Shown here piece after piece: positions 1 through 44,499 of a stretch of 44,499 nucleotides of DNA. The translations under genes were made by a program, and so were the position numbers. How positions within the stretch are numbered: position 1 is the first letter of the stretch; each line of letters opens with the position of its first letter. Origin of the DNA: a virus; the IMG/VR virus record IMGVR_UViG_3300005336_000029, positions 1-44,499 of that record; one strand, given 5' to 3'. Under the pieces are notes generated by a model. The model made no database searches. It was not told the origin of the DNA and saw nothing but the letters and a program-made list of their open reading frames with translations.

Positions 1-795
1 GCGCAGACTGGTTGCGATGGCATATTCGACGTTGCAAATGATCGTGTGTGTTTCGCCGCGATATTGAACGATGGCTCCAATACCCTGGTCATCTATCGCG
101 GCTCTCCGATCAGCAATCCAACATGGGCCGCGCCGGAGACGATAGACAGCACTGGGTTCTCGAATAACTCAGCAACGCTGATTCTGGATGGGTCTGGTAA
201 TGAGCGCGTGTTCTGGCTGAGTTATGACGATAATTTCGACTTCAATCCGCAGTCTACGATCCGCACGAGTACGCATTCTGGCGGTGTCTGGTCTGCGCAG
301 TCAATTTACTACAGCATCGCACTGAATCCGTACTCCGATCCGAACCCGGCCAACTGTCACAATGACCGGATTTATAACACTGGAGTGGAATGGAGCAGCG
401 GACAGCCGTGGGTGCAATTTGATGGTACCAGCCCGAACTTTAGTCCGGGCGGCAGCCAGCCGAATTTTGCGTTCTCGGTGCCCAGTCCTACCTGTGCGCT
501 GAGTTCATCTGTCAGCGGCGGGCTGGTTACACTAACCTGGACAACTACCAACACTCCAACCAGCGCGCGCATTGACCAAGGAATCGGCGCGGTGAATCCA
601 GCGGGTGGCTCACTAAGCATTCCGATCCCCGGTGTAACAACCACCTACATCCTGACTGTATCGAACGCGAATGGCACAAGCACCTGCCAGACGACCGTGA
701 CGATCACGCCGCCAGTCTGTACGCCTGTCCCGGCCTGCCCGGAGGAGCCAGTGATCATCAGCCACGACCAGCCCTGCGAGGCCCTGGGATCATGA
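1..795 (+). CDS. Secreted/tail-associated protein with C-terminal Ig-like domain (5' end outside window)
   Basis: The frame is open from base 1 (first residues AQTGCDGIFDVAND), so the gene starts before the window; the internal GTG at 46 is not needed. At least 264 residues are visible. The N-terminal part is rich in Asn, Ser, Thr, Trp and Tyr, as in beta-rich adhesion or tail-fibre proteins. Residues about 160-240 form one Ig/PKD-like beta-sandwich repeat, with a TTTYILTVSNANGTSTC stretch typical of bacterial Ig-like repeats. The C terminus is Cys- and Pro-rich. Cysteines suggest an extracellular location. A tail-fibre, spike or surface decoration role is inferred from the fold and from the virion genes downstream; no specific family was recognised. 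Confidence 0.7.
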   Translation, partial: AQTGCDGIFDVANDRVCFAAILNDGSNTLVIYRGSPISNPTWAAPETIDSTGFSNNSATLILDGSGNERVFWLSYDDNFDFNPQSTIRTSTHSGGVWSAQSIYYSIALNPYSDPNPANCHNDRIYNTGVEWSSGQPWVQFDGTSPNFSPGGSQPNFAFSVPSPTCALSSSVSGGLVTLTWTTTNTPTSARIDQGIGAVNPAGGSLSIPIPGVTTTYILTVSNANGTSTCQTTVTITPPVCTPVPACPEEPVIISHDQPCEALGS

Positions 796-944
796 CCTTG
801 ACAGCGCTGGCGCAAACCCCGTATTATCAACGTAGCGCCATTGGGCATGGCGTCCTCTTGTTTGCGGGGGGCGGGGTTAAGTGGTTTGGCTCCGCCTCTA
901 TCCTCCACAATCAATCCAAAATAGGTGCCGCGCGATGCCTGTAG
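792..944 (+). CDS. Possible small protein (50 aa), unknown function
   Basis: The ATG overlaps the stop of the preceding gene in an ATGA junction, the same arrangement used by most accepted genes here. The frame stays open for 50 residues, ends with TAG at 942-944 and overlaps the next gene's ATG at 935. The product has a glycine/hydrophobic middle (LLFAGGGVKWFGSASIL). No family was recognised. A strong promoter-like sequence lies inside it, so the segment may instead be mainly regulatory; treat as tentative. Confidence 0.35.
   Translation: MTLTALAQTPYYQRSAIGHGVLLFAGGGVKWFGSASILHNQSKIGAARCL
798..827 (+). promoter_or_regulatory. Sigma70-like promoter, plus strand
   Basis: TTGACA at 798-803, an 18-base spacer, then TATTAT at 822-827 (five of six matches to the -10 consensus). 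It would transcribe the virion/lysis genes from 935 to 6264. The same box and spacer recur at other operon heads in the window, which supports it. Confidence 0.55.
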
Positions 945-1300
945 ACACCGCGCAATGGCGTCCGCACTTCGATGGCGTACACGAGCCTTCCCCAGCGGAT
1001 CTGAAAGAAGCCTTCCGGCGCGCGTTCGATCTGATTTACCAAAAGACGCCCACAAAGCCCGCGCTGATCGAACTCGCGGTCAATGGCGCGATAAATAACT
1101 CGAATAAAGTATTCACGCTGTCCGCGAAGCCCGCGAATCTGCTGCTGTTCCGTGGCACCGGGACAGCGGGCGCGACGCTGCAACGCGCTGGGCAGGGCTT
1201 TGACTTCACCATCAACGACAAGATGATCACGGTAGCAACCGCGCCGAATCCGGCGAATGGAGACTGGTTTCGCGCGTTCGACGCTGGGGTGGCGGGATAG
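935..1300 (+). CDS. Hypothetical virion-associated protein (121 aa)
   Basis: Start ATG 935 was chosen over an in-frame GTG at 881 because AGGTG lies just upstream and the protein begins naturally with MPVDTAQWRPHFDG. The N-terminal 45 residues are predicted helical. The C-terminal half is beta-rich with conserved-looking FTLSAKPANLLLFRGTGTAG and GFDFTINDKM segments. Position between a tail/secreted gene and internal virion genes suggests a structural role. No family recognised. Confidence 0.65.
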   Translation: MPVDTAQWRPHFDGVHEPSPADLKEAFRRAFDLIYQKTPTKPALIELAVNGAINNSNKVFTLSAKPANLLLFRGTGTAGATLQRAGQGFDFTINDKMITVATAPNPANGDWFRAFDAGVAG

Positions 1301-1305
1301 GCAGG

Positions 1306-1851
1306 ATGGCGGAAATGGCCTATAATAACCGCAACATGATCGCCGTCGAACAGGCTGCTATTACGATGGTTTCTCCATTTCCAGCCAGCGCATACCCGCA
1401 GTTGTGGAAATGGGTGAACGAGTCGCCTGAGTGCAACATGGACGACTACAGCCCGCGCGATTACGACAGCTTTGTCTCTACAATGACCGCGCGAGCTGCG
1501 TATGAGCGCTCGTGGGGAGTCGAGGCGGACGGATCGCTGTGCGGCATCATCAACTATTGCCCAACAACCCCGCATGGCGGCATCTTCCACGGAATCTGCT
1601 TCACTAACTATGTGTGCGGCACTCCGGTGACCGAGACAGCAGTGCGGCAGGTGATCGAGCAGCTATTCGACGAGGGCGTGGAGAAAATCTCCGCTATGTT
1701 CTTCGCGGACAACGCGCGGGTGCGGAAGTTTCTGACCCGTCTGGGCGCGGAGTACGAGGGCTACCTGCGCACGCATACGATCCGTTATGGGAAGCCAATC
1801 GACATGATGCTGCTGGCGATATTCAAAGAGGGGTACATGCAATGCCGATAG
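1306..1851 (+). CDS. GNAT-like (acyl-CoA N-acyltransferase fold) phage protein
   Basis: The 181-residue protein has a GNAT-like ending: a strand-helix stretch around EKISAMFFADNARVRKFLTR followed by LGAEYEGYLR, resembling the acetyl-CoA-binding helix and the terminal strands of N-acetyltransferases. GNAT-like proteins are common in virion gene clusters of short-tailed phages. Whether it is catalytic or purely structural cannot be told from sequence. The ATG at 1315, preceded by GGCGGAA, is an alternative start three codons in. It overlaps the next gene by 10 bases. Confidence 0.65.
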   Translation: MAEMAYNNRNMIAVEQAAITMVSPFPASAYPQLWKWVNESPECNMDDYSPRDYDSFVSTMTARAAYERSWGVEADGSLCGIINYCPTTPHGGIFHGICFTNYVCGTPVTETAVRQVIEQLFDEGVEKISAMFFADNARVRKFLTRLGAEYEGYLRTHTIRYGKPIDMMLLAIFKEGYMQCR

Positions 1852-2543
1852 GATTTAGTATCTGGGGGCCGCCGCTAATCAGCGCCGCCGCTGGTGTGGG
1901 AATGAGCAAGCTCGGGCTTGGTGGTGGTGGATCTAAAGTAGGCCCAACCAGCCCGACCTTCCGCCGCGCGGAACAAATCGGCGATCTGTCCAAAAATTAC
2001 GCTTTCGACTACTTCCTCCCATCCGCGCAGAAGGCGTACAACCAGGTGCTCCCGTATGAGGAAGGGATTCTAAGCGGGAACCGCGCGGATATCATGAGCA
2101 CGCTGAGTCCTGAAATCGGGATGCTGAAGGACCAGAACGCGCAGACAGCGGCGAATATCAGCAAATTCACTCCTGGTGGCGGCGGGCAGACGACAGCGCT
2201 GAGCGAGTTGCCATTCAAGGAGGAAGCGCAGATTAGTAACCTGATCAATACCGCGCGCCCACAGGCTGCGAATGCGCTAAGTGGCATCGCGGGCCAGATG
2301 GCCGGGGAGGGATTGCAGGCGGGGTCACTCAGCCTGAACGCGGTCGCGGACCAGATCAACGCGCTGCTGGGCAAGACAGCGCAGGATATTCCGTTGCAAC
2401 AACAGACCGGCGCGGGGATTTATCAGCTATTGCAGGGGCTGCTCAATGGCGGTGGCGCGGGCGGGGGAGGCGGAAGCACCGACGTAGGCATCCCCATGCT
2501 CCCCGGCGAAGGCGGAGGCGGTGGGGTTTTCCTAGGAGAATAA
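1842..2543 (+). CDS. Glycine-rich putative internal virion/ejection protein
   Basis: The start is the ATG at 1842 inside the end of the preceding gene, giving 233 residues (MPIGFSIWGPPLISAAAG...). The N terminus has an Ala/Gly-rich hydrophobic segment. The middle is helical and Ala/Gln-rich, with many heptad-like stretches. The C terminus is a Gly-rich tail (GGGAGGGGG). Small Ala/Gly-rich proteins ahead of long Gln-rich ones are typical of the DNA-ejection (internal core) genes of podoviruses; this assignment rests on composition and neighbours. Confidence 0.65.
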   Translation: MPIGFSIWGPPLISAAAGVGMSKLGLGGGGSKVGPTSPTFRRAEQIGDLSKNYAFDYFLPSAQKAYNQVLPYEEGILSGNRADIMSTLSPEIGMLKDQNAQTAANISKFTPGGGGQTTALSELPFKEEAQISNLINTARPQAANALSGIAGQMAGEGLQAGSLSLNAVADQINALLGKTAQDIPLQQQTGAGIYQLLQGLLNGGGAGGGGGSTDVGIPMLPGEGGGGGVFLGE

Positions 2544-2544
2544 C

Positions 2545-4176
2545 ATGGGCGCATTACTCAGCGGCATACTTGGCGCGGCGGGCGCGGATATCGAGAAGCA
2601 GGCGGATCGACGGTATCAGGAGAAGCGGCAGGAGCGGCTGGACCAGATGCGGATTCTGGAGCTGGCTATTTCTAATCCACAACTGGCCAGCGAACACCCG
2701 GAGCAGATCCCTAAGCTGTTCGAACACCTGCAAGAGATCGCGGACGACGCTAAGTACAAATCTCCGAATAAGTCCATCAAAGACCCGATGGTGAAGATCG
2801 GTCAGTTCGCCGGGCACCTGTTCCAACGGAAGAAGCAGCAACAACAGCAGCAGGGCCAGCAGCAGCAGTTTCGAGCGGACGTGCAGGGCGCGCCCGGTAT
2901 GACCGCGCAGCCACAGCAACCTGTTGCGCCGGGGCCACAGTCGGCGGCTCCGCAGACTGCACAGGCACCGCAGGCAGCGCAGACTGCACCGATGCCGACA
3001 TCGCGATTCGGGTCGATGCCGACACGCGAGGAATTACAAGCGCGTGCGGAAGCCCAAAAGGACCTAGACGAAAAGCGCGCGGAGGCTGCCGCTAAACGTA
3101 CTCGGGAAGGCGCGCTGGATCTATACGGTAAAGAGCGCTCTGTAGACGAATCCTTGAATGTTGGCACGGAAAGCCGTCATTACAGACAAGTTCAAGACCG
3201 AGTTGAGCAGTTGAAGAAACAGAACCCGGACATGCCGATTGAGGATATCTACGCAATCGCGCAGGGAAAGGCTCCAACTACAGGCGGCAAGGCGATGAAG
3301 GGCGATATCATGCCGGATGCTGACTCGCCAACCGGATTCTCGCGCATCATGATGAACCATAGAGGGGATATCGTGGGCATGGAGCGCGGTATTCTCCCTC
3401 CTGCGGGCTGGGCACCTTCTACGTCCAAAACGCTCCGATTCGTACCACAGGCGGATGGCACGTATAAGGCTATGGAAGTCGCCACCACGCGGACGCGTGA
3501 TATTCCGGGGCTCCCACCATCCCGCGTTGGTGCTGGAGCCGCTGGCGGGGCTGGCGCGGTTAGGAACGGCGCATCCGCTGGGGGTGGTGGTGCTGCCGCA
3601 GGTGGAGTCGCGCGTCCTGGTATGATCGTGGGCCAGCGTCCGCCAGGTGAAGGCGAGATGGCTATTGCTCACGGCGCGCAGGGCGCTATGGAGTCCGCTG
3701 CGCGCATGGCCAAAGAACTGGATACCCTCCCTACCAGACATCCGATGTTGACTGGCCAAACGATGGGCCGGGTGGCTAGTCTAGGTGGGCACCTGAATGC
3801 CATCCCCGGCGACATGCGCCAGATTCTCGCGGATAAGGACTCCGTGGCTGCGTTCACGATGGGTATTCACCGGGCGCGGGGTAGGGGATATGCGGACAAA
3901 TGGGCGGAGGTGATCGGCGATCCGTTCATCAATCCCGCCGCGACCAAGGCCGTCGTGCAGAGGATTGGAAAGATCGCGGAGGCGGTTCAAAAGAGGATAC
4001 TTAGCTCCAGCAGATACAAGCCGATAACGGAGGAGGATGTGGAGCGGCAGATGGATAAGGAGGGAGCATTTGACTTCCTCGATCAGCCGCCTCCGACTGG
4101 TGGCGCGAGCCGAACAAGCCCTGACATGCCCGACATGATAAACACCCCATTCGGTCCAGCAAAACGCGGCAGGTAA
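2545..4176 (+). CDS. Large internal virion-like protein, Gln-rich linker
   Basis: 543 residues, starting at ATG 2545 behind AGGAGAA. Residues 1-90 are helical and charged. Residues about 90-150 are a low-complexity Gln/Ala/Pro linker. A Lys/Glu/Arg-rich coiled coil follows (about 160-235), then a beta-rich domain, a second Gly/Ala linker near 325-355 and a helical C-terminal domain. The mosaic of helices and linkers suits a DNA-ejection or internal-core protein. It sits tightly between two other probable ejection proteins. No enzymatic motif was seen. Confidence 0.65.
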   Translation: MGALLSGILGAAGADIEKQADRRYQEKRQERLDQMRILELAISNPQLASEHPEQIPKLFEHLQEIADDAKYKSPNKSIKDPMVKIGQFAGHLFQRKKQQQQQQGQQQQFRADVQGAPGMTAQPQQPVAPGPQSAAPQTAQAPQAAQTAPMPTSRFGSMPTREELQARAEAQKDLDEKRAEAAAKRTREGALDLYGKERSVDESLNVGTESRHYRQVQDRVEQLKKQNPDMPIEDIYAIAQGKAPTTGGKAMKGDIMPDADSPTGFSRIMMNHRGDIVGMERGILPPAGWAPSTSKTLRFVPQADGTYKAMEVATTRTRDIPGLPPSRVGAGAAGGAGAVRNGASAGGGGAAAGGVARPGMIVGQRPPGEGEMAIAHGAQGAMESAARMAKELDTLPTRHPMLTGQTMGRVASLGGHLNAIPGDMRQILADKDSVAAFTMGIHRARGRGYADKWAEVIGDPFINPAATKAVVQRIGKIAEAVQKRILSSSRYKPITEEDVERQMDKEGAFDFLDQPPPTGGASRTSPDMPDMINTPFGPAKRGR

Positions 4177-4179
4177 CCA

Positions 4180-5589
4180 ATGGCGGACGATCAGAAGTCC
4201 TTTATTTCATACACGCCCGGAGCCGCTGGCAAGGAGATCGAGGCGATTCTGCGCCCGCTGCAAGTATCCGATCAGGTTAAAGCACAGGCTTATGCTGACT
4301 ACTTCAACTCCAAAGACGAGCGGGACTTCACAACCCGGTTCAAGTCGCTAGAAGGGTTCCCAAACGAGATGAAAGCGCAGTTGTACGCGCACAAGTACGG
4401 GCAGCAGAAGCATCCGTCGAGTATGCTCACACCGGAGGGGATGGGGGAGATCGCGGTGGCTGAAATGCCAGCGATTGGCGCGACTGCTGGTGGCGCACTA
4501 GCTGGCCCACTAGGAGTTCCGGTAGGCGCGGCATTGGGTACAGCAGGACGGCAACTGATCCGGTCGCATAAAGGGCAGGAGGTGCCGACTACGGTAGGTG
4601 GATCGCTCGCGGAGATGGGCGTTGAAGCGGGTAAGCAGAGCGCGTATGAACTCGGCGGACGCGCGGTGAGCGCAGGGCTGCGGGGACTTCGAAGAATTGC
4701 TCCGCCTATGTATGAAAGCGCGATTCGTGGCGGGTTACCCGAACTGAAAAACCTAGAAGGTGGAGAGTTAGAACGCACTATCGCAGAGCAGCGAGAGATA
4801 ACTGAACGCGGCGTCAGAACACGCACGCCGGTGTCTGTTGAAGGTGCCAAGCAAGCGGGAATGCGCGTGGGTGAGACTAAACCAAAGGTGACAGCGGAGG
4901 TCAGCGCCGCGACTCAGGCGAATAAAACCATCAAGACCGCCGATATCCTGAAGCCGCTCGATGACCAGATCGCGTTGTGGTCCGCGCCCGATCCAGCAGA
5001 CGCGAAATCCCTCGTCAAGCAGCGCACGCGGATCATGAACGCGCTGGCATCCAAGGGGCAGGATCAGTGGATGACCCCGAACGAGGCGCAGGCGTTGAAG
5101 GAGCAACTGAGCAAGCAGCTCAGCAGCAAGGCGTTCCGTCAGGGCGCTCCCACCGCTGGGAAGATAGCAGGGAAGACCGCTCAGTATGGAGGATTCAAAG
5201 GGGCTATCGAGCAAGTCGCGCCAGGTGTAGAAGAGGCGAATCGCGCGATTCACCTGGACCTCGCGCTCAAGGACGCGATATTGCGCGCTGAGAAGAAACA
5301 TCCAGGCTGGATAAAGAACGCGCTCGGTACAATCGGCGGCGCTGTCACCTTGGAAGCGATTGGACACCGCGGTCTTGGTGAAGCGTGGGTGGTTGGTGGA
5401 CTGATACGCCAAGCCATGCAGGAACCGCGTGTGATGGGACGACTCGCGATCATGCTAGAGCAAGCGGGCGTTCAGCTCCCCAAATTCGCCGAACCTACAG
5501 TGAAATATGGACTCCGCTTCGGCCTGCCACTGACCGAAGACCTGCCTCCATCGAGGCTGAATAACCAGAACGATGGAGCTACGAAATAA
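4180..5589 (+). CDS. Putative internal virion/ejection protein with glycine-zipper segment
   Basis: 469 residues, starting four bases after the preceding stop. Residues about 90-125 contain an Ala/Gly-rich hydrophobic segment (AIGATAGGALAGPLG) of the glycine-zipper type found in membrane-inserting ejection proteins. The rest is mainly helical, with a Lys/Gln-rich region (about 250-330) and a basic amphipathic C-terminal third. No catalytic motif is visible. By order and composition it is the third member of the ejection-protein set. Its possible role is a conduit across the host envelope (inference). Confidence 0.6.
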   Translation: MADDQKSFISYTPGAAGKEIEAILRPLQVSDQVKAQAYADYFNSKDERDFTTRFKSLEGFPNEMKAQLYAHKYGQQKHPSSMLTPEGMGEIAVAEMPAIGATAGGALAGPLGVPVGAALGTAGRQLIRSHKGQEVPTTVGGSLAEMGVEAGKQSAYELGGRAVSAGLRGLRRIAPPMYESAIRGGLPELKNLEGGELERTIAEQREITERGVRTRTPVSVEGAKQAGMRVGETKPKVTAEVSAATQANKTIKTADILKPLDDQIALWSAPDPADAKSLVKQRTRIMNALASKGQDQWMTPNEAQALKEQLSKQLSSKAFRQGAPTAGKIAGKTAQYGGFKGAIEQVAPGVEEANRAIHLDLALKDAILRAEKKHPGWIKNALGTIGGAVTLEAIGHRGLGEAWVVGGLIRQAMQEPRVMGRLAIMLEQAGVQLPKFAEPTVKYGLRFGLPLTEDLPPSRLNNQNDGATK

Positions 5590-5603
5590 GCAAAGGAGCA
5601 CTA

Positions 5604-5936
5604 GTGGTGCCTTACCGTGTGCGTTCAGCTATTGGTCACACAATGTTAATAGTCAGATGGCCGGTTTTCTTCGGACTAATCGCCGCTTCTGTGCTACAAG
5701 TAATCGCAGCGTTTACCCCATCTCTGAAACCGGAGCAGGTGAACTTGCCTGACATCATCCCTCCGATAAATACTGCGGTGCTGGCTCTGCTGTGGTGGCG
5801 GATCACGCAGTTGGAAAAGACCAGTGAATACTTCCGCGATAAGATGGATCGGATGAGCAGCCATCAGGACATGCAGGATTATCGCTCAGGGCATCCTAGG
5901 CGCGCCAGGAGCCATATCGAAGCGGACGAGGACTGA
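5604..5936 (+). CDS. Small membrane protein, holin-like
   Basis: GTG start at 5604 (or GTG 5607) behind AAAGGAG. The 110-residue product has two hydrophobic helices (about residues 14-37 and 52-66, separated by a short Pro-containing loop) and a charged C-terminal tail ending in DED. This topology and size fit class II holins, but the gene lies far from the endolysin-like gene at 42931, and another pair of small membrane proteins lies there. It could instead be an ejection accessory. Confidence 0.55.
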   Translation: MVPYRVRSAIGHTMLIVRWPVFFGLIAASVLQVIAAFTPSLKPEQVNLPDIIPPINTAVLALLWWRITQLEKTSEYFRDKMDRMSSHQDMQDYRSGHPRRARSHIEADED

Positions 5937-5961
5937 GTTAGTGAATCAAAGGAGAGATCAG

Positions 5962-6264
5962 ATGAACATGGAAGTGACGATGCCGGGGACGCCGGTCATT
6001 GAGTTTGTGAATATCATCGGAGCGCTGGTGGGAGTCGAGGGACTGCCGCCCGGAGTCAGCCCGGTCGCGAATCCCACGATGTCCCCATTCGGCGGCTTCA
6101 CCGCTATTCCGGGAATGCATACACGCGCGGAGGACCTGGCGAATGCCATCAATTTCAACTGGCATATTATGTTCGGGGCAGGAGGTCCGCAGATCACAGC
6201 GGCGCAGGCTGCACAATATCTGCCGGGGAATCCGAGAGGGCCGGTGGTGCCGCATGGTGTGTAG
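5962..6264 (+). CDS. Hypothetical protein (100 aa), last gene of plus block
   Basis: ATG 5962 is preferred over the in-frame GTG at 5941, because AAAGGAG at 5948-5954 has ideal spacing only to 5962. The protein is Gly/Pro-rich with a hydrophobic IIGALVGVEGLPPG segment and an AQAAQYLPG motif. No family was recognised. Its stop lies one base from the stop of the convergent minus gene. No hairpin terminator was found at this junction. Confidence 0.6.
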   Translation: MNMEVTMPGTPVIEFVNIIGALVGVEGLPPGVSPVANPTMSPFGGFTAIPGMHTRAEDLANAINFNWHIMFGAGGPQITAAQAAQYLPGNPRGPVVPHGV

Positions 6265-6265
6265 C

Positions 6266-6481
6266 TCACGATTCTCGCAACGTGATTTCGTGGTCTAGAT
6301 ACCAGCGCGCTTTCTTCAGGTCTTCTATCGCGCAGGTGCTGTCTTTCTTGCCCGCGCGCGCGATGTACTTGATCGCATTTCCGAGCGAGAAGCCTAGCTG
6401 CCACGCATCAATGACTTTGATAGCCTCATAAGTCGTATCGCTGCCGTAATACGCTGGGTGATCTACGCGATCTTCTGGCAT
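6266..6481 (-). CDS. DUF3310-type protein
   Basis: 71 residues from ATG 6481, which has GGGAGA about eight bases upstream; longer in-frame starts lie inside the polymerase gene. The sequence matches the DUF3310 pattern seen in many phages: an N-terminal DHPAYYG, then EAIKVIDAWQLGF, GNAIKYIARAGKK and DLKKARWYLDHEI. The biochemical role of the family is not established; members often sit beside nucleotide metabolism or replication genes, as here. It overlaps the end of the polymerase gene by 19 bases. Confidence 0.85.
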   Translation of the reverse strand: MPEDRVDHPAYYGSDTTYEAIKVIDAWQLGFSLGNAIKYIARAGKKDSTCAIEDLKKARWYLDHEITLRES

Positions 6482-9360
6482 ATTTGTAACTTCTCCCGCT
6501 TCTGCATATTTCGACCGATTGAAACATCCACCGCGCACCATAGCCCATCCGGCGCGACGGGATTGACCAGCACGCGCGATGGCAGTTCCATTTGCGTCTT
6601 CACATTCACCGCACATTCCTCAGCCAATGAATCAAGGCAGCAGAACCAAAGCGCATCGTGGACCGTGTTGCACATGCCGTAGCGCTCCGCCCAGCCTTTC
6701 TCGTCGATAGCCAGCATGTTGTCCTTTAGATGACCATGACCCGCGTTCTGGACTAGCAGCGAGATCGCGGCTTCTGCATCCGTGCCGTGGCCGACCTTCC
6801 AGAATGTGTCCTTCGCATCTCCGCGATGAATGAACATCCGCTCGCCTGGAGAAGGGCGGTAGTTGTCCTTCACGGGCTTGTTGGAGAAAACGTCCCAGAA
6901 GCGGCGGATGTAGCCATGCGGGGTGACTAAATACTTCTGGTTATTTGCCTGCGTCAATATCGACCGCCGCCACGCCGCCGCGATGGGAAACGTATCGTCC
7001 AGCTTGCGGAGCACGTCATCAGCCTCGCGCCGGGAGCTGAACGATTCAGGGTTCTGGTCCCATAGCGTCTGGCCGCGCATTCCCAGTCCATAGCCGAGGA
7101 CAGCGGGCTTTGCCTGCCCATCCCGCACCACTGGATATTTAGTCTTCACCCACGCGAGATATTCCAGCAGCTCGTCATCCGGCTTGGCGAGCAGGTCATC
7201 GGACTTGGCAATGCGTAGCAGACCGACAGCAGCGAAGAACGAGTGGATGTCCAGTCGAGCGAGGCGCATGTAGCTCGCGTCCTGGGCGACGAAGCCGAGC
7301 GTGAGCGCATGAAAACTTTTGAAATCCGCTTCGATCAGCGTGTATCCCGCTGGAGCCTCAAGCATGGCGCGAAATCGAGCCGCGAGCGCAATAAGAGAAG
7401 CTGAGCCTGCCGCGCCGCGACTCTTCTCACTAGGTATGTTCTGTGCGTTTGGATCTGAACTAGAGAGCTGGCCAGTTGCCGGAGCGAATCCAAAGCTAGG
7501 GTGGACTCTGCCGTCCGCTGCGGGGGACCAGCCGTCAACGTAGGTGCCGCGCAGCTTCCCGAACTCCCGGTACTGGACAATCTTGCCGAAGATCGGGTCT
7601 CCAGTGCGCTTGCCGAGCGCGAGGATCTCTCGTTTATCGGTAGTGTCCTTCTGCTCTTTACGATTCCGGGGGATTTTGTATTTAGCGCGCTGCTCGGCTT
7701 TTTCGCGAACGTGGCCTTTCGCGACATAGGCGGCGATCTCCTGTTCCCGTTTGAATCGGATATAGGACATGAGTTGCTGGGACGAGTTGGGATTGAAGGG
7801 GAGCAACTCGCACCAGCGGTAGGTGGGCACGTCGATTAGTTTAAGCTGGTCCACGTCGCGGAACTCGCGTAGCACAAACTGCTTCCCGCTCGGCAGCGTG
7901 ACCGGATCGCATAGCCCACCATGAATAGGTGGCGGAGATTGAGCTAGCCAGCCGCGCAGATCAGGTGGAAGGCGCTTATACCCTTCTTTCGGGTGAATTG
8001 CGCGTACTTCCTCCGGCACTAGCGCCTGCGCCTCGTTCTCCATCAAGATCTTCTGCCCGTCCAGCCAGTGGCCGAACTCGATCCGCTCGGCGTCGTTGAC
8101 TGGGATGCCTCGCGCGGTCATGCGGTCTAGAATGGGACTGAGCCGTAGAATGTGACGTTCATACCCCTTCCAGATGCCCAACTTTCGCAAGTCAGCGGAC
8201 AACTTACAAAAAATCCTTTGGGGAGCATCCACGTCCCTTCCTCCGTAGAAATGAGGACGCGATAGATCCAGATGTTTCCAAGGTCCGATCTCTGGGCAAT
8301 AGAAAGAAGCCACATGCTGTAGTCCTTTCGGCAGGTCTGGTTGCGCGTGGTGCCAGCAATCCATCAGATCGTGGCAGTCACCGTTGATGGCCAGTTCGTA
8401 GCCCTTATCCCGCAGGAACCGTTTGGTGATCGGACGATCCGTCTTGCGCCCGTTGAAATCCAGTTTCGGATTCGGCAGCGCTAGAATCGCGCAGATCAGC
8501 TTGTGGAATGGTTCGGAGTCCTGCCAGTCCAGTATGGTTGCTTGTTTCGGTCGGAGGCTGAATTGAATCTGGTAAATATCGCTGAACTCCCGCACCACTG
8601 TCTCCGATTCGTCATCGCCCGCTTCGAGGGTGTCGCGGGTTTCGATGTCCCATGAAATCGGCAGGTCCGGGTGCGCGGCGGCGTCGTTATAGAAGTTCGC
8701 CAGGTCTGCTAACGACGCGTGCTCCAGGTATTCGGCAGCGGACTCCGGTTCGTAGGTCCACCCAGCGCGGCCAATCGCGACCGCCAGTTGAATATCCCGT
8801 ATCAGCACGCCCAGCAGATCCATCCCGCGCCCGGCAGCGCCTTCAATCCGCGCGCCGGATTCCTTGTCCTCGTCCTTCGCGCCGCGACGCAGGTAGGATG
8901 GGTGATAGCTGCCAACGCAGGGGATATCGTATTTGGATCGAATCGGGAAGCCGCGCGCGAGGAGAATCCCTTGTCTGTGGCCTGCCATGCCGGTCAGCTC
9001 CCGCATCGCTACACCACCCAGCGCGAGGAAGCAGCGGGGCTGGCGTTCGCGGAACAGGCGCTCGTTCATTGGACGGCAGGCTGCGATGGCATCATATTCC
9101 CACGGGGCGTTCTCCAACCAGTCGTTCGGGGGGCGATACCAGACTACGTTGCTGATTAAAAATGACTGGCGATCCACGCGCGCGAGTCTGAATGCGCGTT
9201 CGAGGACCGAGCCAGCCTCCGCGTAGGGACGAAAGGGGAGCCGGTCGATCTCCTCATTCCGCCCGAGCGCTTCCCCGACGACGCAGACGCCGTTCGCGCC
9301 GGAGCCTTCGGGGATCATCAGCGCGGGTTCGGGGCCGTCCGGGAAACCAGGTAATATCAC
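6463..9360 (-). CDS. Uracil-DNA glycosylase-DNA polymerase A fusion
   Basis: 965 residues. Residues 1-200 are a family-4-type uracil-DNA glycosylase domain: GEALGRNEEIDRLPF (29-43), NVVWYRPPN (71-79) and HPSYLR (153-158). A 3'-5' exonuclease domain follows, with Asp238/Glu240, Asn303...Asp308 and Tyr372...Asp376. Residues about 400-955 are a family A polymerase: Asp679 (motif A), Lys751 (motif B) and His901-Asp902 (motif C). An N-terminal glycosylase-like domain is known from the SPO1-type polymerase. Odd residues: TGQLSS (629-634) has Gln where Pol I has Arg; motif A reads DFKSFH with no Glu; the position equivalent to E. coli Phe762 is Leu755. The GTG start forms a GTGA overlap with the upstream gene. 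Confidence 0.92.
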   Translation of the reverse strand: MILPGFPDGPEPALMIPEGSGANGVCVVGEALGRNEEIDRLPFRPYAEAGSVLERAFRLARVDRQSFLISNVVWYRPPNDWLENAPWEYDAIAACRPMNERLFRERQPRCFLALGGVAMRELTGMAGHRQGILLARGFPIRSKYDIPCVGSYHPSYLRRGAKDEDKESGARIEGAAGRGMDLLGVLIRDIQLAVAIGRAGWTYEPESAAEYLEHASLADLANFYNDAAAHPDLPISWDIETRDTLEAGDDESETVVREFSDIYQIQFSLRPKQATILDWQDSEPFHKLICAILALPNPKLDFNGRKTDRPITKRFLRDKGYELAINGDCHDLMDCWHHAQPDLPKGLQHVASFYCPEIGPWKHLDLSRPHFYGGRDVDAPQRIFCKLSADLRKLGIWKGYERHILRLSPILDRMTARGIPVNDAERIEFGHWLDGQKILMENEAQALVPEEVRAIHPKEGYKRLPPDLRGWLAQSPPPIHGGLCDPVTLPSGKQFVLREFRDVDQLKLIDVPTYRWCELLPFNPNSSQQLMSYIRFKREQEIAAYVAKGHVREKAEQRAKYKIPRNRKEQKDTTDKREILALGKRTGDPIFGKIVQYREFGKLRGTYVDGWSPAADGRVHPSFGFAPATGQLSSSDPNAQNIPSEKSRGAAGSASLIALAARFRAMLEAPAGYTLIEADFKSFHALTLGFVAQDASYMRLARLDIHSFFAAVGLLRIAKSDDLLAKPDDELLEYLAWVKTKYPVVRDGQAKPAVLGYGLGMRGQTLWDQNPESFSSRREADDVLRKLDDTFPIAAAWRRSILTQANNQKYLVTPHGYIRRFWDVFSNKPVKDNYRPSPGERMFIHRGDAKDTFWKVGHGTDAEAAISLLVQNAGHGHLKDNMLAIDEKGWAERYGMCNTVHDALWFCCLDSLAEECAVNVKTQMELPSRVLVNPVAPDGLWCAVDVSIGRNMQKREKLQICQKIA

Positions 9361-9509
9361 TTACGCACCATTCTGTACATGGTGAACAGATTCCCTCCCG
9401 CCCGCACCAGCGCCGTCCTCAGACCGCTCAGGATCACATTCAATCCGAGACAGAGCAGGCAGAATGCCCACGGATGCTCCGCTATGGCCTCTAGGACTTG
9501 CCTGAACAT
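9357..9509 (-). CDS. Small membrane protein (50 aa)
   Basis: ATG 9509 has GGAG nine bases upstream. The 50-residue product has one hydrophobic helix (WAFCLLCLGLNVILSGL) and a basic C terminus ending MVRK. Its TGA overlaps the GTG start of the polymerase gene in a GTGA junction, which suggests translational coupling and confirms the polymerase start. It overlaps the preceding gene by 19 bases. Function unknown. Confidence 0.65.
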   Translation of the reverse strand: MFRQVLEAIAEHPWAFCLLCLGLNVILSGLRTALVRAGGNLFTMYRMVRK

Positions 9510-9757
9510 TCCGGCTCCATTGGTTTCACTCTATCAATCCTCTCCACCAACGTCTCCTCAGTTTTGTAAATCTCGCAAACCGCGCCGGGGGAGCAATGCT
9601 TCAACGTCTCGCGTGCCCACTTGCGGAGCGGCTCGATGGAGAAGGCGCGATCCGTCAGCGCCCCCGGAATCGTCAGCGTGCCATACCTATCCGGCTTCAA
9701 CTCTGGGCGGTTAGGATCGGTGATGAACGCGCGGTAGGTGGTTTTATTGATAGGCAT
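9491..9757 (-). CDS. Hypothetical protein (88 aa)
   Basis: Starts MPINKTTYRAFITD at ATG 9757, without a clear ribosome-binding site. It is a small mixed alpha/beta protein with a charged C terminus and two cysteines (about residues 55 and 61 or later). No family recognised. It lies between a MazG-like gene and a tiny membrane gene in the same transcription unit. Confidence 0.6.
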   Translation of the reverse strand: MPINKTTYRAFITDPNRPELKPDRYGTLTIPGALTDRAFSIEPLRKWARETLKHCSPGAVCEIYKTEETLVERIDRVKPMEPECSGKS

Positions 9758-9772
9758 AGATTGTTTCGCGCG

Positions 9773-9790
9773 TCATGCTTCCGGCTTTCC
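9773..9790. repeat. 18-bp direct repeat, copy 1
   Basis: TCATGCTTCCGGCTTTCC occurs here and again at 10120-10137. In both places it encodes the C-terminal GKPEA plus stop of a minus-strand gene, in the same frame. Confidence 0.7.
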
Positions 9791-10123
9791 ACTTTTCCAC
9801 GGTTCGGGTTGGTGATGGAGATATGGCCTGATGCGTTCTGGTTTCGATGCCGCACGCGCTGTGATCGCCAGCGGATTCAAATCCGCCTCCGCTTCCATCC
9901 GTCGAACGGCGTGACCCAGGTCTCCCAACTCCCGTTCTAGCGCTGAACGGTTCGTTTCTGGCAACTCATCCTCTGGCGTAATCGCCTTCGGATTAGTGCT
10001 TTCATAACCGTGCCTCAAAATCTTGGAAGCGGCCTGTATCACCTCGCCGCACTCTTCGACAAGGATCACTAACCGCTCTTGTTCGGCTTCTGATAAACCG
10101 TTGAAGTGCCGCGTTTGTCTCAT
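9773..10123 (-). CDS. MazG-like all-alpha NTP pyrophosphohydrolase
   Basis: 116 residues from ATG 10123, which overlaps the upstream stop in an ATGA junction; the longer frame upstream is not needed. LVEECGEVIQ (22-31) gives the first metal-binding EExxE helix, and ERELGDLGHAV gives the second ExxD helix, the signature of MazG/phosphoribosyl-ATP-type pyrophosphohydrolases. These hydrolyse nucleoside triphosphates to monophosphates and PPi. Beside a polymerase carrying a uracil-DNA glycosylase domain, it could act in nucleotide-pool cleaning (inference). The last residues, GKPEA, are shared with the upstream gene through an 18-base repeat. Confidence 0.8.
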   Translation of the reverse strand: MRQTRHFNGLSEAEQERLVILVEECGEVIQAASKILRHGYESTNPKAITPEDELPETNRSALERELGDLGHAVRRMEAEADLNPLAITARAASKPERIRPYLHHQPEPWKSGKPEA

Positions 10124-10137
10124 GCTTCCGGCTTTCC
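10120..10137. repeat. 18-bp direct repeat, copy 2
   Basis: Second exact copy of the repeat at 9773-9790, covering the end of the zinc-binding gene and its ATGA junction with the MazG-like gene. Confidence 0.7.
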
Positions 10138-10503
10138 CTCCGTGGCCTTCAGTTCGGCCAGCTCTTCGCGGAGTTGGGCGAGGCGGCGCTGCTCGGGCTG
10201 GGCGAGACATTCGTAATCCCATATCGACGCATGCTTGCCACAGTGAACGTACTCGCCTTTTACGGGCGTCAACGGTCTGCCTAACCGGCACCAATCGCAC
10301 CGCTCCTTCGCCAGCGCCTCGACCACATCAATCGCCTTCTCGTGAGCCTTGATGTCGGCGAATCGGGCGATACGGACGGGGCAGCCAGTGTGTGGTCGGA
10401 AAATCTGATCGCATTCTCCGCATAACAGCTTGTCTCTATCCCTCTTTGCTTTGGCAGAGTCGTGCCCCCATGCTCCCGCCCGCGCTGCGTCGAGAGTGGT
10501 CAT
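10120..10503 (-). CDS. Zinc-ribbon protein (127 aa)
   Basis: Starts at ATG 10503, overlapping the stop of the upstream gene (ATGA). It contains LLCGECDQIF (CxxC), HTGCP, then ERCDWCRLGRPLT (CxxC) and a later HCGKHASIWDYEC, enough ligands for two zinc sites. The C terminus is a charged helix. Such proteins may bind nucleic acid or protein partners; no named family was recognised. It is part of a run of small zinc-binding proteins. Confidence 0.7.
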   Translation of the reverse strand: MTTLDAARAGAWGHDSAKAKRDRDKLLCGECDQIFRPHTGCPVRIARFADIKAHEKAIDVVEALAKERCDWCRLGRPLTPVKGEYVHCGKHASIWDYECLAQPEQRRLAQLREELAELKATEGKPEA

Positions 10504-10676
10504 CGCTCCCTCGCCTCCTCACGATGGCAACTTAGACAAATACGTTTGTTTTTCCATAGATACCAATCACGTTTCAGTGAGCACCGTTCACATACCGGGA
10601 GTCCGCACCCGAAACAGAACTTATTCGTGGCCCCTTGGCAGCGGCTGTCTTCTGCCTGATTACAGGTTCTTGACAT
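10500..10676 (-). CDS. Small zinc-finger protein (58 aa)
   Basis: ATG 10676 has a strong GGAGGGGAAGG ribosome-binding site. The product has Cys at 5 and 13, CFGCG (21-25), CERC (29-32) and CLSCH (47-51), spacing typical of a cross-brace or double zinc ribbon. It ends in a basic/acidic helix. Its stop overlaps the next gene's ATG (ATGA) and its start overlaps the preceding gene's end by 17 bases. Function unknown. Confidence 0.7.
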   Translation of the reverse strand: MSRTCNQAEDSRCQGATNKFCFGCGLPVCERCSLKRDWYLWKNKRICLSCHREEARER

Positions 10677-11046
10677 CCTTCCCCTCCATCAGTTCGGCCA
10701 GCCGGGCGCGAAGACTATTGGCATGTTCTATAAATTCTGTCCGCCAAAATAAACCAGGCTGAGTAACGGACCAATCCATTTCCTCGATCCTCGCCTCCAG
10801 CGCGGACTGTTCGAGGGCGCGGGCAATTACCTTCTCGTCTTCCATTAGTCTTGTTCTGTTAATTTCGTTAACGGCCAACATGCGGAGTATCTCCCGCGCA
10901 CGTTCGGCGTACTTGTCGGTCGTTTGCTCCATGTCTCGCCTCGATTTATTGCCTTTTTTCCAGTCGGGCCACTTATCGACTCGTGCCGCTGTTTTCTCCA
11001 GCATGTCGAAATATTCCTTGCCCGTTTTTGGCTTGCTGTCTGTCAT
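10660..11046 (-). CDS. Hypothetical helical protein (128 aa)
   Basis: ATG 11046, not the upstream ATG 11055, because 11046 makes an ATGA overlap with the preceding stop. The protein is highly charged and mostly helical (ARVDKWPDWKKGNKS near the N terminus, then a Glu/Arg/Leu coiled-coil-like region). The C terminus carries a second helix, ANSLRARLAELMEG. No family or catalytic motif was recognised. Confidence 0.6.
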   Translation of the reverse strand: MTDSKPKTGKEYFDMLEKTAARVDKWPDWKKGNKSRRDMEQTTDKYAERAREILRMLAVNEINRTRLMEDEKVIARALEQSALEARIEEMDWSVTQPGLFWRTEFIEHANSLRARLAELMEGKDVKNL

Positions 11047-11210
11047 AGGCCACACGGAAATGGTTTACCGGACGCTTCTAGGAGATGCATGAGGTCATCC
11101 CTAATACGGCCACATCTTGGACAGACAAACTGCTTGTCCTCTTGGTCTATCTCGATAAGTTCACAGCCACAGTGTGGACATCCAGTGGCGTACTTGTCGG
11201 TGGGGGTCAT
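11043..11210 (-). CDS. Zinc-ribbon protein (55 aa)
   Basis: ATG 11210 overlaps the preceding stop (ATGA); the longer in-frame extension upstream is a shadow. Two CPxCG knuckles (CPHCGCE and CPRCG, about 15 residues apart) form a classical zinc ribbon of the rubredoxin/TFIIS type. A short acidic/helical C terminus follows. Many phages encode such small ribbons with unknown partners; a role as a transcription or host-takeover factor is possible but unproven. Confidence 0.7.
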   Translation of the reverse strand: MTPTDKYATGCPHCGCELIEIDQEDKQFVCPRCGRIRDDLMHLLEASGKPFPCGL

Positions 11211-11812
11211 CGCGCAGCCTCCTTCAGGAATTGTTCGGCCTCTTCTGCCCAGCCGTCCCAATTCTGATCCAGCGCCCGCTCGATCAACTTCCGCGCCGTG
11301 GCGAGTTTCTTCGCCCATTTCTGTCCAGCTTGTTCGTTCAGTTCTCCGATGTAGCCAAGTCCGGTTATAAATTCGGCACACCGCAATAGTGAAAGTTCTT
11401 TTGCCCTAAGCTGTGCGTCAGTCAGGGCGAGCTGCGCTTCAAGCTCCTTGATCCGCTCCCGCTGCTTGCCGAGCTTCTCTTCGGCGACGGGCAGCACGAT
11501 GGTCTCAAGCTCCTGGATGCGCTTGTACTCCCGCATGCCGCATGCCGTTATCTTCTCGCTGATCTGATCCAGCGCGTCCCGCTTGAAGTCGATCATGCAG
11601 GCGTTGCACTGCATCTCGCCGTCATCGCCATACTTGCCGACGCATGGGTGGGTTAGAAACAGCAATAGTCGCGCCTTGTGATCTTCCTCGGCCATCTTCA
11701 CCACGGCGGCGGCGATCTTCTGTATGACTGAGGTTTCGATTACCCATTTATCGCTGGCGACTTTAACCAGCACCTCTTTCGCCCGCTCTACGACCTCTGT
11801 GTAGTCGGTCAT
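11207..11812 (-). CDS. Coiled-coil hypothetical protein (201 aa)
   Basis: Joined to both neighbours by ATGA overlaps. The N-terminal half has a CNAC knuckle near residue 70 with another Cys nearby (LTHPCVGK), suggesting a metal site. Residues about 95-150 are a strong coiled coil (EELEKLGKQ-like heptads, then KELEAQLALTDAQLRAKEL). A helical C terminus follows. No known family. Confidence 0.6.
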   Translation of the reverse strand: MTDYTEVVERAKEVLVKVASDKWVIETSVIQKIAAAVVKMAEEDHKARLLLFLTHPCVGKYGDDGEMQCNACMIDFKRDALDQISEKITACGMREYKRIQELETIVLPVAEEKLGKQRERIKELEAQLALTDAQLRAKELSLLRCAEFITGLGYIGELNEQAGQKWAKKLATARKLIERALDQNWDGWAEEAEQFLKEAAR

Positions 11813-11949
11813 CGCTTCGGATTCTCCTTGCCGCAGTGATCGCAGAAGTCTGTCTCCAGATCACGCCCACAGTACGGGCAGTAGCCGAGGATCACGATTT
11901 TGCGCTTACGCTTCCTCTTGCGTTTTGGCTCAGCGCGGTCTCCGGGCAT
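11809..11949 (-). CDS. Basic zinc-ribbon protein (46 aa)
   Basis: The real start is ATG 11949, immediately overlapping the previous stop (TGATG) and preceded by AAAAGGAAG; the GTG at 12000 would run through the upstream zinc-finger gene. The sequence has a strongly basic block (KRKRKRKRK) followed by CPYCG and CDHCG knuckles. The basic tract suggests nucleic-acid binding (inference). The stop overlaps the next gene by ATGA. Confidence 0.65.
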   Translation of the reverse strand: MPGDRAEPKRKRKRKRKIVILGYCPYCGRDLETDFCDHCGKENPKR

Positions 11950-12062
11950 CAGCGGCTTCCTTTTACGTGCATTCTCCAGATATGCTTTACCACTTGCCAC
12001 CAGCTCTTAAAGACAAACAGATCAACGCCGCGTTCATCACACGTTCTACAATATCTGGTCAT
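11949..12062 (-). CDS. C2H2-like zinc-finger micro-protein (37 aa)
   Basis: ATG 12062 overlaps the preceding stop (ATGA), and its own TGA overlaps the next ATG (TGATG). The product has YCRTC near the N terminus and HIWRMH near the C terminus, spaced like a single C2H2 finger. C2H2 folds are rare in bacteria, so it could instead be a general metal site. The clean overlaps on both sides argue that it is a real gene. Confidence 0.6.
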   Translation of the reverse strand: MTRYCRTCDERGVDLFVFKSWWQVVKHIWRMHVKGSR

Positions 12063-12421
12063 CCCCGCTCCGCCTCCTCTGCGGCCTCGCGCAACGCCTG
12101 TGCCACAACCCAGCGTTGGCCGGGATTGTGCTCTATCTGGTCCGCCGCCCACCGCAGCGTCCGGGCCTTTGTGGCTCGCTCGGTGCGGCCTCGGACTTCG
12201 CGCAAGGTCTTATCAATTCTCGCGGAGCACCAGTCCCGATGCTCGGTCGCCACTCCCTTGTGATTCCGCAACGTGCCGCAGTGCTTACATCGGACGTGCC
12301 GCCAGTTGGAATCACGTAGGTCAACACCTCCGGTCGTATCTCCCCATTGGTGATCCCAATTCCCGCGAGATACTAGCCGCAACTCCTCGTCGCTCGGCAG
12401 TCCCGTTTTCGTATCAGGCAT
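12059..12421 (-). CDS. Zinc-binding hypothetical protein (120 aa)
   Basis: ATG 12421 lies inside the end of the PEP-CTERM gene (8-base overlap). It has CKHCG, then a His/Cys pair (HRDWC) about 20 residues later, giving a plausible zinc site, followed by Arg-rich helices and a C-terminal Ala/Glu helix. Trp-rich stretches precede the zinc site (NWDHQWGD). No family recognised. It heads the series of tiny zinc-binding genes. Confidence 0.65.
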   Translation of the reverse strand: MPDTKTGLPSDEELRLVSRGNWDHQWGDTTGGVDLRDSNWRHVRCKHCGTLRNHKGVATEHRDWCSARIDKTLREVRGRTERATKARTLRWAADQIEHNPGQRWVVAQALREAAEEAERG

Positions 12422-12938
12422 CCCGCCACCTCTTCAGCAACAGCAACGCAGCCAGCAGCATCCACCAACTAGCAGGCTCCGGCGCTTCAAACAGCTGCAC
12501 CTCCGCGATCTGCAACCGCCCATCCGCGAAGATAAACGTGCCCATGCCCTCACCGATCTGGCTGAACGGAGTACACACAGAATCCAGACAATACGCTCCA
12601 GTCAGCGTGGAATGAACACCGACGCCATAGGCGCTATGCGCCCCAGTCAAATCCGCTGTGATCTCAGCGGTCGCGGTGAATGACGGGTCAGGCTCCCCGA
12701 ATCCCAGCGTTTCGTATGGCCCGATGATATCTGAGACCTGCATCGGGAATGACGCGGACCAAGTGACCAAGCCACCAGGAGTCAGCTCGGGGCAAGGGCC
12801 AGCGGTGCCAACCAGCCCCAGGTCATCCACGACGAATTGACCAGTCACGGAGCCGAGCGTGCAGACCAGTTGAGCGAAGGTGGTGTCCGCGCGCAGACTG
12901 ATCGCGGTCAGTAACAAGATAATGAGTCTCATAACCAT
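12414..12938 (-). CDS. Secreted protein with PEP-CTERM sorting signal
   Basis: 174 residues from ATG 12938, which has GAGG seven bases upstream; ATG 12932, in an ATGA overlap with the helicase stop, is the alternative. The N terminus is a signal peptide (MVMRLIILLLTAISLRA, with cleavage probably near FAQ). The mature part is a beta-rich domain with paired cysteines. The C terminus has the three parts of a PEP-CTERM signal: Pro-Glu-Pro (153-155), a hydrophobic helix (SWWMLLAALLLL) and a basic end (KRWRDA). Exosortase would process this signal in the host envelope. It lies among early replication genes, so it is probably made early. Confidence 0.75.
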   Translation of the reverse strand: MVMRLIILLLTAISLRADTTFAQLVCTLGSVTGQFVVDDLGLVGTAGPCPELTPGGLVTWSASFPMQVSDIIGPYETLGFGEPDPSFTATAEITADLTGAHSAYGVGVHSTLTGAYCLDSVCTPFSQIGEGMGTFIFADGRLQIAEVQLFEAPEPASWWMLLAALLLLKRWRDA

Positions 12939-14227
12939 TTCGTTACCTCTGGGTTTAATTTGACCCGCCGCGCCAGCAACTCCGCTCCACCAACAATCCG
13001 CATTCCTTGGACAGTGCGGGCGCGAGAGAGCGCGACATAAGCCATTGATGGGGCACCGAAGAATCCGTCTCGACAATCCAACTGAACTCGGTCGAGCGAT
13101 AATCCCTGCGACTTATGAACCGTGGAGCAATAGCCGAGACGCATCGGAAACCAGTCCACGGTTCCAATCACATACTGCCCATCCTCCGCGATGTGCAGGA
13201 TCGGAGGATCGGACGGACCAGGCTCATCGCGCACCTTATTCTCCCGCACGATCCGCTCAATCCAGAACGTCTCCCCAGTGCGGACGCTGGTCACGCGCAC
13301 GGCCTCAGCCGCGTACTCCTCACCCTTCCAGTCGGTTAGGCAGGCGGAGTCGGAGTGCTCTACCACATGCGCCAGATCGCCGTTCACATACTGGAATCCG
13401 CAGCCCATCGGACCCTTCTTGTTCGCCAGCAGCATCACCAGCGCGCCCGGTTTCAGGATTATGCGATCTGGAATATTCTTCCACTCGCTGGATTGAACCC
13501 CGGAACGGACTGTCTGGAGCGCGAATGAAGGTGCTTTGATCTTCAGCAACCGCTGTGCATTAAACCGATCCGCCTCATCGTTCTTCGCGACGATGGTGGT
13601 GCCGTCGAAGTCCAGGTCCACGGCGATACTGAAGTTCGCGCCGAGCGAACGGAGGCCAGCGGCGGCGGTCGGTCCATCTCCGCGTCGGGCGGCGTTGATT
13701 GCGTCGAGGAAGGCGGGATCGCTCTGTCTCCAGATTTTAGTGAGCCTGTTGACATTCGCCGCGAACTCCGGCCAAGCGTCCGCCTGGAACGCCCAGCGCC
13801 CTTTCACTGGCGGGAGCTGGCAGAAATCGCCAGTCAGCGTCAGGCCCAGCGGATGCTCCAGCGGCTCCGCTGACTCGGTTCCGTAGTTAACCTCCTGAAT
13901 GGCTTTATAGATCGTGTCCAGTTGCTCCGCGTGCATCATCGAGACTTCATCAATCACGATATCCAGCGGTCGCGACGAGGACTTGGCTAGCTTGCGGAGC
14001 TTCTGATGCAGATAGCCCCGGACGTATTTGTCGATGAGCGATGACGTGTCGTAGTAGCCCAGGACGGAGTTGATCGTCACGGTGTCCAGGTTGACAGCGG
14101 CGACGCCGGTGGTCGCACAGAGGATCGCGCAGCCGGGGTCATCCTCGATCCGCTTCTTGATCGTGAATGTCTTGCCCGTGCCAGCCGCGCCGGTGAGGAA
14201 CTCTGTGCGGACACCATTGTTACTCAT
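12929..14227 (-). CDS. Pif1/RecD-like SF1B DNA helicase
   Basis: 432 residues. Walker A is GAAGTGKT (13-20), Walker B is IDEVSMM near residue 90, motif III is GDFCQLPPV, and the C-terminal motifs are STVHKSQGLSLDRV and AYVALSRAR. This is a compact 5'-3' helicase of the Pif1/RecD2/Dda type, likely used in phage DNA replication or recombination. The length is normal for a phage Dda/Pif1 protein and all core motifs are present. It overlaps the preceding small gene by eight bases and feeds the PEP-CTERM gene by an ATGA junction. Confidence 0.9.
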   Translation of the reverse strand: MSNNGVRTEFLTGAAGTGKTFTIKKRIEDDPGCAILCATTGVAAVNLDTVTINSVLGYYDTSSLIDKYVRGYLHQKLRKLAKSSSRPLDIVIDEVSMMHAEQLDTIYKAIQEVNYGTESAEPLEHPLGLTLTGDFCQLPPVKGRWAFQADAWPEFAANVNRLTKIWRQSDPAFLDAINAARRGDGPTAAAGLRSLGANFSIAVDLDFDGTTIVAKNDEADRFNAQRLLKIKAPSFALQTVRSGVQSSEWKNIPDRIILKPGALVMLLANKKGPMGCGFQYVNGDLAHVVEHSDSACLTDWKGEEYAAEAVRVTSVRTGETFWIERIVRENKVRDEPGPSDPPILHIAEDGQYVIGTVDWFPMRLGYCSTVHKSQGLSLDRVQLDCRDGFFGAPSMAYVALSRARTVQGMRIVGGAELLARRVKLNPEVTKWL

Positions 14228-14414
14228 CCTCCTCCTCCTTCAACAAATCAATCATCCTACTCGCCTCAGCCTTGCTCAGATCGTCCAGGAAGTGAATCTC
14301 CTTGCCCGTCTCGCCGCTCAGCCACGCATTGCGCTGGACGCGATTAAATCCGCGCTTGTCGCAGAGAATTTGCAGGTAGTCCTGCTGCGCGCGCGTGGCT
14401 GGCTCGAAGGGCAT
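14220..14414 (-). CDS. Small helical protein (64 aa)
   Basis: Starts MPFEPATRAQQDYLQIL at ATG 14414. An amphipathic helix, a basic loop and a C-terminal LSKAEASRMIDLLK helix followed by an acidic tail (EEEDE) resemble a short module seen in phage replication proteins. No enzymatic residues. It precedes the helicase directly and may be an accessory factor. Confidence 0.6.
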   Translation of the reverse strand: MPFEPATRAQQDYLQILCDKRGFNRVQRNAWLSGETGKEIHFLDDLSKAEASRMIDLLKEEEDE

Positions 14415-14417
14415 CGG

Positions 14418-14606
14418 TCACTCCGCTACGGCAACCTGCGCGCTGGCCTTCTTCGCCTTCCGCTTCGCCGCTTTAATCGCCCGCTCCGGCGCTTGGCGCT
14501 TGCTCATCACATCCCGCACCAGTTCATACAGCACCGATGCCTTGCCCAGGTCCGCTTCCGAAAAGAAGTTGAGTATCCGGGCGCTGTCGCTCGTTCGTTT
14601 TGGCAT
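14418..14606 (-). CDS. Basic helical protein (62 aa, possibly longer)
   Basis: ATG 14606 has a good GGGAGA site. The C terminus is Lys/Arg/Ala-rich (AIKAAKRKAKKAS), suggesting DNA binding. The same frame stays open upstream and reads naturally (GLSRAEAQQFFEWENAM), so a GTG at 14678 giving 86 residues is possible. No family recognised. Confidence 0.55.
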   Translation of the reverse strand: MPKRTSDSARILNFFSEADLGKASVLYELVRDVMSKRQAPERAIKAAKRKAKKASAQVAVAE

Positions 14607-14778
14607 TGCGTTCTCCCATTCAAAAAATTGCTGAGCCTCAGCCCTACTCAGCCCGTCCCGACCTACCTTAACCTTCACTCTTCGCGCCGGGATTCCTCCC
14701 TGGTTTGAAAGTAGCGGCCCTCCGGGTGATCTATCCATTCCGCTTATTCAACAGGCGGAGGAGTCAGAGGCCGGAGTA

Positions 14779-14871
14779 TTATTCCTTGGCCGCGCTGCTA
14801 AAAAACTGGCGGAGCCGATCATCGCCCGTGCCATGTTGGGTCCAGTTGGAATGGTATAGAGTGACGCCCAA
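14779..14871 (-). CDS. Possible micro-protein (30 aa), in otherwise empty stretch
   Basis: Between 14607 and 14911 no long gene is visible apart from the possible extension of the preceding gene. One frame reads protein-like (TLYHSNWTQHGTGDDRLRQF, ending SSAAKE) with a TTG start at 14871 and GGGAG about eight bases upstream. The frame is open further upstream but lacks another start codon. Weakly supported. Confidence 0.25.
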   Translation of the reverse strand: MGVTLYHSNWTQHGTGDDRLRQFFSSAAKE

Positions 14872-14911
14872 CGGTCGTGGCTCCCGGCCCCATAACTCAA
14901 TAACTCAACCG

Positions 14912-15532
14912 CTACTGCTGGAAATATTTGCTCACGCGAAACTGCGCCCGCGCCGTCTCGCCGGTCTGCTTGTCCTCCGCGTAGGGTGAGTGGCCGAGTT
15001 CAGGATGCTGCGGGTCGATCAGAGGGAAGTTGTGCATCCCCTTCTTCACCGTCTTGTACTTCCCGTCCTGATCTTTGATCTGCGCCTCCCACTTCCCGCT
15101 GATGCTGCAAATCGGTTCAGATGCGAATACCCCCAGAGCGTGGTCGCGGAGCTGATCCAGGCTCATCCGCCCGGTTGCGGGCTGGCCTACTGCGCGAAGG
15201 ATCGCATGTAGCAAGCTCGTCCCGCTGCTTTGCATGATAATCGAGGTGGCGTTGTCGAATAGCGGCGCGCCGTCCCAGGGCTGGTCTGGATCAATAATGC
15301 GTAGTTCCAGGGCGAAGTTGAGGAACAGCGGGCCAGTTGGCTGACCGTTCTCCCCTTTGCGGCGCTGGCGCTTCGCAACCACCCCGCGTTCGCCGAGGAG
15401 TATCTTCACCTGGTAATCCCGGTCGTCCGGGGGCGGCGGCGGCATCTCGAAGAAATCTGCTTCTGGATCTGCTTCCACCATCTCCTGCTGGAGCAGTGGA
15501 TCGTTTATGTCGATTACATCCGGGTCTGGCAT
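14912..15532 (-). CDS. Putative ssDNA-binding protein
   Basis: 206 residues from ATG 15532 behind AAAGGAG. An acidic N terminus (about 1-38, with a PPPPPDD run) is followed by a beta-rich domain (DYQVKILLGERGVVAK; LFLNFALELRIID) and a C-terminal part with a conserved-looking KGMHNFPL. Overall layout and position beside a RecA-like ATPase and a Cas4-like nuclease suggest a phage ssDNA-binding protein. No diagnostic motif allows certainty. Confidence 0.45.
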   Translation of the reverse strand: MPDPDVIDINDPLLQQEMVEADPEADFFEMPPPPPDDRDYQVKILLGERGVVAKRQRRKGENGQPTGPLFLNFALELRIIDPDQPWDGAPLFDNATSIIMQSSGTSLLHAILRAVGQPATGRMSLDQLRDHALGVFASEPICSISGKWEAQIKDQDGKYKTVKKGMHNFPLIDPQHPELGHSPYAEDKQTGETARAQFRVSKYFQQ

Positions 15533-15538
15533 GGCTCT

Positions 15539-15763
15539 CTATTCTCCTTTGTTATTTTGTTCAGTTGACTGTTTCAATCCGTTGGACATTCGCACAATGG
15601 ACTCAATCCGTTCCAAGCCCCACACGGAGAGTCCAAGTCTGCGGCTTACATCGTTTAGCTGTTCTTCAGTTACACCCGCGTCGAGAAAAGCGCGCACGGT
15701 GGTTTCCACACCTTCTATGAAACCGCGATTCCACTGCCCAGTTGATGGTATTGGTGGGATCAT
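15539..15763 (-). CDS. Small hypothetical protein (74 aa)
   Basis: ATG 15763 overlaps the stop of the RecA-like gene (ATGA). A helical protein with a GVTEEQLNDVSRRLGLSVWG segment that could form a helix-turn-helix-like pair, and a polar C terminus. Unknown function; context suggests a recombination/replication accessory. Confidence 0.6.
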   Translation of the reverse strand: MIPPIPSTGQWNRGFIEGVETTVRAFLDAGVTEEQLNDVSRRLGLSVWGLERIESIVRMSNGLKQSTEQNNKGE

Positions 15764-17034
15764 TTGGGCTCCTCGCTAGTGGTTGAAACTGGTACTGCGT
15801 TGATGTCTGGCAGCTCAACAGGCACCGGAGCGCCAGTCACGTGCTCGATAGACTTGGTGAGCTGATCTGCTAACGACGGCTGCGGGACGGGCGGAGACAT
15901 CGCGGGCCTGCCCATCACCGCTCCGGGTCTGCGAATCGGCTGACCTGCCGCTGGTGGTCTATACGGGCGTACTGGCGGCTTGGTCTGGCTCGTCTGCGCT
16001 GCTTGCGTAATCGGAACTGGTGCCGGGCTGGAGATCGGGGCGCTAGCTGACACCTCCCCCGAGGTCTTAGCGCCCTGATAAACCTCCGTGCCCGGCGTGA
16101 GGGACAGCTTGGACCGCCGCTTCCCGATCTCATGATGGAACGCTACATACTGCTCGATCCCGCTGGCCAGGGTGAGCGGAATGTAGCCGTCCGGGAACAA
16201 TCGCTGCCACTCCGCAACCTGATCCACTGGTATTTTTATGCCAGCGGGCCACATATTCGTCCGCATGTAGGCGTCGGCGTGCGGCTCGAAATAGGCGCGG
16301 CGGTCTACTGTGCGGGTGGTCTTGTGCGTCCTCGCATCCGTGGCGACCACCTCCGCTGCCACAGTGTGGAACGTATTCCCCACCACGCGCGGGACGCGCA
16401 TGACGGCGGCCTTGCCCACCACGCCAGGGCCGAGTCTGGTCTGCCCGGTGGCTTCGTCCTCCCCCGCATATTCGTGGCCCGTCCACCAGATCCATTTGAC
16501 GGGGAGCATACTGAACGTGGGAATCAGGTCCATCGTCACAAAGTCCTGCACCTGCTGGTAGTGAGCGCGAGCGGACTTGGCGAAGGTGATCTGCTCTACT
16601 CCGTCGCCAGTGTCCACGGCGTCGGTGAACTTCCCCACCACGTCCTCGCCAATCGCGCGGCCTTTGCGAATATGGTCCTCATGGCAGAGTTCAGCGATAG
16701 TGGTGGTGCCTTCGATCAGGTACGCACCTATTTTGGACATCCGATCCGCGCTGGTAGGGAGCATCCGCAGCCGCCCGTTCACCGAGGAGGGCCAGAACCC
16801 TTGGGACAGCTTGGTCAGCACGCCGAATGGATTAGGTAGGGCCTTGATCGCGAATACGTCGATCACTCCCGCTTCCTGTAGATCCTTCACCGTGTCGTAC
16901 TCGTTGTCGGCGGTTATCATGCGCGATGTCAAGCCAAACGTCTCGTATAGATAGCGCGCGATCCGGCCTAGGTTGGTGGTCTTGGTGGTGTTGATCGCGC
17001 CGTAGATGAGTCCGCAACTGGCTGTAGTAATCAT
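15760..17034 (-). CDS. RecA-like/Sak4-like ATPase with altered P-loop
   Basis: 424 residues from ATG 17034, which overlaps the upstream stop (ATGA); the ATG at 17043 is rejected. The N terminus reads GLIYGAINTTKTT, matching a P-loop but with Thr where GxxxxGKT has its last Gly. A strand with acidic residues (YLIEGTTT) and the WTGHEYAGEDEATGQ...GPGVVGKA region resemble the RecA-fold ATPases of the Sak4 type used for phage strand annealing. The last 120 residues are a Pro/Ala/Gln linker and an acidic tail. Neighbouring nuclease and ssDNA-binding candidate support a recombination role. Confidence 0.55.
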   Translation of the reverse strand: MITTASCGLIYGAINTTKTTNLGRIARYLYETFGLTSRMITADNEYDTVKDLQEAGVIDVFAIKALPNPFGVLTKLSQGFWPSSVNGRLRMLPTSADRMSKIGAYLIEGTTTIAELCHEDHIRKGRAIGEDVVGKFTDAVDTGDGVEQITFAKSARAHYQQVQDFVTMDLIPTFSMLPVKWIWWTGHEYAGEDEATGQTRLGPGVVGKAAVMRVPRVVGNTFHTVAAEVVATDARTHKTTRTVDRRAYFEPHADAYMRTNMWPAGIKIPVDQVAEWQRLFPDGYIPLTLASGIEQYVAFHHEIGKRRSKLSLTPGTEVYQGAKTSGEVSASAPISSPAPVPITQAAQTSQTKPPVRPYRPPAAGQPIRRPGAVMGRPAMSPPVPQPSLADQLTKSIEHVTGAPVPVELPDINAVPVSTTSEEPK

Positions 17035-17324
17035 TCTCCACAATCCTTTTTGAGGGTATCGACCATTTTAAGAGCCTTGGTCATCGAGCCAAAATAAATC
17101 TCGCGTTTGATAGCACCGTACTTGCGAGAGTATTCACGCTCCAGCTTATCGTTATTGCGTTGTTTTTCCTTATCGTAGCGATGAATCACACGACGCGCGG
17201 CAAGCACAGCGCGCGGTACGTGGTCATCATCATCGTTATTGCGCTGTTTTTTGTACTTCCATTGACTGCACGAGGACAATTCACTCAGCACAAAACGTTG
17301 TCGATCTTTGCTCAACTGATCCAT
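17031..17324 (-). CDS. Charged hypothetical protein (97 aa)
   Basis: ATG 17324 follows the upstream stop directly (TAAATG). Highly charged, Lys/Arg/Asp-rich and helical, with two RNND motifs (KKQRNNDDDD and KEKQRNNDKLE) about 20 residues apart, an apparent internal duplication. No family recognised. Confidence 0.55.
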   Translation of the reverse strand: MDQLSKDRQRFVLSELSSCSQWKYKKQRNNDDDDHVPRAVLAARRVIHRYDKEKQRNNDKLEREYSRKYGAIKREIYFGSMTKALKMVDTLKKDCGE

Positions 17325-18674
17325 TTAGGTGTCATCTCCCATTAGCATCTGTTCTCCCGGATGGTGCGCTTCGCGGATCTGGTAGAGCGTAGCCGGATTT
17401 TCCAGATCGTCCTCGCCACCCCAGCACAGTTCCCAGAACTGGCACTGCGTAGGGTAATTGCAGGAGTGGGTGAACTGAGGGAATAGCGTGTCCAGCATCG
17501 TGTCTCGATCCTCCGCTATCGTATCGTCCGCTAGCGTCTCGACGTAGCTGGCAATGGCGATCTCCTGAGCTTCCATCTGCCTCAGCCACGCTTGCTTCTG
17601 CGCTGGCGACCTCGGCTCCGGCATCGGACTGATGAACTGTTTAGCCAGCGCGTCCCCAGCTTCCGGCTGCACCACTCCCTCATCGAGCATCTGGACCCAC
17701 TCAGCGACCGGCATCACGTCGGGGATGAAACAGTGCTTCCACCCCTTCCCGAGTCGGTGCTGGACTGGCCGCCCCCAGTCGTTCACCTGGTCAGCATCCG
17801 TCCAGGAGTAGGTCCAGGCGAATTGCGGAGTGGGGCCAGCGGCGGACATCCAGGCGTGGACGAATGGGCTGGACTGAATATAGCGTCCGCTGTCCTCTGG
17901 ATACTCCTTGCGCTTCCCTTTGAGCAAGTGGACCATTTTGGACCCTAGCACCGGCTCTCCTACTCGCAGCTCGACCGCGTAGGCTTCTGACAGGCCTTGC
18001 ATATCTGTCTTCGCCTCGCGGGCCTTGCGCCGGTCCCAGGACGCAGCGGTTTTCCAGCTGAGGACATAGAGATCCCCTGTCGACATAGCGCCAGTATTAG
18101 CTGCGTCGTATGGCGGCACTCCCACAACGCCCGCATAAGGCCGCGCAGCCCGCTCGCGCAGCAGCCCATCGCACCGCGCCTCCATGACCAGACAAATCCG
18201 CGCGTCCTCGTACAGCACGAACCACTCCTCGCGCTCCACGTCCACGATCTCGTACTCCTCTTTGATTTGTGGAATAATCCGGCGCTCGGCTAGGTGAGCA
18301 AACGCGTGGACCAGGGCGATCTGTTCAGCGGCGACCTGCGACTGATCCTCCGTCTTCTCCAGCTCCAGCCCGCGCGCGCTGCATTCCGCTTGGTATAGAT
18401 CGGTTGCGAGGCCAGCGGCGTCGGCGGCGGAGCGGCCCTTCAGCAGCTCGGCCAGCGCGATGTGCGTGTAGCCGCCAGTTGCGAGCGGCGCGTATAGCTT
18501 CGTCCGCGTGATCCCCGACCCCTCGTAGTGATATCCATAGAACCTTCTCCGTGGACAACGCTGGTGTGCGATCGCGGCGCTGCGGCTAGTCGTGTAGACC
18601 CGTTTACCCGCAGCTTGTTTCTCCCGGACGAAATCGGCTAGCGAAGCTCCTGCGGGGAGTGATTGTGGTGTCAT
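17325..18674 (-). CDS. PD-(D/E)XK nuclease, Cas4/RecB-like, with Fe-S cysteines
   Basis: 449 residues from ATG 18674 (ATGA overlap with the upstream stop). One cysteine near the N terminus (RCPRRRFY, Cys40) and three near the C terminus (HSCNYPTQCQFWELC) give the four-cysteine pattern of Cas4/AddB Fe-S nucleases. The core has EARCDGLL (motif II Asp), a lysine in VLSWKTAA and a QGLSEAY motif. The residue two before the lysine is Ser, where Asp/Glu is usual, so activity is uncertain. Such nucleases process DNA ends during phage recombination; the RecA-like ATPase next door agrees. Confidence 0.75.
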   Translation of the reverse strand: MTPQSLPAGASLADFVREKQAAGKRVYTTSRSAAIAHQRCPRRRFYGYHYEGSGITRTKLYAPLATGGYTHIALAELLKGRSAADAAGLATDLYQAECSARGLELEKTEDQSQVAAEQIALVHAFAHLAERRIIPQIKEEYEIVDVEREEWFVLYEDARICLVMEARCDGLLRERAARPYAGVVGVPPYDAANTGAMSTGDLYVLSWKTAASWDRRKAREAKTDMQGLSEAYAVELRVGEPVLGSKMVHLLKGKRKEYPEDSGRYIQSSPFVHAWMSAAGPTPQFAWTYSWTDADQVNDWGRPVQHRLGKGWKHCFIPDVMPVAEWVQMLDEGVVQPEAGDALAKQFISPMPEPRSPAQKQAWLRQMEAQEIAIASYVETLADDTIAEDRDTMLDTLFPQFTHSCNYPTQCQFWELCWGGEDDLENPATLYQIREAHHPGEQMLMGDDT

Positions 18675-18976
18675 TTGCCTATCCAATCAAACTTGCGGCC
18701 ATACCGCGCGGCCCACTTTTCAGCATTGGCCACAGATCCCCATGCGGGCATAGGCATTTTGTTGTAAAACCAAGCCACAATCTCGCGCATTGAGGCAAGG
18801 TTGGAGTCGTCAGCGCACCTGAAGGATTCCTTCAAGTCATTGGCGATCACGGACGACAAGAATGAGCCGGGCTGGATACCAGCTTCCAACCACCTCTGCA
18901 CACCGCCGCGCAATGGCTCACGTAGACCGTCGAAATAATTTGCTGGCAGGCCGGGCAAGCCTGATTGACTGACCAT
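18671..18976 (-). CDS. Conserved phage hypothetical protein (101 aa)
   Basis: ATG 18976 with a purine-rich AGAGAGGA site. Pattern GIQPGSFLSSVIANDLKES, then ASMREIVAWFYNKMP and AWGSVANAEKWA, is a form I recognise from many phage genomes, without known function. It is the first gene after a minus-strand promoter and heads the recombination operon. Confidence 0.7.
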   Translation of the reverse strand: MVSQSGLPGLPANYFDGLREPLRGGVQRWLEAGIQPGSFLSSVIANDLKESFRCADDSNLASMREIVAWFYNKMPMPAWGSVANAEKWAARYGRKFDWIGK

Positions 18977-19001
18977 CGTAGTATCCTCTCTTGCGGTTCT
19001 G

Positions 19002-19031
19002 ATTTTATCCGATATGTATAGGCTGTGTCAA
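19002..19031 (-). promoter_or_regulatory. Sigma70-like promoter, minus strand
   Basis: On the minus strand TTGACA (19031-19026), an 18-base spacer, and TAAAAT (19007-19002), followed 25 bases later by the start of the gene at 18976. It would drive the recombination/replication genes to the left. It overlaps no coding sequence, as the gene to the right ends at 19035. Confidence 0.65.
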
Positions 19032-19034
19032 GGA

Positions 19035-19682
19035 TTATTTTGACAAACTTTGAATCGCGCGGAACGCTCCATCTTCTGTCTTGTCAATTTCTCCCGCAGC
19101 GGCCATTGCGTTCAGCCAGAACTCCAGATCCCCGCCGTTCTCCTCAGTCATCTCACCGAGCGTTACTGTTTTGTCTGGATGCCAGAGCTTTTGATTCAAG
19201 CAACGAATAGCGACACCGGCGATGAAATCTCGCGGCAGTCCAGTGAGCACTTCAATCTGACTCGGCTTCTGCGTCCACATACCGGAGACGAGTACTAGGG
19301 CTGCGTTCACTAGCTCCGGCTTCACACCAAACCACTTCGCGTTCTCGTGGATAGTATCAGCCAGATCCGAGTATGCGCCGTGCCTGCCTGAGTGCTCCCA
19401 CGTCAAACCACAAGGACATCGCCGTTTTTGTTTCGGCTTATCAGGCTGCTTTTTGTGCTTTGCAACCTTTTTCTCGGTCGCGACGATTGCTGAGTCGAGC
19501 AATGGTGACTTTGCTGCTGGCTTCTCTTTCAGTAGCGGTGGTGATAGTTGTTCCTTGAACTTTAACTCAGCGGCAGGAATCGGCGTCAGCATCTCCCATC
19601 CACGCGGGCGCTCTCGCTCAGGAACCAGCCATTTGCCGTCCTTCATGAGCACGCGGCCTAGTACGGCGGAGTCAACAGGCAT
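19035..19682 (-). CDS. Putative DNA-binding protein (215 aa)
   Basis: Starts MPVDSAVLGRVLMKDG at ATG 19682. Residues about 70-90 are a Lys-rich linker leading to an RCPCGLTW knuckle. The C-terminal domain (about 125-190) looks helical with a helix-turn-helix-like EVLTGLPRDFIAGVAIRCLN. It could be a regulator or replication accessory. No named family. Confidence 0.5.
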   Translation of the reverse strand: MPVDSAVLGRVLMKDGKWLVPERERPRGWEMLTPIPAAELKFKEQLSPPLLKEKPAAKSPLLDSAIVATEKKVAKHKKQPDKPKQKRRCPCGLTWEHSGRHGAYSDLADTIHENAKWFGVKPELVNAALVLVSGMWTQKPSQIEVLTGLPRDFIAGVAIRCLNQKLWHPDKTVTLGEMTEENGGDLEFWLNAMAAAGEIDKTEDGAFRAIQSLSK

Positions 19683-19715
19683 AGGTTATTTTGATGGTTG
19701 CTGCACTTTTTTGCG

Positions 19716-19990
19716 TCACAAGGAACACGCTCGGCACAGATCCGCATCAGGGTTCTTCGGAGTTCTGTGAAGAGGACGCCCGCGTTCAAACTCAGCGGCA
19801 AGCTCATACAATCCGACCGGCCAGGTATCTCTACCAGGCGACCTGAAAGTATGGCCGATACGCCGCTCCTGTTCAGCCGCAGCAAAGTATCGTTCAGGGT
19901 AGTCATACCAGAAGTCCCGCCACTCGCTGATGCGTTGGTGATAGCACTTCCCGCAATCCGTTCGCTTACGTGTTTAGTCTCCGATGTCAT
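19716..19990 (-). pseudogene. Zinc-binding protein interrupted by a one-base frame change
   Basis: Translation from ATG 19990 (ATGA overlap with the upstream gene) gives MTSETK, then a poor-quality frame that runs to 19658. In the -1 frame, immediately after, lies a convincing protein with DCGKCYHQR, SEWRDFWYDYPERYF and a C-terminal LCRACSL, ending at 19716. One extra A in the AAA run (complement of TTT at 19973-19975) would restore a 91-residue zinc-ribbon protein. No start codon exists in the good frame. This is a recent mutation, an assembly indel, or less likely a programmed frameshift. Confidence 0.6.
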
Positions 19991-20277
19991 CGCTGTACTC
20001 TCTTCGCAAACAGCCGCTCCACCCGCTCCACCTGATCGCGCTCGTACTCGGTCAGGGTCTCCTTGAATCGTCTCCAGCGCAGATTCGCCAGCGCCAGGTC
20101 GTGGGCTGCACGTGAGCGGTCGTAGAGGAAATCAGCCAGCGGATAGGACTCGACCTTGCGGACTGGCGGTAGTTGCGGGAGCCGTGGATGCAGAATCTGG
20201 CACAAGCTTACCTCGGGCACGCAGGTAGTCCGGTTCGGATGAGGTTTGAACAGCGGATTCTTGCCGCGCTTACCCAT
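19987..20277 (-). CDS. Hypothetical basic protein (96 aa)
   Basis: ATG 20277 sits directly behind GGAGGAG; the longer frame upstream is a shadow. The N terminus is basic and Pro-rich, with two Cys (TTCVPEVSLCQ). The C terminus is a charged helix (ANLRWRRFKETLTEYERDQV). Its stop overlaps the next ATG. Unknown function. Confidence 0.6.
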   Translation of the reverse strand: MGKRGKNPLFKPHPNRTTCVPEVSLCQILHPRLPQLPPVRKVESYPLADFLYDRSRAAHDLALANLRWRRFKETLTEYERDQVERVERLFAKRVQR

Positions 20278-20353
20278 TTCTCCTCCGTCGCAGCCATCGG
20301 TCAATGAGCTTCGCGCCGTAGGACTCAGTTGCAATCCGCGCGATCTGTATCAT
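20270..20353 (-). CDS. Arginine-rich micro-protein (27 aa)
   Basis: ATG 20353 overlaps the stop of the glycosyltransferase gene (ATGA), and its own stop overlaps the next gene's start by eight bases. Sequence IARIATESYGAKLIDRWLRR is an amphipathic helix ending in an Arg cluster. Evidence is the coupling on both sides. Could be a membrane- or nucleic-acid-binding peptide (inference). Confidence 0.5.
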   Translation of the reverse strand: MIQIARIATESYGAKLIDRWLRRRRNG

Positions 20354-21042
20354 AACGGAAATCCCTCCGCTTTTCGTCTTGCGAATATCTTATCTCCTAA
20401 TTCAAACGCCTCAGGCCTCTGGTGCCGATGGTCCAGCGCGTCGTCCGGCCTCAGCGCGTAGCTAGGATGCAGGTGCGGGAACACGAGCCGCGTTGCGTTG
20501 ATAACCACACCGTCCCGGAACGCGATGGCCGTGAACTCGTCATCCGCTCTCATGCCATCGTACTCCGGCCAGAAGAACCGGCTCCCTATTCTCTCGTAAT
20601 AAGCGCGGGTGAGGAACGAATGGTACAGAAAGTGTCTCTGGGCCTTCTCGCCATAATCCACGTCCAGCACGTACTCGCCATCGAAGTCTGGGATCAGATC
20701 AGAAATCGCGGCGTCCCAGTCCCACGGTGGAAACAGATCGTCCGCAACTGAAATCAGGAACCGGCCCGTGGACGCAGCGGCAGCGGCGTTCCAGCCATCC
20801 ACCGCGCATCGCCTCCCTTCATTGACCACCAGTCTCAGGCGGGGCGTGAAGATAACCGGATGCTTGGCGTGAGGCACGTAGTCTGCCAAGCCGGATTGGA
20901 AGTCCGCTCGATCCACCGCGAGCACGTATTCGATCTGCTCAGGCCTCGCGGCGCGGCGCGTCCAGGTTTCGTAGGCAGCAGTCCAGCCGAAGGGCAGGCG
21001 CGCGGTGGCGTGGCAGAGACTAAATAGTGGAGTAGTGGGCAT
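20350..21042 (-). CDS. Glycosyltransferase family 2-like protein (GT-A fold)
   Basis: 230 residues from ATG 21042 (TGATG overlap with the upstream micro-gene). The N terminus (LFSLCHATARLPFGWTAAYE), EYVLAVDRAD, GWNAAAAASTGRFLISVADD and a following DWDAAI resemble GT-A enzymes; the VADDLFPP segment would be the metal-binding DxD-like site. Phage GT-A enzymes may modify DNA bases, virion proteins or host surface sugars; the target is not visible. The catalytic end is less clear. Confidence 0.65.
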   Translation of the reverse strand: MPTTPLFSLCHATARLPFGWTAAYETWTRRAARPEQIEYVLAVDRADFQSGLADYVPHAKHPVIFTPRLRLVVNEGRRCAVDGWNAAAAASTGRFLISVADDLFPPWDWDAAISDLIPDFDGEYVLDVDYGEKAQRHFLYHSFLTRAYYERIGSRFFWPEYDGMRADDEFTAIAFRDGVVINATRLVFPHLHPSYALRPDDALDHRHQRPEAFELGDKIFARRKAEGFPL

Positions 21043-21107
21043 CAGCGCGAACCAATCACAATCAGCATCAAAACCGCCCATATCACTACGATCAGGATTA
21101 TCTGCAT
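21042..21107 (-). CDS. Single-helix membrane micro-protein (21 aa)
   Basis: ATG 21107 with GAGGG nine to ten bases upstream. The product MQIILIVVIWAVLMLIVIGS is nearly all hydrophobic and would span the membrane once. It overlaps the preceding gene by ten bases and the following gene by TGATG. Very short, but hydrophobicity and coupling both support it. Confidence 0.5.
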   Translation of the reverse strand: MQIILIVVIWAVLMLIVIGSR

Positions 21108-21544
21108 GACTGCTGGCCCTCGATCTCGGCGAGCAGCTGCTCGGCCTTGTCCAGGCTGATCCTCATACCGCCAGCGAGATCCCGCCACGTGCCCGCTTTT
21201 TGATGGTCCGGGATCTCCGGCAACCACAGTTCTAAGCACGCGATTGTCTCTCGTATGAACTCCGCCATCCTCGGCGCTGCTGCGATAAGACGCGCGTTGG
21301 CCGCGGTTTGTTTGGCGGCTGCGTCGATCAACTTACGGCGCAGGTCGTATCCCTGCATCCAGCGATCCGCCAGCAATCGCGCCTTGGCTTTACCGTAGCC
21401 CTGAGCTATGGCAAAGTCGATCAGGAGCTGGTACGCATATCCGCGCGGGACCATTGTTCTGCCATAATTGACCAGCTCACTCATGTATTCCGGTGCGGTG
21501 TGCTTGTTGTACGATACGTTTAGGTCTGACATTGACTCGGGCAT
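21098..21544 (-). CDS. Hypothetical helical protein (148 aa)
   Basis: ATG 21544 (AGAGGG four bases upstream) is preferred over the TTG at 21562. Mostly helical, with KQTAANARLIAAAPRMAEFI, a repeat-type segment common in small phage proteins, and a Leu/Glu C-terminal helix. It is preceded by a roughly 80-base AT-rich leader. No function recognised. Confidence 0.6.
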   Translation of the reverse strand: MPESMSDLNVSYNKHTAPEYMSELVNYGRTMVPRGYAYQLLIDFAIAQGYGKAKARLLADRWMQGYDLRRKLIDAAAKQTAANARLIAAAPRMAEFIRETIACLELWLPEIPDHQKAGTWRDLAGGMRISLDKAEQLLAEIEGQQSCR

Positions 21545-21623
21545 TTTGCCCTCTCTTCTCAACTAAACTCATCTTATTTACTCAATACTATACGGTGCTG
21601 CTGAGCAAATAAGCCGTCTTGTA

Positions 21624-21707
21624 TTACCTGTGATTGTAACTCCACAGTAGCAAACACAGGCATGTTACGAATAGACACAATCCGCAAATACACAGATATA
21701 GCACCAC
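21624..21707 (-). CDS. Possible Cys-rich membrane micro-protein (27 aa)
   Basis: GTG 21707 overlaps the preceding micro-ORF stop (TAGTG) and has GGGGGA just upstream. The product (VLYLCICGLCLFVTCLCLLL...) is an almost continuous hydrophobic helix with five Cys, ending WSYNHR. Strong membrane character is unlikely by chance. Unproven because of size. Confidence 0.4.
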   Translation of the reverse strand: MVLYLCICGLCLFVTCLCLLLWSYNHR

Positions 21708-21775
21708 TAATCCCCCGGTATTTCTATCACCGGAGCTAATCTTTCCTCTCTCCGATCCGGCACTACAATAGCCAT
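21707..21775 (-). CDS. Possible micro-protein (22 aa)
   Basis: ATG 21775 behind AGGAG with short spacing. The product, MAIVVPDRREERLAPVIEIP plus GD, is linked to the next micro-ORF by TAGTG. Low support on its own. Confidence 0.25.
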   Translation of the reverse strand: MAIVVPDRREERLAPVIEIPGD

Positions 21776-21825
21776 TTCTCCTGCCACCATTCAAAATGAC
21801 ATTCCTGGCATAGATAGTGCGTCAT
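21763..21825 (-). CDS. Possible zinc-knuckle micro-protein (20 aa)
   Basis: ATG 21825. Product MTHYLCQECHFEWWQEKWLL has a CxxCH knuckle and overlaps the following micro-ORF. No good ribosome-binding site. This and the two neighbouring micro-ORFs are the only candidates in the 300-base gap between 21545 and 21846. Confidence 0.25.
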   Translation of the reverse strand: MTHYLCQECHFEWWQEKWLL

Positions 21826-21846
21826 CAAGACAGTTTCGAATAGCAA

Positions 21847-22161
21847 TCAATTCTCCGGTATTTTCCACGCGGGCGGCGCTGCGAACCGCTGCTTGTCTCC
21901 GCGCTCGCTTGGCTTCGCTGTCTCCTCGGCCAGCGTGAGTCTCAGCTCAAATCCCGCCGCTTGCATCGCTTTTTTAAACTCCTGCATGTCTCGGAACGCG
22001 AACACGATGATGTCATCTATGATCGGATTCTCCGCATCCAGGTTATGCAGCTTGATCAGCTCTGGATCACCACCTAGCAGCTTTGCGACATCAGCGGGCA
22101 TCAGAACTAGGCCGATGGTCAGCTTCCCGGTTGTGGATCGGCGGGCGACGAAGCGGATCAT
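21847..22161 (-). CDS. Hypothetical protein (104 aa)
   Basis: ATG 22161, two bases after the upstream stop. N-terminal beta strands (IRFVARRSTTGKLTIGLVLM), an acidic middle, then the helical FRDMQEFKKAMQAAGFEL and a Pro-rich end. No family recognised. Confidence 0.55.
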   Translation of the reverse strand: MIRFVARRSTTGKLTIGLVLMPADVAKLLGGDPELIKLHNLDAENPIIDDIIVFAFRDMQEFKKAMQAAGFELRLTLAEETAKPSERGDKQRFAAPPAWKIPEN

Positions 22162-22163
22162 GT

Positions 22164-22421
22164 TTAGGATGCCCCTTTGGTGTTATCGAAACACCGCATA
22201 AAGTCGTTCCACGGCTTGCTGCATGTTGTGAACTTCACTTTTGCGTCCTTAAGGATTTGATATTCACGCCCATTGACCCACCACACACCATACCCACAAT
22301 CGCGGCGCAAACTAAAATGATTGCGCTTGGATATTGGCCAGAAGGGTGTAGGCAGAGCTAATAATAGGCGCTCTGCCTTATCCCGCTGTCTATGAGAGGT
22401 AAACTTAATGAATCCATTCAT
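22164..22421 (-). CDS. Hypothetical basic protein (85 aa)
   Basis: ATG 22421 overlaps the upstream stop (ATGA). Basic and aromatic-rich (FTSHRQRDKAERLLLAL; DCGYGVWWVNGREYQIL) with three cysteines. Unknown function; it could be a small nucleic-acid-binding protein. Confidence 0.6.
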   Translation of the reverse strand: MNGFIKFTSHRQRDKAERLLLALPTPFWPISKRNHFSLRRDCGYGVWWVNGREYQILKDAKVKFTTCSKPWNDFMRCFDNTKGAS

Positions 22422-22606
22422 TTCAAGTTCCCGGCATCCTCCGCAACCAGTCTCAGCCGCTCCAGTTGAATCCGCCCGTTCAAAAAGTTCATGAACATGG
22501 CGCACGCTTCCGGGTAGTCAGACCAGTGCAGTCTCATCGGATCGTGCGGTGTCTCAGGGGATCGGAGCAGCGCGCCGGTACTGTTCAGTTCAATGGTGAC
22601 GTTCAT
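22418..22606 (-). CDS. Hypothetical protein (62 aa)
   Basis: ATG 22606 with TAGGAG upstream. Begins MNVTIELNSTGALLRSPETP; a mixed alpha/beta small protein with a C-terminal RLRLVAEDAGN helix. ATGA overlaps on both ends. Unknown. Confidence 0.6.
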   Translation of the reverse strand: MNVTIELNSTGALLRSPETPHDPMRLHWSDYPEACAMFMNFLNGRIQLERLRLVAEDAGNLK

Positions 22607-22767
22607 AATTTAACTCCTAGTGCTCTCGACAGCGCCAGCCTAAATCGTCTCCGCGCGTTCATCCAGATCAGCATCCTGATTATTTCTCGGACCGCGTAGA
22701 GTCCAATGAGAATCAGGAACAGCGAGATCACCAACATGAGCATATGCCCGTAAAATTGAGCCGCCAT
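22603..22767 (-). CDS. Membrane protein (54 aa)
   Basis: ATG 22767 with GGAGGG eight bases upstream; the stop overlaps the next ATG (ATGA). One hydrophobic helix (MLMLVISLFLILIGLYA) is followed by a basic cytoplasmic-type tail (NARRRFRLALSRALG). Positive-inside charge supports an N-out or N-in single-pass protein. Function unknown. Confidence 0.65.
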   Translation of the reverse strand: MAAQFYGHMLMLVISLFLILIGLYAVREIIRMLIWMNARRRFRLALSRALGVKL

Positions 22768-22838
22768 CGTTTCTACCCTCCATTTCCCACTCTGGCTATC
22801 AGAACAGGCAATGCAGATCAGAAACGCTAGCGAATCGA

Positions 22839-22869
22839 GGGCTGCACAGCTCGCGTAGCAGCGCAGCCC
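22839..22869 (-). terminator. Hairpin without T-tract
   Basis: GGGCTGC at 22839-22845 pairs with GCAGCCC at 22863-22869, in the 110-base gap after the zinc-ribbon gene at 22879. No T-run follows on the minus strand, so it may be a processing or partial termination site rather than an intrinsic terminator. Confidence 0.3.
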
Positions 22870-22878
22870 CCGTTTTGA

Positions 22879-23145
22879 CTACGACTCCGACGATGGCGCG
22901 CGGGTCGTGGTCAAATCCGTTGATACAGGCGCGAACGTCACTTGCCGTTCAACTAGCGCCAAGTTTACTTTGCAACATTTGAACACGTGATCCTCAGGCA
23001 AGAGGAAATAGTCACCCGCCGTTGCTGAGTACTCAGCACCACAACGGAAGCATTTGAGCAGCACATGTGGTCTCGTGGCTGGATCGTGTAGCGAATAATC
23101 CAGCGATTTCAAATCACGTACGCGAATTGAGCTATTACGTGCCAT
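22879..23145 (-). CDS. Zinc-ribbon protein (88 aa)
   Basis: ATG 23145 (AGGAG upstream) preferred over the TTG at 23154. Contains LLKCFRCGAEYSATAGDYFL and FKCCKVNL, i.e. CxxC and CC ligand pairs 20-25 residues apart. N terminus is basic (RVRDLKS). The pattern fits the small zinc ribbons common in phage early regions. Ends in a Ser/Thr-rich tail. Confidence 0.65.
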   Translation of the reverse strand: MARNSSIRVRDLKSLDYSLHDPATRPHVLLKCFRCGAEYSATAGDYFLLPEDHVFKCCKVNLALVERQVTFAPVSTDLTTTRAPSSES

Positions 23146-23158
23146 CGTCGTCAATCTC

Positions 23159-23323
23159 CTATCTGACCTTAAAAGGTCCGATCACGCTGAAATACAGACC
23201 AAACCCGTGCGCGGTGAGATACCACAGGCCAAATTCACGGCCAGCAGTCCAGAACCAACGCGTTTCGCAGTCTAGCAGCCGTCGCAGACTAAGAAAGCCT
23301 GTCAAGTGCTCGAAGTGTGCCAT
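23159..23323 (-). CDS. Aromatic-rich small protein (54 aa)
   Basis: ATG 23323 with GGAGG nine bases upstream; the gene follows promoter 23344-23373 directly. Rich in Trp, Phe and Tyr (ETRWFWTAGREFGLWYLTA; GFGLYFSVIGPFKVR), with a beta-strand-like pattern. No family recognised. Confidence 0.6.
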   Translation of the reverse strand: MAHFEHLTGFLSLRRLLDCETRWFWTAGREFGLWYLTAHGFGLYFSVIGPFKVR

Positions 23324-23343
23324 CGTTCACTACCTCCAGTTGA

Positions 23344-23373
23344 TATACTCTTACTATGTCAGTTTGTTGTCAA
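23344..23373 (-). promoter_or_regulatory. Promoter, minus strand
   Basis: On the minus strand TTGACA (23373-23368) is followed after 17 bases by GAGTAT, within a GTATATCAA block shared with the promoter at 23814-23843. The -10 match is imperfect, but the repeated element at two operon heads supports function. Confidence 0.5.
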
Positions 23374-23376
23374 GAC

Positions 23377-23589
23377 CTAAAATGGCATCTTGACGTGGTT
23401 TTCGTCGCAGTACGCCCGTCCTTTCGCTGTGACTACAACGTCAGTCACCTTACCTCGTTGCACTGTTTCGAGCATGCCCGCATGCAACAGCGCTTGAATC
23501 GTGGCCCACTTCTGGCCAGGGAATGCGCCGGTAGTGTGCTTGCGGAGCAATACTCGCTCCTGTTCGGGTGTGAGTGTTGAATGTGTCAT
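23377..23589 (-). CDS. Small winged-helix-like protein (70 aa)
   Basis: ATG 23589 overlaps the upstream stop (TAATG). Helices near ERVLLRKH and ATIQALLHAGMLE are followed by a beta-hairpin-like VQRGKVTDVVVTAKGRAY, a winged-helix-like layout. Could be a small DNA-binding regulator. No family recognised. Confidence 0.55.
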   Translation of the reverse strand: MTHSTLTPEQERVLLRKHTTGAFPGQKWATIQALLHAGMLETVQRGKVTDVVVTAKGRAYCDENHVKMPF

Positions 23590-23792
23590 TAGCAGTCCAC
23601 CTTGATGCGCCCGATCTTGCGGCTAGCGACATCCCAGACCTGCGCGGTAGCCTGATCCTGCCAGTTCTCGCGAATATGGTCTGCTTTGAGTATGCAGATG
23701 TCCTCTAATGCCTTGAGAACGTCGTAGAGACTTGTGTGGTCGATCAGCGCTTCCAGCTGATCGTTGAACGTCCGTGCTTCTGTGGTTGCCAT
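23589..23792 (-). CDS. Conserved phage small protein (67 aa)
   Basis: ATG 23792 with GAGAGGATA upstream and a promoter 22 bases further out. Helical SLYDVLKALEDICILKADHI followed by NWQDQATAQVW is a pattern I recognise from small uncharacterised phage early proteins. Unknown function. Confidence 0.6.
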   Translation of the reverse strand: MATTEARTFNDQLEALIDHTSLYDVLKALEDICILKADHIRENWQDQATAQVWDVASRKIGRIKVDC

Positions 23793-23813
23793 CGTCTGTA
23801 TCCTCTCAATTGA

Positions 23814-23843
23814 TATACTGCACCTGTTGCGCTAGCGTGTCAA
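23814..23843 (-). promoter_or_regulatory. Promoter, minus strand, leading the leftward small-gene run
   Basis: Minus-strand TTGACA (23843-23838), a 17-base spacer and CAGTAT, in the same block (GTATATCAA) as the promoter at 23344-23373. Two palindromic sites lie 49 and 93 bases upstream. Confidence 0.5.
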
Positions 23844-23891
23844 GTACTATTTGCAACTATCTTGAGGTGGCGGAGTGTGCAGAGTGAGGAC

Positions 23892-23907
23892 TGCCGACAT
23901 ATCGGCA
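23892..23907. promoter_or_regulatory. Operator-like palindrome 1
   Basis: TGCCGACATATCGGCA: perfect 6-base arms (TGCCGA/TCGGCA) around four bases, typical of a dimeric repressor site. Related to the second site 43 bases away. Confidence 0.55.
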
Positions 23908-23935
23908 CTAGGTTGGCATCACAATTGCTTAGTGC

Positions 23936-23949
23936 GCCGAAATATCGGC
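23936..23949. promoter_or_regulatory. Operator-like palindrome 2
   Basis: GCCGAAATATCGGC: 5-base arms with the same core ATATCGGC as site 1. Centre-to-centre distance 43 bases, about four helical turns, so two dimers could bind the same DNA face. Confidence 0.55.
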
Positions 23950-24250
23950 ACTTGAGTACTATTAGTACTCCTCTTGTGTCCGCTGTGACACAGCCCCTTC
24001 GAACCCCTTCGAAGCCTTGTCCAGGCACCTCGCTTTGTCCATCCTTGTCCGTTTGGCCACCTGCTCGACCGCGATCGCGCCTAGCTCCGCTTCCGGCCTC
24101 GCAACAGCGGTCCTAGCTGGTCCCCTGGTCGCGCCAGTCCGTCCAGTCATTGACCAAAGCCGCGCAGCGAGCACCACGCGTAGGTGGTTTCATTGTCCGA
24201 GGGTAGGTAGGGGCGGGGGGTGGACGGGTTCGCTTGAAAAGACACAATAT

Positions 24251-24275
24251 AAAGTTTTACTTTAACTTTTTTTTT
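24251..24275 (+). terminator. AT-rich hairpin followed by T9
   Basis: AAAGTT (24251-24256) and AACTTT (24264-24269) form an AT-only stem, and nine T follow (24267-24275). The stem is weak, so as a terminator it is doubtful; it may be a DNA-melting element. Confidence 0.25.
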
Positions 24276-24383
24276 ACCTGATTACGCCTACCTAATAGAA
24301 TCAACAACATAGGCATGACCTTATGGGGTGTGTTAGAATTTTATCCAATGCTGGTTAAACACTGTATTATGTAGTGATTACAA

Positions 24384-24478
24384 TTGGCTCACGACTTGGC
24401 TCATTTTACAATTTGAGCTGATATAGTTTGGCTCACGGAGGGTCGATGAGCCAATTTTGAGCTAAGCTCATGAGCCAA
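24384..24478. repeat. TTGGCTCA/TGAGCCAA repeat array (origin or operator candidate)
   Basis: Three direct copies of TTGGCTCA (24384, 24396, 24428) and two inverted copies TGAGCCAA (24447, 24471) in an AT-rich segment. Copies 3 and 4 make an 8-base inverted repeat with an 11-base loop. Overlapping palindromes TGAGCTAAGCTCA (24458-24470) and GCTCATGAGC (24466-24475) lie inside. This resembles an iteron or replication-initiator binding array, next to the replicative ATPase gene. Confidence 0.6.
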
Positions 24479-24540
24479 GTTTTTGGCTATATTTTTCCGG
24501 TTTTTAGGGGGAATACAGGGGCACTTTAGCTCAATAACAC

Positions 24541-24567
24541 ACACACCCCATCAGGGGGGGGGTGTGT
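24541..24567. terminator. Hairpin downstream of replicative ATPase gene
   Basis: ACACACCCC (24541-24549) pairs with GGGGTGTGT (24559-24567), a perfect 9-base stem with a 9-base loop, just past the end of the minus-strand gene ending at 24597. No T-run on the minus strand, so termination is uncertain; alternatively it belongs to the origin region. Confidence 0.35.
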
Positions 24568-24596
24568 AAAAACGTCTAAGTCCTTTAGAATGGTTT

Positions 24597-25535
24597 TCAG
24601 TTTCGTGGGCGTTTCTGGTAGGTTCCGCGCCCGATCCGCTCGACGTAGCCATCGTCGATCTTCTGCTTCAACCAGCGCTTGAGCGTGGGTAGGCTCACAT
24701 GCGCCTCCTCCATCCACAGTTCCAAGTGCTCGGTCGTGAACTGGCCCTCGTGCGCTTCGAGCAACTCGTCCAGGCGGCTCTTGAATGGCTTGGCTGTAGA
24801 CGGTACGAGTAGCCCATGCGTAGGTTCCACCACGTAATCCAGCGTGAATGGCCGGATATCGCGAGGCAGGACGTGGATCAGCCGCCCCGGATCATCGCAT
24901 ACAGTGGGGTCTGCTGGCTCTAGGACGACCGTGGTTGCAGTGAAGGCGGTCCAGGCTACCGAACCTATCACCTTCTCCCTCGCGACCATGTACTGCGCCC
25001 CTTGCTTCGCTTTTGATGAGTGCAATGACCCTTCGATGGTGATCTGCATGTCCTCCGCGATCCGCCCTAGCCGGAGCAGGAAGTTGCTCACCTGCCCGAA
25101 GTTGTTGATATCCCCAGGTTTGTTGTTGGAATCACGCAGGAAGAAGTTGAGCGGCTCGACGATCACCAGGTCCCCGTGCTTGCAGTGCTCCCCGATCATG
25201 ATTTCCAGATAGGGAATAGTGCCGCGCATGTCCTTCAGGGACAGCAGGTTGATGACGATGCCGGTCAATCCAAGCCTGGCGAGGGTCGCATCTGTCTCCT
25301 GCCGCCCTCTATCCGCCGTTATGTAGACGATCCTGGTATCGAACGCCCGCTTGGTGAGGAAGTCCAGTCCATGCTGCATCGCGTGAATCTGCTGCATGAA
25401 CAGCGTGGTCTTTCCGGTCGCTACAGGCGCGGCGATGAGATGCACGAGGTTCCGGGGGAATATGCCGTCGACGATGAATTTCTTTGCGGTTTCGGTGTTT
25501 TCGTTCGGTTGAATAGCGCTCTCGTCGTCGGGCAT
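24597..25535 (-). CDS. Replicative ATPase/helicase (RepA/AAA_25-like) with C-terminal winged helix
   Basis: 312 residues from ATG 25535 (AGAGAGG five bases upstream). Walker A AAPVATGKTT (35-44), a Walker B-like VIVEPLNF and LHSSKAKQGAQY are RecA-fold helicase features like plasmid RepA. The last 60 residues (FTTEHLELWMEEA...RWLKQKIDDGYVERIG) read as a winged helix, so it may recognise the origin. It lies beside the TTGGCTCA array, consistent with a replication starter (inference). Walker B has Glu where Asp is usual. It is the first gene of the minus block. Confidence 0.75.
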   Translation of the reverse strand: MPDDESAIQPNENTETAKKFIVDGIFPRNLVHLIAAPVATGKTTLFMQQIHAMQHGLDFLTKRAFDTRIVYITADRGRQETDATLARLGLTGIVINLLSLKDMRGTIPYLEIMIGEHCKHGDLVIVEPLNFFLRDSNNKPGDINNFGQVSNFLLRLGRIAEDMQITIEGSLHSSKAKQGAQYMVAREKVIGSVAWTAFTATTVVLEPADPTVCDDPGRLIHVLPRDIRPFTLDYVVEPTHGLLVPSTAKPFKSRLDELLEAHEGQFTTEHLELWMEEAHVSLPTLKRWLKQKIDDGYVERIGRGTYQKRPRN

Positions 25536-25551
25536 TGGTCCTCTCTGCAAG

Positions 25552-25589
25552 AAAAAAGGGGCCGGGAGGCTTGCAGTCCAACCGGCTCC
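25552..25589 (-). terminator. Leader terminator/attenuator candidate
   Basis: Minus-strand GGAGCCGG (25589-25582), a 16-base loop and CCGGCCCC (25565-25558) form a stem with one A-C mismatch, immediately followed by T6 (25557-25552). It sits 17 bases before the start of the ATPase gene, in its leader, so it could attenuate transcription. An alternative 5-base stem GGGAG/CTCCC overlaps. Confidence 0.45.
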
Positions 25590-25722
25590 CTTTGGAGTCG
25601 CTACCACAAACCAGACTGTTTGGCGGGATCTGATTGGGGTGGCGGGGACAGCATACACCTGTTTCAATCGGATTACAAGGGCTGACACACTAATAAAATA
25701 TCAGTGGTCTACGAGATAGTTA

Positions 25723-25752
25723 TTGACATGGAGCGTCTGTTGCGCTTATCCT
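25723..25752 (+). promoter_or_regulatory. Promoter, plus strand, of the regulator operon
   Basis: TTGACA (25723-25728), an 18-base spacer, TATCCT (25747-25752). The first gene's ATG is at 25760, only seven bases after the -10 box, implying a leaderless transcript. Confidence 0.5.
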
Positions 25753-25759
25753 GTAGCCG

Positions 25760-25933
25760 ATGACGGTAGGGCAACTGATCCAAGCGCTAAGAAAGTTTCC
25801 GAAGGACATGGATGTTGGTTACCTAGACGTGAGCTATAGCGATAAGAGCTTCGCGTTGCAGCCTTTGAACGATGTGAAGATGCTTTTTGTTTACGCCGCC
25901 ATTCGCGAGGAACCTAAATCGGAGCCTGAATAA
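25760..25933 (+). CDS. Small conserved-type phage protein (57 aa)
   Basis: MTVGQLIQALRKFPKDMDVG followed by YLDVSYSD and a beta-strand C-terminal part is like a widespread family of small phage proteins that open with TVGELIxxLxxFPxD; function unknown. ATG 25760 has no ribosome-binding site, fitting leaderless translation. The stop is two bases before the next gene. Confidence 0.65.
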   Translation: MTVGQLIQALRKFPKDMDVGYLDVSYSDKSFALQPLNDVKMLFVYAAIREEPKSEPE

Positions 25934-25935
25934 CC

Positions 25936-26364
25936 ATGCACAAAATCCCGCGCTCGCCGTTCAAAAAGCACCGCAAATCCCGCGCGCGCGCACCTAAATC
26001 CGCTGCCAATAACAACGTCAAAGCCCTGCGCACCGCCGTCCAGTTCAACACGAAGCGCAACCACCACACTCGCGTCATCATCCCCTCTGAAGCGATCTTC
26101 GCGCTCCGCCAGTATCTCGGCATGACGCAGGGTTCGTTCGCGGCGCAACTCGGCGTCACCGAACCCTGCGTGTCCTGGTGGGAGTGCAAACGCCGCTCTC
26201 CGAATCGCAAGCTGTCCGAGAAGCTGCGCGAACTGGCCGCGATGAATGGCGTTGATTTAGAGAAGCTGGTGGATCGGAAATATTATCAGGAGCAGGCGCG
26301 GGTGCGCGTGTTCGTGGGCATTGTTCCAGAGGCAAAAACGGAAAAGGAGACAGTACAGGCATGA
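25936..26364 (+). CDS. XRE/Cro-like helix-turn-helix regulator
   Basis: 142 residues. The N terminus (1-45) is strongly basic. Residues about 50-110 form an HTH of the XRE type: AIFALRQYLGMTQGSFAAQL (helices 1-2), GVTEPCVSWWECKRRSPNRK (recognition helix), then LSEKLRELAAMNG. It probably represses or activates the divergent promoters around 23.8-25.8 kb; the TGCCGA/TCGGCA palindromes are the obvious binding candidates (inference). It overlaps the next gene by ATGA. Confidence 0.8.
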   Translation: MHKIPRSPFKKHRKSRARAPKSAANNNVKALRTAVQFNTKRNHHTRVIIPSEAIFALRQYLGMTQGSFAAQLGVTEPCVSWWECKRRSPNRKLSEKLRELAAMNGVDLEKLVDRKYYQEQARVRVFVGIVPEAKTEKETVQA

Positions 26365-26549
26365 ATTTATTCAACGCCCTCAACGGTCCGTGCGTGAAAT
26401 CAGATCCTGACGTGCAGCACGGAACAATGTATCTTCTGGCCCTGCGTAAACCAAATGAGACGGATGAAGAATGGGCTAAGCGCTGCTGTATGATCTACAA
26501 CATCGGCGTGCCCGTCAAAGACGAAGGAGAACAAAGTGAATCTGTTTAA
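26361..26549 (+). CDS. Hypothetical protein (62 aa), paralogous start
   Basis: ATG 26361 overlaps the regulator stop. It begins MNLFNALNG, identical to the start of the next gene, then diverges. It has three cysteines (PCVKS; RCCM). No family. The shared N terminus hints at a partial duplication. Confidence 0.6.
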   Translation: MNLFNALNGPCVKSDPDVQHGTMYLLALRKPNETDEEWAKRCCMIYNIGVPVKDEGEQSESV

Positions 26550-26967
26550 CGCCCTCAACGGCAAGGAGGCCAAAGCGATCATCCTCGGCGAGGTCACGAA
26601 GGCCCTGGAGAATGATTCTGAGTTCCGCGAGCACCTGACCTTTCCTCGCGTCAGTTGGTCCTGGCGTCTGGAAATGCGTATCTACCCGCGCACTCCAGAA
26701 GAGAAGGTGATCGAGGTCACTGGTGACGCGATTCAAGTAACTCGGGATGCCGATGGGAACCTGATGCCGGTGGTCCCTGAGTCCGCCACGCATGTCAAAG
26801 AAGTCCTGCAATCGGAACGGACGGAGGTGGTCGCGCCGGATGCGGTGCGCGAGGTCGCGGGGCTGCATACCGAAGCCGCCGCGCCTGGCGGGATCAGGAC
26901 AGCCAGAGCAGCGGAAGTGGGCAAGGCGGCGCGGAATCCCACAGTGTCGCCGGGGCTGAACCGCTAG
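26536..26967 (+). CDS. Hypothetical protein (143 aa)
   Basis: GTG 26536 with AAGGAG seven bases upstream, overlapping the previous gene by 14 bases. Starts MNLFNALNGKEAKAIILGEV, then helical and beta segments (WSWRLEMRIYPRTPEEKVIE) and a disordered Ala/Pro C terminus. No family recognised. Confidence 0.6.
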   Translation: MNLFNALNGKEAKAIILGEVTKALENDSEFREHLTFPRVSWSWRLEMRIYPRTPEEKVIEVTGDAIQVTRDADGNLMPVVPESATHVKEVLQSERTEVVAPDAVREVAGLHTEAAAPGGIRTARAAEVGKAARNPTVSPGLNR

Positions 26968-26973
26968 GTTCCA

Positions 26974-27132
26974 GTGTTTATTACGATTGCGTTACTGATC
27001 TGGCTCTGTTTGAACTTAGGCGATGTCATATGCTACGCATTTGCCAGGCTGCAAGGCGCGCCTAGAAACTTGTGGCCGTTGAGTGGTTATTTTTTGTTGT
27101 GGCGTGCGCTAAAAGGCGGTTGGTATAGATGA
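26974..27132 (+). CDS. Small membrane protein (52 aa)
   Basis: GTG 26974 start; the stop overlaps the next ATG (ATGA). One or two hydrophobic helices (FITIALLIWLCLNLGDVICY; SGYFLLWRALKGG) and a short basic end. Function unknown. Confidence 0.55.
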   Translation: MFITIALLIWLCLNLGDVICYAFARLQGAPRNLWPLSGYFLLWRALKGGWYR

Positions 27133-27512
27133 CCCTCCTCGATCTCCATGTCGAACTCGCGGTCACGAACGCGCTACTAAAGCGCATCGCGGACGCACTC
27201 GACCGCGCTATCCCCATCACCGACCAACCAGACCACTCCGCCCACCCGCTGATCGGCCTCGCAGATATCTCCCGCCTTTCGCCAGAACGGCTGGCCAAAC
27301 AAGACGCCGAACGCGCTACACTCCCCTTCAGGGCGAGCGCGCGTGTTTTCTCTAAAGCATCACGCGATGAGGGCGGAGGGGTGGAGACGCCTCAATCCGC
27401 CACCAATCCCGCTGCCTCCATTAGCTCCATCGGCCAGTGGGACCACGACGATCCGCTCGACACCCTCGATGATCTTGAATGGCCGCCCAATTACGCAGGT
27501 GTGGATAGATGA
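27129..27512 (+). CDS. Hypothetical protein (127 aa)
   Basis: Begins MTLLDLHVELAVTNALLKRI at ATG 27129 (ATGA overlap). The N terminus is a coiled-coil-like helix; the C-terminal half is Ser/Asp/Gly-rich and probably flexible. No family recognised. Immediately before the packaging genes. Confidence 0.55.
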   Translation: MTLLDLHVELAVTNALLKRIADALDRAIPITDQPDHSAHPLIGLADISRLSPERLAKQDAERATLPFRASARVFSKASRDEGGGVETPQSATNPAASISSIGQWDHDDPLDTLDDLEWPPNYAGVDR

Positions 27513-27568
27513 CACTCCCGCTAAACATGCGCTGGCACGCGCTCATTACAGGTTATTCAAATTCATGA
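27509..27568 (+). CDS. Bridging micro-ORF (19 aa)
   Basis: ATG 27509 overlaps the previous stop and its own TGA overlaps the next ATG at 27565 (ATGA on both sides). The product (MTLPLNMRWHALITGYSNS) shows no motif. It may simply couple translation. The alternative is a GTG start at 27499 for the next gene. Confidence 0.3.
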   Translation: MTLPLNMRWHALITGYSNS

Positions 27569-28197
27569 ACACCAAGATCACCGCCGCGAAGTCACCGCTG
27601 CTTGCGATCCTGAACGAGTTGCCGGGCGGCTGGCACACCGCTTTCGCTATCCTGGAGCATATTGCAAAGCGCGACGCGGATTCCGAGGAGGCGAAACTCA
27701 TGGCCGCGTGGGAGGAGGTGTTCTCCACGCACCCGAACGAAGCAACGCCTGAGATGATCGCAGTCGCGGCGGGCATGACTCCATCGCATATGGTCGGGCT
27801 GGTCGCCGAGGCCGCACATTTGACGAAGGTGAATATCGCGCGCCTTATCAAAGCGATTCGCCTCGATGAAGTAGCGGAGCGCGGCGTCAAAGAAGCGCTG
27901 AAGTCCAGCGGGTTCAAGGATCGCGAAGCCATCCTGGCGTCCGCTGGAATCTACCCCGCCCGCGCTGGCTCGATAAATATCTACAACAATCCCACAGCCG
28001 CCGCGCAGGCAGGAGTGGAGCTGAACAAGGCCCTCGGCGAGTCGGATGCGATGGACGAGTTCGAGCGGGACACGCTGGATTCCACAGCGTTCCTACGTTC
28101 TGTAGATGGGCAGCCAGAGCCGCAACGACTGGAATCCCCCGCGAGCTTTGTTGACGCGACAGCGACGGTCGTACCAGAAGCGGAGACTGCGTCGTGA
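27565..28197 (+). CDS. Small terminase subunit candidate
   Basis: 210 residues from ATG 27565. Helical N terminus (about 1-130), a KVNIARLIKAIRLDEVAERG stretch that may form a DNA-binding helix pair, then KDREAILASAGIYPA and a C-terminal tail. Size, position two genes before the large terminase and similarity in style to other TerS proteins support the call. A GTG at 27499 would add about 22 residues. Confidence 0.4.
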   Translation: MNTKITAAKSPLLAILNELPGGWHTAFAILEHIAKRDADSEEAKLMAAWEEVFSTHPNEATPEMIAVAAGMTPSHMVGLVAEAAHLTKVNIARLIKAIRLDEVAERGVKEALKSSGFKDREAILASAGIYPARAGSINIYNNPTAAAQAGVELNKALGESDAMDEFERDTLDSTAFLRSVDGQPEPQRLESPASFVDATATVVPEAETAS

Positions 28198-29426
28198 CCG
28201 CCTCCGATAGCGCGCTAGACCTGCTCAACTCCGGCCATATTGCGGAGTCTATTCCGCCGCTCCGCGAAGCCGCGCTCTGCGATCCGTCCTACAAATCCTT
28301 CCTCAACTACGGGATCGCGCTGCGCTACTCCGGCGACTTCACCAACGCCCTGATCTGGCTGGCCAAAGCGGTTTGTTTAGACACGCGCCCGCCGAACGCT
28401 TTCCTCGCGCTGGGGAATGTTTCAACGGAACTCGGCGAATGGGACCACGCGCTGGGCTATTACGAATCCGCGTTCTACCGCGTTTCTCATCAGCAGTCCG
28501 GCGCGGACGCGATCCGCCAGGTTGCCATCGCCTACGCCTCCGCTTTAATGCGCGCGCACCGCTTCTCCGAAGCCTGGCCGCTCTGGGAGCTAGGCCGCTT
28601 CAACCGCTCCTACTTCGCCCTTCCCGGCACTCAGCAATGGCTGGGCCAGCCGTGCGACTCGCTGCTGGTGGTCTGCGAGGGCGGGTACGGAGACGCGATG
28701 CTCTACGGGCGCTGGCTACCTCTGCTCCATACACGCGCGCGCTACGTCAGTCTGCTGATCTGGGACCGCATGACGGATTTCCGTTCCTGGAAGCTGCTGG
28801 GCGTTGACGAGGTGATCTCGCAGTCCACGGAAATGGAGGCTGCAAATACTCAGTATACAACCAGCTGGATGAGCCTGCCCGCAATATTCGGGATGAAGTC
28901 GGTTGCGGATATTCCCCCGGACGACGCGCTTCGCAATGCCTACGACATGAAATCGGAGCGCATCGGCTATTGCTGGCGCGCGGAGGAGAACCTCACACTC
29001 CGTCCTGTCCGCTCGCTCGATGACGACTCCGCGCAATCGCTAGCGGACGCCCTGGCCAACTACGGCGAGGTCACCTCACTGGCTCCATCAAAACTCGCGC
29101 TTTATACCACTAAGGGCTTTGTAATCCCAAGTGGAATCCTGCAAGACGAATCGCTCATCGCGGGCTGGCGCGTCACCGCCCAGACCATCCGGTCCTGCAA
29201 GCTCGTCGTGACCGTGGACACAGCGGTCGCGCATCTGGCAGGGCTATGTGGCGTGCCTACGCTAATCCTGCTCCCCTGCAACTCGGACCAAAAGTGGGGC
29301 ACCGCCGACAACCAGCCGACCGACCCCTGGTACGGCGCGCATGTCCATTACTATCGCAACGCCGATCCGCACAAGTGGAACGTGGAGGAGATCGCGTCGT
29401 GCGCGGCGTCTACTATAACGAGCTAG
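28194..29426 (+). CDS. TPR-containing glycosyltransferase (GT-B, family 9/41-like)
   Basis: GTG 28194 overlaps the previous stop (GTGA). Residues 1-130 contain TPR-like helices (SYKSFLNYGIALRYSGDFTN; NAFLALGNVSTELGEWDHAL). Residues about 150-410 are GT-B-like; VDTAVAHLAGLCGVPTLILL is the family 9/41 nucleotide-sugar-binding motif. In phages such enzymes may glycosylate virion proteins or modify host surface sugars. Acceptor unknown. It overlaps the methyltransferase gene by 28 bases. Confidence 0.8.
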   Translation: MTASDSALDLLNSGHIAESIPPLREAALCDPSYKSFLNYGIALRYSGDFTNALIWLAKAVCLDTRPPNAFLALGNVSTELGEWDHALGYYESAFYRVSHQQSGADAIRQVAIAYASALMRAHRFSEAWPLWELGRFNRSYFALPGTQQWLGQPCDSLLVVCEGGYGDAMLYGRWLPLLHTRARYVSLLIWDRMTDFRSWKLLGVDEVISQSTEMEAANTQYTTSWMSLPAIFGMKSVADIPPDDALRNAYDMKSERIGYCWRAEENLTLRPVRSLDDDSAQSLADALANYGEVTSLAPSKLALYTTKGFVIPSGILQDESLIAGWRVTAQTIRSCKLVVTVDTAVAHLAGLCGVPTLILLPCNSDQKWGTADNQPTDPWYGAHVHYYRNADPHKWNVEEIASCAASTITS

Positions 29427-30334
29427 ACCCATATTGCTGCCAATGGCTACGCAACCTCATTGCCGCTGGGCATCTACCGGACGGAGAAGTAGATGAGCGG
29501 TCTATCCGAGAGGTTTCTGCAACTGATCTCCGAGGCTTCACGGCCTGCCATTTCTTCGCGGGGATCGGGGGGTGGCCGCTGGCGCTCAGGCTCGCGGGAT
29601 GGCCGGATGACCAGCAAGTCTGGACTGGCTCCTGCCCCTGCCAGCCTTTCTCCTGTGCAGGCAAGCGGGGCGGCACAAGCGACGAACGGCACCTGTGGCC
29701 GGAGTTCCATCGGCTCATCGGCGAGTGCGCTCCTCCAGTCGTGTTTGGAGAGCAGGTTACGTCAAAGGATGGACGTGAATGGCTCGCTGGAGTACGAGCT
29801 GACCTGGAAGCGATGGGATATGGAGTCGGGGCCGCCGATTTGTGCGCTGCGGGCGCGGGCGCGCCGCACATCAGGCAGAGGTTATGGTGGGTGGCCGAGT
29901 CCGAATCTGTACGATGCGGCAGGCGGGGGGTCCATAACGGCGGCGGAGCGCAGGGCTGCGGGGATGAAGAGGCCGAGCGGGGCGAGTTATGGGAGCCAGT
30001 TGAGGCACTTGGTGTTGATGGCCGGTTGGGTGAGTCCGACCGCATGCAGCCCCAACAGCCTGCGCGGGAACGGCCAAGACCCGGAGAAGAGGAAGGCTGG
30101 GGGGCATGCAGTGAACCTGCAAGATCAGGTGCGGCTGGCTTCTGGTCCGCCCACTCCCTCATCCCCTGCCTCGACGGAAAAACGCGGCGCACTCAACCCG
30201 GACTTTTCCCGCTGGCTCTTGGGATTCCCGCCAGAGTGGGCAAGTTGCGCGCCTACGGCAATGCCATCGTCCCGCAAGTTGCGGCCCAGTTCATAGGCGC
30301 GTTTATGGAGGCTTCTTGTATCACCCGTCCGTGA
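29399..30334 (+). CDS. DNA (cytosine-5) methyltransferase
   Basis: 311 residues from GTG 29399 (GGAGGAG eight bases upstream). Motif I FFAGIGGW (52-59), motif IV GSCPCQPFS (catalytic Cys81 in the PCQ), an ENV-equivalent GEQV (117-120), RQRLWWVA (motif VIII-like) and C-terminal GNAIVPQ (motif X). A variable region of about 110 residues replaces the target-recognition domain. Such enzymes protect phage DNA or modify host DNA; the site is unknown. A long nested ORF lies in another frame. Confidence 0.85.
   Translation: MRGVYYNELDPYCCQWLRNLIAAGHLPDGEVDERSIREVSATDLRGFTACHFFAGIGGWPLALRLAGWPDDQQVWTGSCPCQPFSCAGKRGGTSDERHLWPEFHRLIGECAPPVVFGEQVTSKDGREWLAGVRADLEAMGYGVGAADLCAAGAGAPHIRQRLWWVAESESVRCGRRGVHNGGGAQGCGDEEAERGELWEPVEALGVDGRLGESDRMQPQQPARERPRPGEEEGWGACSEPARSGAAGFWSAHSLIPCLDGKTRRTQPGLFPLALGIPARVGKLRAYGNAIVPQVAAQFIGAFMEASCITRP
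29493..30296 (+). CDS. Nested ORF inside the methyltransferase gene (267 aa)
   Basis: A +1-frame ORF with ATG 29493 behind GGAG at good spacing. Its product contains stretches I recognise from annotated phage proteins: LEYELTWKRWDMESGPPICA, RARRTSG...GWPSP and LNPDFSRWLLGFPPEWASC. These overlap conserved parts of the methyltransferase in the other frame. It may be a real overprinted gene, or a widely mis-annotated shadow. Low confidence as an expressed gene. Confidence 0.3.
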   Translation: MSGLSERFLQLISEASRPAISSRGSGGGRWRSGSRDGRMTSKSGLAPAPASLSPVQASGAAQATNGTCGRSSIGSSASALLQSCLESRLRQRMDVNGSLEYELTWKRWDMESGPPICALRARARRTSGRGYGGWPSPNLYDAAGGGSITAAERRAAGMKRPSGASYGSQLRHLVLMAGWVSPTACSPNSLRGNGQDPEKRKAGGHAVNLQDQVRLASGPPTPSSPASTEKRGALNPDFSRWLLGFPPEWASCAPTAMPSSRKLRPSS

Positions 30335-32589
30335 TCCAGGCTAACGTAGAGCGCTACCAGGCCCGCCTGGACGACCGCGCCCGCCACTCTCTGAATCCGG
30401 ACGAGTCCAAGCTATCCCTCCGCTACCATTCTATTTCCGAAGTCCGCACCGCCTGCTCCCACTTCGCCGATAAGCTCCGCGACTGGGACTACGAGCACCA
30501 GCGCGATCCTAAATACCCTCCTCTCAAATTCGATCTCGACGAGCGCCGCTTCGCCCGGAACGAAAAGATCATGTGCCAGCTCGACTATCTGTACTGGGCC
30601 ACGCGCTACGCCATGATCCGCTCCCGCGACGGCGCGATGATCCTCTACTCCCCGAACGTGGCGCAACGAATTGTGCATACAATCCGCGCGGAGTCTGAGT
30701 TGATGCAGGTCGCCATTGCGTTCATCCAGCTCAAAGCCCGCCAACTCGGCGTTTCTACCGACACGGAGTTAGCGGTCCTTCATCGCGCCCAATTCTACGC
30801 GCACACCAACGCGGTCGTGGCGTCGTCCGATCCAGACAAGTCCACCAAAATGGCGGGCATGATGGAGCGGGCATTCGAGAATCAGCCCTTCTACCTGCGC
30901 CCTGGAATCCGTCAGGTCATTGGCGAGCTGATGGAGTTTCCCTTGCAGCACTCGTTCATATCCATCCAGCACGGGTCGCAGTTCACCGGGATCAGCCGTG
31001 GTGACACACCTACGGTAGCTCATCTTTCAGAGTTGTGTGACTTCAAGAATGCAGAGGACTTAGTAGACGCCTCGCTCATGCGCGCCATGCACGATTCCCC
31101 CTACATGTATCTCGTGCTCGAATCCACCGCGCAAGGCCGACGCAACTGGTGGCACAAATCCTGGGAGCACGCCAAATCCGCCTGGTCCAGTGGCCGCGCG
31201 CGCCTGCGCCCTATCTTCCTGCCTTGGTTTGTTGGGACTGACCTGTATCCCACCCCAACCTGGCTCCGCGCGCGCCCGAAACCTCTCGACTGGAAGCCCG
31301 AGCAGACCACCATCGCCCATGCCGAGCGCGCCCGCAACTACGTCCGCTCAAACACTCTCCTCCGCCAGTTCCTCGGATCTGACTGGACGATGCCTCTCGA
31401 TCAGATGTGGTTCTACGAAGTCGAGCGCGCGGAGCACGTAGCGAAGAACGAGCTGAACAAATTCCTCCAGGAGATGCCCGCAGATGACCTCGAAGCGTTC
31501 CAGTCCACCGCGATCTCGGTATTCGATACAGACACAATTTCATGGTATCGAGACGAGGCCGGGAGAAGGACTCCTCTCGGTGTGTATACGATCCTTGGAG
31601 ACGATATCCCTGATCGGTTACGAGTCCCTCAACGACAATGGGACGGTGACAAACCTAGTATTCTCGTTAAAGCCAACTGGACCCCCGGCGTCACCTACGA
31701 CTACACGCTCCAACCAGTCCGCTGGGAGGGATACTCGACCGATGATGGACTCGGCAAGCTCTACGTCTACGAGCACCCGGAGGATGGGGAGGAATACGGG
31801 TTCGGCGTAGACACCTCGGACGGCTTGGGACAAGACCGCTCGGTAATCGAGGGCCTCCGCAAGGGCAACCTGCACCGCAACGACGCGCAGGTCTGCGAGT
31901 ATTCCAACCCGTATATCAACGCCTTCGACCTCTGGCCGATCTGCATGGCGATTGGCTCCTACTACGCCGTCCGGCGCGTTGGGATGAAGCAGCAGCCGCG
32001 CATGGCGATTGAATGCCGCGGGAATGGCGAGGCGACGCAGAACGAATTGAAAAAGCGTGGTTGGTCTAACTTTCACCTGTGGGTCCGCTACGATACCAAG
32101 CGGATTCGCAAAGCCCAGGCTCAGAAACTAGGCGTCTTTACCAACTACTGGTTCCGTGCGATGATGATGGACCAGATCATCAAGTGGCTTCGCGACGGCT
32201 GGCTGGATATCAACTCGCCGTGGTTTGTGGTCGAGATGGAGGATCTGGAGCGCGGCGAGGATGTCCAGGAACTCAAAGCGACCTATGGAGGCCACGATGA
32301 TCGTATTATGGCGATGGGCTTTGTCCTGCTATCACTATACGACACCGAGATCCGCACGGGAATTCGGACTCCATCTACTCGCCCGAAGCGCGGCGAAGGA
32401 CAGCATCACGCGACTTTCGACGAGCAGTTCAGCTGGCAGTCGCGGGATATTCCGCTGGTGAACACGTCTATGGAGGGATTTCTGGGCGCGCCAGCATCTC
32501 GCGACGGGCAGATTTACAAAGACCCGCGAGTTTACCTGTTCGGCGGTCGTCAGGAACCAGAGGAGCAATTCAATGAGTTCGACCTGTAA
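30316..32589 (+). CDS. terL: Large terminase subunit
   Basis: 757 residues. KARQLGVST (140-148) is the terminase Walker A-like motif, VAHLSEL (234-240) Walker B with Glu239, and ESTAQG (269-274) the coupling motif. The C-terminal nuclease has GVDTSDG (Asp499) and GGHDDRIMA (Asp661/Asp662). It pumps DNA into proheads and cuts the concatemer. TTG 30316 has GGAGG four bases upstream; GTG 30331, which overlaps the methyltransferase stop, is the alternative. Confidence 0.92.
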   Translation: MYHPSVIQANVERYQARLDDRARHSLNPDESKLSLRYHSISEVRTACSHFADKLRDWDYEHQRDPKYPPLKFDLDERRFARNEKIMCQLDYLYWATRYAMIRSRDGAMILYSPNVAQRIVHTIRAESELMQVAIAFIQLKARQLGVSTDTELAVLHRAQFYAHTNAVVASSDPDKSTKMAGMMERAFENQPFYLRPGIRQVIGELMEFPLQHSFISIQHGSQFTGISRGDTPTVAHLSELCDFKNAEDLVDASLMRAMHDSPYMYLVLESTAQGRRNWWHKSWEHAKSAWSSGRARLRPIFLPWFVGTDLYPTPTWLRARPKPLDWKPEQTTIAHAERARNYVRSNTLLRQFLGSDWTMPLDQMWFYEVERAEHVAKNELNKFLQEMPADDLEAFQSTAISVFDTDTISWYRDEAGRRTPLGVYTILGDDIPDRLRVPQRQWDGDKPSILVKANWTPGVTYDYTLQPVRWEGYSTDDGLGKLYVYEHPEDGEEYGFGVDTSDGLGQDRSVIEGLRKGNLHRNDAQVCEYSNPYINAFDLWPICMAIGSYYAVRRVGMKQQPRMAIECRGNGEATQNELKKRGWSNFHLWVRYDTKRIRKAQAQKLGVFTNYWFRAMMMDQIIKWLRDGWLDINSPWFVVEMEDLERGEDVQELKATYGGHDDRIMAMGFVLLSLYDTEIRTGIRTPSTRPKRGEGQHHATFDEQFSWQSRDIPLVNTSMEGFLGAPASRDGQIYKDPRVYLFGGRQEPEEQFNEFDL

Positions 32590-33097
32590 CGATTGTGGAA
32601 AGGAGCTAACCATTGGAGATTTCCCATTCTGTCCGCACGGCTCTATCTTCTCCAGCCGCGCTCAACACTTCGATCCTATCGTTATTCACGTTTCTCACGA
32701 TGGGCAATACCGATTCCCTGCGTCTACCGACGCGCCTGTCCCAGCCGGATATCGAAAAGTTGAGGTCAGGACGATACAAGAAGCTGATCGAGTCTCTAGA
32801 GAAGTCAATGCCCGAGAAGACTCCACGCTTCGTCAGGTACAATACCAATCAGACTCTTCAAGAGCGGCGACGCGCGCGCGGAATAGGGCCTTCATGAACA
32901 ACCTCCGCGACCGCATGAGTCCCGCTGGACGCCAGTTCCTAGACCAAGTCCGCGAGTACCAGGAGCAGAAGGATCGGCAGCGGGAGAACACGCGGCCACG
33001 CTCCACGAATTTCCACATCGAAGTGTTTGCGAATGACAGCAGCAACCGCGAGAGCCATAGCGACGAAAGGACCGGATGGCGGAGTCGAAAGGGTTAG
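32573..33097 (+). CDS. Zinc-ribbon hypothetical protein (174 aa)
   Basis: ATG 32573 overlaps the end of terL by 17 bases, with GAGGAG upstream. N-terminal CNDCG...FCPHG gives a zinc knuckle. The rest is polar, Arg/Ser/Gln-rich and probably disordered with helices (DSSRAATRARNRAFMNNLRD). Its role could be terminase or portal accessory. It overlaps the next gene by 22 bases. Confidence 0.6.
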   Translation: MSSTCNDCGKELTIGDFPFCPHGSIFSSRAQHFDPIVIHVSHDGQYRFPASTDAPVPAGYRKVEVRTIQEADRVSREVNAREDSTLRQVQYQSDSSRAATRARNRAFMNNLRDRMSPAGRQFLDQVREYQEQKDRQRENTRPRSTNFHIEVFANDSSNRESHSDERTGWRSRKG

Positions 33098-33351
33098 CTG
33101 ACTACAAACGCCTGCTGGCCGACCGTCCCGAGAAGCTAACCGGCCCCGAAGCCGCCTACCAGTCCCAATCCCAAAACAAGACCGACTACTTCTGCCGCGA
33201 CTGCAAGCACTTCTTTCAAGGCCCCGTGGCTGGCTATAACGTCTGCGAAGTGGTACGCTTGCAGCCGGAGAAGTCCATCGAATCTCATGCGAAATGCAAG
33301 TTCTGGACGCGCACGGGCGAGCGCTTCCCACTCCTGAACTCCAAGGACTAA
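33076..33351 (+). CDS. Cysteine-rich (zinc-ribbon-like) protein (91 aa)
   Basis: ATG 33076. Cysteines in YFCRDCKHFF, NVCEV and HAKCKFW form a four-ligand pattern typical of a phage Cys-rich protein often found beside portal genes. Unknown role; a metal site is likely. Confidence 0.65.
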   Translation: MAESKGLADYKRLLADRPEKLTGPEAAYQSQSQNKTDYFCRDCKHFFQGPVAGYNVCEVVRLQPEKSIESHAKCKFWTRTGERFPLLNSKD

Positions 33352-33352
33352 C

Positions 33353-35398
33353 ATGGCCTATCGCGAGTCCGAATGGAAAGCACCCCCGGAATACGACCAG
33401 CGCGGCGAGCGCACGCCCGCTGATAAAAAGATCGGATGGCTCCGTGAAGCAATCGGTGAAGCAGAATCTTACATGCGCCAGCAGCGGTCCTATATCGATA
33501 TGGACCGGGCTCTCGATGTTGTTGCGGGCGTATCAGCGTCCGATATCCGGCAGGCTCGTACTTTGTCCGGTGTTCGGGTTAATCGAGCCAAGCGCAATGT
33601 TAGAGAACTGGTCGCCACACTTAGCAACCTGCGCCCGATGTGGGGCTACAAAAACGACAATCACGACTACGACCAGCACGCCCTGATCCTCAACAAAATG
33701 GTGTCCGCGTGGTGGCACAATACTTTCGCCGACCGCGCGATTCGCAAGGCCCTGCAATATGCCTTCGTCATGGGCACTGGCTATATCTCGCCAGTGTGGA
33801 AGCGCGACTACTGGTCCGTTGGCCGCGGCGATATTCACCTGAATGTCTATGGCCCGCGCGATGTCCTGTTCGTCCAGATGCCGTCTGACCACAACCTACA
33901 GGGCGCTTATGCAGTCTCCATCCGCATCCGAACTCCCATCCACATAGCGCACGCACTCTGGCCGGAGCACGCGGATAAACTCAAGCCTACCTATGTCGCC
34001 AGCGGCTCCATGAAGCGCGGCCTCGGTCGCGTCCAGGGCTTCGTGACTCCGCTCCTCCGCCGCCTAGGAATGGGCCAGGCCCGCCGAGAAGAAGACGACA
34101 CCCCGTTCCCGATGTTGGATATCTACCACACCTACATCATGGATGGGCAGATCAACCTCGGCCCGCGTCCGCTCGTCATGGGCGACCCGGACACGAACTG
34201 GTCCTACGAAGTCCCTGTCTTCAACTCCGAAATCCCCTCCGGCCTGCGCGATATGCAGGGCCACTCGTTGACCCGCCGCGCGACGCGCGAAGACGCGATG
34301 CTCTATCCGAATCGCCGTCACTTTGTAGCTAGCATAGACAACAACGTGGAACTGAGCGATGGCCCGTCGCCGTGGTGGATACGCGGCGTTCCCCTCGTCC
34401 CCTTCACCATCGACGACTGGGCCTGGGAGCAGATCGGCTACTCCGCCATGCGCGACCAGGCTTCTATTCAGGCATCCAACACCGGCCTGATGCGCGCGGT
34501 CGAGGACGCCGCCAACACCCGCCTGCGCCCGAACGTGTTCTACGACATGGACGTACTGGCCAAGACCCTGATGGACGATTTCGACTTCCGCCAGGGCGGC
34601 CAAGCCATTCCGGTGAAAATGCAGATGGTCGAGACCCCGATCAAAACCGTTCTGGACCCGCGCCACTACGAAGTCCCCGCCTACATCCCCGAGTGGATCA
34701 AGGCGCAGGAGGAGCGGATGGACCATCTCGTCGGAGTCCGCGATATCACCGCGCTCGCCAAAGCCCGTCAAATCCCCTCCTCTGAGTCCATAGACAAGAT
34801 CATGGAGATGGCTGGGCCTATCGTCACGGATATGTCCCGGAACATGGAATCCTCGCTCAGCGGCCTCGGCCAGATGTGGATGGCGCTATTCTTCCAATTC
34901 ATGGCCACCACGCCCCGCAAAGTCCAGGTGCTCGGCAAGGATGGATTCACCGAGGAGGACTTCGACTACGAACCAGGCAACATGATCCCAGCGCACCTGC
35001 CCGGCGAGCAGCGCGACCTGACCTCCCCGACCTCGCTCCTGCAACGCGCCCGCTGGCACATGTCGAACTTCGTCTTCCACATCACGCCGAACTCCAGTCA
35101 CCAAATAACGCAGATGACCAAGAAGATGCTCAATCTCCAGCTATTCCGCATGGCTGGCCTGCCCTTCCCGATGGACCCGTGGACGCTGGCGGAATCAATG
35201 GACATGAATATCGGCCCCACCCCCGAGGGCACCGCTAACCAGTTCGACCGCTGGAAGGCGTGGATGAAGATCGTGAAGGAGATGATGCCCCAACAAGGCG
35301 GAGGTGGTGGCGGTGGGAAGGGGCGTCCTCCTAGCGGTGGCGCTCCTCCTCACATGGTGAACAAAGGCGGACGGCAGACCGTAGCGGAGTCCCGGTGA
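33353..35398 (+). CDS. Portal protein
   Basis: 681 residues, typical portal length and position between terminase and scaffold/capsid genes. N-terminal and middle regions show portal-type features (RVNRAKRNVRELVATLSNLR; YNFDPEIN-like beta segments), with a long helical tail (VAESMDMN...MKIVKEMM). C terminus ends in a Gly-rich linker and a basic tail. It forms the dodecameric DNA entry ring and connects head and tail. No single signature residue exists, so the call rests on order and size. Confidence 0.8.
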   Translation: MAYRESEWKAPPEYDQRGERTPADKKIGWLREAIGEAESYMRQQRSYIDMDRALDVVAGVSASDIRQARTLSGVRVNRAKRNVRELVATLSNLRPMWGYKNDNHDYDQHALILNKMVSAWWHNTFADRAIRKALQYAFVMGTGYISPVWKRDYWSVGRGDIHLNVYGPRDVLFVQMPSDHNLQGAYAVSIRIRTPIHIAHALWPEHADKLKPTYVASGSMKRGLGRVQGFVTPLLRRLGMGQARREEDDTPFPMLDIYHTYIMDGQINLGPRPLVMGDPDTNWSYEVPVFNSEIPSGLRDMQGHSLTRRATREDAMLYPNRRHFVASIDNNVELSDGPSPWWIRGVPLVPFTIDDWAWEQIGYSAMRDQASIQASNTGLMRAVEDAANTRLRPNVFYDMDVLAKTLMDDFDFRQGGQAIPVKMQMVETPIKTVLDPRHYEVPAYIPEWIKAQEERMDHLVGVRDITALAKARQIPSSESIDKIMEMAGPIVTDMSRNMESSLSGLGQMWMALFFQFMATTPRKVQVLGKDGFTEEDFDYEPGNMIPAHLPGEQRDLTSPTSLLQRARWHMSNFVFHITPNSSHQITQMTKKMLNLQLFRMAGLPFPMDPWTLAESMDMNIGPTPEGTANQFDRWKAWMKIVKEMMPQQGGGGGGGKGRPPSGGAPPHMVNKGGRQTVAESR

Positions 35399-35607
35399 TC
35401 CTCGCGCGTCCATCTTGCCTGCGCTGCCACCGCTTCATGGAAGTCGTTGCGCTTGTCGACCACGCCCCCGTCGCCTACTCCTGCCTGTTCTGCTCCTTCA
35501 TCTGGCAGATCGTCATCGCAGGCCACCCGAATTTACCATTTGACATCCTCTGCATAACCGATGTAGTATCAACTCGACAACATGAACCCGTCAGTCAGTT
35601 CCGGTAA
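35395..35607 (+). CDS. Zinc-ribbon small protein (70 aa)
   Basis: GTG 35395 overlaps the portal stop (GTGA). CLRCHRF and YSCLFCSFIWQIVI provide two CxxC pairs 22 residues apart. The C terminus lies over a promoter-like sequence. Function unknown. Confidence 0.55.
   Translation: MILARPSCLRCHRFMEVVALVDHAPVAYSCLFCSFIWQIVIAGHPNLPFDILCITDVVSTRQHEPVSQFR
35540..35569 (+). promoter_or_regulatory. Sigma70-like promoter for capsid module
   Basis: TTGACA (35540-35545), an 18-base spacer and TAGTAT (35564-35569), then the same TATCAA-type sequence seen at minus-strand promoters. It lies inside the end of the upstream gene and would drive the scaffold, capsid and decoration genes. Confidence 0.5.
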
Positions 35608-35707
35608 TCTCCTGACAGGTATTCCCGTCACAACTGCGGCAGCGTCACCAGCATCACTGAGTACCGATAGTTCGTTTCAAGCGAGCGGTCGGGGAAAGGA
35701 GTTCCCT

Positions 35708-35767
35708 ATGTTCAACATGAGCACCCGCGAGATCAAAGAGCGGCGCAAGCGGCACAAAAAGCGGTAA
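35708..35767 (+). CDS. Basic micro-protein (19 aa)
   Basis: ATG 35708 sits behind AAAGGAG at ideal spacing. The product MFNMSTREIKERRKRHKKR is strongly basic. A longer frame from ATG 35582 (61 aa, Ser/Thr-rich) is also open but has no ribosome-binding site. Possibly DNA- or RNA-binding. Confidence 0.45.
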   Translation: MFNMSTREIKERRKRHKKR

Positions 35768-35771
35768 CGAA

Positions 35772-35825
35772 ATGGCACGGCGAGGTTCCAAAAGGCCCCA
35801 TCGCCGCAAACGGGGCCGATACTGA
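35772..35825 (+). CDS. Arginine-rich micro-protein (17 aa)
   Basis: MARRGSKRPHRRKRGRY: 10 of 17 residues are basic. ATG 35772 directly follows the previous stop; weak ribosome-binding site. One of three basic micro-ORFs in a row. Confidence 0.35.
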   Translation: MARRGSKRPHRRKRGRY

Positions 35826-35866
35826 ATCAGGCTGCATAACCGGAACTGACTGGCCCTCGACAATTT

Positions 35867-35959
35867 ATGAAACGAATGAAAAAGCGCGGTTCGATGAAAA
35901 TTGGCGGGAAGGTACGGACGCCATTCATGCAGCGCATTTCCAGTGGGAAGAAGCGCTAG
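35867..35959 (+). CDS. Basic micro-protein (30 aa)
   Basis: ATG 35867, stop TAG 35957-35959. MKRMKKRGSMKIGGKVRTPF continues to SSGKKR: 11 basic residues in 30. No clear ribosome-binding site. Followed six bases later by the next gene. Confidence 0.4.
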   Translation: MKRMKKRGSMKIGGKVRTPFMQRISSGKKR

Positions 35960-35965
35960 TCACCT

Positions 35966-36325
35966 ATGGGCGGAGTAGCAACCCCATTCAGCGGCGGCTT
36001 CGTTCCCCCCGGCGCGTCTGGCTCCCCGGAATCCGGCGCTCCTCCTCAGCAAGGCCAGCAGCCCCCTGACCAGCAGCAGCCCGGCATGGACGCGATGGGC
36101 GGCGGCCAGCAGCTCCCAGCCCCCGATCCGCAGGAACACCTGCGCGCGATCATGCGCCAGTACCGCCAGGCTGAAATGATGATCGACGGCCTTGCTGCCG
36201 CGTCTGGTCCCGAAACCGCGCCGATGGCCCGCGTCATCAAGGAAGCTCTGCGAAAAATGATGAGCACCGCTGTGGCTCGCCCCGGTGCCGTCCCCGAACC
36301 CGCTTCTCCAAGGACTCTCGGTTAA
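35966..36325 (+). CDS. Hypothetical protein with Pro/Gln-rich N terminus (119 aa)
   Basis: Begins MGGVATPFSGGFVPPGASGS and has a long Pro/Gln-rich stretch to about residue 50, then a helical domain (EHLRAIMRQYRQAEMMIDGL). The stop overlaps the next micro-gene (TAATG). Layout before the scaffold gene suggests a head-assembly partner. No family. Confidence 0.55.
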   Translation: MGGVATPFSGGFVPPGASGSPESGAPPQQGQQPPDQQQPGMDAMGGGQQLPAPDPQEHLRAIMRQYRQAEMMIDGLAAASGPETAPMARVIKEALRKMMSTAVARPGAVPEPASPRTLG

Positions 36326-36429
36326 TGACCAATCTTTATCATTGCGACGCTGCCCCCTTCACGCGAAGGATAAGCGCGGCGCGTAGAACCATCCACAAGC
36401 CCTCCACCAAAAGGGCCGGAGCCAACTAA
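36325..36429 (+). CDS. Basic micro-protein (34 aa)
   Basis: Both ends are TAATG overlaps: the ATG at 36325 uses the preceding stop and the next gene starts at 36429 within its stop. The product is basic (FTRRISAARRTIHKPSTKRA). The coupling makes a real coding role plausible; it may alternatively be a translational relay. Confidence 0.4.
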   Translation: MTNLYHCDAAPFTRRISAARRTIHKPSTKRAGAN

Positions 36430-37577
36430 TGCCCCAACCCAACCCAGCACCAACATCCGATGATTTCGACCTGCAAACGTGGCTTGCGGACATCTCCGCA
36501 GACGCTTCGCTCTCGCAGGAAGAGGTTCAATCCCTCGGTAAAATCCTGGGAAACGACAAAGTAAAGCCGAAGCTGCGCGATCAATTCCTGATGCGCCGGG
36601 ACTATTCCCGGAAAACTCAGGAGATCGCGGATCAACGCCGCGAGAACGAACGCGCCGTGGAGGACATCCTCTCCGAACGCGCCAGCCTCGCGCAGTGGAA
36701 GGACGGAGTGGACAAGCAGCTTAAAAAAGCCTACTCCGATCTCGACACTGAACGCATGACCACCGCCCAATTCCGTACACGGATCGCTACTATCGCCGAG
36801 CAAAACGGCCTCGATCCGCAAGAATTGCTCCAGGGAATTAAGGGAGCCACGGATGCTACCGGAGCCGCCGCACGAGCCGCCGCCGCTACAAATGGTGTCG
36901 GCAATGGCGCAGGCAACGGGGCAGGTGACGGTCAAACCAGCTTCGACCCAACCAAATTCGTTTCCGCTGACGACTACAACCGCTCACTGCGCCAGCTCCC
37001 TCTCATCGACGCGCAAGTCAATGACATTTTCGACGAGCACCAGGAACTCACTGGTAAGCCGCTCAAGATGGAATACACCGACTCCTCCGGGAAACGGTGG
37101 ACGGGACGCATGGCGCTATTGGTCAAGGTGACCGAGCACAACAATCGTCCTGGCAACAAGCCGATGTCTGTACGCGATATGTACGAGACGGATTTCAACA
37201 TCCCAGCCGTTCGCCAGGAACAACTCCGCGAAGCTATCCGCAAGGAAGAACGCGACAAGCTCGACACCGAATACAAGACCAAGCTCAGTGAACAGATGCT
37301 CGCAGGCGGGACACCGGGACGCACGACACCTCTGGCTGACAGGCCGAAATCTGTCTTGTTCGACGAGAAGCGCGATCAGCGCACTCCCGCCGAACGGGAC
37401 ACCGCCGCCGCTTCTGGAACCAATGGAGACAATGGCCGCTCGAATAGCGAGCCACCCCCATCCAGTGCAGCGACTCGTGATAGCCGCTGGCAGCGGGCCG
37501 CGTCACACTACGTGGAGCGCCGCTCGCAGGGGATTCCGCTAGGCCAGGAAGCGCCTGCCGGGAAGACGGGGCTATAG
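36429..37577 (+). CDS. Scaffolding-like protein
   Basis: 382 residues between portal and major capsid. The N-terminal half is a Glu/Lys/Arg/Gln-rich coiled coil (ELADQRRENERAVEDIL-like), followed by a Gly/Ala/Asn linker (about 145-170), a small helical domain and a polar C-terminal tail. Composition, size and position are those of a phage scaffold that guides prohead assembly. No protease domain is visible. Confidence 0.65.
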   Translation: MPQPNPAPTSDDFDLQTWLADISADASLSQEEVQSLGKILGNDKVKPKLRDQFLMRRDYSRKTQEIADQRRENERAVEDILSERASLAQWKDGVDKQLKKAYSDLDTERMTTAQFRTRIATIAEQNGLDPQELLQGIKGATDATGAAARAAAATNGVGNGAGNGAGDGQTSFDPTKFVSADDYNRSLRQLPLIDAQVNDIFDEHQELTGKPLKMEYTDSSGKRWTGRMALLVKVTEHNNRPGNKPMSVRDMYETDFNIPAVRQEQLREAIRKEERDKLDTEYKTKLSEQMLAGGTPGRTTPLADRPKSVLFDEKRDQRTPAERDTAAASGTNGDNGRSNSEPPPSSAATRDSRWQRAASHYVERRSQGIPLGQEAPAGKTGL

Positions 37578-37661
37578 ACCGCAGTTGCAGAAGTCCGACG
37601 ACTAACCTGCTGCCCACAGGACTCGATTGCTGACCGCTGCCACTTGCAATTAGGTGGCTAA

Positions 37662-38774
37662 GTGGCTGATCCGATTCTTGATGAGATAAACTTAACGACG
37701 CTCAAGGAAATCTATCCTGACGCCGTAGAGGATAACTTCTTCCTCGACTCCCCGTTCATGGCGCACCTCCGCAGGAAGTGTATGGTCCCGTTTACTGGCG
37801 GTGCGTTCATGCAGACCGTGTTCATCTACGCCCCGCTCATCGGCGGTGCGTACACGCGCGGCCAGAACTTCAACATCAACAAGCCCCAGACGCTCTCTGG
37901 CACGGAATTTGACCCGAAATACTACGAGGTCTCCGTAGTTGAGTACAAGGAGGACATCCAGGTACTCAACAAGGGCGATTTGTCGATTTTCAGGCTCATC
38001 GACATCGACATGCAGAATGGCGTGCAGACGATCAGCGCGATTCTAGCTGTCGAGCTGGCCCTGAACGGCCAGACTGCCGGTAGAACGCCGGACATCAACG
38101 GCTGGCCGGAAGCGATCAACGACGGGATCGTTCCGAGCTGGGACGGGAATATCTACACCAGCTATGGCACGCAAGCCCGCAACGGCGCGATCACCAAGGC
38201 CCTCAATGGCAACGTGATCTGGGCAGGGAACAGCGACGGCACCACCGCGCCGATCACCTACCAGCTCCTCGAAGAGGCCTACCAGACCGCTACCATCGGT
38301 CGCGACGAACCGGACCTCGGCGTGACCAACAAGGCCGCGTTCGCTTATATCAAGGAACGTATTCAGCCGCAGCAGCGCTTCGCTCAGGAACGCGATCCAT
38401 ATTGGGGGGCCTACGGGATGCGCATGAACAATGCGATGATCCTGAAGGACGACTATTTCCCCTCGCTGAAATACGGGCAGAACCAAGCAGGGATCGGCAA
38501 CTGGCTCACTGCCACCGTCACCTCGCCCAGCTCCGCGACCAACCCCGGCAACTTCCCGAACGGTGGCACGCTCACCGTCGGCGAAGTATTCAACTGGTTC
38601 AACACCCGCAAGTTCCTGCTCCGGATGGCAGACGATCCCGAGTACGGAATGGGCTTCTCGGGCTTCGTCCCCGCGCAGGACAACACGCGCGTTGTCGGAC
38701 AGATCAAGTGCGCTCTGAACCTGGAGTGCATCGCGCCTCGACTGAATGCTCAAATCTACGGGATTGGAGGCTAA
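37662..38774 (+). CDS. Major capsid protein (HK97-fold likely)
   Basis: 370 residues, starting at GTG 37662 behind AGGTGG. N-terminal helix (DEINLTTLKEIYPDAVEDNF), then beta-rich A- and P-domain-type segments (GQNFNINKPQTLSGTEFDPK; PDLGVTNKAAFAYIKERIQP) and a C-terminal IKCALNLECIAPRLN strand region. It has the length and location, after a scaffold and before decoration genes, of a tailed-phage capsid protein. HK97 fold is inferred. Confidence 0.75.
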   Translation: MADPILDEINLTTLKEIYPDAVEDNFFLDSPFMAHLRRKCMVPFTGGAFMQTVFIYAPLIGGAYTRGQNFNINKPQTLSGTEFDPKYYEVSVVEYKEDIQVLNKGDLSIFRLIDIDMQNGVQTISAILAVELALNGQTAGRTPDINGWPEAINDGIVPSWDGNIYTSYGTQARNGAITKALNGNVIWAGNSDGTTAPITYQLLEEAYQTATIGRDEPDLGVTNKAAFAYIKERIQPQQRFAQERDPYWGAYGMRMNNAMILKDDYFPSLKYGQNQAGIGNWLTATVTSPSSATNPGNFPNGGTLTVGEVFNWFNTRKFLLRMADDPEYGMGFSGFVPAQDNTRVVGQIKCALNLECIAPRLNAQIYGIGG

Positions 38775-38784
38775 GGAGACTAAT

Positions 38785-39402
38785 ATGCCACGACACACAG
38801 AGATCGCTCATCTTTCATCCCCGTATCTGGACTCGATCAACGACGCGTTCATCGGGTCCGGCTCATCCACCGGCACGGGCGGGCAGCCCTACCCCGGCCA
38901 ACTCGGCGCGTTCATGGAGCTGACGGAAGCTCAAGCAGCCGCCATGTCCACCACGCCCGCCACGCTCACCTTGCACGGCGGGATCTACCAGTACGTGAAA
39001 TTCCTGAGCACCAGCACATCCGCTGCGATCATTGGCGGAGTGGCGTTCTGGCAGGATCGGAAGAACTACGTGGTCAGCGCGGATACCGGAGCTACATTAT
39101 TCGGCTACGTGGCTGGGATCTTCCTCAACATCCTGACCAAGGGCAACTATGGCTGGATTCAGGTCGGAGGGACGGCGAACGTGAAGTTCAAATCCTCCCT
39201 CACCGCCGCTACTCCAGCCATCGGTGACCTGGTGATCGTCGATCAGTCCGCTACTACCAGTGGCGCGCTCGGCGACGATCCAACACAAAGCGGCAACCCG
39301 ACCTACACGATCCTCAAGTCCGTGCTCGGTGTCGCTGAGGCCGCACCCATCGCCTCCACCATCTCGCTCGTCGAGCTATGGCCGCGATTCTGGAACGAGT
39401 AG
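38785..39402 (+). CDS. Head decoration/stabilisation protein candidate (205 aa)
   Basis: ATG 38785 with AAGGAG six bases upstream; the in-frame start at 38746 would overlap the capsid gene. Beta-rich with a Gly/Ser-rich N terminus, followed by LTLHGGIYQYVKFLSTS and DLVIVDQSATTS. Located directly after the capsid gene. A head-associated role is probable. Confidence 0.55.
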   Translation: MPRHTEIAHLSSPYLDSINDAFIGSGSSTGTGGQPYPGQLGAFMELTEAQAAAMSTTPATLTLHGGIYQYVKFLSTSTSAAIIGGVAFWQDRKNYVVSADTGATLFGYVAGIFLNILTKGNYGWIQVGGTANVKFKSSLTAATPAIGDLVIVDQSATTSGALGDDPTQSGNPTYTILKSVLGVAEAAPIASTISLVELWPRFWNE

Positions 39403-39429
39403 TCAGCTCAGAAAGGAGCTTATCCAACT

Positions 39430-39777
39430 ATGAGCGTAACTCTCGTCGCACTTTACGGGGAAGGGGATCGGATGGTTTCGATTATCAAAGTCACCGGCCC
39501 CTCTTCCTATACGGCAATCACCCCAGGCACGCCGCCTGCGGGGCCAACGGGCGGCCAGGACATCCAGGCCGTCGCGTTCGGCTTGAAATACATCAGCTTC
39601 GTCAGCGGGGGCTTGGACCAGTCCGGCACATACAACGTGCTGCCTGTTCCCAACGTCCCCAGTGGCGGATCTGGCGCAACCAAAGCCACGCTCATGTGGA
39701 CCACCGCCAATGGCGGAGCTGAGGCGTCCGGTGATCTTCACACCTTCACCGTGCGCCTGATGGCGATTGGCCGCTAG
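39430..39777 (+). CDS. Head-associated protein candidate (115 aa)
   Basis: ATG 39430, with AAAGGAG 12 bases upstream. Beta-rich (MSVTLVALYGEGDRMVSIIK; TFTVRLMAIGR). Small beta proteins after capsid genes are often head decoration or head-completion factors. No family recognised. Confidence 0.5.
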   Translation: MSVTLVALYGEGDRMVSIIKVTGPSSYTAITPGTPPAGPTGGQDIQAVAFGLKYISFVSGGLDQSGTYNVLPVPNVPSGGSGATKATLMWTTANGGAEASGDLHTFTVRLMAIGR

Positions 39778-39792
39778 CTCGCGCGGAGCACT

Positions 39793-40806
39793 ATGGCTTC
39801 GCTGGACAACACGGCAAATGAACTCGTCGGGACATTTCCGGGGCTAAGCCTCCTCGTCGCGCGGAATCTTGTCAATAAAGCCTGGCAGGATATCCGCGAC
39901 GAGGGGCTGTGGTCGTGGCTGGTCGCGGAGGGTCCGCTGGCTGTTCCATCGGCGGTCAGCGATGGCCTGGTCACGGTCACAAATGGAGTCGCTACCGTAA
40001 CCGGCGACGCAACCGCCTCCGCCGCCTGGACCGCAATTCAATTCGCTACTCCACCGCTTGCCAGTCCGAATCTCGGTCAGGGCCGTCAGTTCCGCTTTGG
40101 AACCAGCGGCTCCCCGATCTACAACATCATCGACTACGATGGGGTTTCCACGATCACTTTGGACCGCGTGTATGCCGAGCCGTCCAACGCTGGCAACTAT
40201 CAGATCGTCCGCTTTTATTATGCGCCACCAAGCCCGGACTTCCTGCGCTATTTCTCCATCACCAACATCGCGTTCGCCTACTCGATCACCGGGAAATTCC
40301 TCAACTTCAATCAGGAGCAGCTGAACCGCATGGACCCGCAGCGGGGTTCGTTCGGCGATGCCTATATCCTCGCGTCTTATAAACCGGCAGCGGATGGAAC
40401 GCCAGTCCACGAACTCTGGCCGGGTCCGGTGAACGCGAATCCCTACATCGCGATCTACCAGCGCCGAGGTATCCCGCTCACTCCAACAGGTGTGACGCCA
40501 GTCGTAGACATCCCAGCGACGCTCAGCCCGGTGCTCCTTTCCACCCGCGCCGAATACCGTACCGCATTGTGGGCTTCGATGAACATCAACCGCTACCGCG
40601 ACCTGGCCGGGATCAACTGGTTCAACGTCCGCAAGGAAGCCCTGTCCAATTACAAAGAAGAGATCGTCAAGGCGCGGCGGCAGGATTTCGAGATATTCAA
40701 AAACACCTGGATCGCACCGAAGGGCCAGTATCTCGGCTTCCCGGTAGACGCTTCGTTCATGCAAGGGCATGACGTGGACATCATGTTCGGAGGACTCGGC
40801 GGATGA
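39793..40806 (+). CDS. Head-tail connector or tail adaptor candidate (337 aa)
   Basis: Begins with helices (NELVGTFPGLSLLVARNLVN), then an Ig-like beta segment (VTVTNGVATVTGDATASAAW) and mixed alpha/beta parts with RFGTSGSPIYNIIDYDG. No signature motif; position after capsid and decoration genes suggests a connector or tail adaptor. Confidence 0.45.
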   Translation: MASLDNTANELVGTFPGLSLLVARNLVNKAWQDIRDEGLWSWLVAEGPLAVPSAVSDGLVTVTNGVATVTGDATASAAWTAIQFATPPLASPNLGQGRQFRFGTSGSPIYNIIDYDGVSTITLDRVYAEPSNAGNYQIVRFYYAPPSPDFLRYFSITNIAFAYSITGKFLNFNQEQLNRMDPQRGSFGDAYILASYKPAADGTPVHELWPGPVNANPYIAIYQRRGIPLTPTGVTPVVDIPATLSPVLLSTRAEYRTALWASMNINRYRDLAGINWFNVRKEALSNYKEEIVKARRQDFEIFKNTWIAPKGQYLGFPVDASFMQGHDVDIMFGGLGG

Positions 40807-41441
40807 GGTCCATCATCGGTGAGATACGCGAGATTCGAGAAACGATGCACCGGCTATTCCGCGCCTGCGCCGAGTGTTGTTCTCACAAGGCCATTCTCGC
40901 GGACCTCCGTACTCTGCGCGATCAGCAATCCGCCATGCTGGAACTGCTCCAGCAAATCCTGGCGGCGGTCGCACCTCATCCCGCCGTCAAATTCATCATC
41001 AAATTCGAAGACTCACAAGGAGAATCAACTATGCCGTTAAGCATGCCAGCAAATCGAAAAGACGAGAAGTATTTCATCATCGGCGAGGACAATGATGGTC
41101 TGGTCGGCGCGCAGCTCGCTCCGGGCCAGACAGTCACGGTCGTATCCGCCGATCCGAATACGGTTGCTTTGGTGCCCGATGCGACACCTGCCGTGGATGC
41201 CGAGGGAGTTCAATCGGTAGCGAGCGGTGCTGTCGTAGTCGGCCCGTCGCCATCGCTGAACACGCCCATTACCTGCACCGTCACCGTGCTGAATCCAGAC
41301 GGTGGAACAGCGGAAACCCAGAGCGACACCGCGACGATCACCGCCGCCGTTCCGGGCGTTGCCACATCGGTCGGCGTGTTGTTCGAGGAGACGGTGAGCG
41401 GGTCTGTTTCTCCAACCACCGCCGCGCCTACAAAGAAGTAA
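40803..41441 (+). CDS. Ig-like (BIG-type) structural protein with internal start
   Basis: ATG 40803 overlaps the previous stop (ATGA). The N terminus (1-70) is helical; from about residue 77 comes a beta Ig-like domain (GQTVTVVSADPNTVALVP; NTPITCTVTVLNPDGG). ATG 41031 has AAGGAG just upstream and would yield the 136-residue Ig domain alone, so two products are possible. Virion surface role likely. Confidence 0.55.
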   Translation: MRSIIGEIREIRETMHRLFRACAECCSHKAILADLRTLRDQQSAMLELLQQILAAVAPHPAVKFIIKFEDSQGESTMPLSMPANRKDEKYFIIGEDNDGLVGAQLAPGQTVTVVSADPNTVALVPDATPAVDAEGVQSVASGAVVVGPSPSLNTPITCTVTVLNPDGGTAETQSDTATITAAVPGVATSVGVLFEETVSGSVSPTTAAPTKK

Positions 41442-41464
41442 CCGCGTCCGATTGATCCGATTGA

Positions 41465-41494
41465 AAGGGCTGGTGATATAATATGCCAGCCCTT
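41465..41494. promoter_or_regulatory. Hairpin with TATAAT in its loop
   Basis: AAGGGCTGG (41465-41473) and CCAGCCCTT (41486-41494) form a perfect 9-base stem; the 12-base loop contains TATAAT (41477-41482). TTGATC lies 19 bases upstream. It precedes the lysis genes and a TAGGAGG ribosome-binding site at 41506. It could be a promoter, an RNA structure, or both. Confidence 0.45.
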
Positions 41495-41505
41495 CTAGGA
41501 GGCTT

Positions 41506-41955
41506 ATGCTGTATAAACGCCAGTCCAGAGACCTTTTGATCCTCGTCATCATCGCGCTGTTCATCACCACGAACTGCGCGAAGCCTACCACCACCACTCC
41601 AGTAACTCCCGCGAACGTTCAGATGGCGCAGTTGTCCAAAACTATCGCGGACGCTGAGTCCACTGCCTCCAAAACCCTGATCGCGCTCCGCGAAAACGGC
41701 AAGATCACGCAGTCCGAGACGCAGGTGGTCCAGAACTATATCGTCGTGGCTGCGACTACAGGCAAATCAATGGACGCGGAGTTAGTCAGCGCGGATGACT
41801 GGCCTACACAAAAGTCCAAGATCATCCAGATGTGGGTTGCTACCGGGATCGGCCAAGCCAAATCTAGCTTGTCCCCTACCGCTGGGTTGGTTCTGGATAG
41901 CATCCTCAGCGCGGTCAATCAGATCATGACCGCTATCGGAGGTCCGACAATATGA
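41506..41955 (+). CDS. Secreted or lipoprotein-like protein, lysis cassette
   Basis: 149 residues, ATG 41506 behind AGGAGG. Basic N terminus then a hydrophobic helix (DLLILVIIALFITTNCAK) with a Cys that could be a lipidation site, although the lipobox is atypical. A Thr/Pro linker and helical domain follow. Could be a spanin-type or other envelope protein. Its stop overlaps the next gene by ATGA. Confidence 0.5.
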   Translation: MLYKRQSRDLLILVIIALFITTNCAKPTTTTPVTPANVQMAQLSKTIADAESTASKTLIALRENGKITQSETQVVQNYIVVAATTGKSMDAELVSADDWPTQKSKIIQMWVATGIGQAKSSLSPTAGLVLDSILSAVNQIMTAIGGPTI

Positions 41956-42194
41956 GTCCCGCCGCCATTCAACTCCTGCTCGCGCTGCTCAACGCCGCCG
42001 CGCCTGGCGCGATCCTCCTCGTGCAAGACATCATCGCTCTATTCCACAAATACCCCGCGTTGACTCCCGCGCAGATCCTCGCTGTGGTAGAGTCCCTGAC
42101 CAAGAGCGCGGACCTCCAATACGACGCGGTGATTGCGGAGATCCTGGCCGATCAAGCCGCGCACTCGACGCAGCCTGCGCCAAAGGTGCCCTGA
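41952..42194 (+). CDS. Small hydrophobic-start protein (80 aa)
   Basis: ATG 41952 overlaps the previous stop. N-terminal hydrophobic helices (AIQLLLALLNAAAPGAILLV), then an amphipathic region and a soluble tail. Probably part of the lysis or envelope group; function unclear. Confidence 0.5.
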   Translation: MSPAAIQLLLALLNAAAPGAILLVQDIIALFHKYPALTPAQILAVVESLTKSADLQYDAVIAEILADQAAHSTQPAPKVP

Positions 42195-42581
42195 ATGCCG
42201 ATGCTATTCAATGGCTTCTGGACGAATCTGGACTGGGACAACTGGCTCTACGGCCTGATCGCCGGATTCCTGGGCGGCGGCTCCGGTGCGGTGATTTCCG
42301 GCGTTGTCGTCAGCGTGAATGACCCGGCGCACTACAACTTCGCTACCAGCGGCTTCTACGTGCTTGTGTTCTCGGTCTTTGTGGCAAATGGCCTGCTGAA
42401 CTTCTTCGGCTATCTGCATCAGAATCCGCTGCCCAAAGCCAGAGTAGTCACTACCGTCGAGACCACCAAGACCAGCCCGCCTGATACGCAAACCAAAGTA
42501 ACCGTGGAGAAGACCGAGATCGTACCCGCAGCACAGGCACCGCCTGTTGTACCCCCTGTTGAACCACCGAAAGGAGATTGA
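42195..42581 (+). CDS. Holin-like membrane protein (128 aa)
   Basis: ATG 42195 immediately after the previous stop. Two hydrophobic helices (WLYGLIAGFLGGGSGAVISG; YVLVFSVFVANGLLNFFGYL) and a charged, Pro-rich C-terminal tail. Size and topology fit a holin. It is followed by another small membrane protein and an endolysin candidate. Confidence 0.6.
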   Translation: MPMLFNGFWTNLDWDNWLYGLIAGFLGGGSGAVISGVVVSVNDPAHYNFATSGFYVLVFSVFVANGLLNFFGYLHQNPLPKARVVTTVETTKTSPPDTQTKVTVEKTEIVPAAQAPPVVPPVEPPKGD

Positions 42582-42583
42582 CT

Positions 42584-42766
42584 ATGCCGCTTCTCGTCAG
42601 CCTACTCGTTCTTTGCATCGTGATCGCGATTGTCTACTGGATCTGGACGTTGCTACCGCTCCCGCAGCCGATGAAAAATATCGTGCTCTGCATTCTGCTC
42701 ATTATTCTGCTGATCTGTGTGATCGGCTACTTCGCTCCGGTGTGGCCGAGCCGATGGCCGAGGTGA
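42584..42766 (+). CDS. Small two-helix membrane protein (60 aa)
   Basis: ATG 42584 behind AAAGGAG; a TTG at 42578 is an alternative. Two long hydrophobic helices (LLVSLLVLCIVIAIVYWIW; NIVLCILLIILLICVIGYF) separated by a short loop. Possible second holin or antiholin. Confidence 0.55.
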   Translation: MPLLVSLLVLCIVIAIVYWIWTLLPLPQPMKNIVLCILLIILLICVIGYFAPVWPSRWPR

Positions 42767-42769
42767 TTT

Positions 42770-42931
42770 ATGAAGCGGGTTAAAAAGGGGCGCAGTAAAA
42801 TTAGAGCGACCATGCATGAGTTCAAGGAGGGCACGCTGCATAGCGGGTCCAAGCGTGGGCCGAAGGTGCGGAACCGCAAGCAGGCCGTTGCGATCGCGCT
42901 CAGCCAGGCGCGAAAGGGCAAGCGCCGCTGA
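42770..42931 (+). CDS. DUF6496-type basic protein (53 aa)
   Basis: ATG 42770 after AGGTGA. Sequence has MHEFKEGTLHSGSKRGPKV and NRKQAVAIALSQARKGKRR, the pattern of the DUF6496 family of small basic proteins common in phages and plasmids. Role unknown, DNA binding is likely. The stop overlaps the next ATG (TGATG). Confidence 0.75.
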   Translation: MKRVKKGRSKIRATMHEFKEGTLHSGSKRGPKVRNRKQAVAIALSQARKGKRR

Positions 42932-43356
42932 TGTCCTCCGCGCTCGGTGACTTCTATCCCTATCTCCTGGCCGCGCTCTGTGTGTGGCGAGAAGCGCGGG
43001 GGGAGTCCCAAGATGCGCGGCGTGGGGTGTGGTGGGTGATCCAGAACCGCGTAGGTCAGCCGATGTTCCGTCCGTCATTAACTCGCGTGGTCCTCCAGCC
43101 CTACCAGTTCTCCTCCTTCAACGCGGGCGATCCGAACGCGACGAAGTTCCCGAACGAAGCCATCCCACTCGACTGGCAGGCTTGGCTGGAGATCCTGGCC
43201 ATCGCGGAGTCACCAGACACAGACCCAACATACGGTGCGTTCTATTACGAGTCCTTCCCGGTCGAGGAGCTAGACGCAATCCGTGGCAAGGATTCCTGGT
43301 TCGCCGCAGACAAGCTAACCGTGCAGCTCGGCGCGGTCAGATTCTACAGAATGTGA
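42931..43356 (+). CDS. SleB-like cell wall hydrolase (endolysin candidate)
   Basis: 141 residues. VWREARGES (with the likely catalytic Glu21), VWWVIQNRVG and YQFSSFNAGDPN match the cell wall hydrolase (SleB/Hydrolase_2) domain that cleaves peptidoglycan. Full length for the domain; no signal peptide, so it would need the holins. It lies at the end of the lysis group. Confidence 0.8.
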   Translation: MSSALGDFYPYLLAALCVWREARGESQDARRGVWWVIQNRVGQPMFRPSLTRVVLQPYQFSSFNAGDPNATKFPNEAIPLDWQAWLEILAIAESPDTDPTYGAFYYESFPVEELDAIRGKDSWFAADKLTVQLGAVRFYRM

Positions 43357-43365
43357 GGATTTAAT

Positions 43366-43695
43366 ATGGCATCACGCTCTACTCGATCCACTCAATACTT
43401 CGGCATCCAGATCACCCTGTCCGCCGCGACGCCGCAACAACTCCTCGCGCTGCTCCAAGCAGTGGACCCGAATATCAGCGGCAGCGTGCGCCAGCTATCC
43501 ATCCAGAACGACTCCACCAGCCCCGCTGTCGTCCTGGTCGGTGACGCCGCGATATCCACCAGTCGCTACGGCTACCAGCTCAACGTAGGCTCCAGCAAGA
43601 CCTATCAGGGCACGGATACTCAAGCTGTTCCGCTGGGCGCGATCTTCTTCTATTCCACCGGCGCGGCGATTTTGAACGTGGAGGGTTATGCCTAG
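43366..43695 (+). CDS. Beta-rich structural protein candidate (109 aa)
   Basis: ATG 43366. Beta-rich, Ser/Thr/Gly-containing (IQITLSAATPQQLLALLQAV; SIQNDSTSPAVVLVGDAAIS). Located before a secreted protein, overlapping its start by eight bases. Function unclear; a virion protein is likely. Confidence 0.5.
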   Translation: MASRSTRSTQYFGIQITLSAATPQQLLALLQAVDPNISGSVRQLSIQNDSTSPAVVLVGDAAISTSRYGYQLNVGSSKTYQGTDTQAVPLGAIFFYSTGAAILNVEGYA

Positions 43696-44499
43696 ACTAC
43701 TCGCGCTCCTCACCTTCCTGCTCCTGCTTATCTCGCTCGTGATGCCCGCGCAGGCGCAGATCGAGAATCCGTCCGTGATCTATGTATCCGTTGACCCAAG
43801 CGGCGCTTGCGGGAACGGCATCATGCAGTATAACTACACGACCGGGAACTTCTGGGGCTGCGAGAATCGTGTCTGGACGCTTGTGACCGGCTCCAGTGGC
43901 GGTGGAGGAGGAGGGGGAGGTGGCGGGCTACCCCCCGGTGCGCCTGCGAATCAGATCCTCAGCGGTTGCGGCGTCGAATATACCAGCGGCCTGAGCTTCA
44001 CAGTCGGCCAATGCACCTACGCCATCGGTGGTCAGACCTACACCAGCCCGATTGTCACGCTCACACTCAGTGCTGCTGATCCTACCAATCCCCGGATCGA
44101 CGCAATTATCGTGGACATAACCAGCGCCGCTTCGGTCCTGACAGGCACGCCTGCCGCAACGCCCGCGCAACCGACCATCGACCCCTCTACCCAGCTCCTC
44201 CTGACCTTCGCTCTGGTCGCCGCAAATGCTACCACGCCGTCCAACATCACCACCGATTCGATCTATGACGAGAACACGGAATGGACCTGCACCGCGAGCG
44301 CACATTTCAACTGCGCTTCCACAAACAACCCCTATCACGGAACGAAGGATATCGAGTTCACCTCTGCCGTCCTGAACAACAACGTGACATTGGTGAAGCC
44401 CGCTGCCGGGACGGTGGACCTAGCGACCCGGAATACTCTAATCTTCTACCTCCGCTCCAAGGCAGTGTGGCCGACCGGTGCGTCCGGCGCGACCGCCGC
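43688..44499 (+). CDS. Secreted protein, 3' end outside window
   Basis: Starts at ATG 43688 and is open to the window end (270 full codons). N-terminal signal peptide (RLLALLTFLLLLISLVMPA, then QAQ), a beta-type domain, a long glycine linker (about residues 72-82) and further beta strands with a second glycine-free domain. Probably a tail fibre, spike or adhesin-like gene. If the genome is circular it would lead towards the gene at 1-795, but joining the two ends directly is out of frame. Confidence 0.7.
   Translation, partial: MPRLLALLTFLLLLISLVMPAQAQIENPSVIYVSVDPSGACGNGIMQYNYTTGNFWGCENRVWTLVTGSSGGGGGGGGGGLPPGAPANQILSGCGVEYTSGLSFTVGQCTYAIGGQTYTSPIVTLTLSAADPTNPRIDAIIVDITSAASVLTGTPAATPAQPTIDPSTQLLLTFALVAANATTPSNITTDSIYDENTEWTCTASAHFNCASTNNPYHGTKDIEFTSAVLNNNVTLVKPAAGTVDLATRNTLIFYLRSKAVWPTGASGATA

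Follow-up and report, generated by a model that had tools for sequence, protein, structure and literature searches.

The PEP-CTERM-like gene and its operon

The window (the whole 44,499-nt stretch that was analyzed, IMG/VR record IMGVR_UViG_3300005336_000029) carries a genuine gene for a PEP-CTERM-like protein, which runs on the minus strand from 12932 (or 12938) to 12414 and is wedged between a Pif1/RecD-like helicase gene and a 120-aa open reading frame (ORF) that has no Pfam match (Table 1). The full frame from 12938 to 12414 comprises 174 codons without an internal stop, and its translation runs from MVMRLIILLLTAISLRADTTFAQ to EAPEPASWWMLLAALLLLKRWRDA, followed by the stop codon. Two starts are available: the ATG at 12932-12930, which meets the helicase stop at 12929 in an ATGA overlap and yields 172 aa, and the in-frame ATG at 12938, which yields 174 aa; the product has the N terminus MRLIILLLTAISLRADTTFAQ and the C terminus EAPEPASWWMLLAALLLLKRWRDA. 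When all six frames over 12414-12938 are compared, this one is set apart both by its freedom from stops and by its codon score, although that score (0.067) is lower than those of core phage genes (0.17 to 0.34; third-position GC, 0.69 versus 0.72). The first-pass annotation had placed an ORF at 12414-12938; the ORF holds, and we add its strand, which had not been given, and the alternative start at 12932.

The gene lies within a DNA-metabolism block that also encodes an exonuclease-like protein, a weakly matching Sak4-like protein, a MazG-like NTP pyrophosphohydrolase, and a fusion of uracil-DNA glycosylase to DNA polymerase A (UDG-PolA), homologues of which, of like length, occur in two related phages (L004 and L005). 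The operon is probably expressed early. The terminase, portal, and endolysin genes are at least about 17 kb away.

Table 1. Coordinates of features in the window (no prefix) and in other viral records (prefixed)
Feature	Position	Strand	Basis or remark
PEP-CTERM-like exported-protein gene	12414..12932	-	ORF; ATGA overlap with helicase; sole stop-free frame of six; best codon score
Pif1/RecD-like helicase gene, immediately upstream, overlapping the start	12929..14227	-	PF05970 3.3e-13, PF13604 5.8e-12
120-aa ORF, downstream, overlapping the stop	12059..12421	-	ORF list
Signal-peptide-like N terminus (MRLIILLLTAISLRA-D)	12884..12932	-	Sequence inspection and crude hydrophobicity rule
Mature strand-rich domain, ~135 aa, four Cys	12486..12887	-	Composition; low-confidence model
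PEP-CTERM-like tail: PEP, 13-aa hydrophobic stretch, KRWRDA end	12417..12485	-	TIGR02595, PF07589, tail ranking
UDG-PolA fusion (family A DNA polymerase)	6463..9360	-	PF03167, then PF00476
149-aa ORF, possibly a spanin	41506..41955	+	N-terminal hydrophobic stretch ending NCAKP (lipoprotein-like)
Endolysin	42931..43356		
Large post-endolysin protein	43688..44499	+	Signal-peptide-like N terminus
Glycosyltransferase-sulfotransferase fusion	L004:1092-2468	+	Between helicase and UDG-PolA genes
Glycosyltransferase-sulfotransferase fusion	L005:11493-12941	+	Between helicase and UDG-PolA genes
231-aa signal-peptide protein with APEPS-helix-basic end	L009:901-1596		TIGR02595 14.5 bits, below cut-off
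Family A PEP-CTERM protein	L222:4608-5234	+	Conserved, strong tail
Family A PEP-CTERM protein	L206:12221-12862	-	Conserved, strong tail
Family A PEP-CTERM protein	L202:2821-3498	-	Conserved, strong tail
Family A PEP-CTERM protein	L185:2988-3623	+	Conserved, strong tail
Terminase matches spanning in-frame TGA codons (one or two)	G053:C1:60734-62206; G040:C1:8853-10196; G045:C1:16776-18197		

Architecture of the protein

All of the elements that had been noticed initially are present: a signal-peptide-like N terminus, four cysteines, a strand-rich middle, and a terminus formed by a PEP motif, a helix, and a basic end. By inspection and the crude rule, the signal peptide is the only membrane span ahead of the tail; inspection also allows cleavage after TTFA instead. 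At the extreme C terminus, PEP, helix, and basic cluster follow one another in that order (residues 152-172/174). A single-sequence structure model is of low confidence (pLDDT 62) and has a strand-rich middle, with the C-terminal helix (residues 158-173) modeled confidently (pLDDT about 90). Foldseek with this model returned nothing significant, and the sequence has no match in the PDB.

PEP-CTERM proteins have been characterized as low in basic residues, raised in Thr, Ser, and Asn, and very low in Cys, typically 0.4% (Haft 2006, PMC1569441). The mature part of the phage protein agrees with this profile in its K (0%), R (0.7%), and T (11.9%) contents and disagrees in S (6.7%), N (0%), and C (3.0%).

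The tail is borderline, a marginal PEP-CTERM whose scores straddle the TIGR02595 cut-off. The first-pass annotation had staked its reading on a PEP-CTERM profile match, and the outcome is divided: against a TIGR02595 cut-off of 16 bits, the whole protein scores 15.5 bits and the six-frame search of the record 17.0 bits (E 8.7e-4), and PF07589 gives 16.6 bits (E 0.0082), below its gathering score of 20.7. The six-frame match is the only one in the record at E<=1 and coincides exactly with the end of the signal-peptide-bearing ORF. The Pfam model of the time recovered just 22% of TIGR02595 members (Haft 2006, PMC1569441). An independent profile, built from 53 PEP tails of other phages and run on 3,852 ORF C-termini from this phage, its relatives, and the isolate phage Tunturi 1, ranks the tail first at 14.8 bits; none of 77,040 shuffled tails scored as high, the best reaching 13.6 bits. 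PEP and the first basic residue lie 13 aa apart, versus 15 to 16 aa in the tails surveyed below. Conservation of the tail cannot be shown because no homologue was found. As an alternative assignment, MYXO-CTERM (TIGR03901) was rejected (14.8 bits against a cut-off of 20, and a tail without Cys).

The phage and its probable host

Over its whole length, the window matches part of a 59.8-kb IMG/VR contig at 99.996% identity, and the PEP-CTERM-like gene is undamaged in both assemblies. Besides terminase, portal, and endolysin, the phage genes include a DNA methyltransferase and a capsid, the latter called from the longer contig. The host of this tailed soil phage is probably a member of the Acidobacteriota, because, among isolate phages, a related portal (31%) and capsid (30%) occur only in Tunturi 1 and 2, which infect Tunturiibacter of that phylum (PMC11924767). 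Capsid alignment against genome contigs yielded no prophage or MAG that would name a host, and neither Tunturi 1, the nearest isolate, nor a Granulicella plasmid has a PEP-CTERM match.

Elsewhere in the genome, several large proteins encoded after the endolysin, at the end of the window and in the tail region (5100-11828) of IMGVR_UViG_3300025912_000018, are probably tail proteins and have N termini resembling signal peptides (e.g., MPRLLALLTFLLLLISLVMPAQAQ), a feature unusual for proteins of this kind. The candidate spanin lies ~1 kb before the endolysin.

Distribution and the position behind the helicase

Homologues of the phage protein number zero in 50,697 phage records; none were found in viral contigs beyond the same phage or among genome contigs, and the protein belongs to no PHROG family. 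It is likewise absent from the other viral records reached via capsid or helicase, the protein search having covered 14 records, one of which is the same phage; nor do those other records have a TIGR02595 match over the cut-off. The first-pass annotation had called for related phage genomes to be surveyed and had read the gene as part of an early replication operon; because none of the relatives found has the gene and its slot is otherwise filled, it is accessory cargo and not a conserved early function. What stands of that reading is a PEP-CTERM-like protein that is encoded by the phage within a DNA-metabolism operon and, by sequence, secreted.

The relatives retain the helicase with different genes behind it. 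Two carry a glycosyltransferase-sulfotransferase (PF17784 at 1e-36), in one case with a 73-aa ORF between; another encodes an FN3-like protein with a signal peptide and the same ATGA overlap; yet another has a different signal-peptide protein; and most others have non-exported proteins. The slot is thus a variable cargo position that is at times occupied by envelope genes. A dedicated "envelope cargo slot" was also considered and was weakened by the wider look, in which exported or surface-modifying genes occur in only some relatives.

PEP-CTERM tails in other viral contigs

A codon pattern for VPEP[S/A][S/T]-x14-RRR, run over viral contigs, matched 74 stretches in frame, and 66 of 77 matches have genuine PEP-CTERM ends, mostly on signal-peptide proteins. 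Two scans shifted by one base served as negative controls. An off-frame control with identical specified letters matched 20 stretches; the first off-frame scan yielded no genuine tail in 80 fetched matches, the one match that passed the crude filter lacking both a signal peptide and a basic end. Every one of the 39 surveyed records longer than 20 kb exceeds the curated TIGR02595 cut-off, 13 of them with two matches, and 13 of the 39 carry a terminase of one family.

BLAST clustering joins 51 of the surveyed proteins into one set, inside which two families, A and B, are visible. Family A bears the signature ITFGQ...YLSGTF...SGN.SA-VPEP...RRR; its members are ~50% identical, with dN < dS in pairs with estimable dS, and two examples (L222 and L206) have strong PEP-CTERM scores of 24.7 and 25.8 bits. 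Some records (L185 and L167) hold PEP-CTERM genes in tandem pairs. The neighbors of both families are phage genes (portal, terminase, primase-helicase, RecT, UvsX, exonuclease, HNH, and methyltransferases), and on other phage contigs PEP-CTERM genes often adjoin replication or recombination genes. Neither family was found in isolate phages, nor family A in plasmids. Structure searches with the family A model, itself of moderate confidence (pLDDT 77), gave no significant match to PDB or viral folds. Membership of the phage protein in either family was rejected: the mature domains are unrelated (hhalign probability 0.8% for A and 0.1% for B), and there is no BLAST link.

Phage-borne proteins with predicted PEP-CTERM tails thus recur, given 66 survey tails against none in the off-frame control, most of them from the two families set among phage genes. 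They seem to have gone undescribed so far: no paper on phage-encoded PEP-CTERM proteins was found among the openly licensed literature, in agreement with the initial remark that such examples are little described.

As a separate observation, in three viral records that carry PEP-CTERM the terminase match continues across one or two TGA codons in frame, which could reflect recoding or alignment across a stop.

A working model and its alternatives

Judged by its architecture, by the accepted scheme for how PEP-CTERM proteins are processed (PMC1569441), and by work on the exosortase-dependent exoproteome (PMC12188702), the phage protein would most likely be directed to Sec export by its signal peptide, after whose cleavage the C-terminal helix would anchor it to the inner membrane, leaving the PEP motif on the periplasmic side. 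Removal of the tail by a host exosortase would follow, and the protein would pass to the cell surface or exopolysaccharide. Expressed with the (probably early) DNA-metabolism genes, it would alter the envelope of the infected cell while the phage replicates. Its position and type suggest that it could mask receptors or polysaccharide against further phages, in line with the superinfection exclusion or surface change first proposed.

We put at roughly even odds (about 0.5) the reading that this is an accessory cargo gene of a tailed soil phage whose exported product is sorted by the host exosortase and modifies the envelope of the infected cell. In its favor are the gene itself, the architecture, the borderline profile match, the operon position, the accessory distribution, the low basic and raised Thr contents, the surface-modifying or signal-peptide genes that some relatives carry behind the helicase, and the recurrence of PEP-CTERM in other phages; against it count scores that straddle the cut-off, the short 13-aa span, the high Cys content, the lack of a homologue, a variable slot occupied mostly by non-exported genes, and the missing match in Tunturi 1.

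The main rival, an unlikely one in our estimate, is a plain tail anchor, that is, a periplasm-facing inner-membrane protein in which PEP is incidental and exosortase takes no part. The same short span, sub-threshold Pfam score, and Cys content suit it, as does the lack of an exosortase gene or host to tie to the protein; yet no shuffled tail equaled the score of the phage tail, PEP, helix, and basic cluster stand in the correct order at the very end of a protein that also has a signal peptide, and clear PEP-CTERM tails occur in many other phages. Less probable still is a host gene acquired by chance and carried as a transient passenger with no gain for the phage. Its confinement to this phage population and a codon fit below that of core genes are what such a passenger would display, but both neighbors overlap the gene tightly, it is intact in two nearly identical assemblies, and dN < dS holds in other phage PEP-CTERM families.

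A decoy substrate, occupying the host exosortase and so impairing the sorting of surface proteins or exopolysaccharide during infection, would explain why so small and highly divergent a protein has an exosortase-type tail and otherwise has only logic to commend it; so divergent a tail would compete weakly, and nothing points to high expression, which makes this very improbable. We give equally little credence to a membrane-anchored part of the virion or lysis machinery: other signal-peptide proteins of the phage do lie in the tail region, but this gene belongs to the DNA-metabolism block, far from terminase, portal, and endolysin.

Set beside the survey, exosortase sorting of the accessory protein may be one case of a wider reuse of the host PEP-CTERM sorting pathway by phages. 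More tentatively, and with the balance somewhat against us, we suggest that PEP-CTERM proteins (at least two conserved families plus a divergent singleton) are repeatedly gained by tailed phages whose environmental hosts bear exosortase, which would place these proteins on the surface or exopolysaccharide of infected cells as exclusion or envelope-modifying factors. In environmental Gram-negative bacteria, the PEP-CTERM/exosortase system is a major yet poorly understood means of sorting proteins to the surface, and phages that supply their own substrates would offer a handle on what it does for the cell surface. If true, this would point to phage envelope factors of a kind absent from the literature searched and would aid in narrowing the hosts of uncultivated soil phages. 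Borderline as the present protein is, family A provides clear examples suited to bench work.

Comparison with known systems

Small accessory genes whose products are exported or act on the envelope include those for T5 Llp, T4 Imm and Sp, and GtrB-like O-antigen conversion; we liken the phage protein to these by kind only and claim no sequence relation. To our knowledge, no superinfection-exclusion or envelope-conversion gene uses a PEP-CTERM tail.

Among phage proteins, those of family A are likewise phage-borne, predicted to be exported, strand-rich, equipped with a PEP-CTERM tail, and encoded near DNA-metabolism or packaging genes; they differ in their 24.7- and 25.8-bit scores and in a mature domain that is unrelated by profile comparison. 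The 231-aa protein of IMGVR_UViG_3300014166_000003 (L009), a contig that shares the helicase (56% identical over the 128 residues present there), resembles the phage protein in its signal peptide, Cys-containing domain, and terminus, but its mature domain is unrelated, it is encoded elsewhere in its genome (about 23.5 kb), and its tail scores below the cut-off.

With exosortase (EpsH) PEP-CTERM proteins, the phage protein shares a signal peptide, low basic and high Thr contents, the PEP-helix-basic terminus, and a lack of homologues outside the tail that is typical of the group (PMC1569441). It departs from TIGR02595/PF07589 proteins in being phage-encoded, in scoring at the cut-off, in its shorter helix, and in having four cysteines in a Cys-poor family. 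Taken alone, it belongs marginally to a known kind of protein and stands out for its unusual carrier; of greater interest is that clear PEP-CTERM genes recur in phages.
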